Program-made: the position numbers and the translations under genes | Shown: in pieces, positions 1 through 64,000 of the stretch | Layout of the letters: every line of letters starts with the position of its first letter | Numbering within the stretch: position 1 is the stretch's first letter | From: a virus | IMG/VR virus record: IMGVR_UViG_3300008448_000001 | Location: 140,795 to 204,794 of that record | Direction: 5' to 3' (one strand) | Length of the DNA stretch: 64,000 nt | Notes under the pieces: model-generated | The model's database searches: none | What the model saw: only the letters and a program-made list of their open reading frames with translations | Told to the model about the DNA's origin: nothing

Positions 1-1
1 C

Positions 2-976
2 ATTAATCTTCTCGACAACAATCAACCGACATACGTTAAGGACTACCCTTTCGAGGTTGATTTGAACGCTAAGCAAGCCCTTTCAAAGAGTATTGGGAAT
101 CGCTTAAACGCCTCATTTGCCGGGACAAGCATGTGGCACACGCTGATAGGCTCCCTGCTGCCAGACATCGGGCTTTCGGTCGTGCCGCTCGCAGACTCCG
201 CCATCATTGCACCCGCCTTCGAAATGGCTCGGGAAGCTGGCGCCGTAATCTGGACGTCCGACGTAGCCGACATGCACTTATCCGTGCGATCGCAGCGTCC
301 GCTCTTCGGAGTAGGCGTGATGCACGAGCAGCACATGGGAAGCCTACCTGCACAATCTAAACAGTGCGTTGGCGGGTCCTACACCGCAAGCCTGGACGGC
401 GTGGTGGACGGGATGTGGCTTTTCGTGCCCGCTCCGGACTGGCTTTCGGCCTGGGACAGCCTCGACGACAATGCGGTCAACGGCAACGGAAGCGTAAACA
501 ACTTGTTGACGCAAGTTGTGAACACTGCTGTGGGAAGCGACAACTCAGCGGTGCAAGAGCAAGCCGAGACAACGGTTGTCGACTGGAATGACGTGTCCAA
601 CAAGTACGCTCAAATGATTTACGCTGCGAACGCTTTGCAAGGCCGCGAAGGAACGTTAACGGGAAAGTTGCGTTTCGACATAGCGCCCGGCAGCACAGTC
701 GTAATCCGTGCGGACGCCGCAACCAAAAGTGCAGGTATTGACGACCTTGCGACAGATATTTACGGTTTCGTGAACCGTGTTACCGTTACTATCAACGCCC
801 AGGATGCCAGTGCGACAACGTCTTTCAACCTAGCGAATTTGCGAACGGCGGAGGAGAATGACTTGTCGCGGTTCTCAATGGATTCGCACCCGTTTTACGG
901 GGTAAAGTATTTCAACTACGCGCCATTGATCCCGGGCTTCGAAAAGCTGACGGAAGCCGAACGCAAAGCAATTTAG
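2..976 (+). CDS. Putative baseplate hub / tail structural protein (5' partial)
   Basis: The reading frame is open from the first bases of the window, so the gene starts upstream; an internal TTG at 62 is not a convincing start. About 324 residues are visible. The C-terminal half contains a pattern (GKLRFDIAPGSTVVIR, then YGFVNRVTVTINAQ, then TSFNLANLRTAEEND) of the kind found in phage baseplate hub proteins of the gp27/gpD type, where a beta-barrel presents a PG.xv.i turn. Its position directly before the baseplate genes supports a hub or spike-adjacent role. Assignment is by pattern and context only; it could be another tail structural protein. Confidence 0.5.
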   Translation: MNLLDNNQPTYVKDYPFEVDLNAKQALSKSIGNRLNASFAGTSMWHTLIGSLLPDIGLSVVPLADSAIIAPAFEMAREAGAVIWTSDVADMHLSVRSQRPLFGVGVMHEQHMGSLPAQSKQCVGGSYTASLDGVVDGMWLFVPAPDWLSAWDSLDDNAVNGNGSVNNLLTQVVNTAVGSDNSAVQEQAETTVVDWNDVSNKYAQMIYAANALQGREGTLTGKLRFDIAPGSTVVIRADAATKSAGIDDLATDIYGFVNRVTVTINAQDASATTSFNLANLRTAEENDLSRFSMDSHPFYGVKYFNYAPLIPGFEKLTEAERKAI

Positions 977-992
977 ACCGGAGACCTTTCGC

Positions 993-1727
993 ATGATGAA
1001 CGATTATTTAGAAGACGAATTTCGCCCGGCCTTTCAGACGTGGCAGGCCGATAAGACGCCAACCGGTAATGCCGCCTTTTTGAAAGCGATCGACCCTGTC
1101 ATTAACCAGGGCCTTCAAGCTTACGGTGACGACAGCCCTTTGCTGCGAAGCCGCGCAAGGTTATTGGCCTTAGACGCTGCGAACAAGTACGATCCTAAAA
1201 GGTCTAGGCTGCGGTCGCACATTGTTACAAATATGCAGGGACTCAGGCGGATATCTCGTCAACAAAACCAGATTGTCAACGCTCCCGAGCGTATTGTGCT
1301 TGAAAACCACAAGCTTCGGTCGGCTACGCAAGAGCTTGCCGATGAGCTGGGGCGAGAACCAACGGATGCAGAGCTTTCCGATTTCATGCGGGTTTCGATT
1401 CCGCGTATCGCCAAGATAAGGAAGTACCAGCCGGGATTCAGCACGGGTCAAGCCGAAAGTCCGGAATCAAATTTTGAAAGCATGGCCAGCAGGCTTCCTG
1501 GCGACACCGGTGCCTCGGATCTCTGGTTACAGGTGGTGCATCAAGATTTAGATCCGATTGACCAGCAAATTTTAGAAATGACTCTCGGTATGAATAACAG
1601 GCGTAAGTTTTCCAACCTAGAGATCGCAAAAGCGCTGAACCGAACGCCAGCGGCTATTACGCAGCGGAAAGAAAAAATCCAACGTCTTTTAGACCAAGAA
1701 CAAGCTCTTTCACCTTTTATCTCGTAA
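993..1727 (+). CDS. Phage RNA polymerase sigma-70 family factor
   Basis: A 244-residue protein laid out like a compact sigma-70 factor. Residues about 65-100 (AANKYDPKRSRLRSHI then MQGLRRISRQQNQI) resemble the region 2 to 3 transition of housekeeping-type sigma factors. A 'LADELGREPTDAELSDFM' helix-turn-helix of region 3 follows. The C-terminus (FSNLEIAKALNRTPAAITQRKEKIQ) has the shape of the region 4 helix-turn-helix that reads the -35 element. It probably redirects host RNA polymerase to late phage promoters. It sits 16 bp after the hub-like gene and 4 bp before the next gene, inside the tail cassette, which is unusual. An alternative is a sigma-like DNA-binding protein without polymerase function. 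Confidence 0.8.
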   Translation: MMNDYLEDEFRPAFQTWQADKTPTGNAAFLKAIDPVINQGLQAYGDDSPLLRSRARLLALDAANKYDPKRSRLRSHIVTNMQGLRRISRQQNQIVNAPERIVLENHKLRSATQELADELGREPTDAELSDFMRVSIPRIAKIRKYQPGFSTGQAESPESNFESMASRLPGDTGASDLWLQVVHQDLDPIDQQILEMTLGMNNRRKFSNLEIAKALNRTPAAITQRKEKIQRLLDQEQALSPFIS

Positions 1728-1731
1728 CAGC

Positions 1732-2196
1732 ATGGCACAACAAAGTCTTATAGACCCGAATTTGAGCAAAGTCCTGGTTCAGCTTGCGAAGCTTAAAAAG
1801 AAAGCCGCGCAAGCTCGGCGACAAAACAAGCCCGTGGGTTGGTTACGCCCTGCTGTGGACATAGCGAACATTGACATCACTACGCTGAACGGCTTAAAAG
1901 GCCTTAGAGCCGTCTTCAACACGGACAAAGCGGAAGAAGCGTTGATAAAGGCTGCTACGCCCGGCAGTATTGGAAATTCATCGGACATGATCGTTTTACC
2001 TTCCCAAATAGACTACATGCAGCAGTTGGAACGAGCATACCGGGCCCGGTATCAGACCTTTCCTCGAGCGGTTGCGCACTTGGCGGGAAGAGAGCTCGGT
2101 CACGGTAGTGACAACGGGGTCATCGCCGGTTTACCTATCCGTTACTTCACTGATTTGATTTCCCAAGGTGCGACAGGCGACGGAGGTGCCGTATAA
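1732..2196 (+). CDS. Hypothetical tail-cassette protein
   Basis: 154 residues with a basic N-terminus (LKKKAAQARRQ) and no family I recognise. The stop overlaps the start of the gp25-like gene (TAATG), so the two are probably translationally coupled. Position between the sigma factor and the baseplate wedge genes suggests a small baseplate or tail assembly component. The C-terminus contains a Gly-rich stretch (GRELGHGSDNGVIAGLP). No signal peptide or membrane segment is visible. Confidence 0.7.
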   Translation: MAQQSLIDPNLSKVLVQLAKLKKKAAQARRQNKPVGWLRPAVDIANIDITTLNGLKGLRAVFNTDKAEEALIKAATPGSIGNSSDMIVLPSQIDYMQQLERAYRARYQTFPRAVAHLAGRELGHGSDNGVIAGLPIRYFTDLISQGATGDGGAV

Positions 2197-2684
2197 TGTA
2201 TTTTTCTGGAAGTGTTCAGCAATACAAAGGGAAAACAGTCGATTTTCTCATGTACGATGGGGCGAAACCCTCCGGTGACACGCAAGTCTTGCCTGCACTC
2301 GTACAGGAAGGTCAAAGCGGAGCGTTGATAACTGGCCCGGCTAAGCTGGCTCAACGATTTTTGCTCGAGCTGCTTACCGATAAGGGTTCGCTGCAGTACG
2401 ACATTAATCGCGGCACTTTTTTCATGACGCAGATCCGGAGCGGGTTAGCCCGGACGTCCGCCGACCTGTTTCAAATTTTCGCAGCTAGCGAACTGGACTT
2501 GCGAAACAATTTACGCTTAGAAGATGACACCTCTTTTCCAGACGACGAGCGGTATGCTTCTTCGGAGCTTTTGGATGCCTCTTTCATAGGGGATGCGATT
2601 TACCTTAGAATACAGCTCAACAGCGTGGCTGGTGAGTCGCGAGAAGTTCTGTTTCCACTACGAATCCCGGCGGTTCAGCTATGA
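2196..2684 (+). CDS. Baseplate wedge protein, gp25-like
   Basis: 162 residues. The arrangement 'GPAKLAQRFLLELLTDKGS' followed by 'YDINRGTFF' and a later beta-rich half is typical of the T4 gp25 / P2 gpW lysozyme-like fold family that initiates baseplate wedge assembly. The family pattern is a helix ending in LLt.pGs followed by y.pd.Gt. The TAATG overlap upstream and 4-bp overlap with the J-like gene downstream match the usual gp25-gp6 (W-J) gene order. This pairing is the main evidence that the phage has a contractile tail. Confidence 0.7.
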   Translation: MYFSGSVQQYKGKTVDFLMYDGAKPSGDTQVLPALVQEGQSGALITGPAKLAQRFLLELLTDKGSLQYDINRGTFFMTQIRSGLARTSADLFQIFAASELDLRNNLRLEDDTSFPDDERYASSELLDASFIGDAIYLRIQLNSVAGESREVLFPLRIPAVQL

Positions 2685-4348
2685 CTCTAACCTATTCCGA
2701 CTTTGAAATCTCCGATCTTTCGCAATTGGATGCAGCCGATGTGCAACAGACGCTGCTGCGGACTATTGCGCAGCTGCAAGCGTTGAATCCGACGTTGGAT
2801 TTACGCCGAGGAGCTTTCCGCGACACCATTGCTTACTTGCAGTCAGTTTTGGGTACTGCCGCTCGCGTAAACTTGGAGCGGTACCAGTCTGCAAGAAGTC
2901 TACAACGCATTCAAGAGGATCCGACGCTCGCTGACGAAACTGTGGTCAGCGAAGTGCTTTCCAACTGGGGTATTGTGCGAAAGACCGGCACCAAGGCAAG
3001 CGGGCCGGTCACGATCGAACTTTCAGCACTTCGACCGTTAACGATACCGCAAAACAGCGTGTTTGAAGCTAACGGCTTCCAATACTTGGCCACGGCGACT
3101 TTTATCGGAAGAATATCGGCTGCCCAAATACTGGGGAGCAACGACCGGCTGCTGGTTCCACTTAGCAACGGCAACTACGCTTTCACGATCGAGGTAGAAG
3201 CCGTGGATATCGGTGCCGACAGGAAGCTGAATGCAGGCGACCTAATAGTCCCCAACCGCGCGGTCGTTAACTACGTCACAAGCTATGCCACGTCTTCTTT
3301 CGAGGACGGAACCAACACCGAGACAAACGAAGAGCTTATTAACGAGTTGCAGCTGGGTGTCGCGGCAAAAACGCTCTCGAACCGCACGAACATGCGCGCC
3401 TACTTGCGAAGTCTGCCGCAGTTCGAGTCGGTCACAAATCAATCCATCGTCGGTTGTGGCGATCCCGAAATGCTGCGGGACAAACACACCATCTTCCCGA
3501 CGCTTACCGGCGGTAGGGTAGACTGGTACATACGCGGGCAATCTGCGTTGCAACGAAAAACGGTTGCAGTCGTGGCCACCTGCATGTCGGTATCAACGCT
3601 TACAGGAACAAGTGAGTGGCAGTTTGCTGTTCCGGCGACAACTCTTCCCGGGTTTTACGAGGTGGACAAGATACGCAAGGCAACCGACTCTGCTGTCGTG
3701 TCAGGCTTCGGTATCGTATCGGACACGCGTTACACCGCGTTACCTGCAAGCGGTTTCTCCCCGGACATTGCAACAGCAGAGGAGAGCGCATATTCCGCTT
3801 TCCAGTCCGCAATTATCCTTTTCACAGATACGGTCACATCGGTTGCAGATTTAGCCGTCGGTCAGACCGCAGAGTATGTTTACGAGATAACGGGCACGCC
3901 ACATGTCCGTGAACTGCAGGATCTTGTTTCCAGCCGAGATATCCGGCACTACGGCGCCGATGCCTTGATCAAAGCCCCTGTCCCGTGCTTTGTCAGCGTG
4001 ACTCTTACGATAAACAAGGCTGCTGACGATGTTTCTCCGTCGCTAGAGCCTATTCGGTCCGCCATTGTGACGGCGATTAACTCCGTCGACTTCCAAGGCG
4101 TGTTACCTGGTTCTTTGATCGTGGATACCGTGCACAACTACCTGCAAGGTCGATTGAACGTCACGGAACTGGATCTTTTGGGTCGGATTCGCATGCCGGA
4201 CGGCACCATCAAGTATTTACGCAGCGATGACGCCTTGATAATACCAGAACTTCCTGGAAAAATGGTAACCTCCAAGACAGTTCAGTTTTTTGCCGAAGCG
4301 ATAGACGTAAACTTGAACGTAATCTCCTCAATACCGGTTGCAACCTAA
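2681..4348 (+). CDS. Baseplate J-like protein (gp6/gpJ family)
   Basis: 555 residues with a long helical N-terminus (LLRTIAQLQALNPTLDLRRG) leading into a repeated beta region with the 'G.....G.vtiel......ip.nsvf...g..Y.a' pattern characteristic of gpJ/gp6 baseplate wedge proteins. The central part has TLSNRTNMRAYLRSLPQF and the C-terminal third carries a ferredoxin-like segment (CFVSVTLTINKAADD). gp6 homologues dimerise to form the ring linking baseplate wedges. It overlaps the gp25-like gene by 4 bp. Length fits the family, which ranges roughly 300-660 residues. Confidence 0.8.
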   Translation: MTLTYSDFEISDLSQLDAADVQQTLLRTIAQLQALNPTLDLRRGAFRDTIAYLQSVLGTAARVNLERYQSARSLQRIQEDPTLADETVVSEVLSNWGIVRKTGTKASGPVTIELSALRPLTIPQNSVFEANGFQYLATATFIGRISAAQILGSNDRLLVPLSNGNYAFTIEVEAVDIGADRKLNAGDLIVPNRAVVNYVTSYATSSFEDGTNTETNEELINELQLGVAAKTLSNRTNMRAYLRSLPQFESVTNQSIVGCGDPEMLRDKHTIFPTLTGGRVDWYIRGQSALQRKTVAVVATCMSVSTLTGTSEWQFAVPATTLPGFYEVDKIRKATDSAVVSGFGIVSDTRYTALPASGFSPDIATAEESAYSAFQSAIILFTDTVTSVADLAVGQTAEYVYEITGTPHVRELQDLVSSRDIRHYGADALIKAPVPCFVSVTLTINKAADDVSPSLEPIRSAIVTAINSVDFQGVLPGSLIVDTVHNYLQGRLNVTELDLLGRIRMPDGTIKYLRSDDALIIPELPGKMVTSKTVQFFAEAIDVNLNVISSIPVAT

Positions 4349-4349
4349 A

Positions 4350-5273
4350 ATGCCAAAGAAAGTCAGTGGTAAGTCGGAAGTCGTCAGAATTTTAACGAAA
4401 TCCGACATGGCGACGTCAAAAACGCGCCAAAACAAGCAAGCTATCACGTTTGCCACCGATTACTTGGTTTTTTTCGGCTATTTGACCGTCGAACTGCTGA
4501 AAAGCGTGAGTATGGACGATATTCACGCTGGAATTAAGGTTTTTCAACGATATTTTGGCATAAAAGCAGACGGAATGCTCACCGAGGAGACACTTCGCGC
4601 CATGCAGGTTCCTCGCTGCGGTTGCCCGGACAAGTTGGACAAATCCAACGGAAAGCACGTAGAATTCTTGCGTGCTGCCGAAGTTGCAGCTGAAAGACGT
4701 GATCGATGGAACAAAACAGGTTTGACTTACTTTGTTGCAGACTACGTCGGAGGCAAAATACCTAAATCCGAGCAACGCCGCATTTTCCAGGAAGCCTTCA
4801 AGGCTTGGGACGACGTGTGCGGTTTGGACATTTCCGAAAGTAAGGACGTCGAAACCACGGACATCGTCATCACCACAGGGAAAGGCCTTCAACATCAGTT
4901 TGATGGAAAAGGTGGGACGCTCGCTTGGGCTTACATGCCAAGAGGCGACAACGAAAAGCTACTGATGCGTTTCGACTTGGAAGAAACCTGGGTGGCAAAC
5001 AAAGGCGAGCGGGGTATACTGTTATCTAACGTTGCATGCCACGAGTTCGGCCATCTGCTTGGGCTACTCCATTCGGATAGGAACCAGGCCTTGATGGCAC
5101 CGTACTACAACCCGTTCGTCGGAACACCACAATCGGTCGATGACATCTCTCGAATACAGAAGCTTTACGGGCCCAACCAAAACCCAGAGAAGCTCAAGTC
5201 GAACATTGTTCAAACCAAAAATACCATCGAGGTAAAGTTACAACCGGGTCAGAAGTTAATCGTTACCAATTGA
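4350..5273 (+). CDS. Matrixin-type zinc metalloprotease with N-terminal peptidoglycan-binding-like prodomain
   Basis: 307 residues from the ATG at 4350; a TTG 12 bp upstream overlaps the J-like gene and is less likely. Residues about 50-85 (AGIKVFQRYFGIKADGMLTEETL) match the peptidoglycan-binding-like prodomain of matrix metalloproteases. Then comes PRCGCPD with Cys90, the 'cysteine switch' that keeps MMP zymogens inactive. The catalytic site HEFGHLLGLLH has His231, Glu232, His235 and His241. Met249 in ALMAPYY is the Met-turn. All hallmarks of a latent matrixin are present, with no signal peptide. Likely roles are virion maturation or digestion of host surface protein. Neighbours are baseplate genes and a second protease. 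Confidence 0.88.
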   Translation: MPKKVSGKSEVVRILTKSDMATSKTRQNKQAITFATDYLVFFGYLTVELLKSVSMDDIHAGIKVFQRYFGIKADGMLTEETLRAMQVPRCGCPDKLDKSNGKHVEFLRAAEVAAERRDRWNKTGLTYFVADYVGGKIPKSEQRRIFQEAFKAWDDVCGLDISESKDVETTDIVITTGKGLQHQFDGKGGTLAWAYMPRGDNEKLLMRFDLEETWVANKGERGILLSNVACHEFGHLLGLLHSDRNQALMAPYYNPFVGTPQSVDDISRIQKLYGPNQNPEKLKSNIVQTKNTIEVKLQPGQKLIVTN

Positions 5274-5283
5274 AAGGAAGTTT

Positions 5284-5625
5284 ATGCTTGCTGAACTTAC
5301 GCTGGATTTAGAGACGCTGGTCAACGCTGTAAAGGCTGCCGCAGCTGTCGGTCTTTTGGGTGCCGCAGCTTTTTTCAGTTACCGGCATTTCGCCCCGAGA
5401 CGCAAAGTGAATGCGAACGCGTTCCGTGAAGAATACAAACGAAAGGACTCCGGTCGCAGCAGCGATGCGCCGCCTCCGGTAGGTTTTGCGGAACACTTGC
5501 AGATCATAGAAAACACGGCTCCAAACGCGGGACCGGAAGTTTGGTGGAGCTACGCAAAGGGCGAGCTCACCGAGGCAGAAGTCGCGATAGCCGAGGCCAA
5601 GCTGGCCACGCACAACAAACAATAA
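5284..5625 (+). CDS. Small single-pass membrane protein
   Basis: 113 residues preceded by a good ribosome-binding site (AAAGGAAG, 4 bp before ATG). Residues about 12-31 (LVNAVKAAAAVGLLGAAAFF) form one hydrophobic helix, followed by a basic stretch (RHFAPRRK) and a soluble tail. The orientation is probably N-out/C-in by the positive-inside rule. No family recognised. It lies between the matrixin and another membrane protein; envelope or lysis functions are possible but unproven. Confidence 0.75.
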   Translation: MLAELTLDLETLVNAVKAAAAVGLLGAAAFFSYRHFAPRRKVNANAFREEYKRKDSGRSSDAPPPVGFAEHLQIIENTAPNAGPEVWWSYAKGELTEAEVAIAEAKLATHNKQ

Positions 5626-5636
5626 GGGCAATCTTG

Positions 5637-6023
5637 ATGAATACTGCACGGATCGCAGGCGAAGAAAATACACCCAGCTTCCCGTGGGCCATTTTGGTTT
5701 GCGGTTTGCTGGGTGTTTTGTTATTGGTTCCGACCAGCTGGTTTTCGCCAAACCGAAAAACGCTAAATGCGGATTTAGCGAATGAAGCTTTTGAAACCTA
5801 CGAAAGTCTTTGGCGAATCCACCAAGGAAAAGCTGCCGACAGGTTAAGCACAGGCGAACTGCAAACTGAACAAGAAGTCTGGGAGTTTCAAGCCGCCGGG
5901 CAAGAACCTGCTCGCAAGCTTGCTTTCGAAAAACTGGCCCGAGCCGAGGCCGACTACTTCAAAAACAAAGGCGGCTGGTCCAAAGAGTCGCACGAGTCCC
6001 TGTTACGGAGCTATGCAAAATAA
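5637..6023 (+). CDS. Small single-pass membrane protein
   Basis: 128 residues starting at ATG 5637, 11 bp after the previous stop. One membrane helix at residues about 16-36 (PWAILVCGLLGVLLLVPTSW), followed by a charged soluble domain rich in Glu, Ala and Lys that is probably helical. The stop overlaps the start of the papain-like gene (TAATG). Function unknown. With the preceding gene it forms a pair of small membrane proteins between two proteases. Confidence 0.75.
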   Translation: MNTARIAGEENTPSFPWAILVCGLLGVLLLVPTSWFSPNRKTLNADLANEAFETYESLWRIHQGKAADRLSTGELQTEQEVWEFQAAGQEPARKLAFEKLARAEADYFKNKGGWSKESHESLLRSYAK

Positions 6024-6979
6024 TGATTTTTACGAGTTACAATTTCGAGCGAGAAGATCGCAAGTACTTGAAGTCGCTGCCTGTTTTACCGATGCAAAGT
6101 AGTGTGTGGCGGTCTTTCCGGCGGCCCTCCGAAGTGGCTATCGACTGGCACCGCGAGGAAAATCAGTTTCAGATCGGAAGTTGCCAAGGCAACTCGCTTT
6201 CCTCGGTACTAGAACGCTGCGCTTTCGTGGCCGGCAAGAAGGTGCAGCTCTCCAGAATCTTTGCGTACCTGGCAACACAGAAGATCGACGGGCTTCTCGG
6301 GTCTGACAACGGGTCAACGGTTTCCGGCGGCGCGAAGCTGGCGATAGAGACCGGGTGTCCGCTGGAGAAGTTGACAGGGTACCCTCGGGCATACCCTGGC
6401 CGAGCCGAACGCAACGAGATTTTGAGTGAAGCTAATTACAAGGCGGGTGCTGAGTACAAGGCAAAATCTGCGTGGCAGGTTTCTCCCGATCACGACGAAT
6501 TACTTGACTTCATTGGTGGCGGGGGTGCCATCAACTTCGGTATTCGTTACGGGGGTTCGACAATACCCTCCGACCGAGTGATCCGTCGTTTCGTTCCAGG
6601 TCGCGGCGGTCACGCCATGTGCATCCTAGGCTACACCCGTGACGGCGACCTTCGTGCAATGAATTCGCACGGGGATGGGCAGTACTTGATCACGCCGAGC
6701 GCTTGGAAGGCCATGCTTGCTGACAGTTGGACTACTGCGATCGGCCTTATGGGATCCAAAGAGCCTGTGCCTGTAGATTGGTACAGTAATTCGCCATACT
6801 TCAAGATAACGGAAAAGTCCGCCGAAGTCGAAGCGGAAGAAGAGCGAGAGCATCTGGCGGAAGAAGAGCGAGAGCATCTGCTCGAGTTACTCCACATGCA
6901 TGAGGCGGACAGTCACGAAGAACCGACGAATGAGGCAGATGACTACGAGGAGTTTGACGATGAAGAAATTGGTAGCTAG
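6023..6979 (+). CDS. Papain-like (C1-type) cysteine protease
   Basis: 318 residues. GSCQGNSLSS at 52-61 corresponds to the papain Q.xCGSCW active-site helix with Cys54 as nucleophile. GGHAMCILGY at 195-204 carries the catalytic His197 and the following beta strand. MNSHGDG at 213-219 supplies Asn214 of the triad in the 'NSWG' position. The tail from about 265 is strongly acidic with a duplicated EEEREHL motif. The C1 family hydrolyses peptide bonds; here the substrate may be a virion precursor or host surface protein. It starts on the TAATG overlap and overlaps the next lipoprotein gene by 20 bp. Confidence 0.8.
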   Translation: MIFTSYNFEREDRKYLKSLPVLPMQSSVWRSFRRPSEVAIDWHREENQFQIGSCQGNSLSSVLERCAFVAGKKVQLSRIFAYLATQKIDGLLGSDNGSTVSGGAKLAIETGCPLEKLTGYPRAYPGRAERNEILSEANYKAGAEYKAKSAWQVSPDHDELLDFIGGGGAINFGIRYGGSTIPSDRVIRRFVPGRGGHAMCILGYTRDGDLRAMNSHGDGQYLITPSAWKAMLADSWTTAIGLMGSKEPVPVDWYSNSPYFKITEKSAEVEAEEEREHLAEEEREHLLELLHMHEADSHEEPTNEADDYEEFDDEEIGS

Positions 6980-7565
6980 TTTTTTTACCGCCGCTTTACT
7001 GTTCTTGCTAGGGTGCTCACCTTCACCGCAACCGTTGAAAGACGATCTCGTTGAACGCTTCAACGCTGCGGTCACGGAATCCATCCAACAGTCCCACAGC
7101 GAGACAATGTCGGAGTTGCAAAGTTACCGTTCGACACTGGAACGTATCGAACAAGCCGTCAACGATCTTCAAGCGAAGGCGAAAGAGCCGCAAGCGAATA
7201 CAGTGCTTGCAAAGCCTGTGCAAGCGGCTAACGTACGCGTTGACGCTCCGACATTTTCAAACGGGAGCGTAACACGCATGCCGGGCTCAAACTGGAACGT
7301 AGAAGGTGACTGGAACTACACACTCGTTGAGCTTGCGGATCACCTTCGGCAAGTTCACGGTTTGAACGTAGACGGAAAAACCATGACCGAACTGCAAGCC
7401 ATGCACGATAATTTGCATAACGGCTACTCGGCTTATGGCTCGCAGATTCGATCCGTGAACGCTGCCCCTGTGACTCAATACTACGCAACAAACCGAGCCC
7501 CGACAGTTTTTCGCAGAAATCGTACCTACAGCACATGCCCGCAAGGGCAACCGTGTCCCCAATAA
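6960..7565 (+). CDS. Predicted lipoprotein
   Basis: 201 residues from ATG 6960, which lies inside the 3' end of the protease gene. MKKLVASFFTAALLFLLGC is a textbook lipoprotein signal with lipobox LLGC and lipidated Cys19. A coiled-coil-prone stretch follows (SELQSYRSTLERIEQAVNDL), and the C-terminus contains TCPQGQPCPQ. It should be exported and anchored in the host membrane. A spanin-like or superinfection-exclusion role is possible, but nothing in the sequence decides this. Confidence 0.8.
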   Translation: MKKLVASFFTAALLFLLGCSPSPQPLKDDLVERFNAAVTESIQQSHSETMSELQSYRSTLERIEQAVNDLQAKAKEPQANTVLAKPVQAANVRVDAPTFSNGSVTRMPGSNWNVEGDWNYTLVELADHLRQVHGLNVDGKTMTELQAMHDNLHNGYSAYGSQIRSVNAAPVTQYYATNRAPTVFRRNRTYSTCPQGQPCPQ

Positions 7566-7852
7566 TGTTAAACTACCCGGTCGGCATACCCGAGAAGTTG
7601 CATTCCACCCTGTCGCAATTGTTGCAAACAGGGTGCGTAGATTTCAACGGCGGTACGGCGGACTTTTCCAACTTGCAGGAAGTAACTTTGCAGGCAGGTG
7701 TCCTTCGCTTCAATCCTCCCGTGAAGGTGCGAGTGAAAGTCGGCCCGATAATGGTAAAGACGACGATATCTGGTGTAAAAAACGTCGGCGGCGGCCTTAA
7801 GGTCGAAATCGATAACTCGCCCATCGACGTGCTTTTGAAAGCAGAGGATTAG
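7565..7852 (+). CDS. Hypothetical protein
   Basis: 95 residues starting on a TAATG overlap with the lipoprotein gene. Mostly alternating hydrophobic residues (VTLQAGVLRF, VKVRVKVGPIMVKTTISGV) implying a beta-sheet fold. No signal peptide, membrane helix or recognised family. It is followed after 1 bp by another small gene. Confidence 0.7.
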   Translation: MLNYPVGIPEKLHSTLSQLLQTGCVDFNGGTADFSNLQEVTLQAGVLRFNPPVKVRVKVGPIMVKTTISGVKNVGGGLKVEIDNSPIDVLLKAED

Positions 7853-7853
7853 T

Positions 7854-8207
7854 ATGGATTGGGAAAAGACGGCGACGGCATTCTGCGCTTCGCGCAACCT
7901 GGACGATTTAACCTACATGCAAGCCGTAGGCAAAAATCGTAGCCGGGAAATATTTCGCATTGAAAAGGAGCGGGCAGACGTTCGCAGGGCAATGGACGCG
8001 GTCAAACAAGCTTGGGAGGAAAACCCAAACGCTAATCGCGCTCAACTTGAAAAGAAGGCCTACAAGTTCATCACGGGCGGCGTCATTCTAACGCTATTAC
8101 TGCAAGTTCTGCTGTCGGCTACAATGAAGCTTGCTATCGATTACTTTCTAGACAAGCTATTCCAAGAAAAAGCCGATGCCGCAACTTTACAAGTATCCTC
8201 AGAATGA
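7854..8207 (+). CDS. Small protein with C-terminal membrane helix
   Basis: 117 residues. The first 75 are charged and helical (RIEKERADVRRAMDAVKQAWEE); residues about 79-98 (GGVILTLLLQVLLSATMKLA) form a membrane helix near the C-terminus. This makes it a tail-anchored type protein. The 3' end overlaps the following structural gene by 32 bp. Family not recognised. Confidence 0.7.
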   Translation: MDWEKTATAFCASRNLDDLTYMQAVGKNRSREIFRIEKERADVRRAMDAVKQAWEENPNANRAQLEKKAYKFITGGVILTLLLQVLLSATMKLAIDYFLDKLFQEKADAATLQVSSE

Positions 8208-9735
8208 CTTCGATAGACCTGACTCGCTGCTGAGCGTACTGGGTAGCTTTTGGGCTTCGCTTTACCAGGGTAACGGCCTGGTTTCGGATATCAGTAACGT
8301 TGTCGGGCAGCTATACCAGCAAGTCAACACGCAGTTCCTTGAGCTAGTAAACAGCGTTTCACGAAAAAACGTGCCTGTCTATCATCAAGACGACTGGTAC
8401 GCAGTGCAGGTAAGACGTTCAGCTCTTAACACCGACATAAGTTTGCTTGCGCGTTATCTCACGGGAACAGCCTACAAGTACAAAAGCCAAGCTGAACTTT
8501 TCTACGGACAAATACCGACTTCTCGTTATTACGCGATCAGTAAGCCTCGCGAGCTTGTAGAGTGCTCCGTCGTATTTGAACAGGTCACGCAGCCTACGGT
8601 GCAGATGCTTAACGGCATCGACTTCTGGCTGGAAGAAAACACAGTTGTTTTTGTCGCTAACCCGTTCGACAACCCGGACATTCCGAAGAAGGAAATATTG
8701 AACGCGGTTGGGGAGATCGTTGACACTGAAATTACCTTGTGGTTTTATCGATCTAAGTGGGACTGGAATTACATTTACGACCAGTTCGGTTACGCTCTGA
8801 ATTTGCCTATGCGATCCAGCGCAGGCTACAAGACGCTGGTGAACGCTGTACTCGAAAGCTTTAACGAGGGGACCAGCGCTCGTTCGCAGCAACAAGCTTT
8901 GGCCGCTGTCTTTGGCATACCTCTAGTGATCGATGCAACGGAAGTTGTCGAAGCCATTGCCACCGACGCAACAGGTTTGAAAGTGATAACGAACTCAAAC
9001 GTGTATGCATATCCTTCCACGGCAACGCCTGTCGTTTCCGTCGGGCAGACGGTTTACGCAGGCCAGTCGCTCACTGACACGTTCGAAATCATTGAGCTTA
9101 ACCGGGGATTCGACGTTAATTGCGGCGTCGACAGTTTAACGATGGACACCGGTATGCTGACGAAGGGGTATCACGACGGCCTCGTTTTTTCGAACGCAAA
9201 CGTCCCGGTACAAACAGAACTTGATGTCGACGGCTATACCAAGGTCACCTGGGATTTGGGCGGCTTTCCGCGAGACGTTTCGAAGTTTTGGGAGGATGTC
9301 CACGCAAACGGCATAGCTAAGAACGAAACATTAGCGATGCTGCTAGACGTGCGGGAGAACCCTGTCGGCCAGCCGACGGCTGACTCTTTGCCTGCGGAGA
9401 TCAACCCGTTGAAGTTTCTGGTAGACAACCTGCTCCGGTTCAACGTTTTCATCGTGAAAGTTAAACCTGGAAGCAAACTGCAGAATAGGCTAGAATTTGT
9501 GCCTGTGTCGCAGCTTCGAAAGGTGATGCCACCGCACACGTTGATGATCTTGCTGGTGGACTTAGCGTATGCCGACAACCCTATCATCATGGAAGGTTAC
9601 GGTACGCCGGAGTCGCCAGGGTACACTGAAAGCTTTGAAAACTTCCAGTGTTTAACCGTTTCCGAGTCGCTTGGATACGAAGCATACGTAACTGAAGAGT
9701 CAAAAATAAAATCAATCAGTGGAAGGTGCGTTTAA
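8176..9735 (+). CDS. Virion structural protein (baseplate/tail)
   Basis: 519 residues, starting inside the previous gene. The N-terminus (SVLGSFWASLYQGN, then LYQQVNTQFLELVNSVSRK) is helical; the rest alternates beta strands and loops. No catalytic motif. Position between the baseplate cassette and the fibre-like array, size, and lack of signal peptide indicate a tail or baseplate structural component. It is coupled to the next gene by a TAATG overlap. Confidence 0.6.
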   Translation: MPQLYKYPQNDFDRPDSLLSVLGSFWASLYQGNGLVSDISNVVGQLYQQVNTQFLELVNSVSRKNVPVYHQDDWYAVQVRRSALNTDISLLARYLTGTAYKYKSQAELFYGQIPTSRYYAISKPRELVECSVVFEQVTQPTVQMLNGIDFWLEENTVVFVANPFDNPDIPKKEILNAVGEIVDTEITLWFYRSKWDWNYIYDQFGYALNLPMRSSAGYKTLVNAVLESFNEGTSARSQQQALAAVFGIPLVIDATEVVEAIATDATGLKVITNSNVYAYPSTATPVVSVGQTVYAGQSLTDTFEIIELNRGFDVNCGVDSLTMDTGMLTKGYHDGLVFSNANVPVQTELDVDGYTKVTWDLGGFPRDVSKFWEDVHANGIAKNETLAMLLDVRENPVGQPTADSLPAEINPLKFLVDNLLRFNVFIVKVKPGSKLQNRLEFVPVSQLRKVMPPHTLMILLVDLAYADNPIIMEGYGTPESPGYTESFENFQCLTVSESLGYEAYVTEESKIKSISGRCV

Positions 9736-10328
9736 TGACTGCCAAGTTTTGTACGGGCGTGGCTGGACGAGTTCGAGCTTACAAGGTTGAAGATTTAACG
9801 CTGCCTCCGTTTAAGTGGGCTCCGACAACGGACTTTAAGCCTAACTTGATTCTTTACCAGTGGGCAACTATCGCAGCAAAGCTGTTGACGAGCGGAGATA
9901 GCCGGTACCGGATTAGCGGCATGTACTTGGAGTTTGAAAACACGGACAATCCTGGCGACCCGGTAAGTCCGCCTACCTTCGATCGCACGCGAGATGTCAG
10001 CTACTACAACGGTCTCTCGCTTAGCTCGAACCGCGACTATCTGCGTATTCCGGTCATCTCGGCGGAGCTCAGCTCGGACGGCGAAGGTCTTACGGATAAC
10101 CGGATGTCCTATTTCGCAAGAAGCAGCGGCTCGGTCGGCGTGCACGGGAAACCTTTTTCTGCCGCAGCGAACTCGGTCGTGTTCGGTGGTAGCCTTGTGG
10201 CACTTGTTGACGCCACGGATTTTACGCAAGACTTGCTTTATAGCAGCTGGTATTACACCACGGCGGATCAGCAACAAAAATTGCCTTCCAGCCAGATCGG
10301 AATTGAATGGCAAACCACTTTGAGCTAG
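9735..10328 (+). CDS. Hypothetical structural protein
   Basis: 197 residues from ATG 9735 (TAATG overlap); a GTG three codons upstream is also possible. Sequence is beta-rich with Tyr/Ser/Thr loops (YYNGLSLSSNRDYLRIP). It reads like a small baseplate or fibre-attachment protein. Phage tail-fibre adaptor proteins of unknown sequence family would look similar; no specific match recognised. Confidence 0.6.
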   Translation: MTAKFCTGVAGRVRAYKVEDLTLPPFKWAPTTDFKPNLILYQWATIAAKLLTSGDSRYRISGMYLEFENTDNPGDPVSPPTFDRTRDVSYYNGLSLSSNRDYLRIPVISAELSSDGEGLTDNRMSYFARSSGSVGVHGKPFSAAANSVVFGGSLVALVDATDFTQDLLYSSWYYTTADQQQKLPSSQIGIEWQTTLS

Positions 10329-10338
10329 GGAGCAGCAA

Positions 10339-12156
10339 ATGGGATTAAATCGTTTCATTCAGTACATAAAAGAGAACGAGCCCGTCGCACCGGGAACTGC
10401 CAACCGGCCCATGAGCCAGCTGGACCAAAATCTCAAGTACATGATAGGCCTGCTCGAGGCCGCCAACATCGGATCAACCGTTTACGCTAGATCGCAAACC
10501 GTTGTTTCCACGATCCAAGTCGGACAGCCTGTGTTCTTTAACCCTGCAACGTCAAGGTTCGAGCCCGCTTTCGCTACAAGCGAGTCCGATTCCGCCACAG
10601 GGTACCTTGTCGTACCGAACCAATCCCAAGTGTGGGGCGTGGTCGCAGAGAAGCTTAACTCGACGCTGGCCGACATCTTGCTTTTCGGCTACGCGAAAAT
10701 CGACATAACGGCTGCGGTCGGAACTGACTTGGACAACGACGGGAATGTCCCGCCTGGATTATGGTATCTTTCTGGCGTTAGCGCCGGGAAGCTAACCCGG
10801 CAGTCGCCGCCTTTGTCGATACCGGTCTGCAAGACAGATAACGCCGGTAACGTGTACGTTAATCCTTCTTTCGTCGATTTTCTGGAAAACCACAGGCATT
10901 ACGTCTTCGACTTGACCGCGATGCCTGCCGGGCAGGTTACGCCTCCCGACGCTGGCGATCCGCACGTGATCACTTCTGCAGACGCGGACTTGCCCGGGTG
11001 GTTACCGGCTGACGATGTCGTGTTTGAAGGGAAAGCACCGACCGGAGCCAAGTTCGGCTATAACTTGGCCGCCGATGCGTCGCTGCAGAGCGTGTTCCCG
11101 CCTGTTCCCCTGCAGTCTGCTTCGGTAATCATGCAGCGACCCAGCATCTACGACACGCTTGCGGAGCGTAAGTGGTACGGGCAGCAGCTGCTCTCAGATC
11201 TTGTTGTCGTTAACCGCGACGGTATCTGGTGGATGAGCGATTGTTATGACGAAGTTCCATGGGCAACGGATCTCGACACTACTGTCTCGATGAGCAGTGT
11301 TTACACCGAGTGCGACCCTGCCTCCAAGCCTATAAGCATCAAACTTTATTTTACTCGAGTAGGCTTTGCCACTGACAACAGCTCGGTAACAAGTCTGCGA
11401 TCGCTGGATCCTAGGCTGAAAGTTCTTTGCGCAGGCAAAACAGACGTTGCTTTCTCCGGCGATCTCGACATCGACTTGGACTTGTCGCTGATGAACGGCC
11501 CTGCGAACGTGGCCGGTTACTCGGTATTGAAAACGTTTGACCCTGTCACCAACGAGTTCAGCAGCGGAAAAGTTGTTGAAGGCGTGTATGCCACGTCTGC
11601 GAACGTCTTGCTCAGTGGCGACACTAGCTTTATCGCTGGCGGCAACACGTATTACCAGGGGAAGATTGGGGTTGGGGTGCTCAGCCAGCCTTCTCGCGAG
11701 TTGTCGAGTCAGCTGGTTCGGTTGGAGGGCGTTACGGAAGAAAGTTATCCGGTTTTGTATCTCGGGATGCCGAACGATACGGCGACAAGCTACGTCGTCA
11801 AGTTCGAGGTACCCGGAGACGCACCGGCTAACTCTCAGTTCCGTTTTCGGCCTCGGATACTGGGCAAGGCAGCGGGCACACTGCCGCAGCTTGCGGTCAG
11901 CTACTTTAAGACAGGCAGACCCGTGGACGGCTTAAACATACCGATCACGGTGAGCCAATCTTATGTCGCGCTAACCATTGTTACCGTGGCCACGGTAACG
12001 GCAAACCAAGCCGTTGAAGCACTAAGCAGCGCCGTCGAGGTGGATCCGGGAGACATCGTGTACCTTCGCGTGACACGCAACCCGGGCGACCCGAGCGACA
12101 ACTACACTGGCGAAGTCGGCATCATGCAGCAGATCGGAGTCTTAACGTCTTCCTAA
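10339..12156 (+). CDS. Large tail/fibre structural protein
   Basis: 605 residues. A helical N-terminus (MGLNRFIQYIKENEPVAPG, then SQLDQNLKYMIGLLEAAN) may attach to the tail. It is followed by long beta-rich regions with TGYLVVPNQSQVWGVV and GDIVYLRVTRNPGDPSDNYTGEVG, the latter typical of jelly-roll-like C-terminal modules of phage appendages. Starts with an AGGGAGCA ribosome-binding site. Probably part of the baseplate periphery or fibre network; exact role unknown. Confidence 0.6.
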   Translation: MGLNRFIQYIKENEPVAPGTANRPMSQLDQNLKYMIGLLEAANIGSTVYARSQTVVSTIQVGQPVFFNPATSRFEPAFATSESDSATGYLVVPNQSQVWGVVAEKLNSTLADILLFGYAKIDITAAVGTDLDNDGNVPPGLWYLSGVSAGKLTRQSPPLSIPVCKTDNAGNVYVNPSFVDFLENHRHYVFDLTAMPAGQVTPPDAGDPHVITSADADLPGWLPADDVVFEGKAPTGAKFGYNLAADASLQSVFPPVPLQSASVIMQRPSIYDTLAERKWYGQQLLSDLVVVNRDGIWWMSDCYDEVPWATDLDTTVSMSSVYTECDPASKPISIKLYFTRVGFATDNSSVTSLRSLDPRLKVLCAGKTDVAFSGDLDIDLDLSLMNGPANVAGYSVLKTFDPVTNEFSSGKVVEGVYATSANVLLSGDTSFIAGGNTYYQGKIGVGVLSQPSRELSSQLVRLEGVTEESYPVLYLGMPNDTATSYVVKFEVPGDAPANSQFRFRPRILGKAAGTLPQLAVSYFKTGRPVDGLNIPITVSQSYVALTIVTVATVTANQAVEALSSAVEVDPGDIVYLRVTRNPGDPSDNYTGEVGIMQQIGVLTSS

Positions 12157-12168
12157 GAGGTTTACAGG

Positions 12169-13125
12169 ATGCCTATAGCCAATTGGAACTTGGAGTTCCT
12201 GAATCACAATTCGCAAAGAAGCTATCCGTTAGTCGCCGAGGCGACTAAGACGGATACTAGCGGTGCGTTTATTCTACCCGACGATTTCTTGGTAGGGCTT
12301 GATCTACCGGTCTCGCCTGCAATGGACATGTCCACCGGGACTTTCTTTATCCGGCAGGTAGGTTTGTTTGCATCCGGAGTTCAACTCATTCTTGCGTACG
12401 ATTCTGGCGTCGGCATAGTCGACGTGGCTTCGACGCTGATCCCGGCTTATCAGTTCACTCGGAACAAGGTTTTCACGCTCGGTGGAATTGATCCGTTCGA
12501 CGACGTGACGGGCAAGGTCGTGATCGGAAAGCTGGAATCCATTCAACTACAACCCACAGGTCTTTTCAATTTCGAGCTGGCAGCCACAAGGATAGAGCCA
12601 CAAGCAATCCGGCCCATGATACGCGGCATATCGGCGATCCGCGTCGCCAGCTCCAACGGTGTACTAGGCGATCGGTTGTACGGGGATATCGAGCTTGTCG
12701 CAGGTCGAAACATACAGTTGACAACTGTCAACACGCTCACTGACACCAAAGTCGTTATCAGTGCAATTAGCGGTGAAGGAACCATCTCGGATTGTACGTG
12801 CACGGGAGAAGCGTCCAGTGCCCCTTGTATCAAGACAATCAACGGAATAGCTCCTACGCCCGATGGCAATTTCAACCTGATCGGTGACGACTGTCTGACT
12901 TTTGAAGAAATCGCCAGCGGATTAAAACTTACGGACTCCTGCTGTGCACCGTGCTGCGGATGCGCGGAGCTTGAGTCGATAACACAGAACTTGGAGTTGT
13001 TCAACGCACAACGCGCCGCATTGGATCAATTCGTAAACAGGCTCGCTGCAGAAAACGCGGCCTTCTCGGCTACCGTGTTGGGTGCCCGGCTGGGCGACAA
13101 ACGTTGCATCAATTGCGAGGAATAG
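12169..13125 (+). CDS. Tail-appendage structural protein, 'YP/ING' family member 1
   Basis: 318 residues preceded by AAGAGG. The N-terminus (LEFLNHNSQRSYPL) resembles those of the proteins at 14776 and 17266. Near residue 225 it has CIKTINGIAPTPDGNFNL, an 'ING...G.F' motif also seen in those genes. The last third is Cys-rich (DSCCAPCCGCAEL) then helical. The repeated architecture suggests duplicated appendage subunits that co-assemble. Cysteine clusters may bind metal or form disulfides outside the cell. Confidence 0.6.
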   Translation: MPIANWNLEFLNHNSQRSYPLVAEATKTDTSGAFILPDDFLVGLDLPVSPAMDMSTGTFFIRQVGLFASGVQLILAYDSGVGIVDVASTLIPAYQFTRNKVFTLGGIDPFDDVTGKVVIGKLESIQLQPTGLFNFELAATRIEPQAIRPMIRGISAIRVASSNGVLGDRLYGDIELVAGRNIQLTTVNTLTDTKVVISAISGEGTISDCTCTGEASSAPCIKTINGIAPTPDGNFNLIGDDCLTFEEIASGLKLTDSCCAPCCGCAELESITQNLELFNAQRAALDQFVNRLAAENAAFSATVLGARLGDKRCINCEE

Positions 13126-13126
13126 C

Positions 13127-14773
13127 ATGACTCACCCACGCGGCAGGCAGGCCATAGGCTTAAATCAGCCGCCAAACAGCGGTAACCTATATCCTTTCGT
13201 TAATCCTTCGTCGGACATACAGCAGCTTTTTTCCGACTTCTTTGTGTCTTTCGAAAACAGCTCGGGATCTGTCAAGTACCCGCTCAAGGTAGCCTGGCTT
13301 TACGGCTTCGGTTCCAACAGTGTTTCGCCTTTCCCTGGAAGACCTACGCCGTCGCACGCTTACGACCTGATCGTGGAAGATGCGAACGGGGAGATTGTCT
13401 TTGACTCGACCGAGGCTTCCGTTTACAAAGTAGTCGACTGGGATTCTCGTCTGCGGGTCATCGAGTGGGAAAGCAACATGGCTGTTTGTCGTTGCGTGAT
13501 TCACACGCAGTGGACGCAGGAAGATGTCACAGACGGCTTAGCAATCACGTACGACGACAACATAGAACCGGAAAACGGGGAGCTTTACGCCGAGTGTGGC
13601 TATGAATTGCCGCGTCGCGTGAAATCCATCCAAATCGGAAACGAGATAGTCACAGCAAAAGCCTTGACCCTGCAAAGCGGCTACAACTTCGCCATGGAAA
13701 CCGTCTTGCCGATTGAAGTCGAGTCACCGGCTATCGATCTTTTCGGAGAGGTCGGACTTATTGAAGGGAGTCGCAGGGCTACAAAGATCCAGCTCAGCGC
13801 GGAGCCGGGATCGGGGCTTGGAGTTTTCCCTGGCTGCGTGGACACTGCGACTGTCCTGCGTACCTTGAACAAAGTAAGGTCGGACAGCCACAACAACTTT
13901 ACGTTGGACAGCGAAGGTTGCATTCGGCAGCATCGACCATTGTCCCTATCGTCTACAACCCCTAGGGTTTTCAGCTACTCGGCAAGTGCGATGTCGACCT
14001 CGCAGGCTGCGGCCACTATAAAGCTCAGCAACGACTGTCGCAACTGCTGCGACTGCGAGTACTACGCAAGAACCTACCAAGGTTTGAAGCGGCAATGGTC
14101 GCTGTACAAAGACATAGCGCACACCGCCGAAGAGGCAAGAGATTTTTACCGCGACAACAAAGACCGGTGGCTTGTCGAAAAAGCTATGCGGGAAAAGGAC
14201 TTCATTCGCGTCAGCGTGGCAACCGATGCGGATTGCAAGGTGCGGTGGGGCGTGGCGGTATGTAATCCGACAAACTGCTGTCTGATCAATTTGAAAATAC
14301 AAGTATTTTTTCTGCCTTACGTCTTTGGCGGCTTGTCTTATGGCGTCAACGCTTTTCACTGCCCTGACACCTACCTGGAAGGCTCTTCGACGTGCCAAGT
14401 GCCTGTGGCAGTGTCGCCAGAGATATTGGACTCCGAGAATCACGTGCACTTGTACACTGTAGATTACGCCGACCCTCAGTCCATGACGCTTCTCTATGGA
14501 AAACAATGCTTACCGAGCTGTTACGACGAACCGGGAAACACCAGTGTGGCAATAGCCGTGGTAGCTTACTGGGAAAACCAAGCGCCGGTCGGCAGCCAAT
14601 GCAAACCGGTGACTAATATTGCAACGGACCTCGTGGGTGATATAGTTTCATTCTGCGGTCTTGCTTCAATTCCGGTTCCCACGGAAGTTTACGGGCAGGC
14701 TTTGTCGCAGAAGCGAGAAATGCTCGGAAGCACCAGTAGCTGCTTGTCCTGTAACTGTCAGCCAGAGATATAG
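13127..14773 (+). CDS. Tail-appendage structural protein, Cys-rich
   Basis: 548 residues from ATG 13127, one base after the previous stop. The N-terminus has SGNLYPFVNPSSD, reminiscent of the 'YPF' motif of its neighbours. The middle contains CRNCCDCEYYARTYQ-like clusters followed by a helix (LKRQWSLYKDIAHTAEEARD); the C-terminus ends SCLSCNCQPEI. Many cysteines in a phage structural protein suggest disulfide or metal stabilisation. Family otherwise not recognised. Confidence 0.6.
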   Translation: MTHPRGRQAIGLNQPPNSGNLYPFVNPSSDIQQLFSDFFVSFENSSGSVKYPLKVAWLYGFGSNSVSPFPGRPTPSHAYDLIVEDANGEIVFDSTEASVYKVVDWDSRLRVIEWESNMAVCRCVIHTQWTQEDVTDGLAITYDDNIEPENGELYAECGYELPRRVKSIQIGNEIVTAKALTLQSGYNFAMETVLPIEVESPAIDLFGEVGLIEGSRRATKIQLSAEPGSGLGVFPGCVDTATVLRTLNKVRSDSHNNFTLDSEGCIRQHRPLSLSSTTPRVFSYSASAMSTSQAAATIKLSNDCRNCCDCEYYARTYQGLKRQWSLYKDIAHTAEEARDFYRDNKDRWLVEKAMREKDFIRVSVATDADCKVRWGVAVCNPTNCCLINLKIQVFFLPYVFGGLSYGVNAFHCPDTYLEGSSTCQVPVAVSPEILDSENHVHLYTVDYADPQSMTLLYGKQCLPSCYDEPGNTSVAIAVVAYWENQAPVGSQCKPVTNIATDLVGDIVSFCGLASIPVPTEVYGQALSQKREMLGSTSSCLSCNCQPEI

Positions 14774-14775
14774 GC

Positions 14776-16464
14776 GTGATACGAAACAACCATTGGTACA
14801 ACCTCAACGAGCAAAACGCCTACCCTGTCGACGACACGGCTTCGTGCCTGTCGAACGCCGGTTTAAGACTGCCCTCGGCTATCGTTGCAGACTTGCAGCT
14901 ACGTTGGCCACGTGAGCTCGGTAAATACGCTTTTATAAGTGCTGTCACGTGCGGCGAAGAGATAGTCACGCTGCTGATTGAAACCGCGGAGCAGCTTGAC
15001 AACTCCGGCGGGCAAAGCAGGTTAATTGCCGGGATATCGCTTGGACGATCCGAGCTCACGGCTTACCGCACCTACAAACTGGATGCATTCGAGAAAGGTG
15101 TTGCAGGTTTTATTGCTTTCGGTGCTGGCACTTCGGAGCTTTTCCGTGGCGTCTTCAGCTCTCCGTTGCAGTCCCTGCTGACCGCAAGAGCCGCTCGTCC
15201 GATCCGCAAGCCACCTGTCGAAACGCTTGGAATAGCAAACGTTGAAAGCGTTTTGGCCGGTGTTGTCCGTCTGGCCACCGAGCAGCCGCTGGAAATCGTA
15301 CGCGAACCTCGAATAATCAACGGCGTTGCATACGATAACGTTATTGTTTTTCGGCTGCGAGAACCTCCGTCCGACACAACCGTCCAAAACGTACAGTCTG
15401 TTTTTTCGCAGTTCGCCGGACCTTGTGGACGCCGTGTCGGCTCAAGGTCTTGCGTCGACCCGCAACCTATCGAAACGATAAATGGGCTTGCTCCGGATTG
15501 CGATGGAATTTTCACCTTGGATTTCCAAGGATGTGCCGTCGTGGGTAAGAACACTGCGGACTGCGGCGTAGTCGTAGATTGTCAACGCGGTTTGTCCGAT
15601 ACGTGTGCGCCTCCATTTTTGCCTGACCTGGCAACAGGTAAGCTGCCGTCTGAAGTGCCACCGGTTATTATTCCTCCACCGCAGCCTCCCGAGCCGCCGG
15701 TACCTCCGGATACTAGCATTAGCGACTCCATGAGCACCTTGCTGTCGCTGCCTTACTGCGATACGTTTGATGACGGTTTCGCTTACAGCTTCTCGCCTAT
15801 GGATTCGTCCACTTGGGGCATGAGCAACGATGACAGCCCGGGCGAGGCCTACTGCTGCGTTGGACCGCCGCCCAACTTCACCGCTTACGGCTGCGACTCG
15901 TCGTTAAGCGCGAGTCAGTCTTTCTCGGTCGGCCTTTCGTCTTACAGCTACGGCACAGCCAATCTTCCAAGCCTGTCGAAAACGAATCTGTCGCTTTTCA
16001 CGTTAGACGTGCAGTCGCTGTATCGGCGTTACACGACGGACTTCAAAGTGATTGCTTTGAACCCGACAGGTCAGCTCAATGCAGGTATTGTCGTCAATTA
16101 CAGGATAAACAGCGCGGACTTGCACACATACGTCTTCGCAGCCTTGGACGTGACTAACAAAACGTTCGGAGTGTACTTCTTCAACGGAATCAACGCCGTT
16201 CCGCTGTCGACCGTTGCCGTTCCTTTGGCTTCCGTCGACGAATGGTACCGCTTGGAATTTACAGTCGTCCCGAATGAATTAACGCGTACGAGCGTCAACC
16301 TGCAAGCCGTACTCAAAGGGGTTGTAAACCCGGCAATTGACGTTGCTATTGCTACCAGTTTGTCCGGTACGCTCTGGGAACAAGACGCCGGAAATGCAGG
16401 GTTTTACACGCGACGTTCCGCAAGCTATTTCTCCTACTGGCGAGTTGACGAGGCTATTCCGTGA
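14776..16464 (+). CDS. Tail-appendage structural protein with C-terminal lectin-like domain
   Basis: 562 residues from a GTG start two bases after the preceding gene. N-terminus: WYNLNEQNAYPVDD, the family 'YP' motif. Around 228 it has IETINGLAPDCDGIFTL, the 'ING...G.F' motif. A proline hinge (PPVIIPPPQPPEPPVPP) separates this from a C-terminal domain (YCDTFDDGFAYSFSPMDSSTW to YFSYWRVDE) that looks like a concanavalin/LamG-type jelly roll, possibly carbohydrate-binding. This suggests a receptor-contact role. Overlaps the next GTG start by 4 bp. Confidence 0.6.
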   Translation: MIRNNHWYNLNEQNAYPVDDTASCLSNAGLRLPSAIVADLQLRWPRELGKYAFISAVTCGEEIVTLLIETAEQLDNSGGQSRLIAGISLGRSELTAYRTYKLDAFEKGVAGFIAFGAGTSELFRGVFSSPLQSLLTARAARPIRKPPVETLGIANVESVLAGVVRLATEQPLEIVREPRIINGVAYDNVIVFRLREPPSDTTVQNVQSVFSQFAGPCGRRVGSRSCVDPQPIETINGLAPDCDGIFTLDFQGCAVVGKNTADCGVVVDCQRGLSDTCAPPFLPDLATGKLPSEVPPVIIPPPQPPEPPVPPDTSISDSMSTLLSLPYCDTFDDGFAYSFSPMDSSTWGMSNDDSPGEAYCCVGPPPNFTAYGCDSSLSASQSFSVGLSSYSYGTANLPSLSKTNLSLFTLDVQSLYRRYTTDFKVIALNPTGQLNAGIVVNYRINSADLHTYVFAALDVTNKTFGVYFFNGINAVPLSTVAVPLASVDEWYRLEFTVVPNELTRTSVNLQAVLKGVVNPAIDVAIATSLSGTLWEQDAGNAGFYTRRSASYFSYWRVDEAIP

Positions 16465-17264
16465 CAGACATTCGGCACGCAGAACTAATTCGTTCGCTGA
16501 GAGAAACCAAGTACCCGTTTGTACCGACCGCGAGTTTGAGCAACGGGAGTGTGTTTTTCGTCGAAGATACCTTCTTGGACGCCCACATTTACGCCGTCGA
16601 GGGGTCGGGGCGTTATTACGTTTCGCAAGTTATCGTGCAGTCGGATAAGTTCGTGCTGTACGTTGGCGACACAGCTTTTCCGTTGCGTTTGAAGGGTGAG
16701 GTTAATCTCCCCATTTCAACGGGTTCTATCCGCCTCACGGACGAGCACGGGAGACCGGCGGGTTTGCTAGTCTCAACTCCCGACAGACTGGCTTTGATCT
16801 CCGCCTGGGGGATTCGAACGCACGTCTTTGAGCAGGGTCAAACGGAGTTTTGTGTTACGTGTCAGGTTCCAGCGGCTTACCCGGGCGTCACGGGCATGCA
16901 AACGCCTGACGGGCAGCTTTCAACGGGCAAAGTTTGGCTTGTGGGTGAAGACGGTGTGGTTCTCCGCACGGATAGCTACATCAACAAACAAGGTGAAGAC
17001 GTTCCGGTGGTTCGCGTCGACGTCGTAGGTGATCCTTTGAACTTGCAGAGGTTGTGCAACCCGGCAGACTTGTTCGTTCCAGTTAACCCGATACGTGTCA
17101 TACGTGTCGTTAACGGCGATTACACCTACGATTGCTACCCGGACGAACAAGGCAACTTCAACATTCAGATGAACGATGATTTGGCCCCGGATCCTGCGTT
17201 AAGAATCCGCACTACTGCCGCAGGCATAGTCTTTTCCGTAGAAGGCTCGGTGATCAACAAATAA
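16461..17264 (+). CDS. Tail-appendage structural protein, 'YP/NG' family member
   Basis: 267 residues from GTG 16461 overlapping the upstream stop. N-terminus LRETKYPFVPTASL and a C-terminal VVNGDYTYDCYPDEQGNFNI followed by acidic residues mirror the motifs of the flanking paralogues, though the central beta region differs. Probably a related structural subunit. One base separates it from the next gene. Confidence 0.6.
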   Translation: MTDIRHAELIRSLRETKYPFVPTASLSNGSVFFVEDTFLDAHIYAVEGSGRYYVSQVIVQSDKFVLYVGDTAFPLRLKGEVNLPISTGSIRLTDEHGRPAGLLVSTPDRLALISAWGIRTHVFEQGQTEFCVTCQVPAAYPGVTGMQTPDGQLSTGKVWLVGEDGVVLRTDSYINKQGEDVPVVRVDVVGDPLNLQRLCNPADLFVPVNPIRVIRVVNGDYTYDCYPDEQGNFNIQMNDDLAPDPALRIRTTAAGIVFSVEGSVINK

Positions 17265-17265
17265 A

Positions 17266-18300
17266 ATGCCACGTCCTAACTTTTTCAACGACAACCTGAA
17301 CCGCGTCTATCCTTTCAAAGAAGGAAGCTCGGGCGTTAATACGCCTGACTCCGGGCTTTTCGATTTTTACGCTTTGCCGGACAACGTGATAGTTGATTTT
17401 GGCGTTATCATGGGCCCCGAGTCCGGCTTTGACGCCGAGATCGACGAAGTCTTCTTGTATCGCATCACGCGAGTAAACGCATCGGTATTCGAGTTTGAAT
17501 TCCGCTGCACTGCTAGCAATTTGATGCATGCACCACTTATCTTTACCCGTTCGACCACCGCGGAACTATTCGAGACGGAGTTTGTCGAAAGCTTCACGCT
17601 TGACGAGGCGGCAATAAGCCTTTCAATGTCCGGCCAATTACCTGTGTCGACTTCCGACTCCGGTGTCGCGGAAGAATGCGGAGAGCCCCTTTGGTCCGGA
17701 TTCATGGTCTCGGGCGACATGCAAAGCCTAGCTGCCCGAATACCAGCAGGCACAAGCCTTACCCGCGAAGACGTCTACTCGGCAATCATTGAACCGTGCC
17801 TGATACAGAACTTGTACCTAAACCAAGTCGTGTCCGTTAACATCGCGAATTCAGACAGGACGCGAGCTCTTCGCCCGGAGACTTGCCCGCAGAACCAGTG
17901 GGACTTTGACGTCGGTCAGACTTACGTGTACGAAACGTGCTTGACCGGCAATATCAAGTTTAAAGCCGGTTTCAACATGTCTATAAGCCAAGACGTTGCC
18001 AGCTCTACACTGGTTTTTGCGCCTACGCTCGGTGCGGGAGACGGTCAGCCTTGCGAGGAGATCGCAATCTTCCCTGGAGAAACTCCACCCGTTGGGTCCG
18101 ATAACGGCTTGCTTGCAGGTGACTTTTATTGCAATGAAGCCTTGCGTTCGATTAACGGTTTGCAGGGACCGACTTTGACGTTCTTCGGGGAGTCGGGTGT
18201 TTCTATAATAACGGACGTTGTAAACAAAAAATTAGTCATAGACATCAACTTAGCGGATTTGGCTGTCTGCGATTTTTCATTCAACTCCGTATCACTATAA
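17266..18300 (+). CDS. Tail-appendage structural protein, 'YP/ING' family member
   Basis: 344 residues. N-terminus NFFNDNLNRVYPFKEG is the clearest form of the family motif. The C-terminus has LRSINGLQGPTLTFFGESGV, the 'ING' element, followed by beta strands (VVNKKLVIDINL). It immediately precedes the collagen-like fibre gene, which suggests it could be the fibre attachment or chaperone-like subunit. No enzymatic motif. Confidence 0.6.
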   Translation: MPRPNFFNDNLNRVYPFKEGSSGVNTPDSGLFDFYALPDNVIVDFGVIMGPESGFDAEIDEVFLYRITRVNASVFEFEFRCTASNLMHAPLIFTRSTTAELFETEFVESFTLDEAAISLSMSGQLPVSTSDSGVAEECGEPLWSGFMVSGDMQSLAARIPAGTSLTREDVYSAIIEPCLIQNLYLNQVVSVNIANSDRTRALRPETCPQNQWDFDVGQTYVYETCLTGNIKFKAGFNMSISQDVASSTLVFAPTLGAGDGQPCEEIAIFPGETPPVGSDNGLLAGDFYCNEALRSINGLQGPTLTFFGESGVSIITDVVNKKLVIDINLADLAVCDFSFNSVSL

Positions 18301-18310
18301 GGCATAGGAC

Positions 18311-21088
18311 ATGGCGCCTACGACGCAGTGCCCACAGGGACCGCAGTCACCCGTGTTTGACATCGTCAAATGCGACGTGCCTTGCATTTTCCCTATTCCA
18401 GGTGGAAACTGGCTGATAAACCCACAGGTTCCGCAAGCCCCAGCGGATATCTTTGATTGTCCGTCGCTGCCTGTTCCGTTGCTCGACCCGGATCCAATTT
18501 GCCCAATTCTTTCCGCCCAAGACGACATCACCACCAACGTGGTACCGATCGGAAGCGAAAGAGTTATTTTTACAGTGACAAAGGGTCAATGCTGCGATTA
18601 CGTGTTGAACTTGCAGGTAGACTTTCCCTGTCCGGAAATAACGGGAGAGGCGAACGTCACTACCGTAGGACCTGGCGGAGCACCCTTTGCCAATTTAAAC
18701 GTCAACAAGTCTGGCGATTGCTCCTTTGACATTCAGCTGAACATCGGCTTGCCCAGCCCGCAGCTTGGACCGCAAGGACCGCAAGGACCGCAAGGCCCAC
18801 AGGGTGCAGAAGGCCCACAAGGTGCAGAAGGGCCGCAGGGTGCAGAAGGCCCACAAGGACCGCAGGGGCCGGCTGGCCCACAGGGCCCACAAGGCCCGCA
18901 AGGTTTAATCGGACCACAAGGTTTAATCGGACCACAAGGTTTAATCGGACCGCAAGGAGCGGAGGGACCTCAAGGTACGGCAGGCCCGCAAGGTACACCC
19001 GGCCCTCAAGGCCCAATAGGCCCTGACGGTAATCCCGGGCCCGACGGCAATCCTGGGCCTGACGGTAACCCTGGACCGGACGGCAACCCCGGTCCTGACG
19101 GCAATCCCGGAGACCAAGGACCCCAAGGCGACCGCGGACCCCAAGGTCACCGTGGCCCGCAAGGTTACCCTGGCTACACGGGGGCCACCGGCTATCGTGG
19201 ACCACAAGGGTATCGAGGTCCGCAAGGTTATCGCGGCCCTCAAGGATATCGCGGAGCGCAAGGCTACAGAGGTCCGCAAGGCTACAGAGGTCCGCAAGGT
19301 TACGAGGGTCCGCAAGGGCCACAGGGTCCCCAAGGAAAACGCGGCCCACAAGGCTATCGCGGACCACAGGGCCACCGTGGGCCACAGGGTTACCGTGGTG
19401 CGGAAGGCCCGCAAGGCCCTTGTTGCGAGGGATCGACAGGTACCACTGGGCCAACTGGTCCAACCGGTCCTACAGGTCCAACCGGGCCTACGGGTCCAAC
19501 CGGGCCGACCACGCCTACTTACGAGTTACTCATCAGTTGGGAATTCAACGATCAACTGACGCCCGAGGTTGACCCGCCAGCCCCGTTAAAGTACGCCGGA
19601 GACAGCGAACTTTTCTACGCGGACCCCGACGCGGAATCGGCAAGGCAACAAGCTTTCTCGTTGCACGGTCAGATTTACTTCAACAACGCTTCGCTGGCTG
19701 CGGTCACGCACATCTATGTCGAGAAATCAAACTACAACAGCGTAGACATATCCGCGTTGCTCGCCACAGCTAAACCCACCGACACGTTAAAAACTCGCGT
19801 GATGTCCGACGTCAACAAGTTCGGCATTTATCGAGTCTTGGCCGTCACGGAAGAAACAACGCTTTTCGACTACACAGTTGAAGCGATAACAACTAACGGC
19901 GCTTACACGTTGCTGGATCAGGTCGTTCTCGAAATTCAACCCACAGGTGCCCAGGGTGCAACGGGTGCGACCGGCCCAACGGGTAGCGGTGTGCCGGCGG
20001 GCGGATTGACCGGGCAGGTGCTGGCGAAAAACACTGACACAAATTACGACACGGTTTGGATAGACAACTACGCCAAGGAACTACGCGTCACCGTCAAGAA
20101 CATGTCCGGCGGTGTCATCAACAAAGGCCAAGCCGTTATGGCCACCGGGGCGACAGGGGATACGATCGAAGTTACTCTGGCAAACGCGGACGGTACTGTT
20201 CTTCCACGTTACATGCTCGGCATAGCATCTGAAAACATAGCCAGTGAAGCCTCGGGTTACGTTACCCTGATTGGCGACATGCAACACCTGAATACCCTCA
20301 GCTACACTGTGGGTACGGTGCTGTGGTTGAATCCGAGCACGCCTGGCGGGTTAACGGCGACAGAACCGGCGGCGAGCACTATACGCATGCCGGTGGCCAT
20401 CGTTACGCGGCAGCATGTCGAGAGTGGTCGAATTTATGTCCGCATGTATTTGCAGCAGACGGCTTTGCATGAGCTTTTTGACGTTAAGTTCAGCAGCCTG
20501 CAAAACGGTAATTACCTTCGCTACGATAGCACGCTTTCGGCTTGGAAGAACGATGCAACCAGTCCCACGGGGGCAACCGGAACACAGGGCGCTACAGGGG
20601 CCACGGGCCCAGGCACAACAGTAAATGCGACTGCGACAAACACCGACGCCACGTTCTATCCCGTGTTCGTCGCAGCCGCTGGGAGTAACCAGACACCGAG
20701 TGTCGACACAACGGCACCGTCGCTGAGCTACAACCCGAGCACCGATTTGCTCAACGTTGGCGGTTTGACCGCGAACAAGTACGCAACAGGTACCGGCATA
20801 GTTTCGGTGGTAACGGGTACAACTCGATCGCTGAGCAGTGCGGACAACGGTATTGTCTTAGAGTGCAGCAGCAGTTCGGCAGTGACAGTCACGGTTCCCA
20901 CCGGGCTTCCAGTGGGTTTCACACTTACAATAATTCAAACTGGAACAGGTCAAATATCGTTTAGCGCGTCTGGGACCACGATAAACAACCGTCAAAGCCA
21001 CACCAAGACCGCCGGGCGATGGGCCGTGGTATCGCTGATTCAACGTAGTACTAACAACTTCATTTTGGCTGGGGACACTGCCGCATAA
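18311..21088 (+). CDS. Collagen-like tail fibre protein
   Basis: 925 residues. Residues 1-152 form an N-terminal head. Residues about 153-400 are Gly-X-Y repeats, mostly GPQ with runs of [12 protein letters not shown] and a C-terminal GPT block. The only clear break is GPCCEG at 369-374 with adjacent Cys371-Cys372. The remainder is a beta-rich C-terminal region with two short collagen-like inserts ([13 protein letters not shown] near 550 and [15 protein letters not shown] near 760). It should form a trimer whose collagen helix is a fibre shaft, with the C-terminal domain binding the host. Typical of phage tail fibres with collagen shafts. Confidence 0.85.
18767..19513 (+). repeat. Collagen Gly-X-Y coding repeat
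   Basis: About 750 bp of tandem 9- and 18-bp units encoding [15 protein letters not shown] and GPT triplets. Local sub-arrays are nearly identical at the DNA level (five GPDGNP units around 19020-19110; TTTAATCGGACCACAAGG three times near 18905), so the length is probably variable through recombination or slippage. The antisense strand is open here only because of the repeats. Confidence 0.85.
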
Positions 21089-21507
21089 TGATTCCCTTTT
21101 CTGGTTTCTTTAACTCGCATCCACCGGCGACTACGGGGCCTACGGGCACGGACTGGGCCAATTTGACCTACAGCTACGGAACAGCTAGCAGCAACATAAC
21201 CAGTCGGCAGCTGGCTTCGGCGATCACGCTTAAGGTTGTCAATCTGACGAACCCGTCGGCCATCCAACTTTTCTACAGCATCTCCGCGACCGAAGTCACC
21301 GGCAGTCAGTTCGGTTTACCGTTCTCTCCCCCGTGGGATCCAGTTGCGGCCAGCCCCGGAAGCACTTTCTCCGTTTCGGCAGGGCAGTGGGTCAGCTTCA
21401 CTTGTTACAGCGATTCTCTCGCAACAGTGGCACCGCAAACCATCGAAGTCCGAAACAATGCAGACAACACGCTTATCGACACTTTCACTATCCAAGTGAC
21501 AGCTTAA
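21088..21507 (+). CDS. Small fibre-associated protein
   Basis: 139 residues, start overlapping the fibre stop (TAATG). Contains PPATTGPTGTDW near the N-terminus, echoing the GPT blocks of the fibre, and then an Ig-like beta sandwich pattern (ITLKVVNLTNPSAIQLFYSI, later FSVSAGQWVSFTCYSD). Could be a fibre tip or decoration protein. No catalytic motif. Confidence 0.65.
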   Translation: MIPFSGFFNSHPPATTGPTGTDWANLTYSYGTASSNITSRQLASAITLKVVNLTNPSAIQLFYSISATEVTGSQFGLPFSPPWDPVAASPGSTFSVSAGQWVSFTCYSDSLATVAPQTIEVRNNADNTLIDTFTIQVTA

Positions 21508-21568
21508 AACCAGTCACTTGCAACGGCGACTGCGTCTGCTAAAGTGAATCTTTTCACGGGAGTTCTAC

Positions 21569-21907
21569 ATGCTAGATCTAGTGTTAGAAGTGGATCTTCG
21601 CGATCCAACAGAAGTTGATACCGTTAAAGCGTATTGCGTGCTTACGGAAATCAGCCTTAAACTGGATACGAAAGACGTTTGTTGCGTCTTCACCTGCTGG
21701 AAAAGCCTGGAAGCGAGAACGCACGGCTGTAAACCTTTTGCGGTTTTACCTGTTGTAGTCGAGCAAGATGCGGTTCTCCGCGCAGTATTCGACCGCCACT
21801 TTGAAGGCCTAACCGCGATGTGCGATGAACTGGTGCAGTCCTTAAGACAACCGGAAAAGAAAGCAAGGATAGAACAGAATGCCAGAAAAAATACCGTTGG
21901 TGCTTAA
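21569..21907 (+). CDS. Hypothetical protein
   Basis: 112 residues with an ACGGGAG ribosome-binding site. N-terminal beta strands (LDLVLEVDLRD) then a Cys-containing segment (KDVCCVFTCWKS) and helical C-terminus. Overlaps the glycosyltransferase gene by 29 bp. Function unknown; co-expression with the glycosyltransferases is likely. Confidence 0.6.
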   Translation: MLDLVLEVDLRDPTEVDTVKAYCVLTEISLKLDTKDVCCVFTCWKSLEARTHGCKPFAVLPVVVEQDAVLRAVFDRHFEGLTAMCDELVQSLRQPEKKARIEQNARKNTVGA

Positions 21908-23861
21908 ACACGGTCACCCGCACGCCATGGGTGATACGATTCTTTTTACTTCCATTGTGCGGGATCTGCACGCGGCCTACCCTGGAAAATACGAGACCGA
22001 GGTTGTTACAAATTTTACGAACGTGTGGTGGAACAATCCGCACGTTGTGAAGCTTTCCGCCTCGCAACGATCCTTAGCACGAATTGTCACGATGGACTGG
22101 GGAAAAGCAATCAAGCAGCACGCGATCGACGAAAAGGGAAACAAGCGGCACATACTCTCCTGGTACCACCATAACTTCGAAGAGAAGACCGGAATAAGGG
22201 TTCCCGTCACGAAGCCTAAAGCAGACTTGTATCTGTCGGACGACGAAAAGACACGTCGTTTGGCCGGAAGGTACTGGGTGGTCGTATCGGGCGGTAAACT
22301 CGACGCCACAGTAAAACACTGGCACGCTCACCGCATGCAAGAAGTCATCGACAAACTTAAAGCTGAAGGAATAAGCTGTGTGCAAGTGGGTGCAACACAA
22401 ACCAATCACGTTCACCCGCCACTGGAGCGAACGCTCAACCTCATCGGGCAGACGGATAATGTCCGGGACTTGTGGAACATCATATTGCATGCGGACGGCG
22501 TGATATGCGGCATCACGGGTGCAATGCACATAGCCGCCGCGTTCGACAAGCCTTGCGTGGTGTACGCGGGAGGGAGGGAGGACCCTTGGTTCGAAGCCTA
22601 CACGAATGAGTACAAAGCCTTCGGGCCGGAAGCTTCGGCAGTCAATGTGCCGCATCGTTACCTGCACACCGTGGGCAAGCTACCGTGCTGCGAAACGTAC
22701 GGGTGCTGGAGAAACAGGGTAGTTCCACTGGATCCTTCCGACAGGAACCGGAAGGTACATTTGCTTTGTCAAAATCCCGTGAAACCGGTTGAAACCCATC
22801 CCGTGGCCGGCTGCCAGGACTTGATACTACCCGCTGACGTGGTTTCGGCTGTGATGTCTTACTATTCCGATGGCACGATTCCGGCGGTCGATAAGTCTTC
22901 CGTTGTAAGCCAGAGTCTTCAAGTACCGGTTGTTGAGCTGGTGGAGTACAAGGAATCCCCTGTGCAGCTTATACGTGAACCGTCACGGCCCGAGGTACCG
23001 CAGAAGCAGCACCAGATGTCGCACCCCTTGGAGCTCAAGGCGAATCATACGGGACGAATCGCAAAGACAATTCAAGGCATAGATGATCCGGCAATTGGCG
23101 GAAAGGTCACGATCTTCGTTCTGTGCTACGGTCCGTACACGTCTCTTGCGACGCGTTGCATCGACGGCATACTTCGAACGGTGCCTGCCGACAAGCTGGA
23201 CCTTCGCGTTGCGACTAATCAAGTGCCCAAGTCCACCTTGAATTACTTGAAAACAACACCTGCTACGAAAATCTACGAGCACAGTGCTAACGACTTCAAG
23301 TACCCGGTAATGCGGCAAATGTTTTACGACGAAGAGCACCCGATTAAGACCGAGTACATGGTCTGGTTCGATGACGACACGTGGATTTCTAACCCTGCTT
23401 GGCTCAGCGACCTGTGCACGACCATTGCTGCAAATCATAAAAACGGCTTTAGACTTTACGGCAACATGATGTTCCACGATCTCGGCATTTACGCGAACGC
23501 CGGCTACCGTCCAGACAGCTGGTTCAAAGGAGCGACCTGGCATAAAGGCAAACCACTTAGATCGAAAACTGGCGGCGAGGATGTTTCGAACGGATCCGTA
23601 ATTGATTTCGCGGTCGGATGGTGTTGGGCGCTGCACACGCAGACGATGCGACAGGCGGACATTCCCGACTGCCGGCTGCTTCACAACGGCGGCGACATTA
23701 CAATCGGCGAGCAGTTGCACCAGACCGGCTACGGTATAAAGCAATGGAACAAAAACAAAAGTCTTGTTGCCTGTCCGTCTCGCGAGCAAGGCGGAAGACG
23801 AGGGGCAAGTCAGCGTTTTCCGTGGGACCCTAAATTCGAGATGTCACAAATTAGGCGATAA
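21879..23861 (+). CDS. Two-domain glycosyltransferase (GT9-like + GT-A/GT2-like fusion)
   Basis: 660 residues. Residues 1 to about 330 resemble GT9 heptosyltransferase-like enzymes: HGHPHAMGDTILFTSIVRDL at the start is the family Gly loop. A later stretch (VICGITGAMHIAAAFDKPCVVYAGG) is the donor-site 'G.tGa.HiAaA...P.v...G' motif. After a linker, residues about 410-660 form a GT-A domain with FDDDTW (Asp498-500) as the metal/nucleotide-sugar DxD motif and a C-terminal GGDITIGEQLHQ acceptor helix. It presumably glycosylates a phage structural protein or DNA, or modifies host glycans. Adjacent to the fibre gene and a second transferase. Confidence 0.75.
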   Translation: MPEKIPLVLKHGHPHAMGDTILFTSIVRDLHAAYPGKYETEVVTNFTNVWWNNPHVVKLSASQRSLARIVTMDWGKAIKQHAIDEKGNKRHILSWYHHNFEEKTGIRVPVTKPKADLYLSDDEKTRRLAGRYWVVVSGGKLDATVKHWHAHRMQEVIDKLKAEGISCVQVGATQTNHVHPPLERTLNLIGQTDNVRDLWNIILHADGVICGITGAMHIAAAFDKPCVVYAGGREDPWFEAYTNEYKAFGPEASAVNVPHRYLHTVGKLPCCETYGCWRNRVVPLDPSDRNRKVHLLCQNPVKPVETHPVAGCQDLILPADVVSAVMSYYSDGTIPAVDKSSVVSQSLQVPVVELVEYKESPVQLIREPSRPEVPQKQHQMSHPLELKANHTGRIAKTIQGIDDPAIGGKVTIFVLCYGPYTSLATRCIDGILRTVPADKLDLRVATNQVPKSTLNYLKTTPATKIYEHSANDFKYPVMRQMFYDEEHPIKTEYMVWFDDDTWISNPAWLSDLCTTIAANHKNGFRLYGNMMFHDLGIYANAGYRPDSWFKGATWHKGKPLRSKTGGEDVSNGSVIDFAVGWCWALHTQTMRQADIPDCRLLHNGGDITIGEQLHQTGYGIKQWNKNKSLVACPSREQGGRRGASQRFPWDPKFEMSQIRR

Positions 23862-23863
23862 AC

Positions 23864-24478
23864 ATGAAAAAAGTTTTTACGTATTATGAACCCGTTAGTC
23901 AGCTTGAACGTCAACTTGAACAGATTGATGTCTGCCGCCAATCCTGGGAAAGAAACGGTTGGAAGTTGGAAGTGATCGGAGAATCTGTTGCAAGCAGATC
24001 CGCTTTTTACGCCCAATACGTTGAAGCCATAACCAAGCTTCCGACCGTAAATCCCGGCAAATACAACTATCACTGTTACATGCGTTGGTTGGCCATGGCC
24101 GAGATCGGCGGCGGCATCATGATAGATTACGACGTCGTGAATATCTCTTTGATGCAGCCAGATGTCTTCGAACCTTCAGCGATCGCGGTTCACTGCGGCC
24201 ACGTACCTTGTACTGTGTCCGGCTCTGCCGAAAATTATCTGCGGGTTTGTCGGGAATTTTGCGACCTGGCGAAACGACCTTGGCATTTTATTGAAATTTT
24301 CGGCAAACCCCACACTTCTGACATGGTTATGCTGGCCACCGGGCTTATCCAGTTCGACGAAAAATACACCGTAACGGAATACCCGGTGCCGGGGCAACTT
24401 ATACACTGCAAGACGGACGCCTGCAATCTTGCAAAAAAACCAAAATTAGAGATAATGAAATCGTTGCTTGGCACATAA
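23864..24478 (+). CDS. Glycosyltransferase with DXD motif (GT32-like)
   Basis: 204 residues starting 2 bp after the fused transferase. CYMRWLAMAEIGGGIMIDYDVV at about 71-92 matches the 'R...L...GG.y.D.D' signature of the sugar-binding DXD region in GT32/capsular-type transferases; Asp88 and Asp90 are the metal ligands. Slightly short for the family. Likely acts with the upstream enzyme on the same glycan. Confidence 0.72.
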   Translation: MKKVFTYYEPVSQLERQLEQIDVCRQSWERNGWKLEVIGESVASRSAFYAQYVEAITKLPTVNPGKYNYHCYMRWLAMAEIGGGIMIDYDVVNISLMQPDVFEPSAIAVHCGHVPCTVSGSAENYLRVCREFCDLAKRPWHFIEIFGKPHTSDMVMLATGLIQFDEKYTVTEYPVPGQLIHCKTDACNLAKKPKLEIMKSLLGT

Positions 24479-24493
24479 TTTGAGGCGAAATTG

Positions 24494-24931
24494 ATGGCTA
24501 GACGGATCCAGCTTACAAAGTCAGAAACCGGAACTGTCGTATTCCCTAACTACGGTGCTTACCGCTTGCGTGTCGACGTGACGGACTTCGAGGGAAACGA
24601 CATAGACGGTAACGTGTTCATTTATCGTCGAAACCCGCCTAGCCCGCACACGGATCTTAGCACGGATATATTTGAAGCGGTTGCAGGACCACCGCAACTT
24701 GCAGACATACCTGCAGGTGCACCGGATCCGGATCAAAGCTGGCCCTACTATCGCTTGAGCTACGTGGAGCTCGACGTCGCCTCGACGGCTCAAGCGACGG
24801 CCATTTGGGATGAGATACAGCACGAAGTCGGGGTGTTGGTCGCGGCGATGAACCGATTGGACACACTGCAGCCAACGCAAGTCGTCTGGATACCCGATGC
24901 ACCTGAAACCTCCACATCAAGTTCTATCTAA
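24494..24931 (+). CDS. Hypothetical structural protein
   Basis: 145 residues from ATG 24494, one codon after an in-frame TTG. Contains YRLRVDVTDFEGNDIDGNVFIYRR, a beta-sandwich-like pattern, and a helical C-terminal third ending in a Ser/Thr tail. Possibly a virion decoration or head-tail protein. Separated by 1 bp from the next gene. Confidence 0.6.
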   Translation: MARRIQLTKSETGTVVFPNYGAYRLRVDVTDFEGNDIDGNVFIYRRNPPSPHTDLSTDIFEAVAGPPQLADIPAGAPDPDQSWPYYRLSYVELDVASTAQATAIWDEIQHEVGVLVAAMNRLDTLQPTQVVWIPDAPETSTSSSI

Positions 24932-24932
24932 C

Positions 24933-25229
24933 ATGGCAACACACAAACTGCTGGTACTCGAGGACACAGTTCTCCTTACACTTGCGACAAACCCGAATTT
25001 TGTACGGGAATTTCCGTTCCTTGCGAGCGGTGCCGTGCCCACAGCAAAGAAAAGCTGCAAGCCCTGCAATCGGGCGGCGTCCAAACGCGTGCAGGCGATG
25101 CAAACCATAAAGCAGTCTATTGTCAACATGGGTGTTGAGAAGAAGAAACGGCTGAAAGAGATGCTTAGCGCGGAGAAGCTTCGCCTTCGTGTTGCTCAAA
25201 ACGGTAAGGTCGTAGAGTACACTTTTTAG
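24933..25229 (+). CDS. Small basic protein with CxxC
   Basis: 98 residues. Basic and helical in the second half (KQSIVNMGVEKKKRLKEML) with KKSCKPCNRAASKR near residue 40; one CxxC alone is not a full zinc site. It is the last gene before a 0.9-kb gene-free block. Function unknown. Confidence 0.6.
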   Translation: MATHKLLVLEDTVLLTLATNPNFVREFPFLASGAVPTAKKSCKPCNRAASKRVQAMQTIKQSIVNMGVEKKKRLKEMLSAEKLRLRVAQNGKVVEYTF

Positions 25230-25244
25230 ACCTTAATTTAGGGT

Positions 25245-26117
25245 AAAAACGTGTCAGAATAATATGCAGACGACTTATCGTTTGCAGGTCGGTCGAAGTA
25301 CAAAGGCAAACGTACTTTCACTGGCTGAAGTCGAGTATCGCAAAGACCGCACTCACTTGATGTAAAAATCAAGCCGAGGGTAACAGCGTCTTTTGTCTTT
25401 GCGATATTTGCGGGCGGCTAGCACTTGTGTCGTCCTCACCGAGATCTTCTCTATATGGGTCTTGTGAAGCATTACTGTGTGGCGTGTAAAAGTACACGTG
25501 GCACGGTTTCGGGGTTGAACTAAAAGTCTGAAAAGACATCCCCCAGTTAGTGAAAAACTGTTCTGATGAAAAGTCCTAAATTTCTGTGGGCTTCTTCGTT
25601 GGCGTCTTGTTGTATCTTTTTACGCAAGGCGAAGCCAAAAAGCAGTGAACGTTCCGAGAACATACCTTCTCGTTAAAACATAGGTAACGTGGTTACTAGC
25701 TCCACTAAAAAAAGGCTAGCAGATGTTTTGATCAAAAACGATTAAAGCACCCAGTGCGAGTCTGGCGTTTTGTCCAACGTAAAACGATACGCAAAGCTAC
25801 CGCGAAGGAGCCATTAATAATCCGGGGAAGTTCTGGATCGCTTAGCAAGCGGCAACAGCTCGTACCCTTAGGCTAACAACCTAAGCTAGCCTGGGCATAC
25901 AGGTAAAAATGCAGAGCTCACTCTTTTAGGGGTCCTAGTTACAGGATTCGATTACCGCAAGCATAAAGACTGGTGAGAGTCTTTACTGAGTAAGCGGTAT
26001 ACGGCACCATGAATCAGCCTCTACGTGGCGGTGCTAGATAACCAACCGATGATTCATTCCGCGTGTTTTACCACGCAAGCTCTACCGCATTCAGTGGATG
26101 CGGCGGTGGGGCTTTTT
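25245..26117 (+). ncRNA. Candidate giant structured RNA (GOLLD/ROOL-like or novel)
   Basis: No credible gene in about 900 bp, but many hairpins. Examples: TATCGCAAAGAC (25336-25347) with GTCTTTGCGATA (25395-25406); CGACTT (25271) with AAGTCG (25328); GTCT-GAAA-AGAC (25526-25537); CGAGAA/TTCTCG (25655/25667); CGTTTT/AAAACG (25766/25781); CTTAGG/CCTAAG (25867/25880). Further 3' are TAAAGACT/AGTCTTTA (25964/25978) enclosed by TACCGC/GCGGTA (25953/25994), and ATGAATCA/TGATTCAT (26009/26050). It ends in an intrinsic terminator. Size, ornate folding and phage location with a nearby tRNA recall GOLLD and ROOL RNAs, but I cannot confirm the class. End points are approximate. Confidence 0.7.
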
Positions 26118-26118
26118 A
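26077..26118 (+). terminator. Intrinsic terminator of the structured RNA
   Basis: AAGC (26077-26080) pairs with GCTT (26111-26114) around a strong CCGCAT/ATGCGG stem (26085-26090 / 26098-26103), followed by a T-rich run. It lies 26 bp before the next start codon and so ends the upstream RNA. A further hairpin, GCGTG/CACGC (26061/26072), sits just upstream. Confidence 0.75.
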
Positions 26119-26143
26119 CTTTTGCATTCACAAGGATAAAATT

Positions 26144-26620
26144 ATGTTTTCTTTTTTGTTCAAAAAGCAAACCCCGGCAGCGACTCCCGTCAAGCGGAAA
26201 ACCAAGTTTGAGCAAGCTGTGGCGTTTGCAAGATCCGCATGGCCGTTGCCGTCCGACTACTCCGATTGGTTTGCTCATAACCATTTCGACGTGCTAGTAA
26301 TGCGCGGTTTGGATGAGCCAAGGGACTCGCAATCTCCGTTACATCGTGTAATGGAGGCATGGCACGCTAGCGTGCCAAAGGAGCTGCGTGACGAGCTGCT
26401 CGCTTCGGAAGAGTACCGCCAAGCGGTACTGCATGTGTTCTCGAGGCAGACGGAAGAAAGCCTTTCCAAGTTGCTTTCAAAAATGGGCGATCACGGCTAC
26501 TGGGCGCCGATGGCGGCTTGTGTCCGGGATGTCCTGGCTCGCAAATGGTACGGGGCGATGCGAATTGTCCGTCTCAACGATGACGGGAAAATTCATTACA
26601 ACTACACCGTACGCGACTAG
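26144..26620 (+). CDS. Hypothetical protein
   Basis: 158 residues starting at ATG 26144 after CAAGGATAAAATT, a good ribosome-binding site. An upstream in-frame extension would run through the terminator and is rejected. MFSFLFKKQ is not a clear signal peptide. Residues downstream (PKELRDELLASEEYRQAVLHVF) are helical. No family recognised. First gene after the structured RNA; followed by three strong hairpins. Confidence 0.7.
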   Translation: MFSFLFKKQTPAATPVKRKTKFEQAVAFARSAWPLPSDYSDWFAHNHFDVLVMRGLDEPRDSQSPLHRVMEAWHASVPKELRDELLASEEYRQAVLHVFSRQTEESLSKLLSKMGDHGYWAPMAACVRDVLARKWYGAMRIVRLNDDGKIHYNYTVRD

Positions 26621-26626
26621 GCTCGA

Positions 26627-26710
26627 GTCCTGGGCAGGACGTTAAAAGGCTCAAAAGAAATCAAATCAAAATTCGCGAGTTGCTTACGCGAACACCTTCT
26701 GATTTGATTT
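26627..26710 (+). terminator. Hairpin pair downstream of 26144 gene
   Basis: GTCCTG-GG-CAGGAC at 26627-26640 is followed by an 11-bp stem AAATCAAATCA (26658-26668) / TGATTTGATTT (26700-26710). Inside the latter is a second stem TTCGCG/CGCGAA (26672/26687). A T run follows, so it can act as a terminator. The inner stem resembles a protected RNA 3' end. Confidence 0.6.
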
Positions 26711-26724
26711 TTATTTGCAACTCC

Positions 26725-26772
26725 AGGAGGAGTACCGTCAAAGCAATAAACTTTGATGGTACTCCTCCTTTT
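26725..26772 (+). terminator. 19-bp hairpin
   Basis: AGGAGGAGTACC (26725-26736) pairs with GGTACTCCTCCT (26758-26769), extended by TCAAAG/CTTTGA, with loop CAATAAA and then TTTT. It contains a Shine-Dalgarno-like GGAGGAG that would be sequestered in the stem. Confidence 0.65.
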
Positions 26773-26811
26773 GCGTAAACGATCTAACAAGATCGCTTAC
26801 GCTTTTTTTTT
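26773..26811 (+). terminator. Rho-independent terminator
   Basis: GCGTAAaCGATCT (26773-26785) pairs with AGATCGcTTACGC around a short AACA loop, directly followed by nine T residues. It is the third hairpin in a row in this intergenic space, and the strongest classical terminator. Confidence 0.85.
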
Positions 26812-26841
26812 AACTGTTGACAACCAAAATTGGATTTAAAA

Positions 26842-27210
26842 ATGCGCACAATTGCTTTGATCGTTTTCACTTTTTCGATGTTGTTTTCCCTTTCGGTCAT
26901 GCAAGGGGAGGAAGGCAAGCTTCCCGCCAAAAATCGGGAGAAGGTGGAAGCACAAGTTACACGGGAGTTTCAGAATTCCTTTTGGATGGCGTTCGTCATC
27001 CAACGCGGAGAACCGGGCCCGGTTTTCAGACGTTCAATGGACAAGGTTCTCGCGAAAAAAATTCGCGAGTTGACGGACGACGAGCTTGTCATCCTTAACA
27101 AGAGGATGGCGGATCTGACCGAAGAAGAGACGGAGGTTGTTCGAGCTTTTACAGCTCGAACAACGTGGAATGTGCTGTTTACCATTGTCTTCATGGACGC
27201 AAATAAATAA
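26842..27210 (+). CDS. Secreted or membrane-anchored hypothetical protein
   Basis: 122 residues from ATG 26842. MRTIALIVFTFSMLFSLSVMQG is a signal peptide or N-terminal anchor. The rest is helical and charged (KIRELTDDELVILNKRMADL), ending in a hydrophobic TWNVLFTIVFMD. Exported; role unknown. The pentapeptide gene follows 12 bp downstream. Confidence 0.7.
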   Translation: MRTIALIVFTFSMLFSLSVMQGEEGKLPAKNREKVEAQVTREFQNSFWMAFVIQRGEPGPVFRRSMDKVLAKKIRELTDDELVILNKRMADLTEEETEVVRAFTARTTWNVLFTIVFMDANK

Positions 27211-27222
27211 GGCTGGGGACAC

Positions 27223-28017
27223 ATGAAACCTGAAGAACTAGCAACGATTTTAACTGAGCACGCGAAGTGGTTAAAGGATGAAGGTGGCAAAAGGGCCAAC
27301 CTGCACAGGGCCGAACTTCGCGGGGCCAACCTTGGTGGGGCCGAACTTGCCATGGTCAAACTTGCCGGGGCCGACCTTCGCGATGCCAACCTTCGCGGGG
27401 CCAACCTTGGTGGGGCCGAACTTGCCATGGTCAAACTTGCCGGGGCCGACCTTCGCGATGCCAACCTTGCCGGGGCCAACCTTCGCGGGGCCAACCTTCG
27501 CAGGGCCTTCCTTTTAGGAGCCAGCCTTATCGGGGCCGACCTGGAAGGGGCCAACCTTTACAAGGCCAACCTTATCGGAGCCAACCTTGCCGGGGCCAAC
27601 CTTCGCGGGGCCAACCTTTACAAGGCCAACCTTATCGGAGCCAACCTTGACGGGGCCGACCTTCGCGGGGTCAACCTTCGCGGGGCCAACCTTCGCCGGG
27701 CCAATCTTGAAGGGGCCGACCTTCGCGGGGCCAACCTTAACGGCGCTGACCTTGACGATGCTAATCTTACTGGGGCAAGAATCGACACCCTGGTTTGTCG
27801 CATGGATATCGATCGTTGGTCGATCTGCGTTTACGCGGACCGAACATCCATCGGTTGCAAAACACAACCTAATGAAAACTGGTTGGCTTGGACATCGGAA
27901 AGCGAAGAGATCAAGAAGATGCACTCCGATGCGGCTTCTTGGTGGGCAACGCACGGCGAGTTTATCAAAGCAGCAATCCGCCACGTGATAAAAAATTCGA
28001 AAGGCAATAACACATGA
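27223..28017 (+). CDS. Pentapeptide-repeat protein 1
   Basis: 264 residues. Residues 1-25 (PEELATILTEHAKWLKDEGG) are the helical cap common in this family. Residues about 26-185 are A[N/D]LxG pentapeptides that fold as a right-handed quadrilateral beta helix. The C-terminal 75 residues ([22 protein letters not shown], then [16 protein letters not shown]) form a separate domain shared with the two other pentapeptide genes here. Such helices can mimic DNA (as in Qnr proteins), but this function is not established for this group. Stop overlaps the next start (ATGA). Confidence 0.85.
   Translation: MKPEELATILTEHAKWLKDEGGKRANLHRAELRGANLGGAELAMVKLAGADLRDANLRGANLGGAELAMVKLAGADLRDANLAGANLRGANLRRAFLLGASLIGADLEGANLYKANLIGANLAGANLRGANLYKANLIGANLDGADLRGVNLRGANLRRANLEGADLRGANLNGADLDDANLTGARIDTLVCRMDIDRWSICVYADRTSIGCKTQPNENWLAWTSESEEIKKMHSDAASWWATHGEFIKAAIRHVIKNSKGNNT
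27316..27465 (+). repeat. Exact 75-bp tandem duplication
   Basis: Two identical, adjacent 75-bp copies (27316-27390 and 27391-27465), each encoding five pentapeptides (one turn and a quarter of the beta helix). This indicates recent unequal recombination or slippage changing helix length by 25 residues without loss of frame. Confidence 0.95.
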
Positions 28018-28673
28018 AACCTGAAGAACTAGCAACGATTTTAACTGAGCACGCGAAGTGGTTGCGTGGCGAGGGCGGAAAGAAAGCCAACTTTTACAGT
28101 GCCAACCTGGTTAGTGCCAACCTTTGCGGTGTTTATATGCGACATTGCGACTTTCGCCTGGCTGAGCTTGTACGGGCCAACCTGGTCTATGCCAACCTTG
28201 GCGAGGCCAACCTGCGAGGTGCCAACCTGTTAGACGCTAAACTGTTCGAGGCTAACCTGGAAGGTGCCGACTTGCGGCATGCCAACCTAAGCGAGGCCAA
28301 CCTTCGAGGTGCCGACCTGCGGCATGCCAACCTGGAAGGCGCCAATCTGTACCGTGCAAACCTGGAAGGCGCCAATCTGTACCGTGCAAACCTGAAAGGT
28401 GCAAACCTGAGCCGCACCGTCGTGATCGGCGCTTGCATCAACGCCGCAATTTGTAGGATGGATTTTGGAGGTTGGTCGGTCTGCGTTTACGCGGACCGAA
28501 CAGCTATCGGCTGCCAGCAGCGCATTAACGAGGACTGGTTAGCGTGGACGCCTGAAAGCGAAGAGATCAAGCAGATGCACGAAGATGCGTCTGCTTGGTG
28601 GAAGTCGCACGGCGAAATGATTAAAGGCGTGATACGGGGTGTGATGGCAAAAGCGAAAGGCGGTGACACGTGA
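28014..28673 (+). CDS. Pentapeptide-repeat protein 2
   Basis: 219 residues. The first 50 bp are nearly identical to the start of the previous gene, so the two arose by duplication. Pentapeptides run from about 27 to 138; the C-terminal domain ([21 protein letters not shown], then [16 protein letters not shown]) is shared. Overlaps both neighbours: ATGA upstream and GTGA downstream, implying coupled translation. Confidence 0.85.
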   Translation: MKPEELATILTEHAKWLRGEGGKKANFYSANLVSANLCGVYMRHCDFRLAELVRANLVYANLGEANLRGANLLDAKLFEANLEGADLRHANLSEANLRGADLRHANLEGANLYRANLEGANLYRANLKGANLSRTVVIGACINAAICRMDFGGWSVCVYADRTAIGCQQRINEDWLAWTPESEEIKQMHEDASAWWKSHGEMIKGVIRGVMAKAKGGDT

Positions 28674-29182
28674 GAACGGAAGATTTGATGGCCGGGTTGA
28701 AGCCTGGCACGTGCCTTTGGCGGGATTTTTCCGTCAACAAGAACCACGAAGTTAAATTGGCTAACGTCCCGTTCACGCAAACCGACAAAGGTAATTTTAC
28801 CGCCCGTTTGCTGTTCTACGGATCCTGGCTTTTCGAGCCTACGGTGTGGAACCGGGCGGCTAAACCGCACGGGTTTGTGATCTTTGTGGACGAGCTTCCA
28901 CCCGACGACTGGACGCACCTAACGGTGCAAAGGGTCGCCGGTAATCGAAAATCGCTCACAGCAAAGTACGGAGGATTGCTACCAAGTTTGGAAGAGTACT
29001 TAGTATTCTGCCAGCAGTCCTTCAAGTTGAAACAAGAAATCGTGAATGAAACGCCAAAAAGGAAAATTCAAGCCGGTCTTTCGCTGAAGGTTTCACTTCC
29101 GAAGGAACAGCACCGCATGGTTGTCGTTCATCACTTCGATGAATCGGATTTAGTCCCGACTTTTCAATATGTCGAAAGGTAA
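28670..29182 (+). CDS. Hypothetical protein
   Basis: 170 residues from GTG 28670, which overlaps the preceding TGA. Beta-rich first half with FTARLLFYGSWLFEP and GFVIFVDELPPDDWTHLTV; helical and basic middle (KLKQEIVNETPKRKIQ). No recognised family. The upstream junction sequence GCGAAAGGCGGTGACACGTG recurs at two other sites in the window. Confidence 0.65.
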   Translation: MRTEDLMAGLKPGTCLWRDFSVNKNHEVKLANVPFTQTDKGNFTARLLFYGSWLFEPTVWNRAAKPHGFVIFVDELPPDDWTHLTVQRVAGNRKSLTAKYGGLLPSLEEYLVFCQQSFKLKQEIVNETPKRKIQAGLSLKVSLPKEQHRMVVVHHFDESDLVPTFQYVER

Positions 29183-29185
29183 GAA

Positions 29186-29431
29186 ATGGCAGAAATTGAC
29201 GCGATCGCACTCGACGCAGTAATGAACAGTTTAAAACGCGCAGGTCTTTCCTGGCCGCACGGCGACCGAGAAATGCTTAAAGGTTTGATCCGAATTTACT
29301 TCGGGGATATTTCAACTCGGCTCATTGCCGAGCTGGAAAAAATCGACAAGCAATGCGCAGCGGCACAACGTGCTGTTGACAGCCTCCAGGTTGCTTGGAA
29401 AAAAGATAAGAATCGAAAGCGAGCCTTTTGA
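29186..29431 (+). CDS. Small helical protein
   Basis: 81 residues starting 3 bp after the previous stop, with GGTAAGAA upstream. Predicted helical (LIAELEKIDKQCAAAQRAVDSLQVAW), coiled-coil prone, basic C-terminus. Function unknown. Ends 9 bp before the tRNA. Confidence 0.65.
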   Translation: MAEIDAIALDAVMNSLKRAGLSWPHGDREMLKGLIRIYFGDISTRLIAELEKIDKQCAAAQRAVDSLQVAWKKDKNRKRAF

Positions 29432-29440
29432 TTTAGTGTG

Positions 29441-29514
29441 GTGACCGTAGCTCAATAGGTTAGAGCAGGAGACTCATAATCTCTCGGTTCCCGGTTCAAG
29501 TCCGGGCGGTCACA
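29441..29514 (+). tRNA. tRNA-Met(CAT) (or tRNA-Ile2)
   Basis: A complete cloverleaf: acceptor GTGACCG/CGGTCAC, D stem GCTC/GAGC, anticodon arm GGAGA-CTCATAA-TCTCT with anticodon CAT, T arm CCCGG-TTCAAGT-CCGGG, discriminator A. No encoded CCA. CAT reads AUG; if lysidine-modified it would read AUA, so tRNA-Ile2 cannot be excluded. A palindromic hairpin around GCTACGTAGC follows. Confidence 0.95.
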
Positions 29515-29577
29515 CTGCTGACAACTGCTACGTAGCAGCTGTTACCTTGTTTGTTAGACCCTTTCACAGGAGTTGAT

Positions 29578-29829
29578 ATGATAGGTTTAATGAAGAAGAA
29601 GAACCGCAAGGAGTGGTTCGATAAAATTGCGAGAGAGTCGCGACGTCTCGGAAGCTACATGGTGAGCTACAATCCGCAGAAAAAAAACGGAGCCTCGGAA
29701 GAGGAAATCGTTTGGGAGTTGAAGAAACGAGGAGTGCAGTCAGTGCAGTTTTACTCCGCCTTTTTCGACGTGTTTACCCCGTTTAAACCCGCGGAAAACG
29801 AGCAACCGCTGACGGAAGCGTGTTCCTAA
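29578..29829 (+). CDS. Hypothetical protein
   Basis: 83 residues from ATG 29578 with ACAGGAGTTGAT upstream. N-terminus is basic (MKKKNRKEWFDKIARESRR), the middle has GASEEEIVWELKKRGVQSVQFY. No family recognised. Confidence 0.65.
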   Translation: MIGLMKKKNRKEWFDKIARESRRLGSYMVSYNPQKKNGASEEEIVWELKKRGVQSVQFYSAFFDVFTPFKPAENEQPLTEACS

Positions 29830-29851
29830 CGCAAGACTTCAGGGAGGAAGT

Positions 29852-30013
29852 ATGCTCCGATTGATTTTGATTTTTACGTTTCTGGCGGGCGGTTGCGCCG
29901 CCCCCAGACAACAAACATTAAGGGTGGACGTCTACGCACGTAATGTAGATGTCCTTGCTGATAAGTTTTCAGGGAACGGCGATGTTGCGGTTTCCTATTC
30001 ATCCGTTTGGTAA
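29852..30013 (+). CDS. Very small predicted lipoprotein
   Basis: 53 residues after AGGGAGGAAGT. The N-terminus MLRLILIFTFLAGGC is a signal with lipobox LAGGC and lipidated Cys15. The remaining 38 residues are soluble and beta-prone (RVDVYARNVDVLAD). Real by its ribosome-binding site and lipobox. A short lipoprotein of this kind could be a lysis (o-spanin-like) or exclusion protein; undecided. Confidence 0.7.
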   Translation: MLRLILIFTFLAGGCAAPRQQTLRVDVYARNVDVLADKFSGNGDVAVSYSSVW

Positions 30014-30026
30014 GAAAGACAGAATC

Positions 30027-30260
30027 ATGATCTCCACAGTTGAAAAGTCCCGTGACACCTTCGTGGCGGCGAGAAGCGTAATCGTCGTGCGACGAAAAAC
30101 CTTGAAGGCGTTCCAGGCCGAACCGCAAGATCCGTGGAAGGTCGGTTTAGAAAGTACGACAGACCAACTGTCGCCAGAAGAGCTGGTTTCCTGGTTTCGC
30201 CAGGGTTACTCGCCCGCTGATATCAACAAGACGAAACCTTCACGTCTTACCTTCGAGTAA
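30027..30260 (+). CDS. Hypothetical protein
   Basis: 77 residues from ATG 30027 with AAGAAAGACAG upstream. Contains VIVVRRKTLKAFQ and the motif WKVGLESTTDQLSPEELVSWFRQGYSP. No recognised family. Confidence 0.6.
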   Translation: MISTVEKSRDTFVAARSVIVVRRKTLKAFQAEPQDPWKVGLESTTDQLSPEELVSWFRQGYSPADINKTKPSRLTFE

Positions 30261-30294
30261 CAAAAGAACCTGAGAAAGGATTTTGATTTTGCCT

Positions 30295-30672
30295 ATGTCA
30301 GATACAAAGCTATCGAAGTTATCGATTACCCGTCGCGTTTGCATGGGGTCGAAACCCCCAGATGAAAGCTGCTTTTTGTTGGGTGAGACGGAGTTTCAGG
30401 TGCGAGCTTCGTCGCAAAATACCGCGCAAATTTGTGTCGTACCTCCGGGCGGTAAGCCGAGTTACCTGCGGTTTCTCGCTAAAGACAAGCCGTTGAAGCA
30501 CGGGCAGTGCTTGATCGAACTTGTCGAAGGAGGATCGAATATCAGGCTCCGGTTCACCGCGACTCAGTCGGTGGCGATCGACCGCAAGGAAGTTCGGCGA
30601 GCAAAGTTGGCGTCAGCTAACCGTCAACGGGCTACCGCGAAAACCGTAGACACGGTTGTCGCAAGCAAGTAA
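30295..30672 (+). CDS. Hypothetical protein (start uncertain)
   Basis: 125 residues from ATG 30295. A TTG two codons upstream (30289) is better spaced from the GAGAAAGGA ribosome-binding site, so either may be used. Middle beta strands (TEFQVRASSQNTAQICVVPPGG) and a basic C-terminus (RKEVRRAKLASANRQRATAK). Unknown function. Confidence 0.6.
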   Translation: MSDTKLSKLSITRRVCMGSKPPDESCFLLGETEFQVRASSQNTAQICVVPPGGKPSYLRFLAKDKPLKHGQCLIELVEGGSNIRLRFTATQSVAIDRKEVRRAKLASANRQRATAKTVDTVVASK

Positions 30673-30714
30673 AATCCCCGAAAGTTCAACCCTTTACTCG
30701 AGAGGTATACACAG

Positions 30715-31041
30715 ATGATTGAAGTAGTGCAGTGCCAACTAGCTAGTGACGGCACGCGGGCCATCGTTTCGGTGCGGTCCGACAAAAAGTCGTTTACCGA
30801 GCAGATCGAAGAGCTTGGATCGGCTGCGGCCCGTAACGAGGCCCTAAGAGCCGCGAGTTCCGCTGGCATTAAGGGGTCTCCCGGCATTTCGGGAGCCGCC
30901 CAGGCGATTCACCCGCGAAACAAAGAAGGCAAGTCGTTAGACGACCTTCGCGATAGCGAAGGGAAACCGCTTGACTTTTCGAGCCCGGAAATGCAACCAG
31001 CCTATTACCAGGCTGCCTTTGAGATCACCGCCAAGGTGTAA
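30715..31041 (+). CDS. Hypothetical protein
   Basis: 108 residues preceded by CGAGAGG. N-terminal beta hairpin (EVVQCQLASDGTRAIVSVRS), a helix with Ala-rich segment, then GIKGSPGISGAAQ. No known family. It is the last gene before the second gene-free block. Confidence 0.65.
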   Translation: MIEVVQCQLASDGTRAIVSVRSDKKSFTEQIEELGSAAARNEALRAASSAGIKGSPGISGAAQAIHPRNKEGKSLDDLRDSEGKPLDFSSPEMQPAYYQAAFEITAKV

Positions 31042-31333
31042 TCGCAGGTAATGCCAATTTCGACAGCAATCAGCTAGCCATTTCGGTGGCTAGCTAACGC
31101 AAGGCGGCAACAGCCTAAGTTGCACTAACAAATAAGCCGACCGGGTACGCGAACAAGTTCCGACAGACGGTCAGGTCTAGGTCTCAAAGAATAGCCCTGA
31201 CGCCCGTTAGGCCACCACAGGCAAGCGATTCGGATAGCAAAACATGAGGAGAACAGTCATGAAGCGATGATGATTACAAGACGAGCCGAACTCGGAGGCA
31301 AAACCGATAAGGCGGCAACAGCCTGAGTTGCGA

Positions 31334-31457
31334 GGATCGGCGGCGTGGACAACGACACGCGGAAAGCTGTGCAACGCCTAAACGCATAGACGCAACGGAT
31401 TCGGAACAGATCGAATACCGCCAAGTATGAAAAGCAGGTGTAATTCCTGCCCGATCC
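31334..31457 (+). ncRNA. tRNA-like module 1
   Basis: Acceptor-like GGATCGG (31334-31340) pairs with CCGATCC (31451-31457). A GCGTG-GACAACGA-CACGC hairpin sits in the D-arm position and GCAGG-TGTAATT-CCTGC in the T-arm position, with a 7-nt loop that is not the canonical TTCRA. The central part is long (about 75 nt), containing CGGATTCG/CGAATaCCG instead of an anticodon arm. It is not a normal tRNA. Confidence 0.5.
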
Positions 31458-31619
31458 TTTGCATATGCGAAACCTGCTACTGGTAGCCTACGGGCATGCA
31501 GAGTCCAGTGAAATGGTTAATTTTGTGCCGCAAGGATCTGCTTCCGGAGATAATTCGAAAGGAGCAGGGAGCGGGTAATCGGGTCGTGCCGAGCAAAGAC
31601 ACAGCCGGAGAGACGGCGA

Positions 31620-31713
31620 GGATCGGCGGCGTGGACAGTGACACGCTCACCAACACTCCTGCAAGTATCCAATTGAGTGCAGGCGACAGCAGGTGCTAAT
31701 TCCTGCCCGATCC
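31620..31713 (+). ncRNA. tRNA-like module 2
   Basis: GGATCGG (31620) pairs with CCGATCC (31707). D-arm-like GCGTG-GACAGTGA-CACGC and T-arm-like GCAGG-TGCTAATT-CCTGC are near copies of module 1. The centre can pair CCTGCA with TGCAGG around a 14-nt loop, so there is no 7-nt anticodon loop. Confidence 0.5.
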
Positions 31714-31794
31714 TTTTCGGAGCGGTACGAAAGAAAGATAGTAAAAGGTGCGAAATGACACCAGATAAGCAACCGCTTGTGAGGCTGGTAAATT

Positions 31795-31878
31795 GGATCG
31801 GCGGCGCGGGACCACTGAAAAGTAATCCGCGATGGTGCTCAAAGAGCGGTCTAACATGTTCGAATCATGGCCGGTCCG
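31795..31878 (+). ncRNA. tRNA-like module 3
   Basis: GGATCGG (31795) pairs with CCGGTCC (31871, one G-U). Here the T arm is canonical in the loop: CATG-TTCGAAT-CATG. A CGCGG/CCGCG hairpin with a 17-nt loop replaces a standard D arm and no clear anticodon arm is seen. Preceded by a hairpin CCAG..AAGC-AACC-GCTT..CTGG. Confidence 0.5.
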
Positions 31879-31882
31879 CTGA

Positions 31883-31905
31883 GTTATTAAGGCGTTCTTA
31901 ATAAC
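31883..31905 (+). terminator. 9-bp hairpin closing the second RNA block
   Basis: GTTATTAAG (31883-31891) pairs perfectly with CTTAATAAC (31897-31905), loop GCGTT, followed by a T-rich stretch (GATGTTTGTTGGTTTGTTTT). Terminator-like but without an uninterrupted T run. Confidence 0.5.
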
Positions 31906-31941
31906 TGGATGTTTGTTGGTTTGTTTTGAAAGGGTTTGGTT

Positions 31942-32607
31942 ATGCGTTTTGTTTGTTTTTTGGTTTTAGCATTGGCGAGTTCGCTGGTCTCGGCGCAGAC
32001 ACCGCTACCGGTTCGATTTGTTGAGGCCGGTCAAACTGTGACGGTTCCCAAGGGCAATTACCTGCAGACGCAAGAAGTCATCGTCCGCAAGGGAGGTGCT
32101 CTCATTCTTGAGGCCGGTGTAACTATCCAGGTGAAAGGCCTTGGATTGCCCATGCAGGTCTATGGTTCGCTTTCAGTTAACGGTACCGAGGCTGAACCTG
32201 TGGTGGTCGGCCCCGATGCCGCCGGTGTTTGTGGCACACTGGCAGCGTACCCATCTGCTGACGGCACTAGGCCGCAAGTAACAATTGATTACCTCGAATG
32301 GGCCACTACCCAAAACTCAAACTGCCTGTTTTTCTCAAGGTGCGACTTCGCTGTCGCCAATAGCGTATTTTTGAGCAATGGTGCTAGCAGCACCAACAGG
32401 GTTTGCGTCCAAGCAACAAACGACTCCGCCGGGAGCGTCAACGATTGCTTATTGGAATGCGTTAAGGCGACCGGAGTGACGACGAACGGGATCGTTGTGA
32501 ACGGAAGCGGTGCAGCGGTTGACCTGTGGAACATAACCACAGTTAATTGCGACAATCCGCTAAGGATCAACAAGTTTGTTGCTAAGGTTACAGGAAGCGT
32601 TCGCTAG
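31942..32607 (+). CDS. Secreted beta-helix-like protein
   Basis: 221 residues from ATG 31942 (GAAAGGG upstream). MRFVCFLVLALASSLVSAQ is a cleavable signal peptide. The mature part (GGALILEAGVTIQVKG, then YGSLSVNGTEAEPVVVGP) has the repeated short-strand pattern of a right-handed parallel beta helix as in pectate-lyase-like proteins. It is exported by the infected cell. Enzymatic activity is not evident. Confidence 0.7.
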   Translation: MRFVCFLVLALASSLVSAQTPLPVRFVEAGQTVTVPKGNYLQTQEVIVRKGGALILEAGVTIQVKGLGLPMQVYGSLSVNGTEAEPVVVGPDAAGVCGTLAAYPSADGTRPQVTIDYLEWATTQNSNCLFFSRCDFAVANSVFLSNGASSTNRVCVQATNDSAGSVNDCLLECVKATGVTTNGIVVNGSGAAVDLWNITTVNCDNPLRINKFVAKVTGSVR

Positions 32608-32631
32608 TTGCGGATCGCAGGTAATAATTGT

Positions 32632-32690
32632 CGCAGGAGCGACTTGTTTATCTAAAACATAAACAAGTTTCTCCTGCGGCTTCTTTCTCT
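32632..32690 (+). terminator. Long hairpin terminator
   Basis: CGCAGGAG (32632-32639) pairs with CTCCTGCG (32671-32678), and inside it ACTTGTTTAT pairs with ATAAACAAGT around loop CTAAAAC. A pyrimidine-rich run TTCTTTCTCTTT follows. Confidence 0.7.
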
Positions 32691-32733
32691 TTCCCACGTC
32701 GCGGTTCACGCGACTTTTTTTTAGCTATTGACC

Positions 32734-33138
32734 ATGGACCCGAACAAAATCAGACGTTTAGACCGGGCAACGGGCTCGTGCCACGACCACGTGGTTTGGT
32801 TCATGCTGTGGCTTGAACACTTGAATATGTTCTCTGAGGCACAAGTTTACGATATAATCAAATTCGTAGGTACGGAAGCCTTGGTCGCACGCGAAGCACC
32901 CCAGCTTCCGTCGCATGCAGTTTGCGTTTTCAACGTTGTCGTTTGCGATAGTCGCTGGGTCACTTTCTCCGGCGGCGTTTCCTTCTGGGACACGGCGACC
33001 GCCGAAGAAATTAAAACACTGCCTCAGCCTGCAATCACGCATGTTACTTGTGACTTCACGGCCTTACTGCAGCGAAGAAAAAATGGATCAAAAAGCAACG
33101 TCGATGCTACTTCAGACACTAATCAAGCAAGCCAATAG
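32734..33138 (+). CDS. Hypothetical protein
   Basis: 134 residues from ATG 32734; a TTG two codons upstream is also possible. Contains DHVVWFMLWLEHLNMFSEAQVYDIIKF, helical and aromatic-rich, and beta strands (VCVFNVVVCDSRWVTFSGGV). Overlaps the next gene by 56 bp. Family unknown. Confidence 0.55.
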   Translation: MDPNKIRRLDRATGSCHDHVVWFMLWLEHLNMFSEAQVYDIIKFVGTEALVAREAPQLPSHAVCVFNVVVCDSRWVTFSGGVSFWDTATAEEIKTLPQPAITHVTCDFTALLQRRKNGSKSNVDATSDTNQASQ

Positions 33139-33853
33139 TTCGACAAGCCAGCCGCAAGTCGCCAAGCTGGCCCAGCGAACTTTGCTTGCCGCGGAGGAAG
33201 CTTACGCTACGCCTTTGATCCTGCTTGTACTAGACAAGTACGGCACGGACGCCCTTTCCTGGTCCCCTGCGACCATAAGAATGGAGTTAGAGCAGGACTT
33301 TCAGCTGAAGTTGCCGAAGATCACGCTAGATAAAATCATGGCGGCGGTGACAATTTTGACTACGAATTACTTCTACAAAGACGTAACGCGATTTGTCGAA
33401 ATCTGCAATATATTGTCCGGTGACGATTTTCAACCGAACGAGTTTGAACCGGCGGACGCCGGTGAGATGTTGGTCGGAATTACGGAAGCTCTGCTGCTGT
33501 ATCCCCCCAACGACGATCCCGAAGACACCGAGTTTTCGGCTGAAATTCAGGAGTACATCAAACAGGTACTCCGTGAAGAGGGTATTTTAAAACCCTTTGA
33601 CGTCCTGAAATTTGCAATGAGTGACGACAGTGCAAGCAAAGTAGATGCGGATTACGCCGACGACCCGGAGATGTACTCGGCTATCTACAAAATGCAACAA
33701 AGCAAGACAGGAGATCTGCGTACGATTTACCTGGAAAATATGCAGGGCTTGATGGATCAACTGCGTATGTTACCATTGAGCAACGGTTCGACAGAAGTTG
33801 TAGTACGTCAGCTGCAACAAATAGTATCCTTATCGGGAGCAGAAGAAGAATGA
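33083..33853 (+). CDS. Hypothetical conserved-type phage protein
   Basis: 256 residues from ATG 33083 (GCGAAGAA upstream). All-helical pattern: TLLAAEEAYATPLILLVLDKYG, WSPATIRMELEQDFQLKLPK, and an acidic segment (PPNDDPEDTEFSAEIQEYIK). The fold suggests a virion assembly or DNA-binding helper. No family assigned. Coupled by ATGA to the next gene. Confidence 0.65.
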   Translation: MDQKATSMLLQTLIKQANSSTSQPQVAKLAQRTLLAAEEAYATPLILLVLDKYGTDALSWSPATIRMELEQDFQLKLPKITLDKIMAAVTILTTNYFYKDVTRFVEICNILSGDDFQPNEFEPADAGEMLVGITEALLLYPPNDDPEDTEFSAEIQEYIKQVLREEGILKPFDVLKFAMSDDSASKVDADYADDPEMYSAIYKMQQSKTGDLRTIYLENMQGLMDQLRMLPLSNGSTEVVVRQLQQIVSLSGAEEE

Positions 33854-34134
33854 AGATTACCCCCTGGAAGTACTTGCTTTTAGTTGTTGCCAGTTCCAGT
33901 TTTGCGTCGGCGCAAGACTGCGGCAGCGGTACCTGCCGTAAGCCTGTACGAAACACGGTTACCGCAGTAGCAACGCCGGTATTCGAGGCAACCGAGACCG
34001 CTGTACACGCTGTCGAGCACGTTGTACAGTCCACGGTGCAGTCCGCAACCTGCGCCACGCAAAAGGCGGTTGCAGTTGCAACTCGTCCCGTGAAACGAGT
34101 ATTTACGACACGGCGAGCTCGTTGCTGCCGTTAG
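33850..34134 (+). CDS. Small secreted Val/Ala-rich protein
   Basis: 94 residues. MKITPWKYLLLVVASSSFASAQ is a signal peptide; the mature part has DCGSGTCRKPVRN followed by a Val/Ala/Thr-rich stretch (VHAVEHVVQSTVQSAT) and a basic Arg-Cys tail (RRARCCR). Small secreted proteins with a C..C and Arg/Val repeats of this look are common in planctomycete genomes, which hints at the host. Confidence 0.65.
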   Translation: MKITPWKYLLLVVASSSFASAQDCGSGTCRKPVRNTVTAVATPVFEATETAVHAVEHVVQSTVQSATCATQKAVAVATRPVKRVFTTRRARCCR

Positions 34135-34155
34135 TCTAGCACCCTTCAACGCGTG

Positions 34156-34191
34156 ACCACCCGGCTAGGTTTCTGGCCGGGTGGTTTTTTT
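34156..34191 (+). terminator. Rho-independent terminator
   Basis: ACCACCCGGC (34156-34165) pairs perfectly with GCCGGGTGGT (34176-34185), followed by six Ts. It separates the secreted-protein genes from the DUF1257 cluster. Confidence 0.9.
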
Positions 34192-34202
34192 ATGGAGTCA
34201 AC

Positions 34203-34901
34203 ATGAGCCATTTAGTGAACGGTTTTTGTGTTAAGGACATCACTGCTCTCTCGCAGGTGGTAAAAGAGCAGTGTCCGCAGCTTGAGTTGGTCGAAGGTAC
34301 GCAGTACCGCACGTGGATAACCGACCACGGCAGGCTGGCCGGAGATTATCCTATTCCTGGGTTTTACCAGGCCATCTTGGCAAACGAACTTAGCCTGGAA
34401 GGGTTCGACCTTGCCGTTATTGCAAAAGAGATGGGCGTAACGCTTCCAGCTAAGCTTTCCGACCTGGAAAGCCAACCTTGGAATCTGGCTACGCAGAAAA
34501 GACTTTTGCAGAACGAGAAAGTGCACGCTGCGTACACGAGAATTGTCAAGGAACGCATGAGCAAAGATTGTCAGTACGTCATTCGTTACAAGGCGGGCGA
34601 AGGCAACAAGGGGGCCTACGAGATTGGTGTTATTCCGCACCCGTTCCGCAACGGCGAATTCGTGCTGATGATGGACTTTTTCAGCCAGGGTAACGGGTTG
34701 CTGAACGCCAAAGGTCTCGGCAAGCACGAGTCGAAGGCAGGCGTAGACAATTGGGCTAACCAGCTCAAGCAAGGTTACGCCGCGAGGGCCACTGAGCGAG
34801 TCATTCAACAACAAATGGCTATGGGCAACCCTGCCTACGGTCAAGTCACACGTGTCGCAATGCCTGACGGCAGATTAGTTTATCAAGTGAAAGGTCGCTA
34901 A
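34203..34901 (+). CDS. DUF1257 (Ycf35-like) family protein
   Basis: 232 residues. The N-terminus (HLVNGFCVKDITALSQVVKE) and C-terminus (WANQLKQGYAARATERVI, then VAMPDGRLVYQVKGR) follow the DUF1257/Ycf35 layout: short beta-helix start and a terminal segment of Q+Y followed by a dG.i....r. strand. Function unknown in any organism. The following genes are DUF2997 and a Ycf46-like AAA ATPase, the partners with which this family is usually found. That neighbourhood strengthens the call. Confidence 0.6.
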   Translation: MSHLVNGFCVKDITALSQVVKEQCPQLELVEGTQYRTWITDHGRLAGDYPIPGFYQAILANELSLEGFDLAVIAKEMGVTLPAKLSDLESQPWNLATQKRLLQNEKVHAAYTRIVKERMSKDCQYVIRYKAGEGNKGAYEIGVIPHPFRNGEFVLMMDFFSQGNGLLNAKGLGKHESKAGVDNWANQLKQGYAARATERVIQQQMAMGNPAYGQVTRVAMPDGRLVYQVKGR

Positions 34902-34903
34902 GC

Positions 34904-35101
34904 GTGGAAAAAACAATCACAGTCACCATTCAACCGGACGGTCAAACAAGCATCGAGGCGAGCGGGTTTACCGGCGGAAGTTGCGTGAAGGCCACGCAGC
35001 CGCTTAAGGAAACGCTCATCGGAGAAGCTCCGGCGGCTCAAGTTTTGAAACCGGAGTACCACATACCTCAACCGCCTATCGCCGAAAGGATGAGGCAGTG
35101 A
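34904..35101 (+). CDS. DUF2997 family protein
   Basis: 65 residues from GTG 34904. ITVTIQPDGQTSIEASGFTG followed by GSCVKAT is the DUF2997 signature ('i.v.i.pdG...iea.GF.G.sC..at..le..lg'). Known only as a partner of DUF1257 in bacterial gene clusters. The terminal part (PEYHIPQPPIAERMRQ) is an extension. TGATG overlap with the next gene. Confidence 0.75.
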   Translation: MEKTITVTIQPDGQTSIEASGFTGGSCVKATQPLKETLIGEAPAAQVLKPEYHIPQPPIAERMRQ

Positions 35102-35520
35102 TGTCGGACTGGTTTAAAAAGCTGCAAGAAAGCATGAAAAAAGATAACAAAGATGGGGCAGTCGATAAACAACAGTTTGTCGACTGCCCCATTCGTCAAA
35201 AAATGCTCATCGGATTGCCCGCAATACGAAAAAGGCTTATGGAGGACAAACGATTTCGGTTGGTGGCCGAGGTCAATCACGTAGACAACTTCGTGCTAGT
35301 CGCTCGCGCCAGGTTAATCGACGATTTAATGTCGCTGATATGCGACGACTTATGCGGATCGTCTTCAGAAAAAGACAAGGATTGGTGGCACTCAGGTTTT
35401 TCGGACAGCGAGGTAACCTCATCCAGAACGCCTGATCACCGCGAAATCTACGCAATAGCCGGAGATACTGCGACCTCTGTTTACTACGAATTAAATGGAA
35501 GACGACAAAGTGGAAGCTGA
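35101..35520 (+). CDS. Hypothetical protein in DUF1257 cluster
   Basis: 139 residues. Basic N-terminus (WFKKLQESMKKDNKDG) then IRQKMLIGLPAIRKRLMEDK and an acidic Ser-rich segment (CGSSSEKDKDWWHSGFSDSE). No known family. Probably transcribed with the ATPase module by overlaps on both sides. Confidence 0.65.
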   Translation: MSDWFKKLQESMKKDNKDGAVDKQQFVDCPIRQKMLIGLPAIRKRLMEDKRFRLVAEVNHVDNFVLVARARLIDDLMSLICDDLCGSSSEKDKDWWHSGFSDSEVTSSRTPDHREIYAIAGDTATSVYYELNGRRQSGS

Positions 35521-35842
35521 AAAAGTGGAAGACGAAAAGATAGAGAGCTGTAAGCCGCAGCATCCATCGTGCGAAAGCTGCGTGTTTGCTGCGGAGTTCA
35601 AACATCCCGGGGAGCAGCCTGCGGTAACCCCAGCGACCGTTACCCGCAGGTTCCTTTGGTTCAAGTGGCAGGCCCCTGTTGATTCGGATATTGCGTTTAT
35701 CGACGAATATCGGCTTGACCTGTGGAAAAAACAACTGGAAAAGCACGAAAAACGCGTGCTTTGCTGTCGTTACCCTTTAGTGGTTGAAAAACTTAAAAAA
35801 TCTCTTTGTGGTGAATACATACGGGAAGAAGAACATGCTTAA
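35495..35842 (+). CDS. Hypothetical Cys-containing protein
   Basis: 115 residues, starting inside the previous gene. Very acidic N-terminus (EDDKVEAEKVEDEKIES), then CKPQHPSCESCVF, which could be a metal site with the later CC at VLCCRYP. Overlaps the AAA gene by 8 bp. Confidence 0.6.
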   Translation: MEDDKVEAEKVEDEKIESCKPQHPSCESCVFAAEFKHPGEQPAVTPATVTRRFLWFKWQAPVDSDIAFIDEYRLDLWKKQLEKHEKRVLCCRYPLVVEKLKKSLCGEYIREEEHA

Positions 35843-37634
35843 AACGATTTTGAAGTACTTGGCGTCCGGTCAGGCAGGCATTTGCGTAACCTCTGTTGAA
35901 CCGGAGGACGTGCACAACGAACTACTGGGCTACGCCCTTGAACACGCTCGAACACCCGGTCCGGAAGGCATTATCTTGATTAGCTGGGATGCTGTCGACG
36001 GTCTGACGGATATTCAAGGCCGCGCGGTAAAGCTCGACGAAGGCCTTGCCCTTGGAAAGACGTCGCTATACAGCTCGCTTGAATACGCGATAAGCAACGC
36101 CCGCAACCGTATCGCACTGGAGCAGGAAGGCATCGCCCCGGAAAACATGGCTGACGATATGGTGAAGAAGCTTGTCCTCATCGTACGCAACTACGACCGG
36201 CACCTGTTTCCGAACGGGATGGCTAGCGGTCAAGTCGACCCACTCATTCTAGCGCAAACGCAAAAGCTGATCGCCGAAGGGCAAAACGCTCGAGTTTTCT
36301 TGATCGCTCAAACGTCGCCGGACTTCGAGTTGCCTTACGAGTTGGTAGAACATTTCGAGGTTTTGCAGCACAACTTGCCGGACGAAGACGAGCGGAAAGA
36401 ACTGCTGCACGCACTGGACGAAGAATCAGATGTGGAAGCAACGACGATCGAAGCCATTGCAGGTTTGTCACGAGCCAAGATCCAGCAGTACGGCGCCGAG
36501 TCGCTTGCCGAAAAGGGTGTCTTTGATCCGCCTTTCCTTTTTCACAAAAAGGCGATGCACTTGAGTCGCAGCTCGAAGCTGGACGTGTGGTCTCCGGCGT
36601 TTCAACAGGCCATCAAGCTGTGGCCCGAGGAAACTGTTGAGGAACTCCGCGACGCTGTGGACGTCACGCTGTTGTCTGAAGAGTATCCCTCACAGCAAGA
36701 GTTGCGTGCGCGTATCAGTTTCACGCAAGGGGGTAAGAAAGTCGATCGTTGGCTAGACCCAATGCCGGCGGAAGACTTCAACAAGCTTTACCGTCCCGAG
36801 CGGAACTTCTACACCTTTGACTCGATTATCGGGCTGACGAGCTTGAAGTCGTACCTTAAAAACGGCTTTAGTCCAGCGGTGCCGGATCGCTCCAAGCTGC
36901 GACACGTTTTCATGCTCGGTGTTCCAGGTACCGGAAAGTCGATGACCCCGAAGTGCTGCTCCGGGGAGTTTCGACTGCCGTTGTCCTCGATGCAGGCTAG
37001 CAACCTGTATTCGAAGTGGGTTGGCGACACCGACAAAATCCTGGCGAACATGCTTCGCACGGTGGAAGAGATCGGTGGGATCTTGGCTATCGACGAGTTT
37101 CAAAGATTTCTCCCGCAAGGCGGAAGCTCGGGGGAAGCCGGAGGTTTGGAAAACCGTATGTTAGGAACGCTGCTGACCTGGTTTAACGATCAGAACAGCA
37201 CAGTTATCCTCTCGGCGGCAAACAACATTGCGAATCTCCCTGACGAGATCACGCGGTCCGGTCGCGTCGATGCTTTGTTTTTCGTCGGCTTCCCCGGAAG
37301 CGAAGCGAAGAACCACGCATGGGAGATGTACATGGCAAGGCACGATCTTCAACCGCAAGAGCTTCCGAAGGATCAATTTTGGACTCCTGCAGACATCGCA
37401 GCGTGCTGTCGGCTAGCTGAAATGCAACGTGTACCTGTTGCAACCGCCGCTAAGTGGGTAACACCCTCTTACGAGAAGAACAAAGAACAAATGGATAACT
37501 TGTTGGGATGGGCCGAGGCCGCCGGCTGCATCTGCGCTGAGACAGGTGAACGCTTCCAGAAAAAGGCAGCGATGGATGCAGTAAACTCCGTGAAGCCACG
37601 CGTCGTTCGAAAACTAACACGAGCAAAGGAATAA
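35835..37634 (+). CDS. AAA+ ATPase, Ycf46-like
   Basis: 599 residues from ATG 35835, GGGAAGAAGAAC upstream. A long N-terminal domain (1 to about 330) with a degenerate ATPase-like fold precedes the AAA+ domain: Walker A GVPGTGKS at 362-369, Walker B ILAIDE with Asp420-Glu421, sensor segment LSAANNIANLPDEI and GRVDALFFVGFP. The order and wording match Ycf46-type ATPases (e.g. 'G..GTGKS.t.k...' and 'LLTW...'). A Pro after the Walker A helix (MTPKCC) is unusual. DUF1257, DUF2997 and this ATPase likely form one complex. Confidence 0.8.
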   Translation: MLKTILKYLASGQAGICVTSVEPEDVHNELLGYALEHARTPGPEGIILISWDAVDGLTDIQGRAVKLDEGLALGKTSLYSSLEYAISNARNRIALEQEGIAPENMADDMVKKLVLIVRNYDRHLFPNGMASGQVDPLILAQTQKLIAEGQNARVFLIAQTSPDFELPYELVEHFEVLQHNLPDEDERKELLHALDEESDVEATTIEAIAGLSRAKIQQYGAESLAEKGVFDPPFLFHKKAMHLSRSSKLDVWSPAFQQAIKLWPEETVEELRDAVDVTLLSEEYPSQQELRARISFTQGGKKVDRWLDPMPAEDFNKLYRPERNFYTFDSIIGLTSLKSYLKNGFSPAVPDRSKLRHVFMLGVPGTGKSMTPKCCSGEFRLPLSSMQASNLYSKWVGDTDKILANMLRTVEEIGGILAIDEFQRFLPQGGSSGEAGGLENRMLGTLLTWFNDQNSTVILSAANNIANLPDEITRSGRVDALFFVGFPGSEAKNHAWEMYMARHDLQPQELPKDQFWTPADIAACCRLAEMQRVPVATAAKWVTPSYEKNKEQMDNLLGWAEAAGCICAETGERFQKKAAMDAVNSVKPRVVRKLTRAKE

Positions 37635-37638
37635 TTCA

Positions 37639-38865
37639 ATGGAAAACCAAGTCACATACCTTACCATCAAGTACACGGTCGGTTGGTTGCCTTCGTCACT
37701 CGGCCTGACTGAGCAGGCGAAAGCCGTACTTGCCCGCGAACAGAACGTCGACGCCAAGGTGCTGCGAGGATCTTACGCGATCCTCGGTGCGTCTAACGAC
37801 GATCTCATCAAAGAAGGAGCGGGGCTGCGGCGACTCCTCAACATCATCCGGGACGAATACACCATTCCGGAGTACACCTTGGTCGGAACTGCCGCAGACA
37901 CGGAAAACCTGAAACCAGAAAAGGTTCCAGGCTCTTACCTGATCGAGGCGGCGAGGCTGGACGATTTTCTTTCACGGTTCAACGCCATGCGGGACCAGTA
38001 CCTTGCGTGGGGTAAGCGTGTTGCTTCACCCGAGAATTACGAAAAGATTCGCGAAAGCGACCGCATAAAACTCGGCAAGGACTGGGCAGTTGTCGAACGC
38101 AAATACCCGACTGCCGAGGAAATCGCGGACGCGATCACTTGCGACGTGCCGCGAATTGAGCAGTACAATGCGACAATCACCGTGGACAGTCTGGCTCCTG
38201 CAACAAGCGAAAAGCTTCGCGTACAGGCCGAGCAAAGATTGCAAGCGTCGGTCAACGGTGCGGTCGGAGAGCTCGTCTTTGAGCTCAAAGAAATGGTTGC
38301 AACCGTTGCTCGCAACTGCGGGAAACGCATTCGACTGTCGCCCCCTATCGACGGTCAGTACGCTAGTCTGCGTGACGCCGAGGTTCGCGAGATCCTGCGG
38401 AACAGCGATAACCCAGAGATACCGACAGGCTACGTGCAAGTTGTTGTGCAACAATGCGTGCAGAACGGCAAAGGCGGTTTCAAGCAGACGGGCAAAGAAC
38501 AAAGTGTTTTGCTTACCGAGCAAGAATACTTGGCGTTAAGGCCTTACGAGACCGACGAGCACCGGACCCTGACGCAAAGCGGTTTCAGCAACTTGCAATG
38601 GCTTGCGGATAAAATCTCTTCCGTCCAGAACATGCTGGGCGAGGAAGGCAAACCCGTTATCGATCTCGCCAAAGAGATCCAAGACACACTGTCCGGTATG
38701 GGTAGCTCCGCAGACAGCGTCACCCGAAACATTCGGGACAACGGCTATGCTCGAGCTACGGCGAAACAAACCTTCACCTCGCTTCTTAATCGAATTTCCG
38801 AAAAGGAAATCGAGATAAGGAAAGTGCAAAGGGTCGGACGAAAGATTGACCGGGCATGCGCATAA
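37639..38865 (+). CDS. Hypothetical protein, possibly DUF3150-like
   Basis: 408 residues 4 bp after the ATPase gene. N-terminus has beta strands (YLTIKYTVGWLPSSLG) then YLIEAARLDDFLSRFNAMRDQYLAWG, a helical region recalling DUF3150 proteins. The C-terminal half is mostly helical (SLLNRISEKEIEIRKVQRVGR). Probably works with the ATPase. The family link is weak. Confidence 0.6.
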   Translation: MENQVTYLTIKYTVGWLPSSLGLTEQAKAVLAREQNVDAKVLRGSYAILGASNDDLIKEGAGLRRLLNIIRDEYTIPEYTLVGTAADTENLKPEKVPGSYLIEAARLDDFLSRFNAMRDQYLAWGKRVASPENYEKIRESDRIKLGKDWAVVERKYPTAEEIADAITCDVPRIEQYNATITVDSLAPATSEKLRVQAEQRLQASVNGAVGELVFELKEMVATVARNCGKRIRLSPPIDGQYASLRDAEVREILRNSDNPEIPTGYVQVVVQQCVQNGKGGFKQTGKEQSVLLTEQEYLALRPYETDEHRTLTQSGFSNLQWLADKISSVQNMLGEEGKPVIDLAKEIQDTLSGMGSSADSVTRNIRDNGYARATAKQTFTSLLNRISEKEIEIRKVQRVGRKIDRACA

Positions 38866-39254
38866 TCATCCATCCTGACGGAAAAATCGAGAGCCTGGAG
38901 AACGAAGTAACGCGGGCTCTCGGTTTGACGGATCGAAAGCGAGTCAGCCACGTCGAACCTGCAAACCGGTTTCTACGCTTTGTCTTCCGAACGATACGAA
39001 ACCGCGTCCGCGACGATTCGAAAATAGCTTGTTGGACCAGAACTTGGCGATGCCGCTGGCAAGCCAACATTTTTGACGGCCCCACGCTAGGGCCGTACGC
39101 TCGGCGGCAGGATGCAATTGCCGCTGAAATCGAATTCATTGAAGAACGACTACTTGGAGAAACACATGAGTTTAACGCCGTCGAATGCAACCATAACGCT
39201 AGAGGATCTGGTTGCCACAATCAAACTGCTGGAAAAGCTGAAGGAGGATTTTGA
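38856..39254 (+). CDS. Hypothetical protein
   Basis: 132 residues. IIIHPDGKIESLENEV followed by a basic region (VFRTIRNRVRDDSKIACWTRTWRCRW) and FDGPTLGPYARRQDAIAAEIEFI. The 'f.gp..g.f..R..Ai..E...l' ending is frequent in small phage proteins. Overlaps both neighbours (10 and 89 bp). Confidence 0.55.
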   Translation: MRIIIHPDGKIESLENEVTRALGLTDRKRVSHVEPANRFLRFVFRTIRNRVRDDSKIACWTRTWRCRWQANIFDGPTLGPYARRQDAIAAEIEFIEERLLGETHEFNAVECNHNARGSGCHNQTAGKAEGGF

Positions 39255-39660
39255 AAAGAAGAAGAAATTGAAGTTGCCTCCGCAAGCCGTAAGCGGCAAG
39301 ATCGTCCTCGGTGTCGACTATCATCTCGTCAAGGCCGAGCCCAGTTCCGCGTGCCCGCCATTCAAACTTGACCAACACCTCGCCCCGACAATTTTGCTTT
39401 ACGCGCAGTCGCTGGACAGCGGTAGTGCGCCTCGCGAGAGTCTCGCGTGGCTAAGTAATCTATTCGGTGACAGCGGTGTCATGGGTACACTGATAAAGGC
39501 AAGCCGGCCAGTACCCGTCAACCCGCTGATCGAAGCGCACTTCAAGGCGGAGGTCGAGAAGTGCAAGGTAAGCTTCCAGTCGAAAAGCGGCAAGCAACCG
39601 AAAGAAGGTAACACCACGGTGAGCGGAACCGTAGAGCTCCTTAGCGGTATTTGGAAATGA
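39166..39660 (+). CDS. Hypothetical protein
   Basis: 164 residues from ATG 39166, CTTGGAGAAACAC upstream. A charged helix (LLEKLKEDFEKKKKLKL) followed by GKIVLGVDYHLVKAE. Unknown function. The start lies within the previous gene, which is shifted one frame. Confidence 0.6.
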   Translation: MSLTPSNATITLEDLVATIKLLEKLKEDFEKKKKLKLPPQAVSGKIVLGVDYHLVKAEPSSACPPFKLDQHLAPTILLYAQSLDSGSAPRESLAWLSNLFGDSGVMGTLIKASRPVPVNPLIEAHFKAEVEKCKVSFQSKSGKQPKEGNTTVSGTVELLSGIWK

Positions 39661-39701
39661 CAGATCCAGCTAACGCTGGCACCAAAAAGAGGTAAGTAAA
39701 G

Positions 39702-39914
39702 ATGGAAGGTAGCGAATTGTGTTCCGGTATTAATTGTGGTTTTAGAGAACATTGCAAACGGTACCAGCCGAAAGCAAAAGGCCAAAAAGGATTAAAACCG
39801 CCGGGGTCGCTGCCTGCGTCTTGTTCGAACTTTGTACCAAGGACAAGTTACGGTAGCTGCTCACCTGGTGCTGGTGAGCAGCTCTTTTGTGAAAAGAAAA
39901 ATGGAAAATCTTAG
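39702..39914 (+). CDS. Small Cys-rich protein
   Basis: 70 residues preceded by AGAGGTAAGTAAAG. Seven cysteines in 70 residues (CSGINCGFREHC and later CSNF, CSPGAGEQLFC) suggest a metal-binding or disulfide-bonded miniprotein. The 3' end of the gene contains a strong hairpin (39855-39888). Confidence 0.6.
   Translation: MEGSELCSGINCGFREHCKRYQPKAKGQKGLKPPGSLPASCSNFVPRTSYGSCSPGAGEQLFCEKKNGKS
39855..39888 (+). terminator. Hairpin inside the end of the Cys-rich gene
   Basis: AGCTGCTCACC (39855-39865) pairs perfectly with GGTGAGCAGCT (39873-39883), 7-nt loop, followed by CTTTT. It lies within the coding sequence of the Cys-rich protein and just before the next start (39901), so it may attenuate transcription or block ribosomes. 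Confidence 0.55.
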
Positions 39915-40203
39915 TTTTGAGGCGTTTGCCACTCGGTACTGCGAGACACAGCAATCGACTCCGGAAAGCCTGGCAACAGTTCTCGAATCCCAGGTCAATA
40001 AGTTTCAGCCGGCAGGGTGGTTTTTGAGTCAATGCGAAGACATGTGCTCGTCTAAGCTTGGAAACCAGGTAATCCTTCCGTACGGCCCGGCCAACACTTT
40101 CAAGGAGATACCCGCGAGTAGGTTAGTTCGACCGCACGCTGGATCCGCCTGCACGTATTCCGTCGTGGCCAATTTATCCTTAGGAGAATTCAATGCAAGG
40201 TAA
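39901..40203 (+). CDS. Hypothetical protein
   Basis: 100 residues from ATG 39901. Contains FQPAGWFLSQCEDMCSSKLGN and KEIPASRLVRPHAGSACTYS. No recognised family. The last 11 bp overlap the next start. Confidence 0.6.
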   Translation: MENLSFEAFATRYCETQQSTPESLATVLESQVNKFQPAGWFLSQCEDMCSSKLGNQVILPYGPANTFKEIPASRLVRPHAGSACTYSVVANLSLGEFNAR

Positions 40204-40417
40204 AGAACCTGTGCGACTGGAAGGCACGGTAAAGCGAATGACGCACAAAGCCATACTTGTGGCCTTGACGTCGCCAAAGGTCAAAGAGATCTGGATACCG
40301 TCGAGTCAGTTGAAAGACACGGACTGTCTGGCGGAAGGGGACGAGGGTTACTTCGTCATTCCAGGTTGGCTGGCTGAAAAGAACGACCTTTTGGAAGACG
40401 AGGAAGATGACGAGTGA
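40193..40417 (+). CDS. Small beta-barrel-like protein
   Basis: 74 residues, TTAGGAGAATTCA upstream. The pattern LEGTVKRMTHKAILVALTSP followed by KEIWIPSSQLKDTD suggests an OB- or SH3-like barrel; acidic tail (DLLEDEEDDE). Overlaps the GTG of the GP88-like gene by 4 bp. Confidence 0.65.
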   Translation: MQGKEPVRLEGTVKRMTHKAILVALTSPKVKEIWIPSSQLKDTDCLAEGDEGYFVIPGWLAEKNDLLEDEEDDE

Positions 40418-41316
40418 AACAGGGAAACACGAAACTTGGTAAATTGATTTGGCAATGGAGCTTAATCGCCGGCCTGGCGGCTATCTGTATTGGTGCTACG
40501 TCCGCCTGCCTGGAAGTTTGCTACGCTATGCGAAGCCACTACAGGTACAAAACGGTTCAAGACAGCCTCTACAAAAATTATGAGCTGTCGCTAACCGACT
40601 TTTTTGTCGGTTTCATACTAGGTTGTTTGTTTCTCTTCAAAATTCGGATCGCCCGCATACACGCCTCCGGAGATTTCTATAGTCCGGAGTATGTTGGAAA
40701 GTGGACGGAAATTGCGCAGCGTAGGCCTGACGTTACATTTTACGCCTACACTCGCAGCTGGCGAAACCGGGACGGCAGTTTAAACGAGCCGATGTTGCAA
40801 GCGTTCACCACTTTGGCTGCGTTACCAAACGTACGCCTGTGGTACTCTTGCGACAAGAACACCGGAGAACCGCCATTGACTTCGCATGTTATGCGATGCT
40901 ACCTGCAGGGCAACGACGAAGACATACCGAACTACGATGTCGATCTCTTTTTCCGAAATTCGCGAAAGAGTATCGTCAAACGGGTTAAGGGTAAGATAGT
41001 CTGCCCCGTGGAAAACGGTGCTACGTCGACAACATGTAGTGCTTGTAAGTTGTGTTACACTCCGGTCTTGTTACACCGGATAAACGCAAAAGTTGTCAAA
41101 AGTAACTCGGATATCGGTTCAAGCGGTTTAACCGATTCCGTCTTTTCAAGCGACCGCAAATATAAACAGAAATTTAAACAGGAAGAAACTGAGAATGAAA
41201 ACTGCATATCTGACAAACAACTATCGCGCAAATCGCCCAAGCCGAAAAGCCGTCGGAAATACGGAAAACCAAAGTCCGCGAAATCCAGGCGTCCGCGTCT
41301 ATTCGCTGGACGGTAA
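40414..41316 (+). CDS. GP88-like phage protein
   Basis: 300 residues from GTG 40414. GNTKLGKLIWQWSL at the start, then GATSACLEVCYAMRS, then IHASGDFYSPEYVGKWTEIA and YAYTRSWRN, and a C-terminal CPVENGATSTTCSACKLC. This order (GN.KLGk, C..vCYA, R.H.sGDFys, YTRSWR, cysteine knuckle) matches the GP88 family of phages and bacteria, whose activity is unclear but whose cysteines suggest a metal or Fe-S site. The Lys/Arg-rich tail is encoded in a 122-bp overlap with the next gene. Confidence 0.72.
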   Translation: MKQGNTKLGKLIWQWSLIAGLAAICIGATSACLEVCYAMRSHYRYKTVQDSLYKNYELSLTDFFVGFILGCLFLFKIRIARIHASGDFYSPEYVGKWTEIAQRRPDVTFYAYTRSWRNRDGSLNEPMLQAFTTLAALPNVRLWYSCDKNTGEPPLTSHVMRCYLQGNDEDIPNYDVDLFFRNSRKSIVKRVKGKIVCPVENGATSTTCSACKLCYTPVLLHRINAKVVKSNSDIGSSGLTDSVFSSDRKYKQKFKQEETENENCISDKQLSRKSPKPKSRRKYGKPKSAKSRRPRLFAGR

Positions 41317-41722
41317 GCTGATTGCCGTTTACGGCCAGGCTAACCACTGGTGGGCGGAAGAGGTTCGCGCAAAGTACTACGACGAGAACGGTAGACTCGG
41401 CACAATGGCCGAGGCTGAGCTCGCACGCTGGAAGTACATGGCAGAACTTGTTGACCTACCTCGTCGTACGCCTTTAAACGAGGCCGAGCCGCAAGATTCG
41501 CAAATACCCTACGCTATTCGACTACTCTGGGGCATCCGCAACTCCGACGATTTGAAAGTAGCCCTCTCGAGTCATCGTTGCGGACAGTGCGAAGATTGCC
41601 GAAAATTCGGCGACACGGGTAGCAACTGCGAAGACCGTAAACTTCTACGGGCGGTAGCGATCGAGCACGGCTTCAAGCCCGCAGGTGTCCGTGCTCGACC
41701 CAAGTCGCTCATTCGACGCTAG
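41195..41722 (+). CDS. Hypothetical Cys-containing protein
   Basis: 175 residues from ATG 41195, AGGAAGAAACTGAGA upstream, starting 122 bp inside the GP88-like gene in a different frame. VRVYSLDGKLIAVYGQANHWW is a clear domain start; later CGQCEDCRKF gives a CxxCxxC cluster. Its stop shares the bases CTAG with the stop of the convergent gene. Confidence 0.7.
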   Translation: MKTAYLTNNYRANRPSRKAVGNTENQSPRNPGVRVYSLDGKLIAVYGQANHWWAEEVRAKYYDENGRLGTMAEAELARWKYMAELVDLPRRTPLNEAEPQDSQIPYAIRLLWGIRNSDDLKVALSSHRCGQCEDCRKFGDTGSNCEDRKLLRAVAIEHGFKPAGVRARPKSLIRR

Positions 41723-42882
41723 TAAGCGGCGGCTGCTTTCTCTAAATCCACATCCGCCAAAGGGCTGCTTGCGACTTTCGACCGGGCGGGAAACTGCCCG
41801 GCGGATTTCAAAAGCTTTTCAAGCAGTTCTGCGTCTGGTTTGGGTAACGTGTGAGCGATAGCCGCCAGTTTTTCTGGATCAACTTCCAAGCCGACACATG
41901 ACTCTTTTGCGAATTCATCGCCCATGAATTCCACGAGGTCTTGCCTTGCCAGTTTTGCAAGTTGATCCTTCCCGTAAACGTTTCCTGTCTGCAGTTCGCA
42001 CATTTCGTCGCAAGCTGCAGCCGCTTTGGAGAATGAAACCGCGAAAACGATATCCTCTGGCCGAGGTATTGATTCCGTGTACTTTCCTTTTAACCCGATG
42101 GCGTAATCCATCTCGTCGATAGTTGCCGCGAGCTTTAACGCTGTGTCTCGGTCGAGAAACAACTCGGGCCGCTCGTTGATTACCTCGGCTAACTTCTCAA
42201 TGCGGTCACGGTGCGTTCCGTTCTTGGCGAGCATCGCGCGTGCGTACAAGGCGCTCTGCACTTTCGGCAGATCCGGAAGACCGTAACCGGCTTGCTTTTC
42301 AAGTCGGTCCGCTATGGCATTCCCAAGAGCGACTCCGCAAGCCGCAGCTTTAGTCAGAATCTTTCCCGCCACGATGCAACGATCTTCAAAAATAAAATTG
42401 TCCTTATTTTCATCGAGCCAGGCTGCTGCGGCTTTGATCTCGTCCGCATCGGTCAGCGGGTAATGTCTTTCAACAATGAAGTCCTTCCCCTGCTTTGTTT
42501 TGTAAACGTATGCGTAGTCGCTGTCGTCCAGCGACGGCAACGCAACTTCTTTGCTGAGAACTTTGTCGCAATCGGCTTTAACTCCGTGGTAAGCAGCCGC
42601 CTTTTTCAGGTTTTCTTCGATCCTTTTCTGCTCCTTGGAACTGAACGAAGCACGCTTAAACTGAAAATAAGCCGAGGAAAGCCAAGTTGCAGCCGCCGTA
42701 TGACAAGGGTACCTTAAACTATGTGGGTAATCCGCATACGCAGTTTTCGCTATGTATGCAGTGTTCGCCACCGTGTCCATTTCTGCTGCCTTGACGAAGT
42801 CCGGAAGTTCGAAAGTCTCTGCGACCTTGATCAAGCCAGATTTGTTTTTATCGTTGGTCGGGTCAAGTACAGGGTAAGTCAT
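41719..42882 (-). CDS. Hypothetical protein on the minus strand
   Basis: 387 residues from ATG at 42882 (reverse), with GAGGAG about 12 bp upstream; a further ATG seven codons earlier (42903) is less likely. Acidic, Ala-rich and mainly helical: YADYPHSLRYPCHTAAATWLS, KKAAAYHGVKAD, and IHTLPKPDAELLEKLL-like terminal helices. No recognised family. It may be virion-associated because the only other minus-strand gene is the terminase. Its start lies 2 bp from the divergent primase-like gene. Confidence 0.7.
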   Translation of the reverse strand: MTYPVLDPTNDKNKSGLIKVAETFELPDFVKAAEMDTVANTAYIAKTAYADYPHSLRYPCHTAAATWLSSAYFQFKRASFSSKEQKRIEENLKKAAAYHGVKADCDKVLSKEVALPSLDDSDYAYVYKTKQGKDFIVERHYPLTDADEIKAAAAWLDENKDNFIFEDRCIVAGKILTKAAACGVALGNAIADRLEKQAGYGLPDLPKVQSALYARAMLAKNGTHRDRIEKLAEVINERPELFLDRDTALKLAATIDEMDYAIGLKGKYTESIPRPEDIVFAVSFSKAAAACDEMCELQTGNVYGKDQLAKLARQDLVEFMGDEFAKESCVGLEVDPEKLAAIAHTLPKPDAELLEKLLKSAGQFPARSKVASSPLADVDLEKAAAAY

Positions 42883-42883
42883 C

Positions 42884-45118
42884 GTGTCTAGTCTCCTCGA
42901 CATTCACTCCAGTTTAACGTATTCCGTGATAGCCCCCTACATAGGGCTAGAGCCTTTTGACATATACACGGCTGCGGGAAAGTGCCCGTATTGCGGTGAA
43001 AACGCTTGGAACATATACCAAGATAGCAGATATCTGGAAGAATCGCACTACTGTTCTGACTGCAAAAAAGCCGGGACCGTGCTGAGTCTTGCGGCTTCTC
43101 GGCTTAAAATGTCTCAAGTTGAGACGATCAAGTATTTGTACACCAAGCTTGAGTACCGGGTACCCGAAAAGTTTGTAGTGGATTTTGATCGGGTGCAGAA
43201 CCGGCAAGAACGCGTTAACCACATCTGGCACACCGCGCAAAACGAGATGATGAAGCCGACTGCACCAGGGATGGAGCTCCTGCATTATTACGGTTTGCGA
43301 CCAGATCGCATGAGCCGTGAACGCTTTTTAGCCGGTCCCGGTTCGCTTTTCGGAACGATAACCGGTAGCGAGATCCGGAAACTTTTCCTCGAGCCGCAAT
43401 TTAGAACACACAAACGCGCAATACTTGTCGTCCCTTGCTACAGGAACCCGAAAGACATCGGCTACGTGACGCTCACCACGCAAGACGGCGAGATCGCACC
43501 GGGCGTCAAACTGTGCATCAGCGACATTGCCTTCTCGGGGCTTCAGCTTCTGCACCGTTTCCAGGCTCCTTTCGTAATCGTCACGTCGATGATGACGAAT
43601 TATTTGCAGCTGCAAAACATGAATTTTACGACAAGCGACGTGCCTTTACCGCTTTTTGGCTGGACAAAACCGGCAAGGTCTTTTTGTAAGTCACAATGGT
43701 GCATCGCTGAAGGTAAGTTACCTATCTTTTGGGAAAAGTACCCTACTCCCATAATTCTGCACCAGGCGATGATGCTCGGCGCCAAATTGTCTTTTGTGGG
43801 ACCGGAACAGCTTCGGAGGCAGAACGGGCAAGCGTCACGCGAGAATTGGAACAGTTGGCTTCGGCACGACCCGCCAGCGGAGATAGTTCGACGAATCGCC
43901 AGCAACGCCAAGCCCTATGAAAAAGCCTTGTCGGATTGGCTGAAAACCGCATCGCACGACAAAAAAGCCCAGCTGATGGCCGACTGTGACAACTACGGCG
44001 AAAGCGTTTCGAAGTTAGTCCGGTCGCACCTGGATCCAAACTTCAAATCCTCTTTCTCTCGTCGTGTGAATGTTCCAACGCGACACGGTGCCGGTAACCG
44101 GTTTACGCACGGACACACTGTCGTCATCGAGCGAGACGGTAAGTGGTTCAACCTGCAGAATGTCGTCAAGTTTCCAGGGACGCTTCGCGTAAGTCACGTG
44201 GTGGTGCGACCTGACGGCGAAAAAGAACACGTTGGCGTTTTTAGAATAAACGGGAGTGAAATACCTTTTCGCGTCGAGGAAAGGAAGGGCTCGCTTCGCT
44301 ATTTTGTTGAGCTGGCGCTTTCCAACGAGATACCCGTTTTTTTACCGCACGAAGCCCCGTTATGGACAACTAAAGCTTGCGAAAGCTTCGAACCGTTGGC
44401 GGTGGCTTGCCGCATCGAAGAACCGCAAATCGTGAAAGGACTGGAACGCATCGGGTGGGATCCGGAGGGCTTTCAGTTGTACGGAACAAAGGTCGTTAAG
44501 GGCGTCTTCAAGACAACGGCACCTTACACCTTCTCCGATGCAGTACCCGGTCCGCGACAGAGTTACTGCAAGCTGACAGAGGACGTGCAGGAATCACTGC
44601 AGAAGTCGGGCCCTGAGATGGAAATAGTCTGGGCGACAGCCATGGCTGTTTGTGCACAGATAACGGCCAGCGTTGGCAAGAAAACTCCGCACGGCGTAGC
44701 AATTACGCGAACGGAATACGACTCGTTTCTGCACCAGCTATTCGTCCGCTTTGACCTGCGAGAAGGGCCCGCGGGTCTGTGGAAACACCATTGGCCGCGT
44801 AAAGTGGAGAAGTTGAGCGTAGCTGTTAAAAAGTGTGCCGACAACTATTTTGTGGCTTTTAACGACAAGCCCGGGGCGTCGGAAGTTGTCGAGGTGGCTG
44901 CAGAAGACGAGAACCTTGAGGCTCGCCTGTTGTCGCACAGTGCGGACAAGATAGCGATGAATTACTTGAAGCACTTTACCCGGCAAGAACCGCCTAAGGG
45001 GGTTCGACTGTACAAAGGGTGGTTGGAACTTACTCGCAAGCTTTTCGGCGAATTGTTTGACTTTGTACCTGCTGAGATGCTAGACAGAGCCTATCGTAGG
45101 CTAAAAGTGAACTCCTAG
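42884..45118 (+). CDS. DNA primase/helicase-type protein with N-terminal zinc ribbon
   Basis: 744 residues from GTG 42884. A four-Cys zinc ribbon (Cys34, Cys37, Cys57, Cys60: CPYCGENAW...CSDCKK) resembles the DNA-recognition zinc-binding domain of phage primases. Residues further on (YYGLRPDRMSRERFL, then ILVVPCYRNPKDIGYVTL) could be a degenerate TOPRIM/primase core, and the long C-terminal part has no visible Walker A. It may prime replication or act in DNA metabolism. The call rests on the zinc ribbon and context; the rest of the protein is unassigned. Confidence 0.5.
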   Translation: MSSLLDIHSSLTYSVIAPYIGLEPFDIYTAAGKCPYCGENAWNIYQDSRYLEESHYCSDCKKAGTVLSLAASRLKMSQVETIKYLYTKLEYRVPEKFVVDFDRVQNRQERVNHIWHTAQNEMMKPTAPGMELLHYYGLRPDRMSRERFLAGPGSLFGTITGSEIRKLFLEPQFRTHKRAILVVPCYRNPKDIGYVTLTTQDGEIAPGVKLCISDIAFSGLQLLHRFQAPFVIVTSMMTNYLQLQNMNFTTSDVPLPLFGWTKPARSFCKSQWCIAEGKLPIFWEKYPTPIILHQAMMLGAKLSFVGPEQLRRQNGQASRENWNSWLRHDPPAEIVRRIASNAKPYEKALSDWLKTASHDKKAQLMADCDNYGESVSKLVRSHLDPNFKSSFSRRVNVPTRHGAGNRFTHGHTVVIERDGKWFNLQNVVKFPGTLRVSHVVVRPDGEKEHVGVFRINGSEIPFRVEERKGSLRYFVELALSNEIPVFLPHEAPLWTTKACESFEPLAVACRIEEPQIVKGLERIGWDPEGFQLYGTKVVKGVFKTTAPYTFSDAVPGPRQSYCKLTEDVQESLQKSGPEMEIVWATAMAVCAQITASVGKKTPHGVAITRTEYDSFLHQLFVRFDLREGPAGLWKHHWPRKVEKLSVAVKKCADNYFVAFNDKPGASEVVEVAAEDENLEARLLSHSADKIAMNYLKHFTRQEPPKGVRLYKGWLELTRKLFGELFDFVPAEMLDRAYRRLKVNS

Positions 45119-45156
45119 TCGCGTGAAAATTCGATAAGCCGCAAGCGAGGATATCG

Positions 45157-47124
45157 CTAGTACCAGTCCATGTCGCGAACACCCTGTGTCGAAGCTACCA
45201 CGTCCTCGCTTAGTGTTATGTCCTTGTAGGCAGAAAGGTCCGGAAATCTTCCGGCCATTTGGAACAGCATCATGGAACCCATCGTGACGGCTTGCGCGAA
45301 ATCGTCGGGACCGGCAGGGTCTCGCAGAATCTTATAAGTGTCACGACCGGAAGCCGACTCGCTTTTGTCTTCTATGAGGTTCAAAAAGTCGTGAAGCAAT
45401 CCGACGTCGTCCGAACCACGGTAATCGTATTCAAAGAACCGCAACACCCCGCTTTTCACGAACTGGCAGCAGTAGTTTAACGCTCTGTTACGGTCCATCG
45501 CATAATGCGCACGCGGATGCTTTCCGGTTGCAGGCTTGAAAATGATCAAACCACCCTTAGCCGGGCCAGTGTATGCCACGGGCAAAATACGATCACGGGG
45601 TAACCCTTCTTGGACAAGCAGTGTCTCGCGGACGGTACCTGCCCCAGTGTAATCGTGCACGACGTGCGAGCAGCGGAAGGCCGACATGATGTTCAGGATC
45701 AAGCGAGCCTCCCTCTCGTGTTCGTGCGGATGCAAGCTGCGGTAACCGTAGATAATGTCAACCCGCCCGTCCGGGCAAAGTCCGCACACGGCTATCGAGG
45801 TGTAAGACTGCAGAGCAAGGTCGCTCTTACCGTTGCTTACGCCGCCTCCGCCCCAGTCGACCGAAACAAAACGATACAGGTAGCTGTCGATGTTCGTCTT
45901 CGCCGTTTCAAGTGAGTTTCTCCAAGGTAAGCAGGCGGCACGCTTGAGGTCTGTGATGGTGACAAGTTTACTGCCACTGTCCCACGACTCGCCGCACACC
46001 TCGTTGTAAAAAACGTGAATCGGCGTGTTTCCTTTACCGTCCCGCTTGTCGACCAGCGTTTGCCACTTTTCGCGGTTCGCGTAGTGCATAGGCATGATGA
46101 TCTGCGGCACGTGGTAGCCTGCAAAACTCCAGCGTTTGTCACCGTAGCGATGCAACCATCGACCCGTTCCACCTTGATAGGCAGGCCTAGGATTTATAGG
46201 TTTTGTGCACTTAGCACAGCTGACTCCCGGAGCCGTTTCGCTGATATCATCCCGGACGGGCCCTATCATTTTGAGTAAGTCATACTCGAGCGAAGGTATG
46301 TTCCAGTGGCCGCAACCTCCGTGCGGACACTTTATAATCCACTCGGCCATGGAGCTATCGATCCAAAGTCTTTCGATCGTGTTGTCAAGCGTCTTTGGAG
46401 TTCCCGCGTACTGCTTGATACCCCAGCTACGCGAAGCCGAAATGGTTTCGTGGATGATCGGTAAAAACGAAATATCCATGTCCTGGATTTCATCGATACA
46501 ATTCTTGTCGGCGGAGATACCACGTGTTCTTTCCGCGTCGAGGTACGCGAAAGAGAAAAGCATTTGCGACCGGTTTTTAAACGATCGTTGCAGCACGTTG
46601 TTCACCGTTTTCTCATCGGTGAACAACTTGCCGACGGGGCTGGTTTCAATGAAAGGGGCGACGTAGTTCTGCGAAAAACGCCGAATCATTTCGAACAACG
46701 GCGTAAGGAAAAGCGTGCTAAAATACGGAATACAGTTTGAGAAGAGGACGCCTTGTGCTGCCAGCGACGTGCTTTTAGACACTTGTCGCCCGGTCTTCAG
46801 CAGCGTTGTCCTTGCCATTCTAGTCCTAAAGAAAGGAGCGAAAGGAAAGTGATCGTGTAAATGATAAGGCTTGCCACGGATGGAAAGCAGCAGCGGCAGC
46901 AACGGCTGAAGCGTCGGATAACCTGACGACCTGAGCATAAAAGCTGCCAAGTGAAGTCTACGATCCAGCTGGTTTTTTAACGCTGGCGATTTGTAGCCCA
47001 TTTCCTGGGCGACAGCGGTCAGCCTGTTTTCGCTGATTATGTACGGGTCGTGTGCCTGTTCTTCCGCCAAAACCTGGCTGGAAGTTTTTCTGGCGTTTTT
47101 GATTTGATCGTAGGAGGATGTCAT
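45157..47124 (-). CDS. terL: Terminase large subunit
   Basis: 655 residues from the ATG at 47124 (reverse); a longer reading frame upstream is rejected because a divergent small gene occupies it. ATPase: Walker A-like GRQVSKST at 112-119 (Ser replacing the Gly), Walker B CIDEIQ with Asp211-Glu212. A zinc-ribbon insert has Cys266, Cys271, Cys303 and Cys306. The nuclease is RNase H-like: VDWGGGG with Asp423, HDYTGAG with Asp491, and PDDFAQA with Asp607-608. It packages DNA into the prohead. Unusually it is on the opposite strand to the surrounding genes. Confidence 0.9.
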   Translation of the reverse strand: MTSSYDQIKNARKTSSQVLAEEQAHDPYIISENRLTAVAQEMGYKSPALKNQLDRRLHLAAFMLRSSGYPTLQPLLPLLLSIRGKPYHLHDHFPFAPFFRTRMARTTLLKTGRQVSKSTSLAAQGVLFSNCIPYFSTLFLTPLFEMIRRFSQNYVAPFIETSPVGKLFTDEKTVNNVLQRSFKNRSQMLFSFAYLDAERTRGISADKNCIDEIQDMDISFLPIIHETISASRSWGIKQYAGTPKTLDNTIERLWIDSSMAEWIIKCPHGGCGHWNIPSLEYDLLKMIGPVRDDISETAPGVSCAKCTKPINPRPAYQGGTGRWLHRYGDKRWSFAGYHVPQIIMPMHYANREKWQTLVDKRDGKGNTPIHVFYNEVCGESWDSGSKLVTITDLKRAACLPWRNSLETAKTNIDSYLYRFVSVDWGGGGVSNGKSDLALQSYTSIAVCGLCPDGRVDIIYGYRSLHPHEHEREARLILNIMSAFRCSHVVHDYTGAGTVRETLLVQEGLPRDRILPVAYTGPAKGGLIIFKPATGKHPRAHYAMDRNRALNYCCQFVKSGVLRFFEYDYRGSDDVGLLHDFLNLIEDKSESASGRDTYKILRDPAGPDDFAQAVTMGSMMLFQMAGRFPDLSAYKDITLSEDVVASTQGVRDMDWY

Positions 47125-47125
47125 C

Positions 47126-47290
47126 TTGAAGTTAAGCGATACTGTGTTTGACTTACTGTCTCTCACAGCCAAGAGTATAATCGGAGTAGCGGCCCTAACC
47201 GCCAAGTTGGTGATTCTCATTGGCGGCGGCTTATTAGCTGTCGTGATGGGAATCAATGATATGGTTTTCAGTTCGACGGACAAAGAGTAA
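47126..47290 (+). CDS. Small membrane protein (TTG start), divergent from terminase
   Basis: 54 residues from TTG 47126, preceded by a strong TAGGAGGATG. One long hydrophobic segment (AKSIIGVAALTAKLVILIGG) gives a membrane helix. Size and hydrophobicity fit holin-like or accessory membrane proteins, but nothing confirms this. It begins 1 bp from the terminase start on the other strand. Confidence 0.6.
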   Translation: MKLSDTVFDLLSLTAKSIIGVAALTAKLVILIGGGLLAVVMGINDMVFSSTDKE

Positions 47291-47310
47291 CTAGCAGCGG
47301 GGGAGGCCAC

Positions 47311-47538
47311 ATGCCTACCAGAAGTTCTTTCGCCTACAGCCGGAGAAAACAATTGCGACCGCTAAATTGGCCGTCGTCTAGATTGGCTCCAAAACAGTTG
47401 CTGATCAATCAAACCGAGGTCCCGAGCGGTAAACCCTTGGAGGAATTGATAGCAGGCGAAGGGGCGCCCCCCTCTGATCGAGTTAGCCTAAACAGTTGGT
47501 CTCCTCCGATCCCTTCGGAGGAAGATGGTAATGGATAA
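47311..47538 (+). CDS. Hypothetical protein
   Basis: 75 residues after GGGGGAGGCCAC. Basic N-terminus (TRSSFAYSRRKQLRPLNW), Pro/Ser-rich C-terminus. Overlaps the next small gene by 8 bp. No known family. Confidence 0.55.
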   Translation: MPTRSSFAYSRRKQLRPLNWPSSRLAPKQLLINQTEVPSGKPLEELIAGEGAPPSDRVSLNSWSPPIPSEEDGNG

Positions 47539-47665
47539 AACGATAGCGGTTTGGTTTCTCGGTTTACTGTGCACCGGTTGCTACCTGTGTGCTACGGGTG
47601 ACATCGGTCTAGGCATCATGGCCTTTTTGATGCTTTTCGGTTCGTTAAAAATAGTAAACGGGTAA
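47531..47665 (+). CDS. Very small membrane protein
   Basis: 44 residues, ATG 47531 within the preceding gene. Two hydrophobic stretches (IAVWFLGLLCTGCYLCATG and LGIMAFLMLFGSLKIV) suggest a two-helix membrane peptide. GGAGGAAGATGG upstream gives a good ribosome-binding site. Holin-sized, function undetermined. Confidence 0.6.
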   Translation: MDKTIAVWFLGLLCTGCYLCATGDIGLGIMAFLMLFGSLKIVNG

Positions 47666-47669
47666 ACCC

Positions 47670-48017
47670 ATGGAATTGATTGTTGCAGCCTTGGCTACGT
47701 GGCAAATAATAGAGATATGGCATCACTCCTTGCTGTTCGCCGGAAGGCGGGCCGTCGTGGAGACTTGGACAGGCAAACTGGGGGAACTCCTAGTTTGTTG
47801 TTTTTGCTTATCTCCCTGGGTCGCACTTTTGTGCGTCCTTATCTTGCAAAGTCAAGGCACCGGGTTGGTCGTTTGGTTCGCTAAAGCCGTAATTATGGCT
47901 TTAGCTGCAGCCAGACTGGCCAACCTGGGCAACGATTATTTCTACACCGTCTGTCGTACTCCCAAATTTAGTCTCGACGACTTGAACCTCGAAGAAGAAA
48001 GTGAAAAGGATGAGTGA
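47670..48017 (+). CDS. Membrane protein, DUF1360-like
   Basis: 115 residues. ATWQIIEIWHHSLLFAGRRA, then LGELLVCCFCLSPWVALLCVL and VVWFAKAVIMALAAARLANL give about three membrane helices. The C..C.sPW pattern and overall size match small DUF1360-type phage/bacterial membrane proteins. Acidic tail (LEEESEKDE). Follows the two-helix peptide by 4 bp. Confidence 0.6.
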   Translation: MELIVAALATWQIIEIWHHSLLFAGRRAVVETWTGKLGELLVCCFCLSPWVALLCVLILQSQGTGLVVWFAKAVIMALAAARLANLGNDYFYTVCRTPKFSLDDLNLEEESEKDE

Positions 48018-48351
48018 AAACAAAGAAACGGAAGCGCAGTCACATCATAAGGCCACGCTAACAAGAAATTTTCAAATGCAATCGGCAATGGCTGCCGCGG
48101 CGATGCTTGGTTACGGCGGCGGACTTATGCACAGCGTTGGATCGCCTAGCGAACCGGAAACGCCTGCTCGTCCGTGCGTAAACTGCGGCAAAGAAAAGCG
48201 GCACAACAACGCATACTGCAGCAGTGATTGCTGTCGCGAGCACAAGGCCAAGAAGAATCTCAGGTTTGCGTTGGCTTACGGCGGCGGTAAAACCGACTTT
48301 TACGTTGCCGACGCGGACCGAACCGACCTGTACGATAGCCCGAGAAAGTAG
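48010..48351 (+). CDS. Zinc-finger-like protein
   Basis: 113 residues from ATG 48010, overlapping the previous gene by 8 bp. CVNCGKEKRHNNAYCSSDCCREH is a C..C...C..C..H zinc site. The N-terminus is Gln/His/Ala-rich (AMAAAAMLGYGGGLM). May bind nucleic acid or protein. Confidence 0.65.
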   Translation: MSENKETEAQSHHKATLTRNFQMQSAMAAAAMLGYGGGLMHSVGSPSEPETPARPCVNCGKEKRHNNAYCSSDCCREHKAKKNLRFALAYGGGKTDFYVADADRTDLYDSPRK

Positions 48352-48360
48352 CGTGGCGAA

Positions 48361-48669
48361 ATGGCTGCTGAAAACAACTACTACGTTCATCCGCAAGAAA
48401 CATGGGGCAAAGCAGAGTGCGAAAAACGGGCTAAACACTACGCCCGCGATGGTCTCGGGACTAAATACCCGTTTCCAGGTTATTTGGGTTCCTCTGCTTC
48501 CGTTTGCTCGCAATTTGGACGCACACGTTACAACGGCGGTTGCGTCATAGACGGGGAATGGTATGTGGGCAAGGAAATACCTTTTCCAGCGATTCACGAG
48601 GATTACGAGATAGTCGTTGTCCGCACGTGGGGTTGGCGGATTAGAAAGAAAGAAAAAAACAATGCCTAG
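48361..48669 (+). CDS. Hypothetical protein
   Basis: 102 residues starting 9 bp after the zinc-finger gene. WGKAECEKRAKHYARDG then FPGYLGSSASVCSQFGRTRY and GGCVIDGEWYVGKEIP. Lys-rich C-terminus (RIRKKEKNNA). No family recognised. Confidence 0.65.
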   Translation: MAAENNYYVHPQETWGKAECEKRAKHYARDGLGTKYPFPGYLGSSASVCSQFGRTRYNGGCVIDGEWYVGKEIPFPAIHEDYEIVVVRTWGWRIRKKEKNNA

Positions 48670-48835
48670 CCCGTACAAACTGTGCAAAGAACGCTGGAGC
48701 AAGTGCATTCAGCATTTACCGAGCGTCAAGGCAAAAACCAAGCAAGCCAAACGCAAGTTTAGAAGGCTTGAAAAGGATGCTTTGAGAAAAGAGAAAGAGC
48801 CTCCGATTAGTATTTCAGCAGGGGATCGCTACTAA
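48662..48835 (+). CDS. Small basic protein
   Basis: 57 residues from ATG 48662, overlapping the previous gene by 8 bp. Strongly basic (KAKTKQAKRKFRRLEKDALR), probably helical; a nucleic-acid-binding role is plausible. AAAGAAAGAAA upstream is a weak ribosome-binding site. Confidence 0.5.
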   Translation: MPSPYKLCKERWSKCIQHLPSVKAKTKQAKRKFRRLEKDALRKEKEPPISISAGDRY

Positions 48836-48887
48836 AAAACGCAAAGTCTAGCGTATTAATTTCTCGAACAGTAACACGAGTTGAAAC

Positions 48888-49121
48888 ATGCGAATACCTG
48901 ATGAAACGAAACGAAACATTTTGCAGCGACTAGGCTACAAGCGAGAGAAAAGCAGTGCCGACACAAACCGTGAGCTGGTAGAGCGTTGGCGACATCGGGA
49001 CTGCCCTCGGAACACCAAAGGCTTGTCGCTTCTGTCTGTTTGGCGGCACATCGTTCGGCACCGATTTGTAAGAGTCGACCGACGATCCCGCAGTATCCGG
49101 TTTTGGTGGGATGAAGATTAA
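48888..49121 (+). CDS. Small basic protein
   Basis: 77 residues. Arg-rich (RWRHRDCPRNTKG, then HIVRHRFVRVDRRSRSIRF). Could bind nucleic acid. No family recognised. Confidence 0.6.
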   Translation: MRIPDETKRNILQRLGYKREKSSADTNRELVERWRHRDCPRNTKGLSLLSVWRHIVRHRFVRVDRRSRSIRFWWDED

Positions 49122-49135
49122 AAGAAAGAAGTTAA

Positions 49136-49396
49136 ATGTTGCTTCACATTGCAGCGAAAGACATACGTGTTGGCGACGAGGTCTACAATAAACACGCTAC
49201 ACACCCTGCTTTCCAGTGGATAAGGGTGAGGAAGATTACGCCGAAGCAAATAACCGTGACACTCGAAGGCGGAAGTACTAAAGAAGTGAAAGGATTTGAG
49301 TTCGACTGCGGAGCTTACACTTTCACGCTGATTGCCCGGCAAGGTTTTTCTGTCCGAAGACTCCCGGCTGACCCCGCATCTGTTTGTAATTATTGA
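49136..49396 (+). CDS. Small beta-rich protein
   Basis: 86 residues, AAAGAAG upstream. VGDEVYNKHATHP then WIRVRKITPKQITVTLEGGS: a single SH3/KOW-like barrel. Similar barrels occur as repeats in the protein at 61953. No assigned function. Confidence 0.6.
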   Translation: MLLHIAAKDIRVGDEVYNKHATHPAFQWIRVRKITPKQITVTLEGGSTKEVKGFEFDCGAYTFTLIARQGFSVRRLPADPASVCNY

Positions 49397-49407
49397 AAGG
49401 TAAAACT

Positions 49408-49794
49408 ATGGGTTTGAGCATGATGTTCGCAATCGCACCGATGTGCGAGATGACGGACGAAAGAAAAAACGCCGTGAAAGCGATCATTAAGACGCTTGTC
49501 GCTGAAGACTTCGAAGATTGCGCCGCTTTTCTTTACGACGCTAACGTCGACGAAAAACGCGAACAACTTTTTGAGTACGTTGTTGAGGTCTGCGGAAACT
49601 ACGAACAGCCGGCGAAAGACGTGGGTTGGCTTCGCATAGACCCCGTGAATTACCTTTTGGGTATCACAGGTGCCCCGTCGCACGGCGACTCGCCCACCGA
49701 CTCGTATGACGCTTTTAACGCGGTCAGCTGTATTGAGCAGGTTTTCGATCAGCTTACAACGTGGGCGATCGAAGATTCCAAGAAGGCTAGCTAA
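49408..49794 (+). CDS. Hypothetical acidic protein
   Basis: 128 residues from ATG 49408 (GAAAGGTAAAAC). TDERKNAVKAIIKTLVAEDFEDCAAFLY then FDAFN-like C-terminus with CIEQVFDQLTTWAIED; helical and acidic, could mimic or bind a partner protein. Unknown. Confidence 0.6.
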   Translation: MGLSMMFAIAPMCEMTDERKNAVKAIIKTLVAEDFEDCAAFLYDANVDEKREQLFEYVVEVCGNYEQPAKDVGWLRIDPVNYLLGITGAPSHGDSPTDSYDAFNAVSCIEQVFDQLTTWAIEDSKKAS

Positions 49795-49813
49795 CGGGAA
49801 AAAGAATTACACG

Positions 49814-50332
49814 ATGTCAAAGTTCAAAGACTTATCAGAGCTCCTGGCTCATTTTCAAATCGAAAAGTGGGACATTTTGCTCATTGGAGACGGTTCGGGA
49901 TCGGCGACCGGACCTTGCGGTTGGGGGTGTCTTTCGATCGAGAAAGAAGGCCTGAAACGTACGGCATGGAGCGGAAGCTTGAGCGAGGGCACCGTAAATG
50001 TTGCCGAGTACATGGCTTACCTTCAACCGCTCATTCACTTCTCGCGACAGCAAACAAAAACTGCCAGCTGCAAGCACGTTCACATCTTCACCGATAGCCA
50101 GGTGGTTACAACCGCCAGTCCCAGCTTTATTTGCGGCAAGTTCTTGGCCGACTTCCTGGCGTTCGGTCTTATTGTTAAAACGCATTGGTTGCCACGCGAA
50201 ACGCTGCAAGGAAACAGGCTGGTCGACAAGATCAGTAAGTACGCTCGCGCCGACGCTAAAGATGCCCAGTACGTTGAAAACGCCCTTTCGATAATGGGCA
50301 AGAAAGACATTTATGAAATCGAGCCTTCATGA
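49814..50332 (+). CDS. RNase H-like protein
   Basis: 172 residues. IGDGSGS (Asp26), NVAEYMAYL (Glu65), FTDSQ (Asp94) and NRLVDKIS (Asp138), with His124 in THWLPRE, align with the Asp-Glu-Asp-Asp site and the following helix of RNase HI. It would cut RNA in RNA-DNA hybrids during phage replication, e.g. primer removal. The first strand is GDGSG rather than the usual TDGS. Overlaps the next gene by 4 bp. Confidence 0.75.
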   Translation: MSKFKDLSELLAHFQIEKWDILLIGDGSGSATGPCGWGCLSIEKEGLKRTAWSGSLSEGTVNVAEYMAYLQPLIHFSRQQTKTASCKHVHIFTDSQVVTTASPSFICGKFLADFLAFGLIVKTHWLPRETLQGNRLVDKISKYARADAKDAQYVENALSIMGKKDIYEIEPS

Positions 50333-50571
50333 ACATTGAAGATCTTCTCGCGGAGTTGACAAACCCCGGGAGCAAAAAAGCAGTTCAAGCCGTCACCAAG
50401 CAAGAAGCAGTACCTGAGGCATTCGGCCCAGTTTTAAAGACGCTACCGTTGCGATCCAAAGACACAGTCTGCGGTATATGTCGCAGAAAGCTGACACCCG
50501 GAGATAAAAACTGGTGCCAAACAACTGAAACAACCAACTACTGGTGGTGCTGTTCTTGCGTTAAATCTTAG
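50329..50571 (+). CDS. Small zinc-ribbon-like protein
   Basis: 80 residues. CGICRRKLTPGDKNWC with CCSC near the end gives four or more Cys, consistent with one zinc ribbon. Starts on an ATGA overlap with the RNase H-like gene, so it may be a partner. Unknown function. Confidence 0.6.
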   Translation: MNIEDLLAELTNPGSKKAVQAVTKQEAVPEAFGPVLKTLPLRSKDTVCGICRRKLTPGDKNWCQTTETTNYWWCCSCVKS

Positions 50572-50582
50572 ATAGGAGCAAC

Positions 50583-50798
50583 ATGCTACCCAAATTCGGC
50601 GTCACGTCCGAAGGTAATGACGTAACTACCTCCGTACGCATAACAAAAATTCAAAACGGCTTTATCCTTCGCACTGGCGGAAAGCCGATACACTATCCTG
50701 AAATTGGTGCCTTGGCGGACGCGGTTCGCGAAGGCATAATGGCCATTGATTGGGAGGAGGCAAAAGATGAACGAAGCGATCGAAAACCTAAGAAATAG
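50583..50798 (+). CDS. Hypothetical protein
   Basis: 71 residues preceded by TAGGAGCAAC. VRITKIQNGFILRTGGKP is a beta hairpin; C-terminus helical and charged. Overlaps the next gene by 32 bp. Confidence 0.6.
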   Translation: MLPKFGVTSEGNDVTTSVRITKIQNGFILRTGGKPIHYPEIGALADAVREGIMAIDWEEAKDERSDRKPKK

Positions 50799-50883
50799 TC
50801 CGCACGCGTTAATAGCTTTCGCTTTTTTCGTTGCCGCAATATCGGCTCAGGCACTGGCCGCAGCGGAAAGAAAGGCAGACTAA
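50767..50883 (+). CDS. Very small membrane protein
   Basis: 38 residues, GGGAGGAGGCAAAAG upstream. ALIAFAFFVAAISAQALAAA is a single membrane helix. The strong ribosome-binding site supports a real gene. Stop overlaps the next ATG (TAATG). Function unknown. Confidence 0.6.
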   Translation: MNEAIENLRNSPHALIAFAFFVAAISAQALAAAERKAD

Positions 50884-51434
50884 TGCTGACGATCAAAGAA
50901 TTTTGCACTGCGAGACATGCTTGCCACGCAGGCCGCGAATGGGCCTTAGCGAATTGCACAGACATGCAGGATGTTTGGAACAAGCTACAGCCCGAATGGT
51001 TAATTTGGGTTGCTTTGCGACACGGTGTTTTAAGCGAAAAGGAGCTGCGGCTTTTTGCAGTCCATTGCGTAAGATCACTTGAACAGTTCTTAACCGATCC
51101 TCGGATCAACGAGTGCGTCAACGTTGCTGAAAAATTCGCCAACGGCGAAGCTTCGGTAACTGACCTAGAGCTAGTCAGGGAGGCAGCCGCGACAATGTTT
51201 AAAACGTTTGACGTTTACTCGACTTTTACCGCCAACTGGGGAAGGGCGGCGAACAAATTGGCCTACCTTTTGACTGGAAAACTTTTAATGCCGTTTAGCC
51301 TTGCGTCTCACGCGGCATATGCGTCTTTGGCTATCGCACGCACTTGGTATCTCGATCCGGAGAAGCCAGCCGCAATGCAGCTGGCCCAGGCTAAGTGGCT
51401 CCGCGAAAACACAAAACCTAACTTTGAGGCGTGA
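50883..51434 (+). CDS. 'WALANCTDMQDVW' family protein 1 (Imm-5-like)
   Basis: 183 residues. REWALANCTDMQDVWNKL at 18-35, then WLIWVALRHGVLSEKELRLF with AVHCVRS and AEKFANGEA: the planctomycete-type 'W.lWl...L..ke.RLFa..caR....l....R...a...AE..A.G.A' pattern. The C-terminus is KWLRENTKPNFE, shared with two other genes here (52272 and 53742). Related bacterial proteins are annotated as Imm-5-like, a putative immunity domain, so the role is unproven. Confidence 0.7.
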   Translation: MLTIKEFCTARHACHAGREWALANCTDMQDVWNKLQPEWLIWVALRHGVLSEKELRLFAVHCVRSLEQFLTDPRINECVNVAEKFANGEASVTDLELVREAAATMFKTFDVYSTFTANWGRAANKLAYLLTGKLLMPFSLASHAAYASLAIARTWYLDPEKPAAMQLAQAKWLRENTKPNFEA

Positions 51435-51436
51435 TC

Positions 51437-52000
51437 ATGATTTTAACCGGAAGTGCGATTCAAAACGCGATTGAAAACGGCGATATCGATATAACACCGT
51501 ACCGCAAGGAGCAGCTTGGACCGAACTCGTACGATCTTCGGTTGAGCAAATTCATTGCTACAAGCATTAGCCCCTCGCTTGACGCGAAGAAGAAACCTGT
51601 TTTCGAAACCGAAATAATCCCGGTAGAGGGTTACCTGCTTCTACCGGGCCAGCTTTACCTCATGGCTACGCAGGAAGTAACACAAACTTCCAAGTACGTT
51701 CCATGTATCGAAGGTCGCTCTTCGATAGGTCGTCTCGGAATTAATGTGCACGCCACCGCGGGTTTCGGCGACATTGGCTTTCATGGCACGTGGACGTTGG
51801 AGGTCTCTTGCGTGATCCCTGTCCGAATTTACTCCGGAATGCGAATATGTCAAATTTACTTTTTTGAACCGCGTTTTCACGGTACAGCGCCAAGCCTTTA
51901 CAATGGAAAATACTTTGCGCAAGGCCTACCCCGCACAAGCGATGTATACCTTGAACAAGACGAGTGGCACACCGGCGGATCCGCGAATACTGGAGGTTAA
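51437..52000 (+). CDS. dcd: dCTP deaminase-like (dUTPase fold) enzyme
   Basis: 187 residues from ATG 51437; GTG 51431, which overlaps the upstream TGA, is also possible. LGPNSYDLRLSKFI near 28-41, EGRSSIGRLGINVHATAG with Arg94-Ser-Ser, then FHGTWTLE with Glu122 as the catalytic base of the deaminase. This matches Dcd, which converts dCTP to dUTP and supplies the thymidylate pathway. Typical family length is 170-195 residues. Phage enzymes of this kind help build the nucleotide pool. Confidence 0.85.
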   Translation: MILTGSAIQNAIENGDIDITPYRKEQLGPNSYDLRLSKFIATSISPSLDAKKKPVFETEIIPVEGYLLLPGQLYLMATQEVTQTSKYVPCIEGRSSIGRLGINVHATAGFGDIGFHGTWTLEVSCVIPVRIYSGMRICQIYFFEPRFHGTAPSLYNGKYFAQGLPRTSDVYLEQDEWHTGGSANTGG

Positions 52001-52001
52001 A

Positions 52002-52220
52002 GTGGCACACAAATGGCAACCCGGCGACAGGATAACGCGAAACGTTTACATGGATGACGGGACTTTTAGTCGTGAAGGCGACAAGTGTTTACCGTTCAGC
52101 CCGAAATACCACGGCAAAGTGGTAAGACGCGCGACGCACCGAGACGACGAGGTAGTGGTTGTTTTTGACGGAACAACGCGTGAGAAGTGGTTTCTAGACC
52201 ACGGCTTACAGGCCGAATAA
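52002..52220 (+). CDS. Small beta-rich protein
   Basis: 72 residues from GTG 52002 with TGGAGGTTAAA upstream, one base after the Dcd stop. Barrel-like beta pattern (KWQPGDRITRNVYMDDGTF, then GKVVRRATHRDDEVVVVFDG). No family recognised. Followed by a terminator. Confidence 0.6.
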   Translation: MAHKWQPGDRITRNVYMDDGTFSREGDKCLPFSPKYHGKVVRRATHRDDEVVVVFDGTTREKWFLDHGLQAE

Positions 52221-52235
52221 ACCTTAGCTACACCG

Positions 52236-52260
52236 AACCCGCCGCGAGGCGGGTTTTTTT
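52236..52260 (+). terminator. Rho-independent terminator
   Basis: AACCCGCC-GCGA-GGCGGGTT followed by five more Ts. A perfect 8-bp stem with a GNRA tetraloop. It separates the Dcd group from the next 'WALANCTDMQ' paralogue. Confidence 0.92.
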
Positions 52261-52271
52261 ATGGAGTTCTT

Positions 52272-52871
52272 ATGATTTCGATTGCAAAGTTTTGTGCCCG
52301 CAATTGTGCATGCCCGGAAGGCCGCGAATGGGCCTTAGCGAATTGCACAGACATGCAGGATGTTTGGAACAAGTTGGACGACGCCGAGTGGTTCCTTTGG
52401 GTTGCTTGTCAGCCCGGGGTTCTAACAGACAAAGAGCTGCAGCTGTTTGCGGTTTACTGCGCTCGCTCCGTTGAGCGATTCTTAACCGATTCGCGACTTA
52501 AGAAGGGCGTTAAAACTGCTGAAAGAATCCTGAACGGCAAGGCTGCGGTGGATGATTTGTTTAGCGACGAGAATTTCTTATTGAACACCTCTTTGGCAAT
52601 TGATTCGCCTGAGTTACACGCGAATAGAGCCGCGTGGGGGGTTATGCGGATCATGCTTCCGAAGAATTGTTACAAGGCTGCGGACGCTGACGAGATTGCC
52701 TGGGCATCAGCTTGGGCTGTTGCACGCGACGCCGAGAACAGCGAAGCCGAAAGCCAAGATTTGCTAAAAGGAGGAAACCCTTTGCGGGCCCGAGAAAGAG
52801 CCATGCAAGCCAATTTACAAGAAAAGGTCAAATGGCTTCGCGAAAACACAAAACCGAACTTTGAGGAATAG
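52272..52871 (+). CDS. 'WALANCTDMQDVW' family protein 2 (Imm-5-like)
   Basis: 199 residues. CPEGREWALANCTDMQDVWN is nearly identical to the first copy, also at DNA level (52320-52374 versus 50930-50985), then LWVACQPGVLTDKELQLFAV and a diverged middle with an Ala-rich segment. Ends KWLRENTKPNFEE. A recent duplication with fast-changing centre. Confidence 0.7.
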   Translation: MISIAKFCARNCACPEGREWALANCTDMQDVWNKLDDAEWFLWVACQPGVLTDKELQLFAVYCARSVERFLTDSRLKKGVKTAERILNGKAAVDDLFSDENFLLNTSLAIDSPELHANRAAWGVMRIMLPKNCYKAADADEIAWASAWAVARDAENSEAESQDLLKGGNPLRARERAMQANLQEKVKWLRENTKPNFEE

Positions 52872-52873
52872 AC

Positions 52874-53614
52874 ATGTTAACGAAAGAAACAGTCGATATA
52901 ACGCTCGATTTCAAGCTGAGCCAGGATTACACCGTGTTCAACGCAGAAAGCTTTAAGGCTTTATGCGAAGAACATTTGCCGTGGACAAAAGGTCTGCCTG
53001 AGGGCTCGCCGCACCGGCCACCTGAAAACGCCATCAATCTCGGCGGTTTTCGCTTTTTCAATGCTGTTTATCCGTTTGAATCGGCTATCAGCGGAATCCT
53101 GAGAGAGCGACCGACGATGCGTAGAAACTGGCTTGAAGTCGAGCCAAAAAGCAGAAAAAGAATCGGGTTTTCCGCGAACGTCTTAATACCGCTTTTACAG
53201 AGTCCGCAAGGCATGCCCTGGATGAGTTTTACTCCCATGGAAATACGCACCCAGCGATCGCAAATTGCAAAAACAAAAGGCAAGACGGTGATCGCCGGAA
53301 TGGGTCTAGGCTGGTTTGCGTACCAGGTTTTACGGCGTTCTAAAGTAACCGAAGTAGTTATTATTGACCGGAACCAAGACGTCTTGAACTACTTCGGCGA
53401 AAAGCTGAAAGCCGTGTCCGACAAGCCGATAACCCTCGTGCACGAAAACGCGTACGACTTCGACTGGAAGAACGCCAATCTTGACGCTGCGGTTTGGGAC
53501 ATCTGGTCTACGTACACGTGTGCTGGATGTGACAGGAAGTATCTTGAAATCCGCGAAGAGCTATTGGCTGCGGGTAAAACCTGTACTCAATGGGGGACAT
53601 TGTCTCGTGCATAA
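52874..53614 (+). CDS. SAM-dependent methyltransferase-like protein
   Basis: 246 residues. GKTVIAGMGLGWFAYQVLRR (138-157) is a Rossmann Gly-rich loop of motif I; VVIIDRN ends strand 2 with an acidic residue for the ribose; LDAAVWDIWS is a post-strand-4 motif. The N-terminal 100 residues are extra. It could methylate DNA, RNA, protein or a small molecule; no target-recognition motif decides this. The C-terminus has a CAGCDRKY cluster. Confidence 0.6.
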   Translation: MLTKETVDITLDFKLSQDYTVFNAESFKALCEEHLPWTKGLPEGSPHRPPENAINLGGFRFFNAVYPFESAISGILRERPTMRRNWLEVEPKSRKRIGFSANVLIPLLQSPQGMPWMSFTPMEIRTQRSQIAKTKGKTVIAGMGLGWFAYQVLRRSKVTEVVIIDRNQDVLNYFGEKLKAVSDKPITLVHENAYDFDWKNANLDAAVWDIWSTYTCAGCDRKYLEIREELLAAGKTCTQWGTLSRA

Positions 53615-53732
53615 AGAATCGGGAGTCATTGTTTTTTTGTTCATTTTCGCTTTCGTGTTAATGCAAGTCGAAGCTTGTAGCGACAAAAACCGAAGAATTG
53701 AACGTGTCATACAACAGCAAAAATCAAGATAG
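53607..53732 (+). CDS. Very small membrane or secreted peptide
   Basis: 41 residues from GTG 53607 after GGGGGACATT, overlapping the methyltransferase stop by 8 bp. ESGVIVFLFIFAFVLMQVEAC is a hydrophobic helix or signal, followed by a charged tail (KNRRIERVIQQQK). Existence is suggested by the ribosome-binding site only. Confidence 0.45.
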   Translation: MHKESGVIVFLFIFAFVLMQVEACSDKNRRIERVIQQQKSR

Positions 53733-53741
53733 GGTGATTCA

Positions 53742-54458
53742 ATGGTGCGAAATGTTGTTTTTGTTGAAGACGCTGCAGGATGGGTCGGCGTGTACATCGA
53801 CGGGCTAATCGAGGACGTAGCTTTAGAGTGGGACCCGCAAGATATTGCCGATCTATTGAACGGTGAAACGTGTACGATTTCTTTTACCCAAGACGATTCA
53901 GAATACGGAAGTCTCTTGTCGGACTGGCCAAGCCATCATGCGTGGCCGGTGACTGTCAGAACGTTTTTCGAGCGGCACGCTAGCCTTGGTGACGTATACC
54001 GGTGGGCGGAAGAAAATTGTACGGAGATGCAAGATGCTTGGGACAAACTGAAACCCTCGTGGCTAATCCGGGTTGCCCTTCAGCCAGGTGTTTTAAGCGA
54101 CAAGGAACTACGTCTTTTCGCGGTTCACTGCGCAAGATCGGCTGAGCATCTTTTAAAGGACGAAAGAACAACAAAAGCTATCGACGTTGCCGAGCTGTTT
54201 GCCAACGATAGCGCCACGGAGAACGAGTTAACCGAAGCCAGGGAGGGAGCTCGGCTTGTGCACTCTGAGACACGTCGCCCGGCACTTTTTGACGCTGCCT
54301 GGGCTTCGTGTGCGATGGAGGCTCGTGCCGCAGCAAAACACGCCTCGACCGCGGCTGCGTATGCCGCTGAAAACGGCAGCGACAACATGACATCGCAGGC
54401 CAAGTGGCTTCGCGAGAACACAAAACCTAACTTTGAAAGGACGAACACTTACGAATGA
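53742..54458 (+). CDS. 'CTEMQDAW' family protein 3 with extra N-terminal domain
   Basis: 238 residues. The first 80 (FVEDAAGWVGVYIDGLIEDV, then CTISFTQDDSEYGSLL) form an extra beta domain absent from the other two copies. From ENCTEMQDAWDKLKPSWLIR the family pattern follows: GVLSDKELRLFAVHCARS, AELFANDSAT, an Ala-rich stretch (AAAKHASTAAAYAAE), and QAKWLRENTKPNFE. Shows domain fusion within the family. Overlaps the next gene by 4 bp. Confidence 0.7.
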   Translation: MVRNVVFVEDAAGWVGVYIDGLIEDVALEWDPQDIADLLNGETCTISFTQDDSEYGSLLSDWPSHHAWPVTVRTFFERHASLGDVYRWAEENCTEMQDAWDKLKPSWLIRVALQPGVLSDKELRLFAVHCARSAEHLLKDERTTKAIDVAELFANDSATENELTEAREGARLVHSETRRPALFDAAWASCAMEARAAAKHASTAAAYAAENGSDNMTSQAKWLRENTKPNFERTNTYE

Positions 54459-54805
54459 TATCCAGAAAAGACTATATCGCAGGTAAGGCAACCCACCAAG
54501 CCTATTACGGGCAGTTCGTAAACAATACATACAAGACGCGTGTTTTGGGTCGCATCGGACTTAGTCAGCTGGTGGCGTCACGAGATCCGAGCTTCAACGA
54601 TATCCCCTTGGCCAAGTGGGAAGGAATAACTTCCCACGGCGGTTTAGCCGAGACAACGTCAAAAATGGAGGAGTGCGGCGATTATTTGACCCTCAACGGC
54701 CACATTTGCATTCTAAAAGAGGCCGCAAGGCAACTTGTCGAAGCTGATAAGGCCAATCGCTCGACAGCTGAAACGACCGAAACAAGCAACAATTTAGAAG
54801 GATAA
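54455..54805 (+). CDS. Hypothetical protein
   Basis: 116 residues starting on an ATGA overlap. HQAYYGQFVNNTYKTRVLGR then SFNDIPLAKWEG. No family recognised. 4 bp before the GHKL gene, so probably co-translated. Confidence 0.6.
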   Translation: MISRKDYIAGKATHQAYYGQFVNNTYKTRVLGRIGLSQLVASRDPSFNDIPLAKWEGITSHGGLAETTSKMEECGDYLTLNGHICILKEAARQLVEADKANRSTAETTETSNNLEG

Positions 54806-54809
54806 AACA

Positions 54810-56249
54810 ATGGCTGAAGCAAAATCCGTAAAAATTGGACCGGAGTTCTTTGCAAAAGAACTTCGAGAATACGCAAATTGGCGATGGGCTTTTGTTCGTG
54901 AGGCATTGCAAAACTGCATCGACGCACCGAGATGCAAAAACAGCTGGTTCAATGTCACCGAAGAAGACGGTTACACGATCGTTACCTGGGGTAACGACGG
55001 TAAGCACATGGATTTGGAAACAATTGAAAACAAGCTTTTTGCTTTAGGTGGCACCGGAAAAGGCTTCGAGGGAACAGTTGGCGGTTTTGGTAAGGCCAAA
55101 ACGCTGCTGTACTTCGCCCAAGAAAGCTACGAAATTATCACCGGTAACTTGCACGTTAAAGGCAGGGGCGGTGACTACACCGTAACGACAACTTCTGATG
55201 TCGCGAACACCATGTCAAAGGTCAAGATTAAAGGCCTTTTTGCGGATTCCTTGAGGGCACATGCGGAACGCTTTGTAAGCCTCGCACAGTGGTCCGGCAA
55301 CATCCGACTTGAAGGCGATTTAAGGTCTCCAGATTTACGCAAGGGGAAACACCGCAGAAGCTTAACTTTCGGCGAGGTCTATACGAACAACCACGAGAAG
55401 CAACTGCTGGTGGTTCGCATAAACGGCATTCCAATGTTTACTCGAAGTACGCAGCTGGACCGTTGCGTCGTTCTCGAGCTCAGCGGATCAAGCGTAGATC
55501 GCCTGACAAGCAATCGCGACGGTTTACTCGGTAAGTTCTCAGCGGAGCTTGATTCCTTTCTGACGGAGCTCGCCGTAGACCGGCGAAGTGCTTTGTCGCC
55601 GACCAGGCAAACGCGTGAGTTTTTCGGGGACACTCGAGTTGCTTGTCTGTTTGAAACGCAGCCTGCAAAAGAGGAAAGTGTTACCGAAGCAAGCGATAGC
55701 GCTGAGACGCTGCAAGAGTCTTCAGCACCCTTACGACATGTCCTGTTCGGTAGCTCTGCGAACTTGGCCGCCTCGCCGACTTGTTCCAACGCAAGGCGAG
55801 GCGTCGGAGAAATGCGGTTTGTTGTTTACAACAAGATGAGCCGACGAATCCCGAAGCGATTTCTTCCAGGTGAAAGCATGCAGCCGCACGCCAGGAAGCT
55901 TGCAGACACTTGGCGTAAAATCATGATTGAACTGCACCGTATCGCAAAAGTATCGGCAAGCTTCTCGATCGGTTTTGTTTTCGACGATGCTACTGAAGAC
56001 GCGACCTTGGCACAGCACGAGCTTCACGAAAACGAGAGCATCTATTACATCAACCCGGTGTTGCCGAATTTCAAGAAACGGTTTTCGGCAAAAGACAAGG
56101 ATTTACTGATCCTCGTGGCCGCGCACGAATTTGTGCACGGACAATACGGTCTTCGTTTTCACGATGAAGACTTTGCTTCGCGTTTAACTTTTTTTGCGGC
56201 GGAAGTGATGCAGAACCGAAGACAGTTTAATCATTGCTTTCGAACTTAA
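54810..56249 (+). CDS. GHKL ATPase fused to HExxH metalloprotease-like domain
   Basis: 479 residues, AGAAGGATAAAACA upstream. N-terminal GHKL (Hsp90/gyrase/histidine-kinase type) ATP fold: REALQNCIDA with Glu31, Asn35, Asp38; WGNDGKHM at 60-67; GGFGKAK at 91-97 forming the ATP lid. Around 330-430 is a linker, and the C-terminus has AAHEFVHGQYGLRFHDEDFA: His439-Glu440-x-x-His443 with His451 or Glu453 as a third metal ligand. An ATP-gated protease or chaperone-protease is one reading. No transducer domain is obvious. Confidence 0.75.
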   Translation: MAEAKSVKIGPEFFAKELREYANWRWAFVREALQNCIDAPRCKNSWFNVTEEDGYTIVTWGNDGKHMDLETIENKLFALGGTGKGFEGTVGGFGKAKTLLYFAQESYEIITGNLHVKGRGGDYTVTTTSDVANTMSKVKIKGLFADSLRAHAERFVSLAQWSGNIRLEGDLRSPDLRKGKHRRSLTFGEVYTNNHEKQLLVVRINGIPMFTRSTQLDRCVVLELSGSSVDRLTSNRDGLLGKFSAELDSFLTELAVDRRSALSPTRQTREFFGDTRVACLFETQPAKEESVTEASDSAETLQESSAPLRHVLFGSSANLAASPTCSNARRGVGEMRFVVYNKMSRRIPKRFLPGESMQPHARKLADTWRKIMIELHRIAKVSASFSIGFVFDDATEDATLAQHELHENESIYYINPVLPNFKKRFSAKDKDLLILVAAHEFVHGQYGLRFHDEDFASRLTFFAAEVMQNRRQFNHCFRT

Positions 56250-56278
56250 ACAGCAATTAAAGAAGGCTTAACCGCACA

Positions 56279-56503
56279 GTGACGAAACCGAAACCTGAAG
56301 AAATGTTAAAGCTGCTGCTAGTGCAGCAGCTTTCGGCGACCGAGTCGCAGGCCGAATTGATTTGGCTTGCTTTTGAAAGTTTTTGCCAGCGTCGGCTTCG
56401 CGAGGACTATCCGGACAGCGGCTATGCTGCAATCGTTCTGGACGGCGAAGGCGGAGAGATAATTGGCGTAGACCTGTATGACGACAGAGAAGGTGCCGAT
56501 TGA
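56279..56503 (+). CDS. Hypothetical acidic protein
   Basis: 74 residues from GTG 56279. Helical first half (EEMLKLLLVQQLSATESQAE), then AAIVLDGEGGEIIGVDLYDD. Overlaps the next TTG by 4 bp. No family recognised. Confidence 0.55.
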   Translation: MTKPKPEEMLKLLLVQQLSATESQAELIWLAFESFCQRRLREDYPDSGYAAIVLDGEGGEIIGVDLYDDREGAD

Positions 56504-56718
56504 AAAAAATAAAACAAGGAGACGAATTTACGCTAAAACGGTCAGACGGCTCTGTGCTCGAGTTTCGACGCGAAAAAGACGAACCGGAACCCGTGTTTCA
56601 GTGCGAGCGAATACGTGTTACGCATTTAAGTCATAACATGGGTCCAAACTTTAAACCGTACACTTTTGGCACGGAGCAGGAATGGTTTAAACAAAGAGGC
56701 TTAGTTGCCGAAGAGTAA
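56500..56718 (+). CDS. Hypothetical protein
   Basis: 72 residues from TTG 56500, which overlaps the previous TGA. FTLKRSDGSVLEFRREKDEP then CERIRVTHLSHNMG. Start codon is inferred from the overlap. Unknown function. Confidence 0.5.
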   Translation: MKKIKQGDEFTLKRSDGSVLEFRREKDEPEPVFQCERIRVTHLSHNMGPNFKPYTFGTEQEWFKQRGLVAEE

Positions 56719-56780
56719 GCAAGCTTTCAGAGGCAGACTTTGAAAAACAAAAAATAACTTCCAACGAAAGGCAATAACGC

Positions 56781-57335
56781 ATGAAACCTGAAGAACTAAA
56801 AGCAATCCTGGACGATCACGATAAGTGGTTGCGTAACGAGGGCGGCAAAAGGGCCTGCCTTGCCGGGGCCAACCTAAGCCGGGCCAACCTTGTCGGGGCC
56901 GACCTTCGCAGGGCCAACCTTGAATGGGCCAACCTTAGCGGGGCCGACCTTCGCGGGGCCAACCTTAGCCGGGCCAACCTTGAAGGGGCCAACCTTAGCG
57001 GGGCCAACCTTTGCGGGGCCAACCTTGAAGAGGCCAACCTTAGCGGGGCCAACCTTGGCGGCGCTGACCTTGACGAGGCTAATCTTATTGAGGCCGAAAT
57101 CGACGCTTCGATTTGCCGTATGGATTTTGGCGGATGGTCGATTTGCGTTTACGCAGACCGAACAGCTATCGGCTGCCAGCAGCGCATTAACGAGGACTGG
57201 TTAGCGTGGACGCCTGAAAGCGAAGAGATCAAGAAGATGCACGGCGATGCGTCTTCTTGGTGGGCTACGCACGGCGAAGCGGTTAAAGCGGTCATTAAGT
57301 GCGTGATGGCAAAAGCGAAAGGCGGTGACGCGTGA
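56781..57335 (+). CDS. Pentapeptide-repeat protein 3
   Basis: 184 residues, ACGAAAGGCAATAACGC upstream. Cap ([20 protein letters not shown]), pentapeptides from about 27 to 103, and the same C-terminal domain ([37 protein letters not shown]) as the copies at 27223 and 28014, which are 28 kb away. Its start is preceded by the same short leader as those genes. GTG of the next gene overlaps its stop. Confidence 0.85.
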
Positions 57336-57592
57336 GCGAACAACTGTATTCCGTTGGGACATGGGATACGGACGCCCAAGCGTATACACCACAATTAGGT
57401 TTATCAGTACCTAGTTTTAATGTAAATCGTGAGCAACTACGAAAGGCAATGAAGGAATTGCGGAAAATGGGTTACAGCGTCCATCGCTACAGAGATAGCG
57501 ATGGTAGCTACGATGACAACGATTTTTTTGTTTTGATCGAACGAACAGACGGGGAAAGCGTTGCAAAAATTCTTGACAGTTGGAAACGATGA
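57332..57592 (+). CDS. Hypothetical protein
   Basis: 86 residues from GTG 57332 overlapping the pentapeptide stop. EQLYSVGTWDTDAQAYTPQL then VNREQLRKAMKELRKMGYS; a compact alpha/beta fold with YRDSDGSYDDND. Similar small proteins occur in many phages, but I cannot assign a family. Confidence 0.6.
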   Translation: MSEQLYSVGTWDTDAQAYTPQLGLSVPSFNVNREQLRKAMKELRKMGYSVHRYRDSDGSYDDNDFFVLIERTDGESVAKILDSWKR

Positions 57593-57595
57593 AGC

Positions 57596-57646
57596 ATGAG
57601 CAATTTGACTGATTCTACACAAGCAGCGAAAGGCGGTGACACGTGA
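57596..57646 (+). other. 16-codon leader-like ORF, probable duplication remnant
   Basis: ATG 57596 to TGA 57646 encodes 16 residues. The last 25 bp (AGCGAAAGGCGGTGACACGTGAG) repeat the 3' end of the pentapeptide genes plus the start of the following gene (also at 28653 and 57314). It looks like a remnant left by a duplicated gene junction rather than a functional peptide. Confidence 0.5.
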
Positions 57647-57858
57647 GCGCACCAACATTAGAGGAGCTTTTTGAGAAGTTCCGAAAGTTAAATCATCTTG
57701 CCCATGTCGCTCAAAGCGATGCGTTTGAGCAATACTTCCGTTTGGTTGCGAGCGGACAAGCAAAACCCGAACTTCGCGGCGAAAATGCAGTATTCGCTGC
57801 TCAATGCGTGGTTATTCTGTTTGAACACGTCAAGGCGATGGAAGCCAGTGACGCCTAG
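57643..57858 (+). CDS. Hypothetical protein
   Basis: 71 residues from GTG 57643. Helical: LEELFEKFRKLNHLAHVAQS, FEQYFRLVASGQAKPE and CVVILFEHVKAMEAS. No recognised family. Confidence 0.55.
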   Translation: MSAPTLEELFEKFRKLNHLAHVAQSDAFEQYFRLVASGQAKPELRGENAVFAAQCVVILFEHVKAMEASDA

Positions 57859-57905
57859 CTTTTACATTCACGATTAAAACTTCAAAGTCGAAAGGAAATG
57901 AAGCA

Positions 57906-58265
57906 ATGCTCACAGTAGGCATGTACAAAACACGGGACGGACGCGACGTCAAGATCGTTGCAGTCGAGGATAGGATTGCGATTGGGTACAGCGTCAAAGA
58001 AGGTATCAACAGTCTTACTACATGGAACGCGAACAACGGGCGATATTTCATCGATGGCGATTACCATCACAAAAACGACCTAATCGACACAAAGCCGCGA
58101 ATCAAGATGGAGGCCTGGGCGACGATCTACGAGGAATCGCATGCTGTCGTTTTCGCTGGCGGGGTGTACTCAACGAAAGAACAGGCACTGGAGAACATGC
58201 AGGAAGCGTGCATCGCCATCGCTCGTGTGCCTATCGATTGCGTGAGGGGAGAGAACCTTACGTAA
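57906..58265 (+). CDS. Hypothetical protein
   Basis: 119 residues, CGAAAGGAAATGAAGC upstream. TVGMYKTRDGRDVKIVAVED, then YFIDGDYHHKNDLIDT, then FAGGVYSTKEQALENMQEA. The YSTKEQALE ending is common to several small phage proteins. Role unknown. Confidence 0.65.
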   Translation: MLTVGMYKTRDGRDVKIVAVEDRIAIGYSVKEGINSLTTWNANNGRYFIDGDYHHKNDLIDTKPRIKMEAWATIYEESHAVVFAGGVYSTKEQALENMQEACIAIARVPIDCVRGENLT

Positions 58266-58345
58266 CTCGGCGATGAAGAGTTAAACCCAACGGTTAAGCA
58301 GATGGTAATTACGGTGTTCGAAATTTATTTTACTGGGAGATGATT

Positions 58346-58855
58346 ATGAGATTTAAGAAATCGTTGATTGAGATCACGCACGATGAGGGATATGCAGATG
58401 ATTTGATAGGTCACATCAACAACGCCCTCAAAGGTAAAGACATGCGAGCCGAGCGTATTGTCGGCAAAACACAAGCTTTCAGTCTGGAAGGAATCCCAGA
58501 CGGTTGGGATCCGGTGAGGGTTGGAAGACCTGTCGCCGGCGAATTTTTTATCAACGGAGCCGGCAAGGTGGTGCCGGCTGGCCCTGGCACTTACCTTGAC
58601 GGCACTGTCATCGTCCGAAAGATCGAGAAGCCAAAGCAGTACCGGCACTTTGCGAATGCGGCGGAAGCGGACCCCATGCGGAATGTGCTTCTAAGATTCA
58701 AGACTCCGGCTATTGGAGAAGAGGATTCGAAGTTTCGAGTTGTTTTTTTAATGTCAAAACAAGTAGGTATCGGGCCTCAAGTCTACAGCTACGAAGAGGC
58801 ATTCAATCTTTTCCAGTCCGAGCACGGCGACCCCTTCGGCGTCAAGCTGTTTTAG
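58346..58855 (+). CDS. Hypothetical protein
   Basis: 169 residues from ATG 58346; another ATG two codons upstream is too close to the GGGAG ribosome-binding site. GRPVAGEFFINGAGKVVPAG and LDGTVIVRKIEKPKQYRHF suggest a beta-rich fold. No family recognised. Confidence 0.65.
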   Translation: MRFKKSLIEITHDEGYADDLIGHINNALKGKDMRAERIVGKTQAFSLEGIPDGWDPVRVGRPVAGEFFINGAGKVVPAGPGTYLDGTVIVRKIEKPKQYRHFANAAEADPMRNVLLRFKTPAIGEEDSKFRVVFLMSKQVGIGPQVYSYEEAFNLFQSEHGDPFGVKLF

Positions 58856-58882
58856 TGGTTTTTTTTATTCAGGAGATTGATT

Positions 58883-58936
58883 ATGAGCGACACAGGAATC
58901 CCGTTTGGTGTCGAAATAACGGAGCTTGAGTCGTAA
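58883..58936 (+). other. 17-codon ORF with good ribosome-binding site
   Basis: CAGGAGATTGATT precedes ATG 58883; TAA at 58934-58936. The leader resembles that of the gene at 58346 (GGGAGATGATTATGAG), suggesting a duplicated leader with a truncated gene. No function can be given for 17 residues. Confidence 0.4.
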
Positions 58937-58985
58937 ATCCACGTGGCAACCGCAATTTCTTTGAACTTAACTGGAGTAACAAAAC

Positions 58986-59378
58986 ATGGGAATGGGATAC
59001 GCCGCTTGCAGCGCAAAAGCTTTTGAATACGAAACCGTGAAAGCGCTTTGCCCGCAAGAAATAGCTGCGATTGAAAACCACGCCGAGTTTGAAAGCTGGG
59101 GCAATCTCGCTGAAAGCTTGCTAGCCGAAACTACCGAAGAGCAAACAAACGTGCTTGTCGGAAACCTGCTCGCAGCTTTTAACAAAGCTACCGAGGTCGA
59201 CGGTAAAGGCCTTACACTGTCTTTTACCTACTACAACAAAGATAACGGCGGGAGTTACGATGAAACCCGCGCGCACGACGACTGCATTTTCGAAGTCCAC
59301 GGCACACTGCAGCTGACACCTGCCGGTGAAAAGTTCAAGGACAAAACGCAAGACGTCTCTTACGCTGCATTCATGTAA
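58986..59378 (+). CDS. Hypothetical protein
   Basis: 130 residues, CTGGAGTAACAAAAC upstream. GMGYAACSAKAFEYETVKALC then acidic helices and SFTYYNKDNGGSYDET. No family recognised. Ends 19 bp before the next gene. Confidence 0.65.
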   Translation: MGMGYAACSAKAFEYETVKALCPQEIAAIENHAEFESWGNLAESLLAETTEEQTNVLVGNLLAAFNKATEVDGKGLTLSFTYYNKDNGGSYDETRAHDDCIFEVHGTLQLTPAGEKFKDKTQDVSYAAFM

Positions 59379-59397
59379 TTTTGCTTTAGGAACAAAG

Positions 59398-59694
59398 ATG
59401 AAACACGAAAAAATTATACGACGCGACGACGGAAGTCGCGTCAAGATAGAAGTGCTCTTAAGTTTAGGTGTTTATTCCGACGCAGTGGAATGGCGTTTTG
59501 CAACTTACAAGTGCGAAAAGGGCAAGAGAACGTGGCAAACTGCCATTGATCCGTTTGCGTACGAGCTACGCGGTCTCGCGGATAGGGACAAAAAGGCTCG
59601 CGAACGTCACTTGAAATTACAGCTGGCAACCGAAGAAGAAGTTGAAGCTGTGATGCTCGAGCTTTTAGCCAAAATCAAACCAGTAGTAAGTTAG
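59398..59694 (+). CDS. Hypothetical protein
   Basis: 98 residues, TTAGGAACAAAG upstream. IRRDDGSRVKIEVLLSLGVYS, a beta hairpin, then a charged helical C-terminus. No recognised family. Confidence 0.6.
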   Translation: MKHEKIIRRDDGSRVKIEVLLSLGVYSDAVEWRFATYKCEKGKRTWQTAIDPFAYELRGLADRDKKARERHLKLQLATEEEVEAVMLELLAKIKPVVS

Positions 59695-59702
59695 GAGCAA
59701 AA

Positions 59703-59966
59703 ATGCGTAGGTCTTCCAAAGAAATGTCTGTTGAAGCTTCCACGGCGTTGTTTTTCATCATAGGCGTTGGGCTCATGATAACAGGGTTTAGCCTAGCGGC
59801 TTGGAGTTCTTTTACAAGTTCCAACAAAAAGTGGACAGTCCACGCTGACGGCCAAAGCTTCGAATCGCTCAAGCAAGTCACGCTAACCGGCAATTACGTC
59901 GAATACGCTACACCGGACGGGAAGCGTATCGTTTTCCACGGATCATTTACCGCGGTAGAGCAGTGA
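59703..59966 (+). CDS. Small single-pass membrane protein
   Basis: 87 residues, TTAGGAGCAAAA upstream. Residues about 14-33 (TALFFIIGVGLMITGFSLAA) are one membrane helix; the C-terminus is a small beta-rich domain (KWTVHADGQSFESLKQVTL). Function unknown. Confidence 0.65.
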   Translation: MRRSSKEMSVEASTALFFIIGVGLMITGFSLAAWSSFTSSNKKWTVHADGQSFESLKQVTLTGNYVEYATPDGKRIVFHGSFTAVEQ

Positions 59967-59997
59967 TTGAGTTTCAAAAGGACAACAAGGGACACAC

Positions 59998-60345
59998 ATG
60001 AAAGTAAAAGGCGGGCCTGCTTCCCGTAAAAAGCAATACCAGCAAGTTCAAATCCCGGATGTGCTCGACGAATCTCTGGCCAACACCCAGCTGACGCTGC
60101 GAACGCAGAACACACTGGAGAAGCACGGGATATGTACTATCCGAGATCTGACCGCAAAAACGGTCGCGGACCTGATGAGCATTCCCAACCTGGGGCAAAT
60201 CACGATTCAGACCTTGCGAGCGTTTTTAGACAGCCTCTGCGTTGCGCACAGGTTGAACGAAAGCGACGAGGTTCAAATACAGACCGCCAAGAAGCGATTA
60301 GACGCACAGAAGCGGAAAACCGCCCCTGTGCAGCCCAAGCAGTGA
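59998..60345 (+). CDS. RNA polymerase alpha-CTD-like protein
   Basis: 115 residues. ANTQLTLRTQNTLEKHGI, then CTIRDLTAKTVADLMSIPNL and GQITIQTLRAFLDSL correspond to the alpha-CTD helices: 'L.lS.R..N.L...gI.tv.dL......dL..i.n.G..sl.ei...L'. Basic tails flank it. In bacteria the alpha-CTD binds UP elements and activators. A free-standing phage copy could compete with or replace it. Alternatively a generic helix-hairpin-helix DNA-binding protein. Confidence 0.65.
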   Translation: MKVKGGPASRKKQYQQVQIPDVLDESLANTQLTLRTQNTLEKHGICTIRDLTAKTVADLMSIPNLGQITIQTLRAFLDSLCVAHRLNESDEVQIQTAKKRLDAQKRKTAPVQPKQ

Positions 60346-60388
60346 AAAACACTTCCAGCGGGCTCCCAGGGGCCTAGAAAGGGATGTT

Positions 60389-60688
60389 ATGAAGGTCAAC
60401 GACGAGGTAAAGCGGATGGTGATTCAATCCCGTAAAAAGGGACGCCAGCCGTCGATGTTCAGACCGGACTACTACGTCAACGATTTAGAGTTCAAGTTTG
60501 AGCGGTGGCTATACAGCCAAGGGTTCCGCCCTGGTGACGAGCACATGCTCGGAAGAACCGTAAAAGTGCCTTCGCTATCGCCGCAGTTGGTAAATCAATA
60601 CGTAGGAAACGTCAGCAACGAGGACTGGCCGCAGATCTGCGTGTTCGCCAGTCGATTAGTAAATCTTCAAAAGCTAGAGCAGAATTAA
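60389..60688 (+). CDS. Hypothetical protein
   Basis: 99 residues, AGAAAGGGATGTT upstream. MVIQSRKKGRQPSMFRPDYY (basic) then RWLYSQGFRPGDEHMLGRTV and a helical end. May bind nucleic acid. No recognised family. Confidence 0.65.
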   Translation: MKVNDEVKRMVIQSRKKGRQPSMFRPDYYVNDLEFKFERWLYSQGFRPGDEHMLGRTVKVPSLSPQLVNQYVGNVSNEDWPQICVFASRLVNLQKLEQN

Positions 60689-60712
60689 CGCAGCTTTTTC
60701 TGCAATGTGCGC

Positions 60713-60743
60713 TTATCCATATTTTCATTATCCTAACGGATAA
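60713..60743 (+). repeat. Inverted repeat, left arm (31 bp)
   Basis: TTATCCATATTTTC then ATTATCCTAACGGATAA. Its reverse complement matches the right arm at all but one position, which would be a G-U pair in RNA. The inner end TTATCC-TAAC-GGATAA is itself palindromic. Confidence 0.9.
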
Positions 60744-60955
60744 ATGAAAACGCGATTGTACTCGTATAGGCGTTCTGCTGTGTCGTTCTGTCGTCTAAGC
60801 AGCAGCCGCAGCTTCTGCCATGGTCAATAAAGAACACTACCGCCTGTAAAGCTTATTTTGGGCTAAAGGCAGCTACCCAAAGACGTGTTTCTTACGCCAC
60901 AAGAAAGGATATAAATAATAATAATAATCGGAACTACTCGGTTTTTGGGTTTCTA

Positions 60956-60986
60956 TTATCCGTTAGGATAATGGAAATATGGATAA
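60956..60986 (-). repeat. Inverted repeat, right arm (31 bp)
   Basis: TTATCCGTTAGGATAATG followed by GAAATATGGATAA. The spacing between the arms is 212 bp. The right arm lies 46 bp before the probable start of the next gene. Confidence 0.9.
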
Positions 60987-61032
60987 AAGCACATGGCAGG
61001 ATTCGTCCTGCTAATTCTGGGAGGAGGTCAGC

Positions 61033-61953
61033 ATTAAAGCTACTGGAAAGTTGCCCGGTTATTGCAAAACAATCAAATACCAACCGTCTAGGTTTTGTTT
61101 ACCTTACAAGCTGCTTTCTTCTTGTGTGCTGCACTTGAATCGAAAGCGAAAAGCTTTTCACCGTGTTCTAATGTTTCAGTACCGTTATCGCTTGCAGCTT
61201 AAGTCTTACGTTGCTGCGTTAAACGTTCGCCGTAAGCGTGCGCAACGAGAAGCCGATGAACTGGGTGTTGAGCCGTCTTCGATTGACTCCACGGATTTCA
61301 AAGGTGAGTTTCTTAAACTGGTGCGGCAGTGCAATTGCCCTGCTCCTGGTTGCAGCTACACGCCTTCGCCGCTGTTTCACTGTGGAAACCCTAAAACTTG
61401 CCCGTTTTGTTTTGTTCGACTGCGATTAATCCCTGTTTATGAGGGTGTTATGTCGCTCGGCGAATCTGTTTTAGCTAATTCGATGCTGATCGGCTGGTCT
61501 CGTAAGTGTTCCTTCGAAGATGGTCTACCGTTCTTTTCCCGTAGAACGGGTCCGCACGGGTGGACGAAAGCCGCTTTTAGTGTGCAAGTTGCAGTGCCTT
61601 TTTACGAACGCAAACTGCTGGCGGAACCCGAGGAGATTCGCGGTCGGATTAAAAGGTTCGAGTACCTTCCGGTGATTTTCCACGTTGGACTGCACGTGGT
61701 TCCGGCGGATGGCAACGGGCTGGATGTCTTCCGTAAAAAGCGTGAGGCGTTAAAACTAACGTCGGTGCCTTACGCTTCGTTGGTTGGTTTGAGTCCGGAA
61801 GAGCGTGAGGCCCGTTTGCGCTCCGTTATGCAACAGCTTTTTGCGTTCCGCTGGGAACCGTTTTTCACTCCGGACGCGAAGCTTGTTTTTCGGACGGTTC
61901 ACGATTGTTTTCGGGATCAGAATTTAATTCGTTTTCAAAAGAGGAAAGACTGA
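61033..61953 (+). CDS. Unknown Cys-rich protein, possible AUU start
   Basis: If translation begins at ATT 61033, eight bases after GGGAGGAGG, the protein has 306 residues; otherwise a TTG at 61051 (24 bp from the site) gives 300. A basic N-terminus (NRKRKAFHRVLMFQYRYRLQ) precedes a Cys cluster: CNCPAPGC, then HCGNP and CPFCFVR, i.e. a probable zinc site. The rest is mixed alpha/beta with IRGRIKRFEYLPVIFHVGLH. No family recognised. Codon use is T-richer than its neighbours, which hints at recent acquisition. Replication initiation is suggested only by the neighbouring repeat. Confidence 0.55.
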   Translation: MKATGKLPGYCKTIKYQPSRFCLPYKLLSSCVLHLNRKRKAFHRVLMFQYRYRLQLKSYVAALNVRRKRAQREADELGVEPSSIDSTDFKGEFLKLVRQCNCPAPGCSYTPSPLFHCGNPKTCPFCFVRLRLIPVYEGVMSLGESVLANSMLIGWSRKCSFEDGLPFFSRRTGPHGWTKAAFSVQVAVPFYERKLLAEPEEIRGRIKRFEYLPVIFHVGLHVVPADGNGLDVFRKKREALKLTSVPYASLVGLSPEEREARLRSVMQQLFAFRWEPFFTPDAKLVFRTVHDCFRDQNLIRFQKRKD

Positions 61954-63689
61954 TGTCAGAAAGAAACCGTAAAATTGCTGAGTATTTAAAAGCTATTGCT
62001 CTGCTCATCGAAAGCGATTCCGTGTCGCAGACCTGCGAGCAACCGCTCGTAATACCTGAGGGGTGGCGGGAGTTGTCGCCGGATGAGGTGCCAAGATTGG
62101 GGGATATGGCGGAACAGCTGGGTGCTTGGCGTGCGCGGAAATCTGTTGGCAGTAAGGCCTACGAATTGTACGAAGTTCGCCATATTCGCAAAATCGAAAC
62201 CGCCAACCCTTCGGAAACTCCGAATAGTTTGATTCCCGATCCAGGGCCGGGCTATCGGTTGCTGAGCAAAGAGCCACCGGAACCTGTGCGGGAGGGCGAT
62301 GAATTCTGGCAGAAATTAAAGGGGGAGTGGGTTGAGATTGCAGAATTCGTGCACGAAACCCGTCAGCAAGCTCCGTCATACTACTATCGTCGCAAGATCG
62401 AAACCGCCGAAACCGCCAACCCTTCGGAAACTCCGAACAGCTCGACTTGGATTCCAAAGATCGGCGACAAGGTGTGGGTTTCCATACCGGGGCGGGCTGT
62501 GAGCGGGCTTGAGTGCCTTGTGGAAGGCAAATACAGCGAGGGGTATGTCGTCAGTAGCATTTGCGGTTTCTTTAGGTCGACAGGAATTGAAGCAAAAGAT
62601 CTCCAACTGATCGAGGCCGCGAACCCTTCGGAAACTCCGAACAGTTGGGCGCCAGATCCGGGCGAAGGCTATCGGTTGCTAAGCAAAGATCCTTCGGAGC
62701 AAACGATTAAGGGTGATGACATTTGGGTAACGCTTTCCCAGAAATGGATCGAATCCGATGGCTGGAAAACTGTTGGCGGTCCGCAGTCTGCCGGACGATA
62801 TTACCGGAGAAAGCTTGAGCCTGCCGTGCCTGCCGAGTGGGTTCCGAAGACCGGTGACTGGGTGAAGGTCAACAAGCATGTAGGCAATCCCGGTCGAAGG
62901 AAGTATTGGAACGAGCAGATGGACCTTTACAATCACAAGATTGGTTGTGTTTCCGCAGTCAACGTGGATCGCGGATTCGCGACCATTGCAGGTTTCACGC
63001 GAGAAGGCTACTACCATTGGCAGTTTGATTTCGATTGGCTTGAACCTGCAGAAGCCCCTGCCGACCATATTGCCGACGTCAACAAAATGGTCAATCCTTC
63101 GGAAATCCCGAACAGTTCGGCGCCTACCGAGTGGATTCCCAGGGTGGGCGATAAGGTGCGGGTGATAAAACCGGACAGGCGTGTTACCGGCTTAGCTGGA
63201 GTCATCGTTGAAGATACGAAAGGAGAGTACGCAGTGCGTGTTTTAAACGCAAAGCTTACGTCGTATGAACTTGAGGCAAAAGACCTCCAGCTCATCGAAC
63301 CATCTAACCTTCCGGAAACTCCGGATAGTTCGAAGCCCGATCCTGGCGAAGGCTATCGGTTGCTAAGCAAAGAGCCACCGGAGGATTTACAGCCGGGCGA
63401 CGATTTCCACAGCAAAGGAGAATGGCAGCCGTCAGTGAGAGCTAACGACGACATTGCGGAGCAGGATAAGTGCTACTACCGTCGCAAGATCGAGCCTGCC
63501 CAATGGATTCCCAGGGTGGGCGATAAGGTGCGGGTGGTTGGCGTAGCTGATGTTACTCCCGCAGTCGGGATTGTGCGTTCATTGAATCCAAACACTCGCT
63601 GGGCGTATTTTCATTCTGTTTCTAAGGATGGTGGCTATGCTGACTGGTTTCGATTTGAAGACCTTGAACTCGTCGAGGCCGCAAAATGA
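61953..63689 (+). CDS. Modular repeat protein with SH3/KOW-like barrels
   Basis: 578 residues from ATG 61953 (TGATG overlap). Two repeated modules alternate: one with PGEGYRLLSKEPPE, GDEFW or GDDIW, and a YYRRKIE ending; another with W[I/V]P[R/K]VGDKVRV and LEAKDLQLIE. They are joined by linkers of the type NPSETPNS, present five times. Each module is about 60-80 residues and barrel-like. Single copies of both module types occur in other phage proteins; here they are strung together. Function unknown; multivalent binding is plausible. Confidence 0.7.
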   Translation: MSERNRKIAEYLKAIALLIESDSVSQTCEQPLVIPEGWRELSPDEVPRLGDMAEQLGAWRARKSVGSKAYELYEVRHIRKIETANPSETPNSLIPDPGPGYRLLSKEPPEPVREGDEFWQKLKGEWVEIAEFVHETRQQAPSYYYRRKIETAETANPSETPNSSTWIPKIGDKVWVSIPGRAVSGLECLVEGKYSEGYVVSSICGFFRSTGIEAKDLQLIEAANPSETPNSWAPDPGEGYRLLSKDPSEQTIKGDDIWVTLSQKWIESDGWKTVGGPQSAGRYYRRKLEPAVPAEWVPKTGDWVKVNKHVGNPGRRKYWNEQMDLYNHKIGCVSAVNVDRGFATIAGFTREGYYHWQFDFDWLEPAEAPADHIADVNKMVNPSEIPNSSAPTEWIPRVGDKVRVIKPDRRVTGLAGVIVEDTKGEYAVRVLNAKLTSYELEAKDLQLIEPSNLPETPDSSKPDPGEGYRLLSKEPPEDLQPGDDFHSKGEWQPSVRANDDIAEQDKCYYRRKIEPAQWIPRVGDKVRVVGVADVTPAVGIVRSLNPNTRWAYFHSVSKDGGYADWFRFEDLELVEAAK

Positions 63690-63961
63690 TGGTTGAGCAA
63701 CAATTAACCGAGTTGATCCGCGAACTTTACGCGGTGCCGGAATGCGGAGTTGGCGGGCCGTTGCATATCGTTTTGGACGATGGCAACATCGACGACGAAA
63801 GCATCTATTTTTGCATGCGGTCAATGCGAGAGCACGAGACGGTTGTGCAAGGAATGAACGGCAACGCGATAATCAAAATTTGCGAGGAGATAGCAGATGC
63901 GTTGCTAGAATTTACGCAAGAGAAACGTGAAGAACTTTACGAAATGAACTGGGGGAGATAG
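63686..63961 (+). CDS. Hypothetical protein
   Basis: 91 residues, ATG 63686 or 63689, overlapping the previous stop. LTELIRELYAVPECGVGGPL then HIVLDDGNIDDESIYFCMR and a C-terminal helix (ICEEIADALLEFTQEKRE). Small acidic phage proteins with this 'HIVLDDGN..D..i' pattern exist, but function is unknown. Stop overlaps the next GTG. Confidence 0.65.
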   Translation: MMVEQQLTELIRELYAVPECGVGGPLHIVLDDGNIDDESIYFCMRSMREHETVVQGMNGNAIIKICEEIADALLEFTQEKREELYEMNWGR

Positions 63962-64000
63962 TGAAACGAATTTACATTTCTGGGCCGATGAAGGGGATAG
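63961..64000 (+). CDS. DUF4406-like protein (3' partial)
   Basis: Starts at GTG 63961 (TAGTG overlap) and runs off the window. The visible MKRIYISGPMKGI is the 'iYisGPMtG' start of DUF4406 proteins, related to nucleoside 2-deoxyribosyltransferases. Only 13 residues are seen, so the call depends on this motif. Confidence 0.6.
   Translation, partial: MKRIYISGPMKGI

Follow-up and report, generated by a model that had tools for sequence, protein, structure and literature searches.

A large structured phage RNA with a conserved 5' core: a probable new class analogous to GOLLD and ROOL

Non-ribosomal RNAs of great size and elaborate structure are few, and the functions of most of them are unknown. 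One of them, GOLLD, is a homo-oligomeric RNA nanocage (14-mer). Both GOLLD and ROOL are associated with phages, lie close to tRNA islands and form RNA-only cages, and their functions are unknown (PMC12286853). In GOLLD the 3' region is conserved and the 5' region is less so, and the GOLLD env-38 RNA is found downstream of a Met-tRNA (PMC12286853). Here we compare with these systems a phage-borne block that an earlier note on the same DNA had taken for a giant structured RNA, maybe of a new class, with a possible fit to GOLLD or ROOL.

A non-coding block between two phage genes

The window, that is, the whole stretch of DNA analysed, makes up the final 64 kb of a virus record of 204,794 bp, with genes for a large terminase and for a baseplate wedge protein. 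Because this terminase shares no more than 29% identity with those of named phages (e.g. Salmonella phage Arash), we assign the record to a large tailed phage that is uncultured and lacks close isolated relatives. Among its other genes are one for a collagen-like GPQG protein (18311-21088) and, downstream of it, two adjoining genes with pentapeptide-like A(N/D)LxxA repeats (27223-28673), whose repeat number varies among relatives.

The block is bounded by two plus-strand genes. The upstream one (24936-25229; 97-98 aa, no function assigned) has a stop codon that ends at 25229, and the downstream one (26144-26620) starts at 26144, with no coding between them. Neither strand of 25230-26024 contains an ORF of at least 60 aa; at 795 nt this is the longest such block of the contig, the runner-up having 454 nt. 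Every ORF of at least 30 aa in the block is frameshifted, stopped or start-less in at least one relative. The block is non-coding. The earlier note had seen no convincing ORF here, which is borne out, and had named a conserved coding alignment as the finding that would speak against an RNA; the broken small ORFs leave no such alignment. The RNA itself is placed at 25230-26125 on the plus strand (about 890 nt), from just after the upstream stop codon to the terminator tail, with inferred and provisional ends.

Relatives, covariation and helices

Folded as a single sequence, the block has a minimum free energy of -308.7 kcal/mol, compared with -256 ± 8 kcal/mol for shuffles (z -6.6). Its energy excess of -50 kcal/mol is the largest among 91 contig windows of 896 nt (the next is -40), and one other of these windows has a slightly lower z. 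Windows of 240 nt within the block deviate only mildly (z between -1.4 and -3.3, against a contig mean of -0.7), and single-sequence energy alone is therefore weak evidence.

Relatives were located via the upstream genes, as IMG/VR contigs with the same arrangement. Homologues of the RNA lie at the corresponding position of three further IMG/VR contigs: L005/L012 (100% identical), which is probably the same phage as the window, L006 (95%) and L007 (80%). In the distant relatives L008-L011 and L035-L042 (49-65% at the anchor proteins), the upstream gene is followed directly by other genes and the RNA is absent. When whole records of RNA-less relatives and of Acaryochloris phage A-HIS1 were searched with a 5'-core covariance model, no match was found, and BLAST against phages and plasmids returned no further homologue, the plasmids giving chance matches only. 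Beyond the known contigs, DNA-pattern scans of IMG/VR and GTDB likewise yielded only chance matches; for the pattern TAGCACTTG..ATCTTCTCT, none of the 34 loci scored with the HMM. As no homologue was found outside it, the RNA is known only from one phage clade.

The alignment holds three distinct sequences and effectively two divergences. RNAalifold gave a consensus energy of -247 kcal/mol, compared with -169 ± 8.6 kcal/mol in column-shuffled alignments, and 23 two-sided compensating pairs, compared with 9.5 ± 2.6. None of the 60 column shuffles, which preserved the gap pattern and local conservation, reached the observed energy or pair count. In an independent-fold test each sequence was folded alone and helices were kept only if probable in all three; this left 21 helices, in which 12 pairs are compensatory, 9 one-sided, 127 invariant and none broken. 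A recount over 150 pairs found 99.6% of cells paired (2 of 449 fail) and 11 two-sided changes, a result matched by none of 500 shuffles and reduced to 0-1 when the partner was slid by 1-3 columns. As expected of an RNA, the plus strand of the alignment folds far better than its complement (-247 versus -183 kcal/mol). Alignment to homologous phages was a check proposed in the earlier note, with homologues devoid of compensatory changes counting against its reading; compensatory changes are what the three sequences display. With three distinct sequences only, this covariation is real but thin, and the helices proposed outside the core are provisional. It is the comparative evidence that settles that the folding exceeds chance, which single-sequence energy alone would not.

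Conservation is concentrated at the 5' end. Scored per 100 nt against L007, 25300-25499 is 94-95% identical while the flanking genes are mostly 70-78% identical; over the 5' 300 nt identity is about 95%, and towards the 3' end it falls to 52-76%. The 3' third aligns poorly with L007 and is partly resolved. Non-coding DNA that is better conserved than the genes beside it must have its own function, and the 5' 300 nt of the RNA are, judged by these identities, under strong selection. Taken together, the alignments show an RNA that is structured, conserved and plus-stranded.

The conserved 5' core domain (25253-25565), of high identity to L007, consists of helices predicted independently in all three sequences, at 25265-25286, 25287-25326, 25330-25411, 25412-25435, 25437-25466, 25474-25507 and 25526-25537, all on the plus strand, as are the features below. 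The third of these is a long arm with inner hairpins and a perfect 12-bp stem formed by TATCGCAAAGAC (25336-25347) and GTCTTTGCGATA (25395-25406). The last is a GAAA-tetraloop hairpin (GTCT-GAAA-AGAC), in which GTCT/AGAC becomes GTCC/GGGC in L007 through one two-sided change and one wobble. Beyond the core, the hairpin at 25696-25719 has three two-sided compensatory pairs (CTAGCT/GGCTAG versus CTGACG/CGTCAG) and that at 25725-25748 has two. A nested stem at 25953-25999 (outer 25953-25958/25994-25999, inner 25964-25971/25978-25985) has three two-sided pairs in all, with 25964-25985 changing from AAAGACT/AGTCTTT to AAAGATC/GATCTTT between sequences. It is followed by a 3' three-way-junction module (26009-26057), kept in L006 and replaced in L007. 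A search for long-range covarying helices returned one weak candidate, 25694-25699/25970-25975, near chance level. A hammerhead, suggested by CTGATGA at about 25564, was rejected because this motif is not kept in L006 or L007.

The RNA is closed by an intrinsic terminator hairpin and U-tract at about 26078-26122 (AGCTCTACCGCA...TGCGGCGGTGGGGCT-TTTTTACTTTT). Although overlooked by a simple terminator scan, it can be seen both in the sequence and in the relatives. The hairpins listed in the earlier note are all present as described, including its 12-bp stem, its GAAA-capped stem, both nested stems (25953-25999 and 26009-26057) and the terminator just 5' of the next gene. In L006 (6600-7360), the terminator and a ribosome-binding stretch are duplicated about 650 nt downstream, around a gene cassette missing from the window; this looks like cassette exchange between repeated terminators.

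Possible roles of the RNA

We consider it probable that the block gives rise to a trans-acting, stable, terminator-ended large phage RNA with a conserved 5' core. The block would encode a plus-strand non-coding RNA of about 890 nt, ended by its own intrinsic terminator and made within, or processed from, a late virion and host-interaction operon. It would act in trans as a stably folded molecule, with the conserved function in its rigid 5' core of about 300 nt and phage-specific modules in its faster-evolving 3' part. By analogy with GOLLD and ROOL, it could be a late abundant RNA that serves as a scaffold or holder of host or phage RNA or protein partners.

The main rivals are a role as a 3' UTR and a role as a leader. 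No promoter was recognised, k-mer enrichment in intergenic DNA gave no phage promoter motif, and the RNA starts at the upstream stop codon without a gap; it may therefore be processed from the late operon mRNA. The same features would suit a structured 3' UTR that stabilises or localises the mRNA of the upstream virion operon, as would the fact that RNA-bearing phages always have the same upstream gene. However, this gene is a conserved anchor that is also present in relatives lacking the RNA (eight contigs of more distant relatives), and an RNA of 890 nt whose core is better conserved than the gene itself goes far beyond the needs of a stability hairpin. We therefore regard the 3' UTR as rather unlikely.

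A leader of great length acting in cis, as an attenuator or like a riboswitch, would control the gene behind the terminator, which does stand directly before the next gene and closes the most variable part of the RNA. That gene, however, is not conserved: the RNA is followed in the window by a 158-aa gene, in L006 by a different one, of 107 aa, and then the second terminator copy, and in L007 directly by yet another gene. The RNA and its terminator stay while the following gene is exchanged, which disfavours a dedicated cis-switch. The most conserved part, moreover, is remote from the terminator, 600 nt away at the 5' end. A resemblance of the 26009-26057 module to an intergenic stretch just upstream of ORF090 in the unrelated cyanophage A-HIS1 could speak for a leader: 26016-26050 (35 nt) is 88.6% identical to FN436268.1 50315-50349 (E 3e-4 with a 40-nt query). 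The sequences of the closing stem differ and pairing is possible in both. As a structured module the A-HIS1 segment was rejected, as it folds no better than shuffles, and we therefore claim sequence similarity alone. On balance a leader is unlikely.

Alternatively, the RNA could belong to GOLLD or ROOL as a strongly diverged member, for which the phage setting, the length of about 890 nt and the nearby tRNA-Met and tRNA-like arrays would speak. The search with Rfam covariance models that the earlier note had called for was run (Rfam 15, gathering threshold and E<=10, permissive filters), and no family, GOLLD and ROOL included, matches the block. The RNA is unlike any Rfam family and, judged by these models, is neither GOLLD nor ROOL. 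Its polarity is also the reverse of that in GOLLD (PMC12286853), with 94-95% identity to L007 at the 5' end and 52-76% at the 3' end. Such a divergent member is very unlikely. What stands of the earlier note is the giant structured RNA of perhaps a new class, upheld by homologues, compensatory changes, strand asymmetry, absence of coding and lack of an Rfam match; its fit to GOLLD or ROOL is not supported. Finally, a reading as coding sequence in decay, or as an element acting at the DNA level (an origin, or a site of packaging or recombination), would agree with the lack of coding, and such blocks can hold repeats or sites, but this reading is largely refuted, and almost certainly wrong, given compensating changes that include G-U pairs, a strong plus-strand bias and conservation stronger than in genes.

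tRNA company and comparison with known large RNAs

A tRNA-Met gene (29441-29515, plus strand) lies 3.3 kb downstream of the RNA and is found in all RNA-bearing contigs. tRNAs (RF00005) occur in four of the four RNA-bearing contigs and in none of seven RNA-less relatives, a suggestive association that is confounded by kinship. No tRNA was called inside the large RNA.

Unannotated arrays of cloverleaf tRNA-like elements (74-143 nt) were observed at 31042-31905 of the window (plus strand; elements at 31334-31457, 31620-31713 and 31795-31877) and at G000:C1:70,520-71,018 and 72,542-72,684. Their acceptor-like stems read GGATCGG...CCGATCC, and the T-arm-like hairpin mostly has the form GCAGG-7/8nt-CCTGC; TTT(T) comes after most of the elements, and GGCAACAGCC(T/G)AAGTTGCGA or AGCCGGAGAGACGGC precedes several of them. 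Pieces of the array are rearranged in the contig of L006 and partly in that of L007, and are absent from the four RNA-less relatives searched. No Rfam family fits the elements, which may serve as tRNA decoys or represent a new family of small RNAs. Only one was called as a tRNA (G000:C1:70737-70811, 75 nt, anticodon UCA); ARAGORN labels it SeC, but it is too short for a selenocysteine tRNA. It is possibly a UGA suppressor; TGA is the stop of 52 of 189 long ORFs.

It could be speculated that the RNA forms RNA-only multimers. A bolder proposal, which we put forward as doubtful, is a new giant-RNA class unrelated in sequence to GOLLD, ROOL and OLE, with a fixed 5' core, that assembles an RNA-only quaternary structure and perhaps works with phage tRNAs or tRNA-like elements. 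A further independent class in phages, again accompanied by tRNAs, would mean that phages evolved giant RNAs repeatedly, and it would offer a reference against which to test how general RNA cages or tRNA association are. The conserved core, at about 300 nt, is compact and lends itself to in vitro synthesis.

OLE, raiA and HEARO are, like this RNA, large ornate non-coding RNAs, but they are bacterial, they have no Rfam match here, and a phage structural-gene region is a different genomic setting. The RNA shares with large ornate phage RNAs a non-coding nature and extensive covariation-supported helices. ROOL is similarly phage-borne, large, ornate, near tRNAs and of unknown function; it differs in that no covariance-model match at E<=10 and no sequence similarity were found, and of its complex secondary structure with multiple pseudoknots we see here the complexity and one possible long-range pairing, near chance. 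As is typical of GOLLD, which is often >800 nt, carried by phages or prophages and near tRNAs, the RNA exceeds 800 nt, is phage-encoded and multi-helix and has tRNA genes nearby; the difference is again the absence of a covariance-model match. We conclude that this is probably a new RNA class in the style of GOLLD and ROOL, whose likeness to them, by analogy, remains in size, phage context and tRNA company.

Follow-up and report, generated by a model that had tools for sequence, protein, structure and literature searches.

The block and its three modules

The DNA analysed here (the window) is the 64,000-nt stretch at the end of a 204.8-kb IMG/VR virus record, the genome of a phage of about 205 kb. 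At 31042–31941, flanked by an ORF that ends at 31041 and by one for a secreted β-helix-like protein that starts at 31936, lies a block with three tRNA-like modules, m1 to m3 (Table 1). Modules m1 and m2 have in common a 7-bp acceptor (GGATCGG/CCGATCC), a D-like hairpin (GCGTG-8 nt-CACGC) and a T stem (GCAGG/CCTGC), and they match exactly the original prediction of modules built of a 7-bp acceptor, a D-arm and a T-arm; m3 is real, but its acceptor is one base pair longer and its T stem has 4 bp. In tRNA terms the acceptor branch is 7/5 in m1 and m2 and 8/4 in m3 alone, the latter as read by hand. The predicted end of m3 at 31878 had to be moved to 31877, and its T loop proved canonical. The near-identical, non-canonical T loops assigned to two modules were found again in m1 (TGTAATT, 7 nt) and m2 (TGCTAATT, 8 nt). 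The window contains exactly three copies of the sequence GGATCGGCGGCG, each at one of the modules. A short ORF at 31755–31901 (MTPDKQPLVRL...), with a Shine-Dalgarno site, spans m3; its start is kept at loci L029 and L027 and may be part of a hairpin, CCAG..CTGG.

Table 1. Features of the module array, in window coordinates
Feature	Position	Strand	Parts and remarks
Non-coding array leader	31064..31333	+	Hairpin 31072-31095, pseudoknots, minigene
Leader pseudoknot, copy 1	31103..31123	+	GGC-GGCAACA-GCC..GTTGC; also directly 5' of many modules
Three-codon minigene	31247..31270	+	AGGAG, then ATG-AAG-CGA-TGA at 31259-31270
Leader pseudoknot, copy 2	31311..31331	+	Ends 2 nt upstream of m1
Module 1 (m1)	31334..31457	+	Acceptor 31334-31340/31451-31457; D-like arm 31343-31360; body 31361-31433; T arm 31434-31450; predicted elbow pair A31352-U31441
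Leader hairpin	31601..31617	+	ACA-GCCG-GAGAGA-CGGC; 2 nt upstream of m2
Module 2 (m2)	31620..31713	+	Acceptor 31620-31626/31707-31713; D-like arm 31629-31646; body 31647-31688; T arm 31689-31706; predicted elbow pair G31638-C31696
Module 3 (m3)	31795..31877	+	8-bp acceptor GGATCGGC/GCCGGTCC; large D-like arm; 3-nt-loop hairpin; 4-bp T stem; T loop TTCGAAT; homologous to L029 3070-3152
Closing hairpin	31883..31905	+	GTTATTAAG-GCGTT-CTTAATAAC; 3' end of the block; kept in L029

All three modules lack an anticodon arm, confirming the earlier reading that no anticodon loop is present, and none encodes a 3' CCA, a T run or GCT coming next. A scan of the window for an acceptor combined with a T arm and a D arm picked up m1, m2 and also the real tRNA within the block and a single candidate in 56 kb outside it, so that the modules exceed chance expectation. 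Two further features of the window were recorded. A non-coding region of about 830 nt at 25229–26063, identical in L019, had no Rfam match and contained no acceptor/T-arm module, and two adjacent pentapeptide-repeat-like ORFs at 27223–28673 have their first codons and C-terminal part in common.

The modules are not ordinary tRNAs

Analysis of the whole window with ARAGORN yielded only a tRNA-Met at 29441 and no call for m1, m2 or m3. Rfam likewise reported only this tRNA-Met, and the block had no match at either the gathering or a relaxed threshold. Of the canonical tRNA features, the 7-bp acceptor, the 5-bp T stem and the D stem are present in m1, m2 and their relatives, and an anticodon arm with a 7-nt loop and U33 is absent. 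Ordinary tRNAs interrupted by introns would be favoured by the ARAGORN intron mode, which fitted 22/70 modules. However, 21–29/70 modules were fitted after their middles had been shuffled, so that the fits carry no signal, and the middles are not conserved as a common intron type. We regard this explanation as ruled out by the shuffled-middle control and leave it only a negligible probability; the original view that the modules are "not ordinary tRNAs" thus held. A tmRNA was also rejected, as 0/70 modules fitted and Rfam reported none.

The array leader

The leader is 92% identical to L029 1116–1374, with indels of 1, 2 and 9 nt. Stem 1 of its pseudoknot varies elsewhere, to CATC/GATG in L079 and AGC/GCT in L027 and L109 (read by hand). 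A search with the pseudoknot alone returned ten distinct sequences, which all directly precede an acceptor-like GG start (10/10, read by hand); a full module was recognised by a strict test in five of these ten, and several others were slightly broken. More generally, a hairpin lay within a few bases 5' of the module in 55/88 cases, compared with 23% in shuffles, and took the form either of the pseudoknot GGC-GGCAAC-GCC..GTTGC or of the hairpin GCCG-GAGAGA-CGGC. The minigene, which has a strong Shine-Dalgarno site and is located 5' of the pseudoknot, was kept at three codons in L029, L063, L088, L090, L092 and L158, while its codons and stop varied (peptides MKR, MER, MRP and MKN). It was enriched upstream of modules, by counts that are not independent because the homologous leaders are related.

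Other leader sequences proved to have a wider distribution. We rejected ACAGCCGGAGAGACGGC as a module-specific signal, since it is much more widespread in phages and mostly has no module downstream; an Rfam run on it produced only a GcvB match, which was judged to be due to chance. The GTGACAGCCGGAGAGACGGC hairpin (31601–31617 in the window; L174–L288) is intergenic in phages and prophages on more than 119 contigs, usually after a second hairpin, and matched no Rfam family. By this two-hairpin look, a likeness of appearance and not of sequence alignment, the leader hairpins recall put of HK022, a two-stem antiterminator RNA of about 70 nt that binds the zinc domain of the RNA polymerase β' subunit and suppresses termination.

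Relatives in environmental phages

Relatives were sought in IMG/VR with two-half patterns and with a pattern for the 3' half only. The further copies that the original prediction had led us to look for were found, with their paired ends conserved: the two kinds of pattern together placed the same heads in more than 100 IMG/VR contigs. About 70 more modules on phage contigs there are not tRNAs, and dozens of environmental phages besides this one have such modules. By contrast with IMG/VR, the two-half pattern had 0 matches in 84,980 bacterial and archaeal genomes (one per species), and the block had no match in INPHARED. For the 3'-half search, the 5' acceptor strand was sought 25–250 nt upstream, and an exact 7-nt partner was present at 73/89 distinct loci, as against 2.7% in shuffles; most of the remaining 16 had a one-base variant such as GGGTCGG. 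The modules found in this way measured 64–202 nt, most of them 79–202 nt, and only about 14 were of tRNA size. A Met tRNA lineage, searched identically as a control, gave only genes of 67–70 nt where the 5' end was found, indicating that the length expansion is a property of the module lineage and not an artefact of the search.

Two groups of relatives were noted separately. Acceptors of the form GGGTCGG/CCGATCC, which contain a G3:U70 pair, occur in L029c, L095, L096, L102, L126, L137, L145 and L156; G3:U70 is the identity element for alanine, recognised by AlaRS. In other phages, a family of 160–177 nt (L101 7759–7920, L112, L122, L128, L142, L150 and L159) combines canonical D and T arms, a GGATCGG acceptor and an encoded ACCA with a conserved domain, containing a covarying helix, that replaces the anticodon arm.

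The arrays recur beside two families of secreted phage proteins, one of β-helix type and one small CCYWG protein (window 31936–32607, the ORF upstream in L004, and L079, L137, L138, L145, L114, L116 and L075). Neither family had a Pfam match, and host searches with the terminase, baseplate, β-helix, CCYWG and DUF669 proteins returned no informative host. The modules could conceivably serve in cis, as RNase P/Z cut sites or as structured regulators of a long transcript that includes the downstream secreted protein gene. They are co-directional with the genes, a minigene and leader pseudoknot lie upstream, and in L058 one module is located between ORFs. Against a role in cis, arrays comprise as many as seven consecutive modules uninterrupted by any ORF, and conservation or swapping of the module bodies would be unneeded; we consider this explanation improbable.

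Compensatory changes and a predicted elbow

Across ten distinct modules whose D loop reads GAYxxNGA, the acceptor, D and T stems were kept with changes on both sides, a conservation that is partly by construction because the stems belonged to the selection. The elbow positions, in turn, played no part in finding or selecting modules. Within one D-loop class, position 19/56 was G-C in ten cases and A-U in three (13/13), and position 18/55 was A·G in nine and G-U in four (13/13); m1 is an A-U case and m2 a G-C case. Over 77 modules, a GG in the D loop was associated with TTC in the T loop (38/16/3/20; Fisher p = 4e-6, with kinship ignored). These data support a D-loop/T-loop contact predicted from covariation, as in the tRNA elbow, where G18/G19 meet U55/C56, or its equivalent.

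Homologous bodies provided further cases. The acceptor GGGTCGG/CCGATCC of L004:782–952 corresponds to GGGTAGG/CCTACCC in L138, a compensated change; the T stem is also compensated, and the body is conserved. Between m1 and L029, one pair of a body helix changes from G-U to A-U. Taken together, the comparison of sequences shows selection acting on the predicted tRNA-like head and on recurrent structured bodies. A graveyard of decayed tRNA genes, recombining through shared acceptor and T-arm sequences, would agree with the shared and swapped ends and with the real and odd tRNAs (loops of 4 to 6 nt, lost U33) in the same arrays. However, decay would break the stems first, whereas here stems and elbow contacts are maintained by compensatory change, and the bodies exceed the length of an anticodon arm and are conserved between contigs. 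We therefore think it quite unlikely that the modules are such remnants.

Bodies and their exchange

The module middles fold more strongly than shuffles (mean z −0.86). Clustering of 136 modules gave 101 body clusters, most bodies being seen once, so that no shared function is visible. The recurring bodies were found in unrelated contigs with differing leaders; one body type of 140 nt, about 95% identical among the five contigs that have it, was combined with four different T loops and with differing 3' flanks. In L029, the place of block 2 is occupied by a close copy of a module from this phage's 70-kb array. Bodies are thus swapped as cassettes at shared ends; beside one array lies a gene for an ERF-type annealing recombinase. 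In the modules as predicted, then, the acceptor, T arm and D-like arm are kept, and a structured, exchangeable body replaces the anticodon arm.

The chief rival to the reading that we prefer is that the modules are natural tRNA scaffolds, in which the head would provide processing and stability and the body would be the working part, protein-binding or regulatory. Such a division of labour could account for the recurrence of bodies at about 95% identity in combination with varied T loops, leaders and 3' flanks, for the structure of the bodies, and for the compensatory changes in the related L101 family. It has to contend with the predominance of bodies seen once and with the complementarity of bodies to the phage's own genome, which was not above shuffles, so that we rejected them as antisense guides to that genome. 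On balance we judge this rival somewhat unlikely.

A second array and a UCA tRNA

The same virus record contains a second array at about 70.2–71.4 kb (L004 668–1906) and one more module at 72.5 kb. Within the second array lies a tRNA with a UCA anticodon (G000:C1:70737–70810; L004 1238–1311), whose acceptor and T stem are exactly those of the modules. The phage conforms to translation table 11, and 57/202 of its genes end in TGA, here an ordinary stop codon; the UCA tRNA is thus not explained by stop-codon recoding, which we rejected. At array loci U33 was kept in 23/36 ARAGORN tRNA calls, compared with 208/214 elsewhere.

These observations bear on the proposal that the modules are translation-active, unusual tRNAs resembling allo-tRNAs, whose bodies conceal a decoding arm. 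The 8/4 branch of m3 and the G3:U70 pair of some modules (read by hand) are in line with it. However, m1, m2 and most relatives are without an anticodon arm, U33 is lost in 13 of the 36 calls, and the UCA tRNA is unneeded for recoding. This proposal appears very improbable.

Discussion

The closest described precedent is provided by the irregular polycistrons of allo-tRNAs detected in soil metatranscriptomes (Mukai et al. 2017, reviewed in PMC7609411). The irregular soil sequences have an odd cloverleaf, and some of them are not chargeable by E. coli enzymes and are thought to belong to mobile elements (PMC7609411). Like them, the arrays described here are made of irregular tRNA-like units, and m3 has the 8/4 acceptor branch. 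Allo-tRNAs, however, keep the anticodon arm on a 12-bp branch of 8/4 or 9/3, whereas m1 and m2 have a 7/5 branch and another structure in place of the arm, and thus neither that branch nor the anticodon arm and serine identity (long variable arm) of allo-tRNAs. The present arrays also differ from those of soil, by comparison of descriptions and not of sequences, in being phage-borne and cassette-like and in having leader pseudoknots.

Other known systems are more distant. A tmRNA also joins the upper half of a tRNA to other RNA in place of the anticodon arm, but the modules have a full D-like stem, are 64–202 nt in size and are present in each phage as many different copies. Changes in the anticodon loop of phage tRNAs have been argued to evade tRNases (PMC10264068); these tRNAs too form clusters whose anticodon loops depart from those of the host, but they still decode and carry point changes, whereas the modules have no such arm at all. 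Like GOLLD, ROOL and other large ornate RNAs of phages, the block is a large structured non-coding region near tRNA genes, but its units are separable tRNA-like modules, and it matched no Rfam covariance model.

We propose, with a probability of roughly 45%, that the block encodes non-decoding tRNA-like RNAs in a polycistronic array and that these are released and most likely act as decoys. Host RNase P would make the 5' cut, beside the leader hairpin, and the 3' cut, at the T run, would be made by RNase Z or a similar enzyme, releasing each module as a stable L-shaped RNA. The RNAs so released may then work in trans, their targets being host proteins that recognise the elbow and acceptor of tRNAs. 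Their most likely role, of which we are less certain, would be that of decoys that cannot be cut at the anticodon loop, in the contest of the phage with tRNA-targeting defences, for which the loop changes of phage tRNAs (PMC10264068) offer a precedent, and body exchange between arrays would supply variety. Three observations weigh against this reading: we found no RtcB tRNA-repair ligase, the modules do not encode CCA, and some bodies are long and conserved at about 95%, beyond the needs of a pure decoy. Among the possibilities first raised, which were a tRNA mimic, a processing signal or part of a larger RNA, the mimic gains structural support from the stems and elbow compensated in relatives.

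A bolder version of these ideas, which is possible though doubtful, would be a tRNA-scaffold system in the phages of one host group, with conserved heads and interchangeable effector bodies shuffled between unrelated phages behind a leader of pseudoknot and three-codon minigene, and serving to block host tRNA-based defences or to rewire host tRNA enzymes.

The presence of tRNA genes in phages is usually explained by codon supply and, more recently, by evasion of defences that cut tRNAs. Because the modules keep the elbow and acceptor and have given up the anticodon arm, codon supply cannot explain them; they allow the two ideas to be told apart and direct attention to host proteins that bind tRNA as the targets. 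Our results suggest a widespread family of phage tRNA mimics with a function other than codon reading, and since standard tRNA finders miss them, such modules may be common and as yet uncounted.
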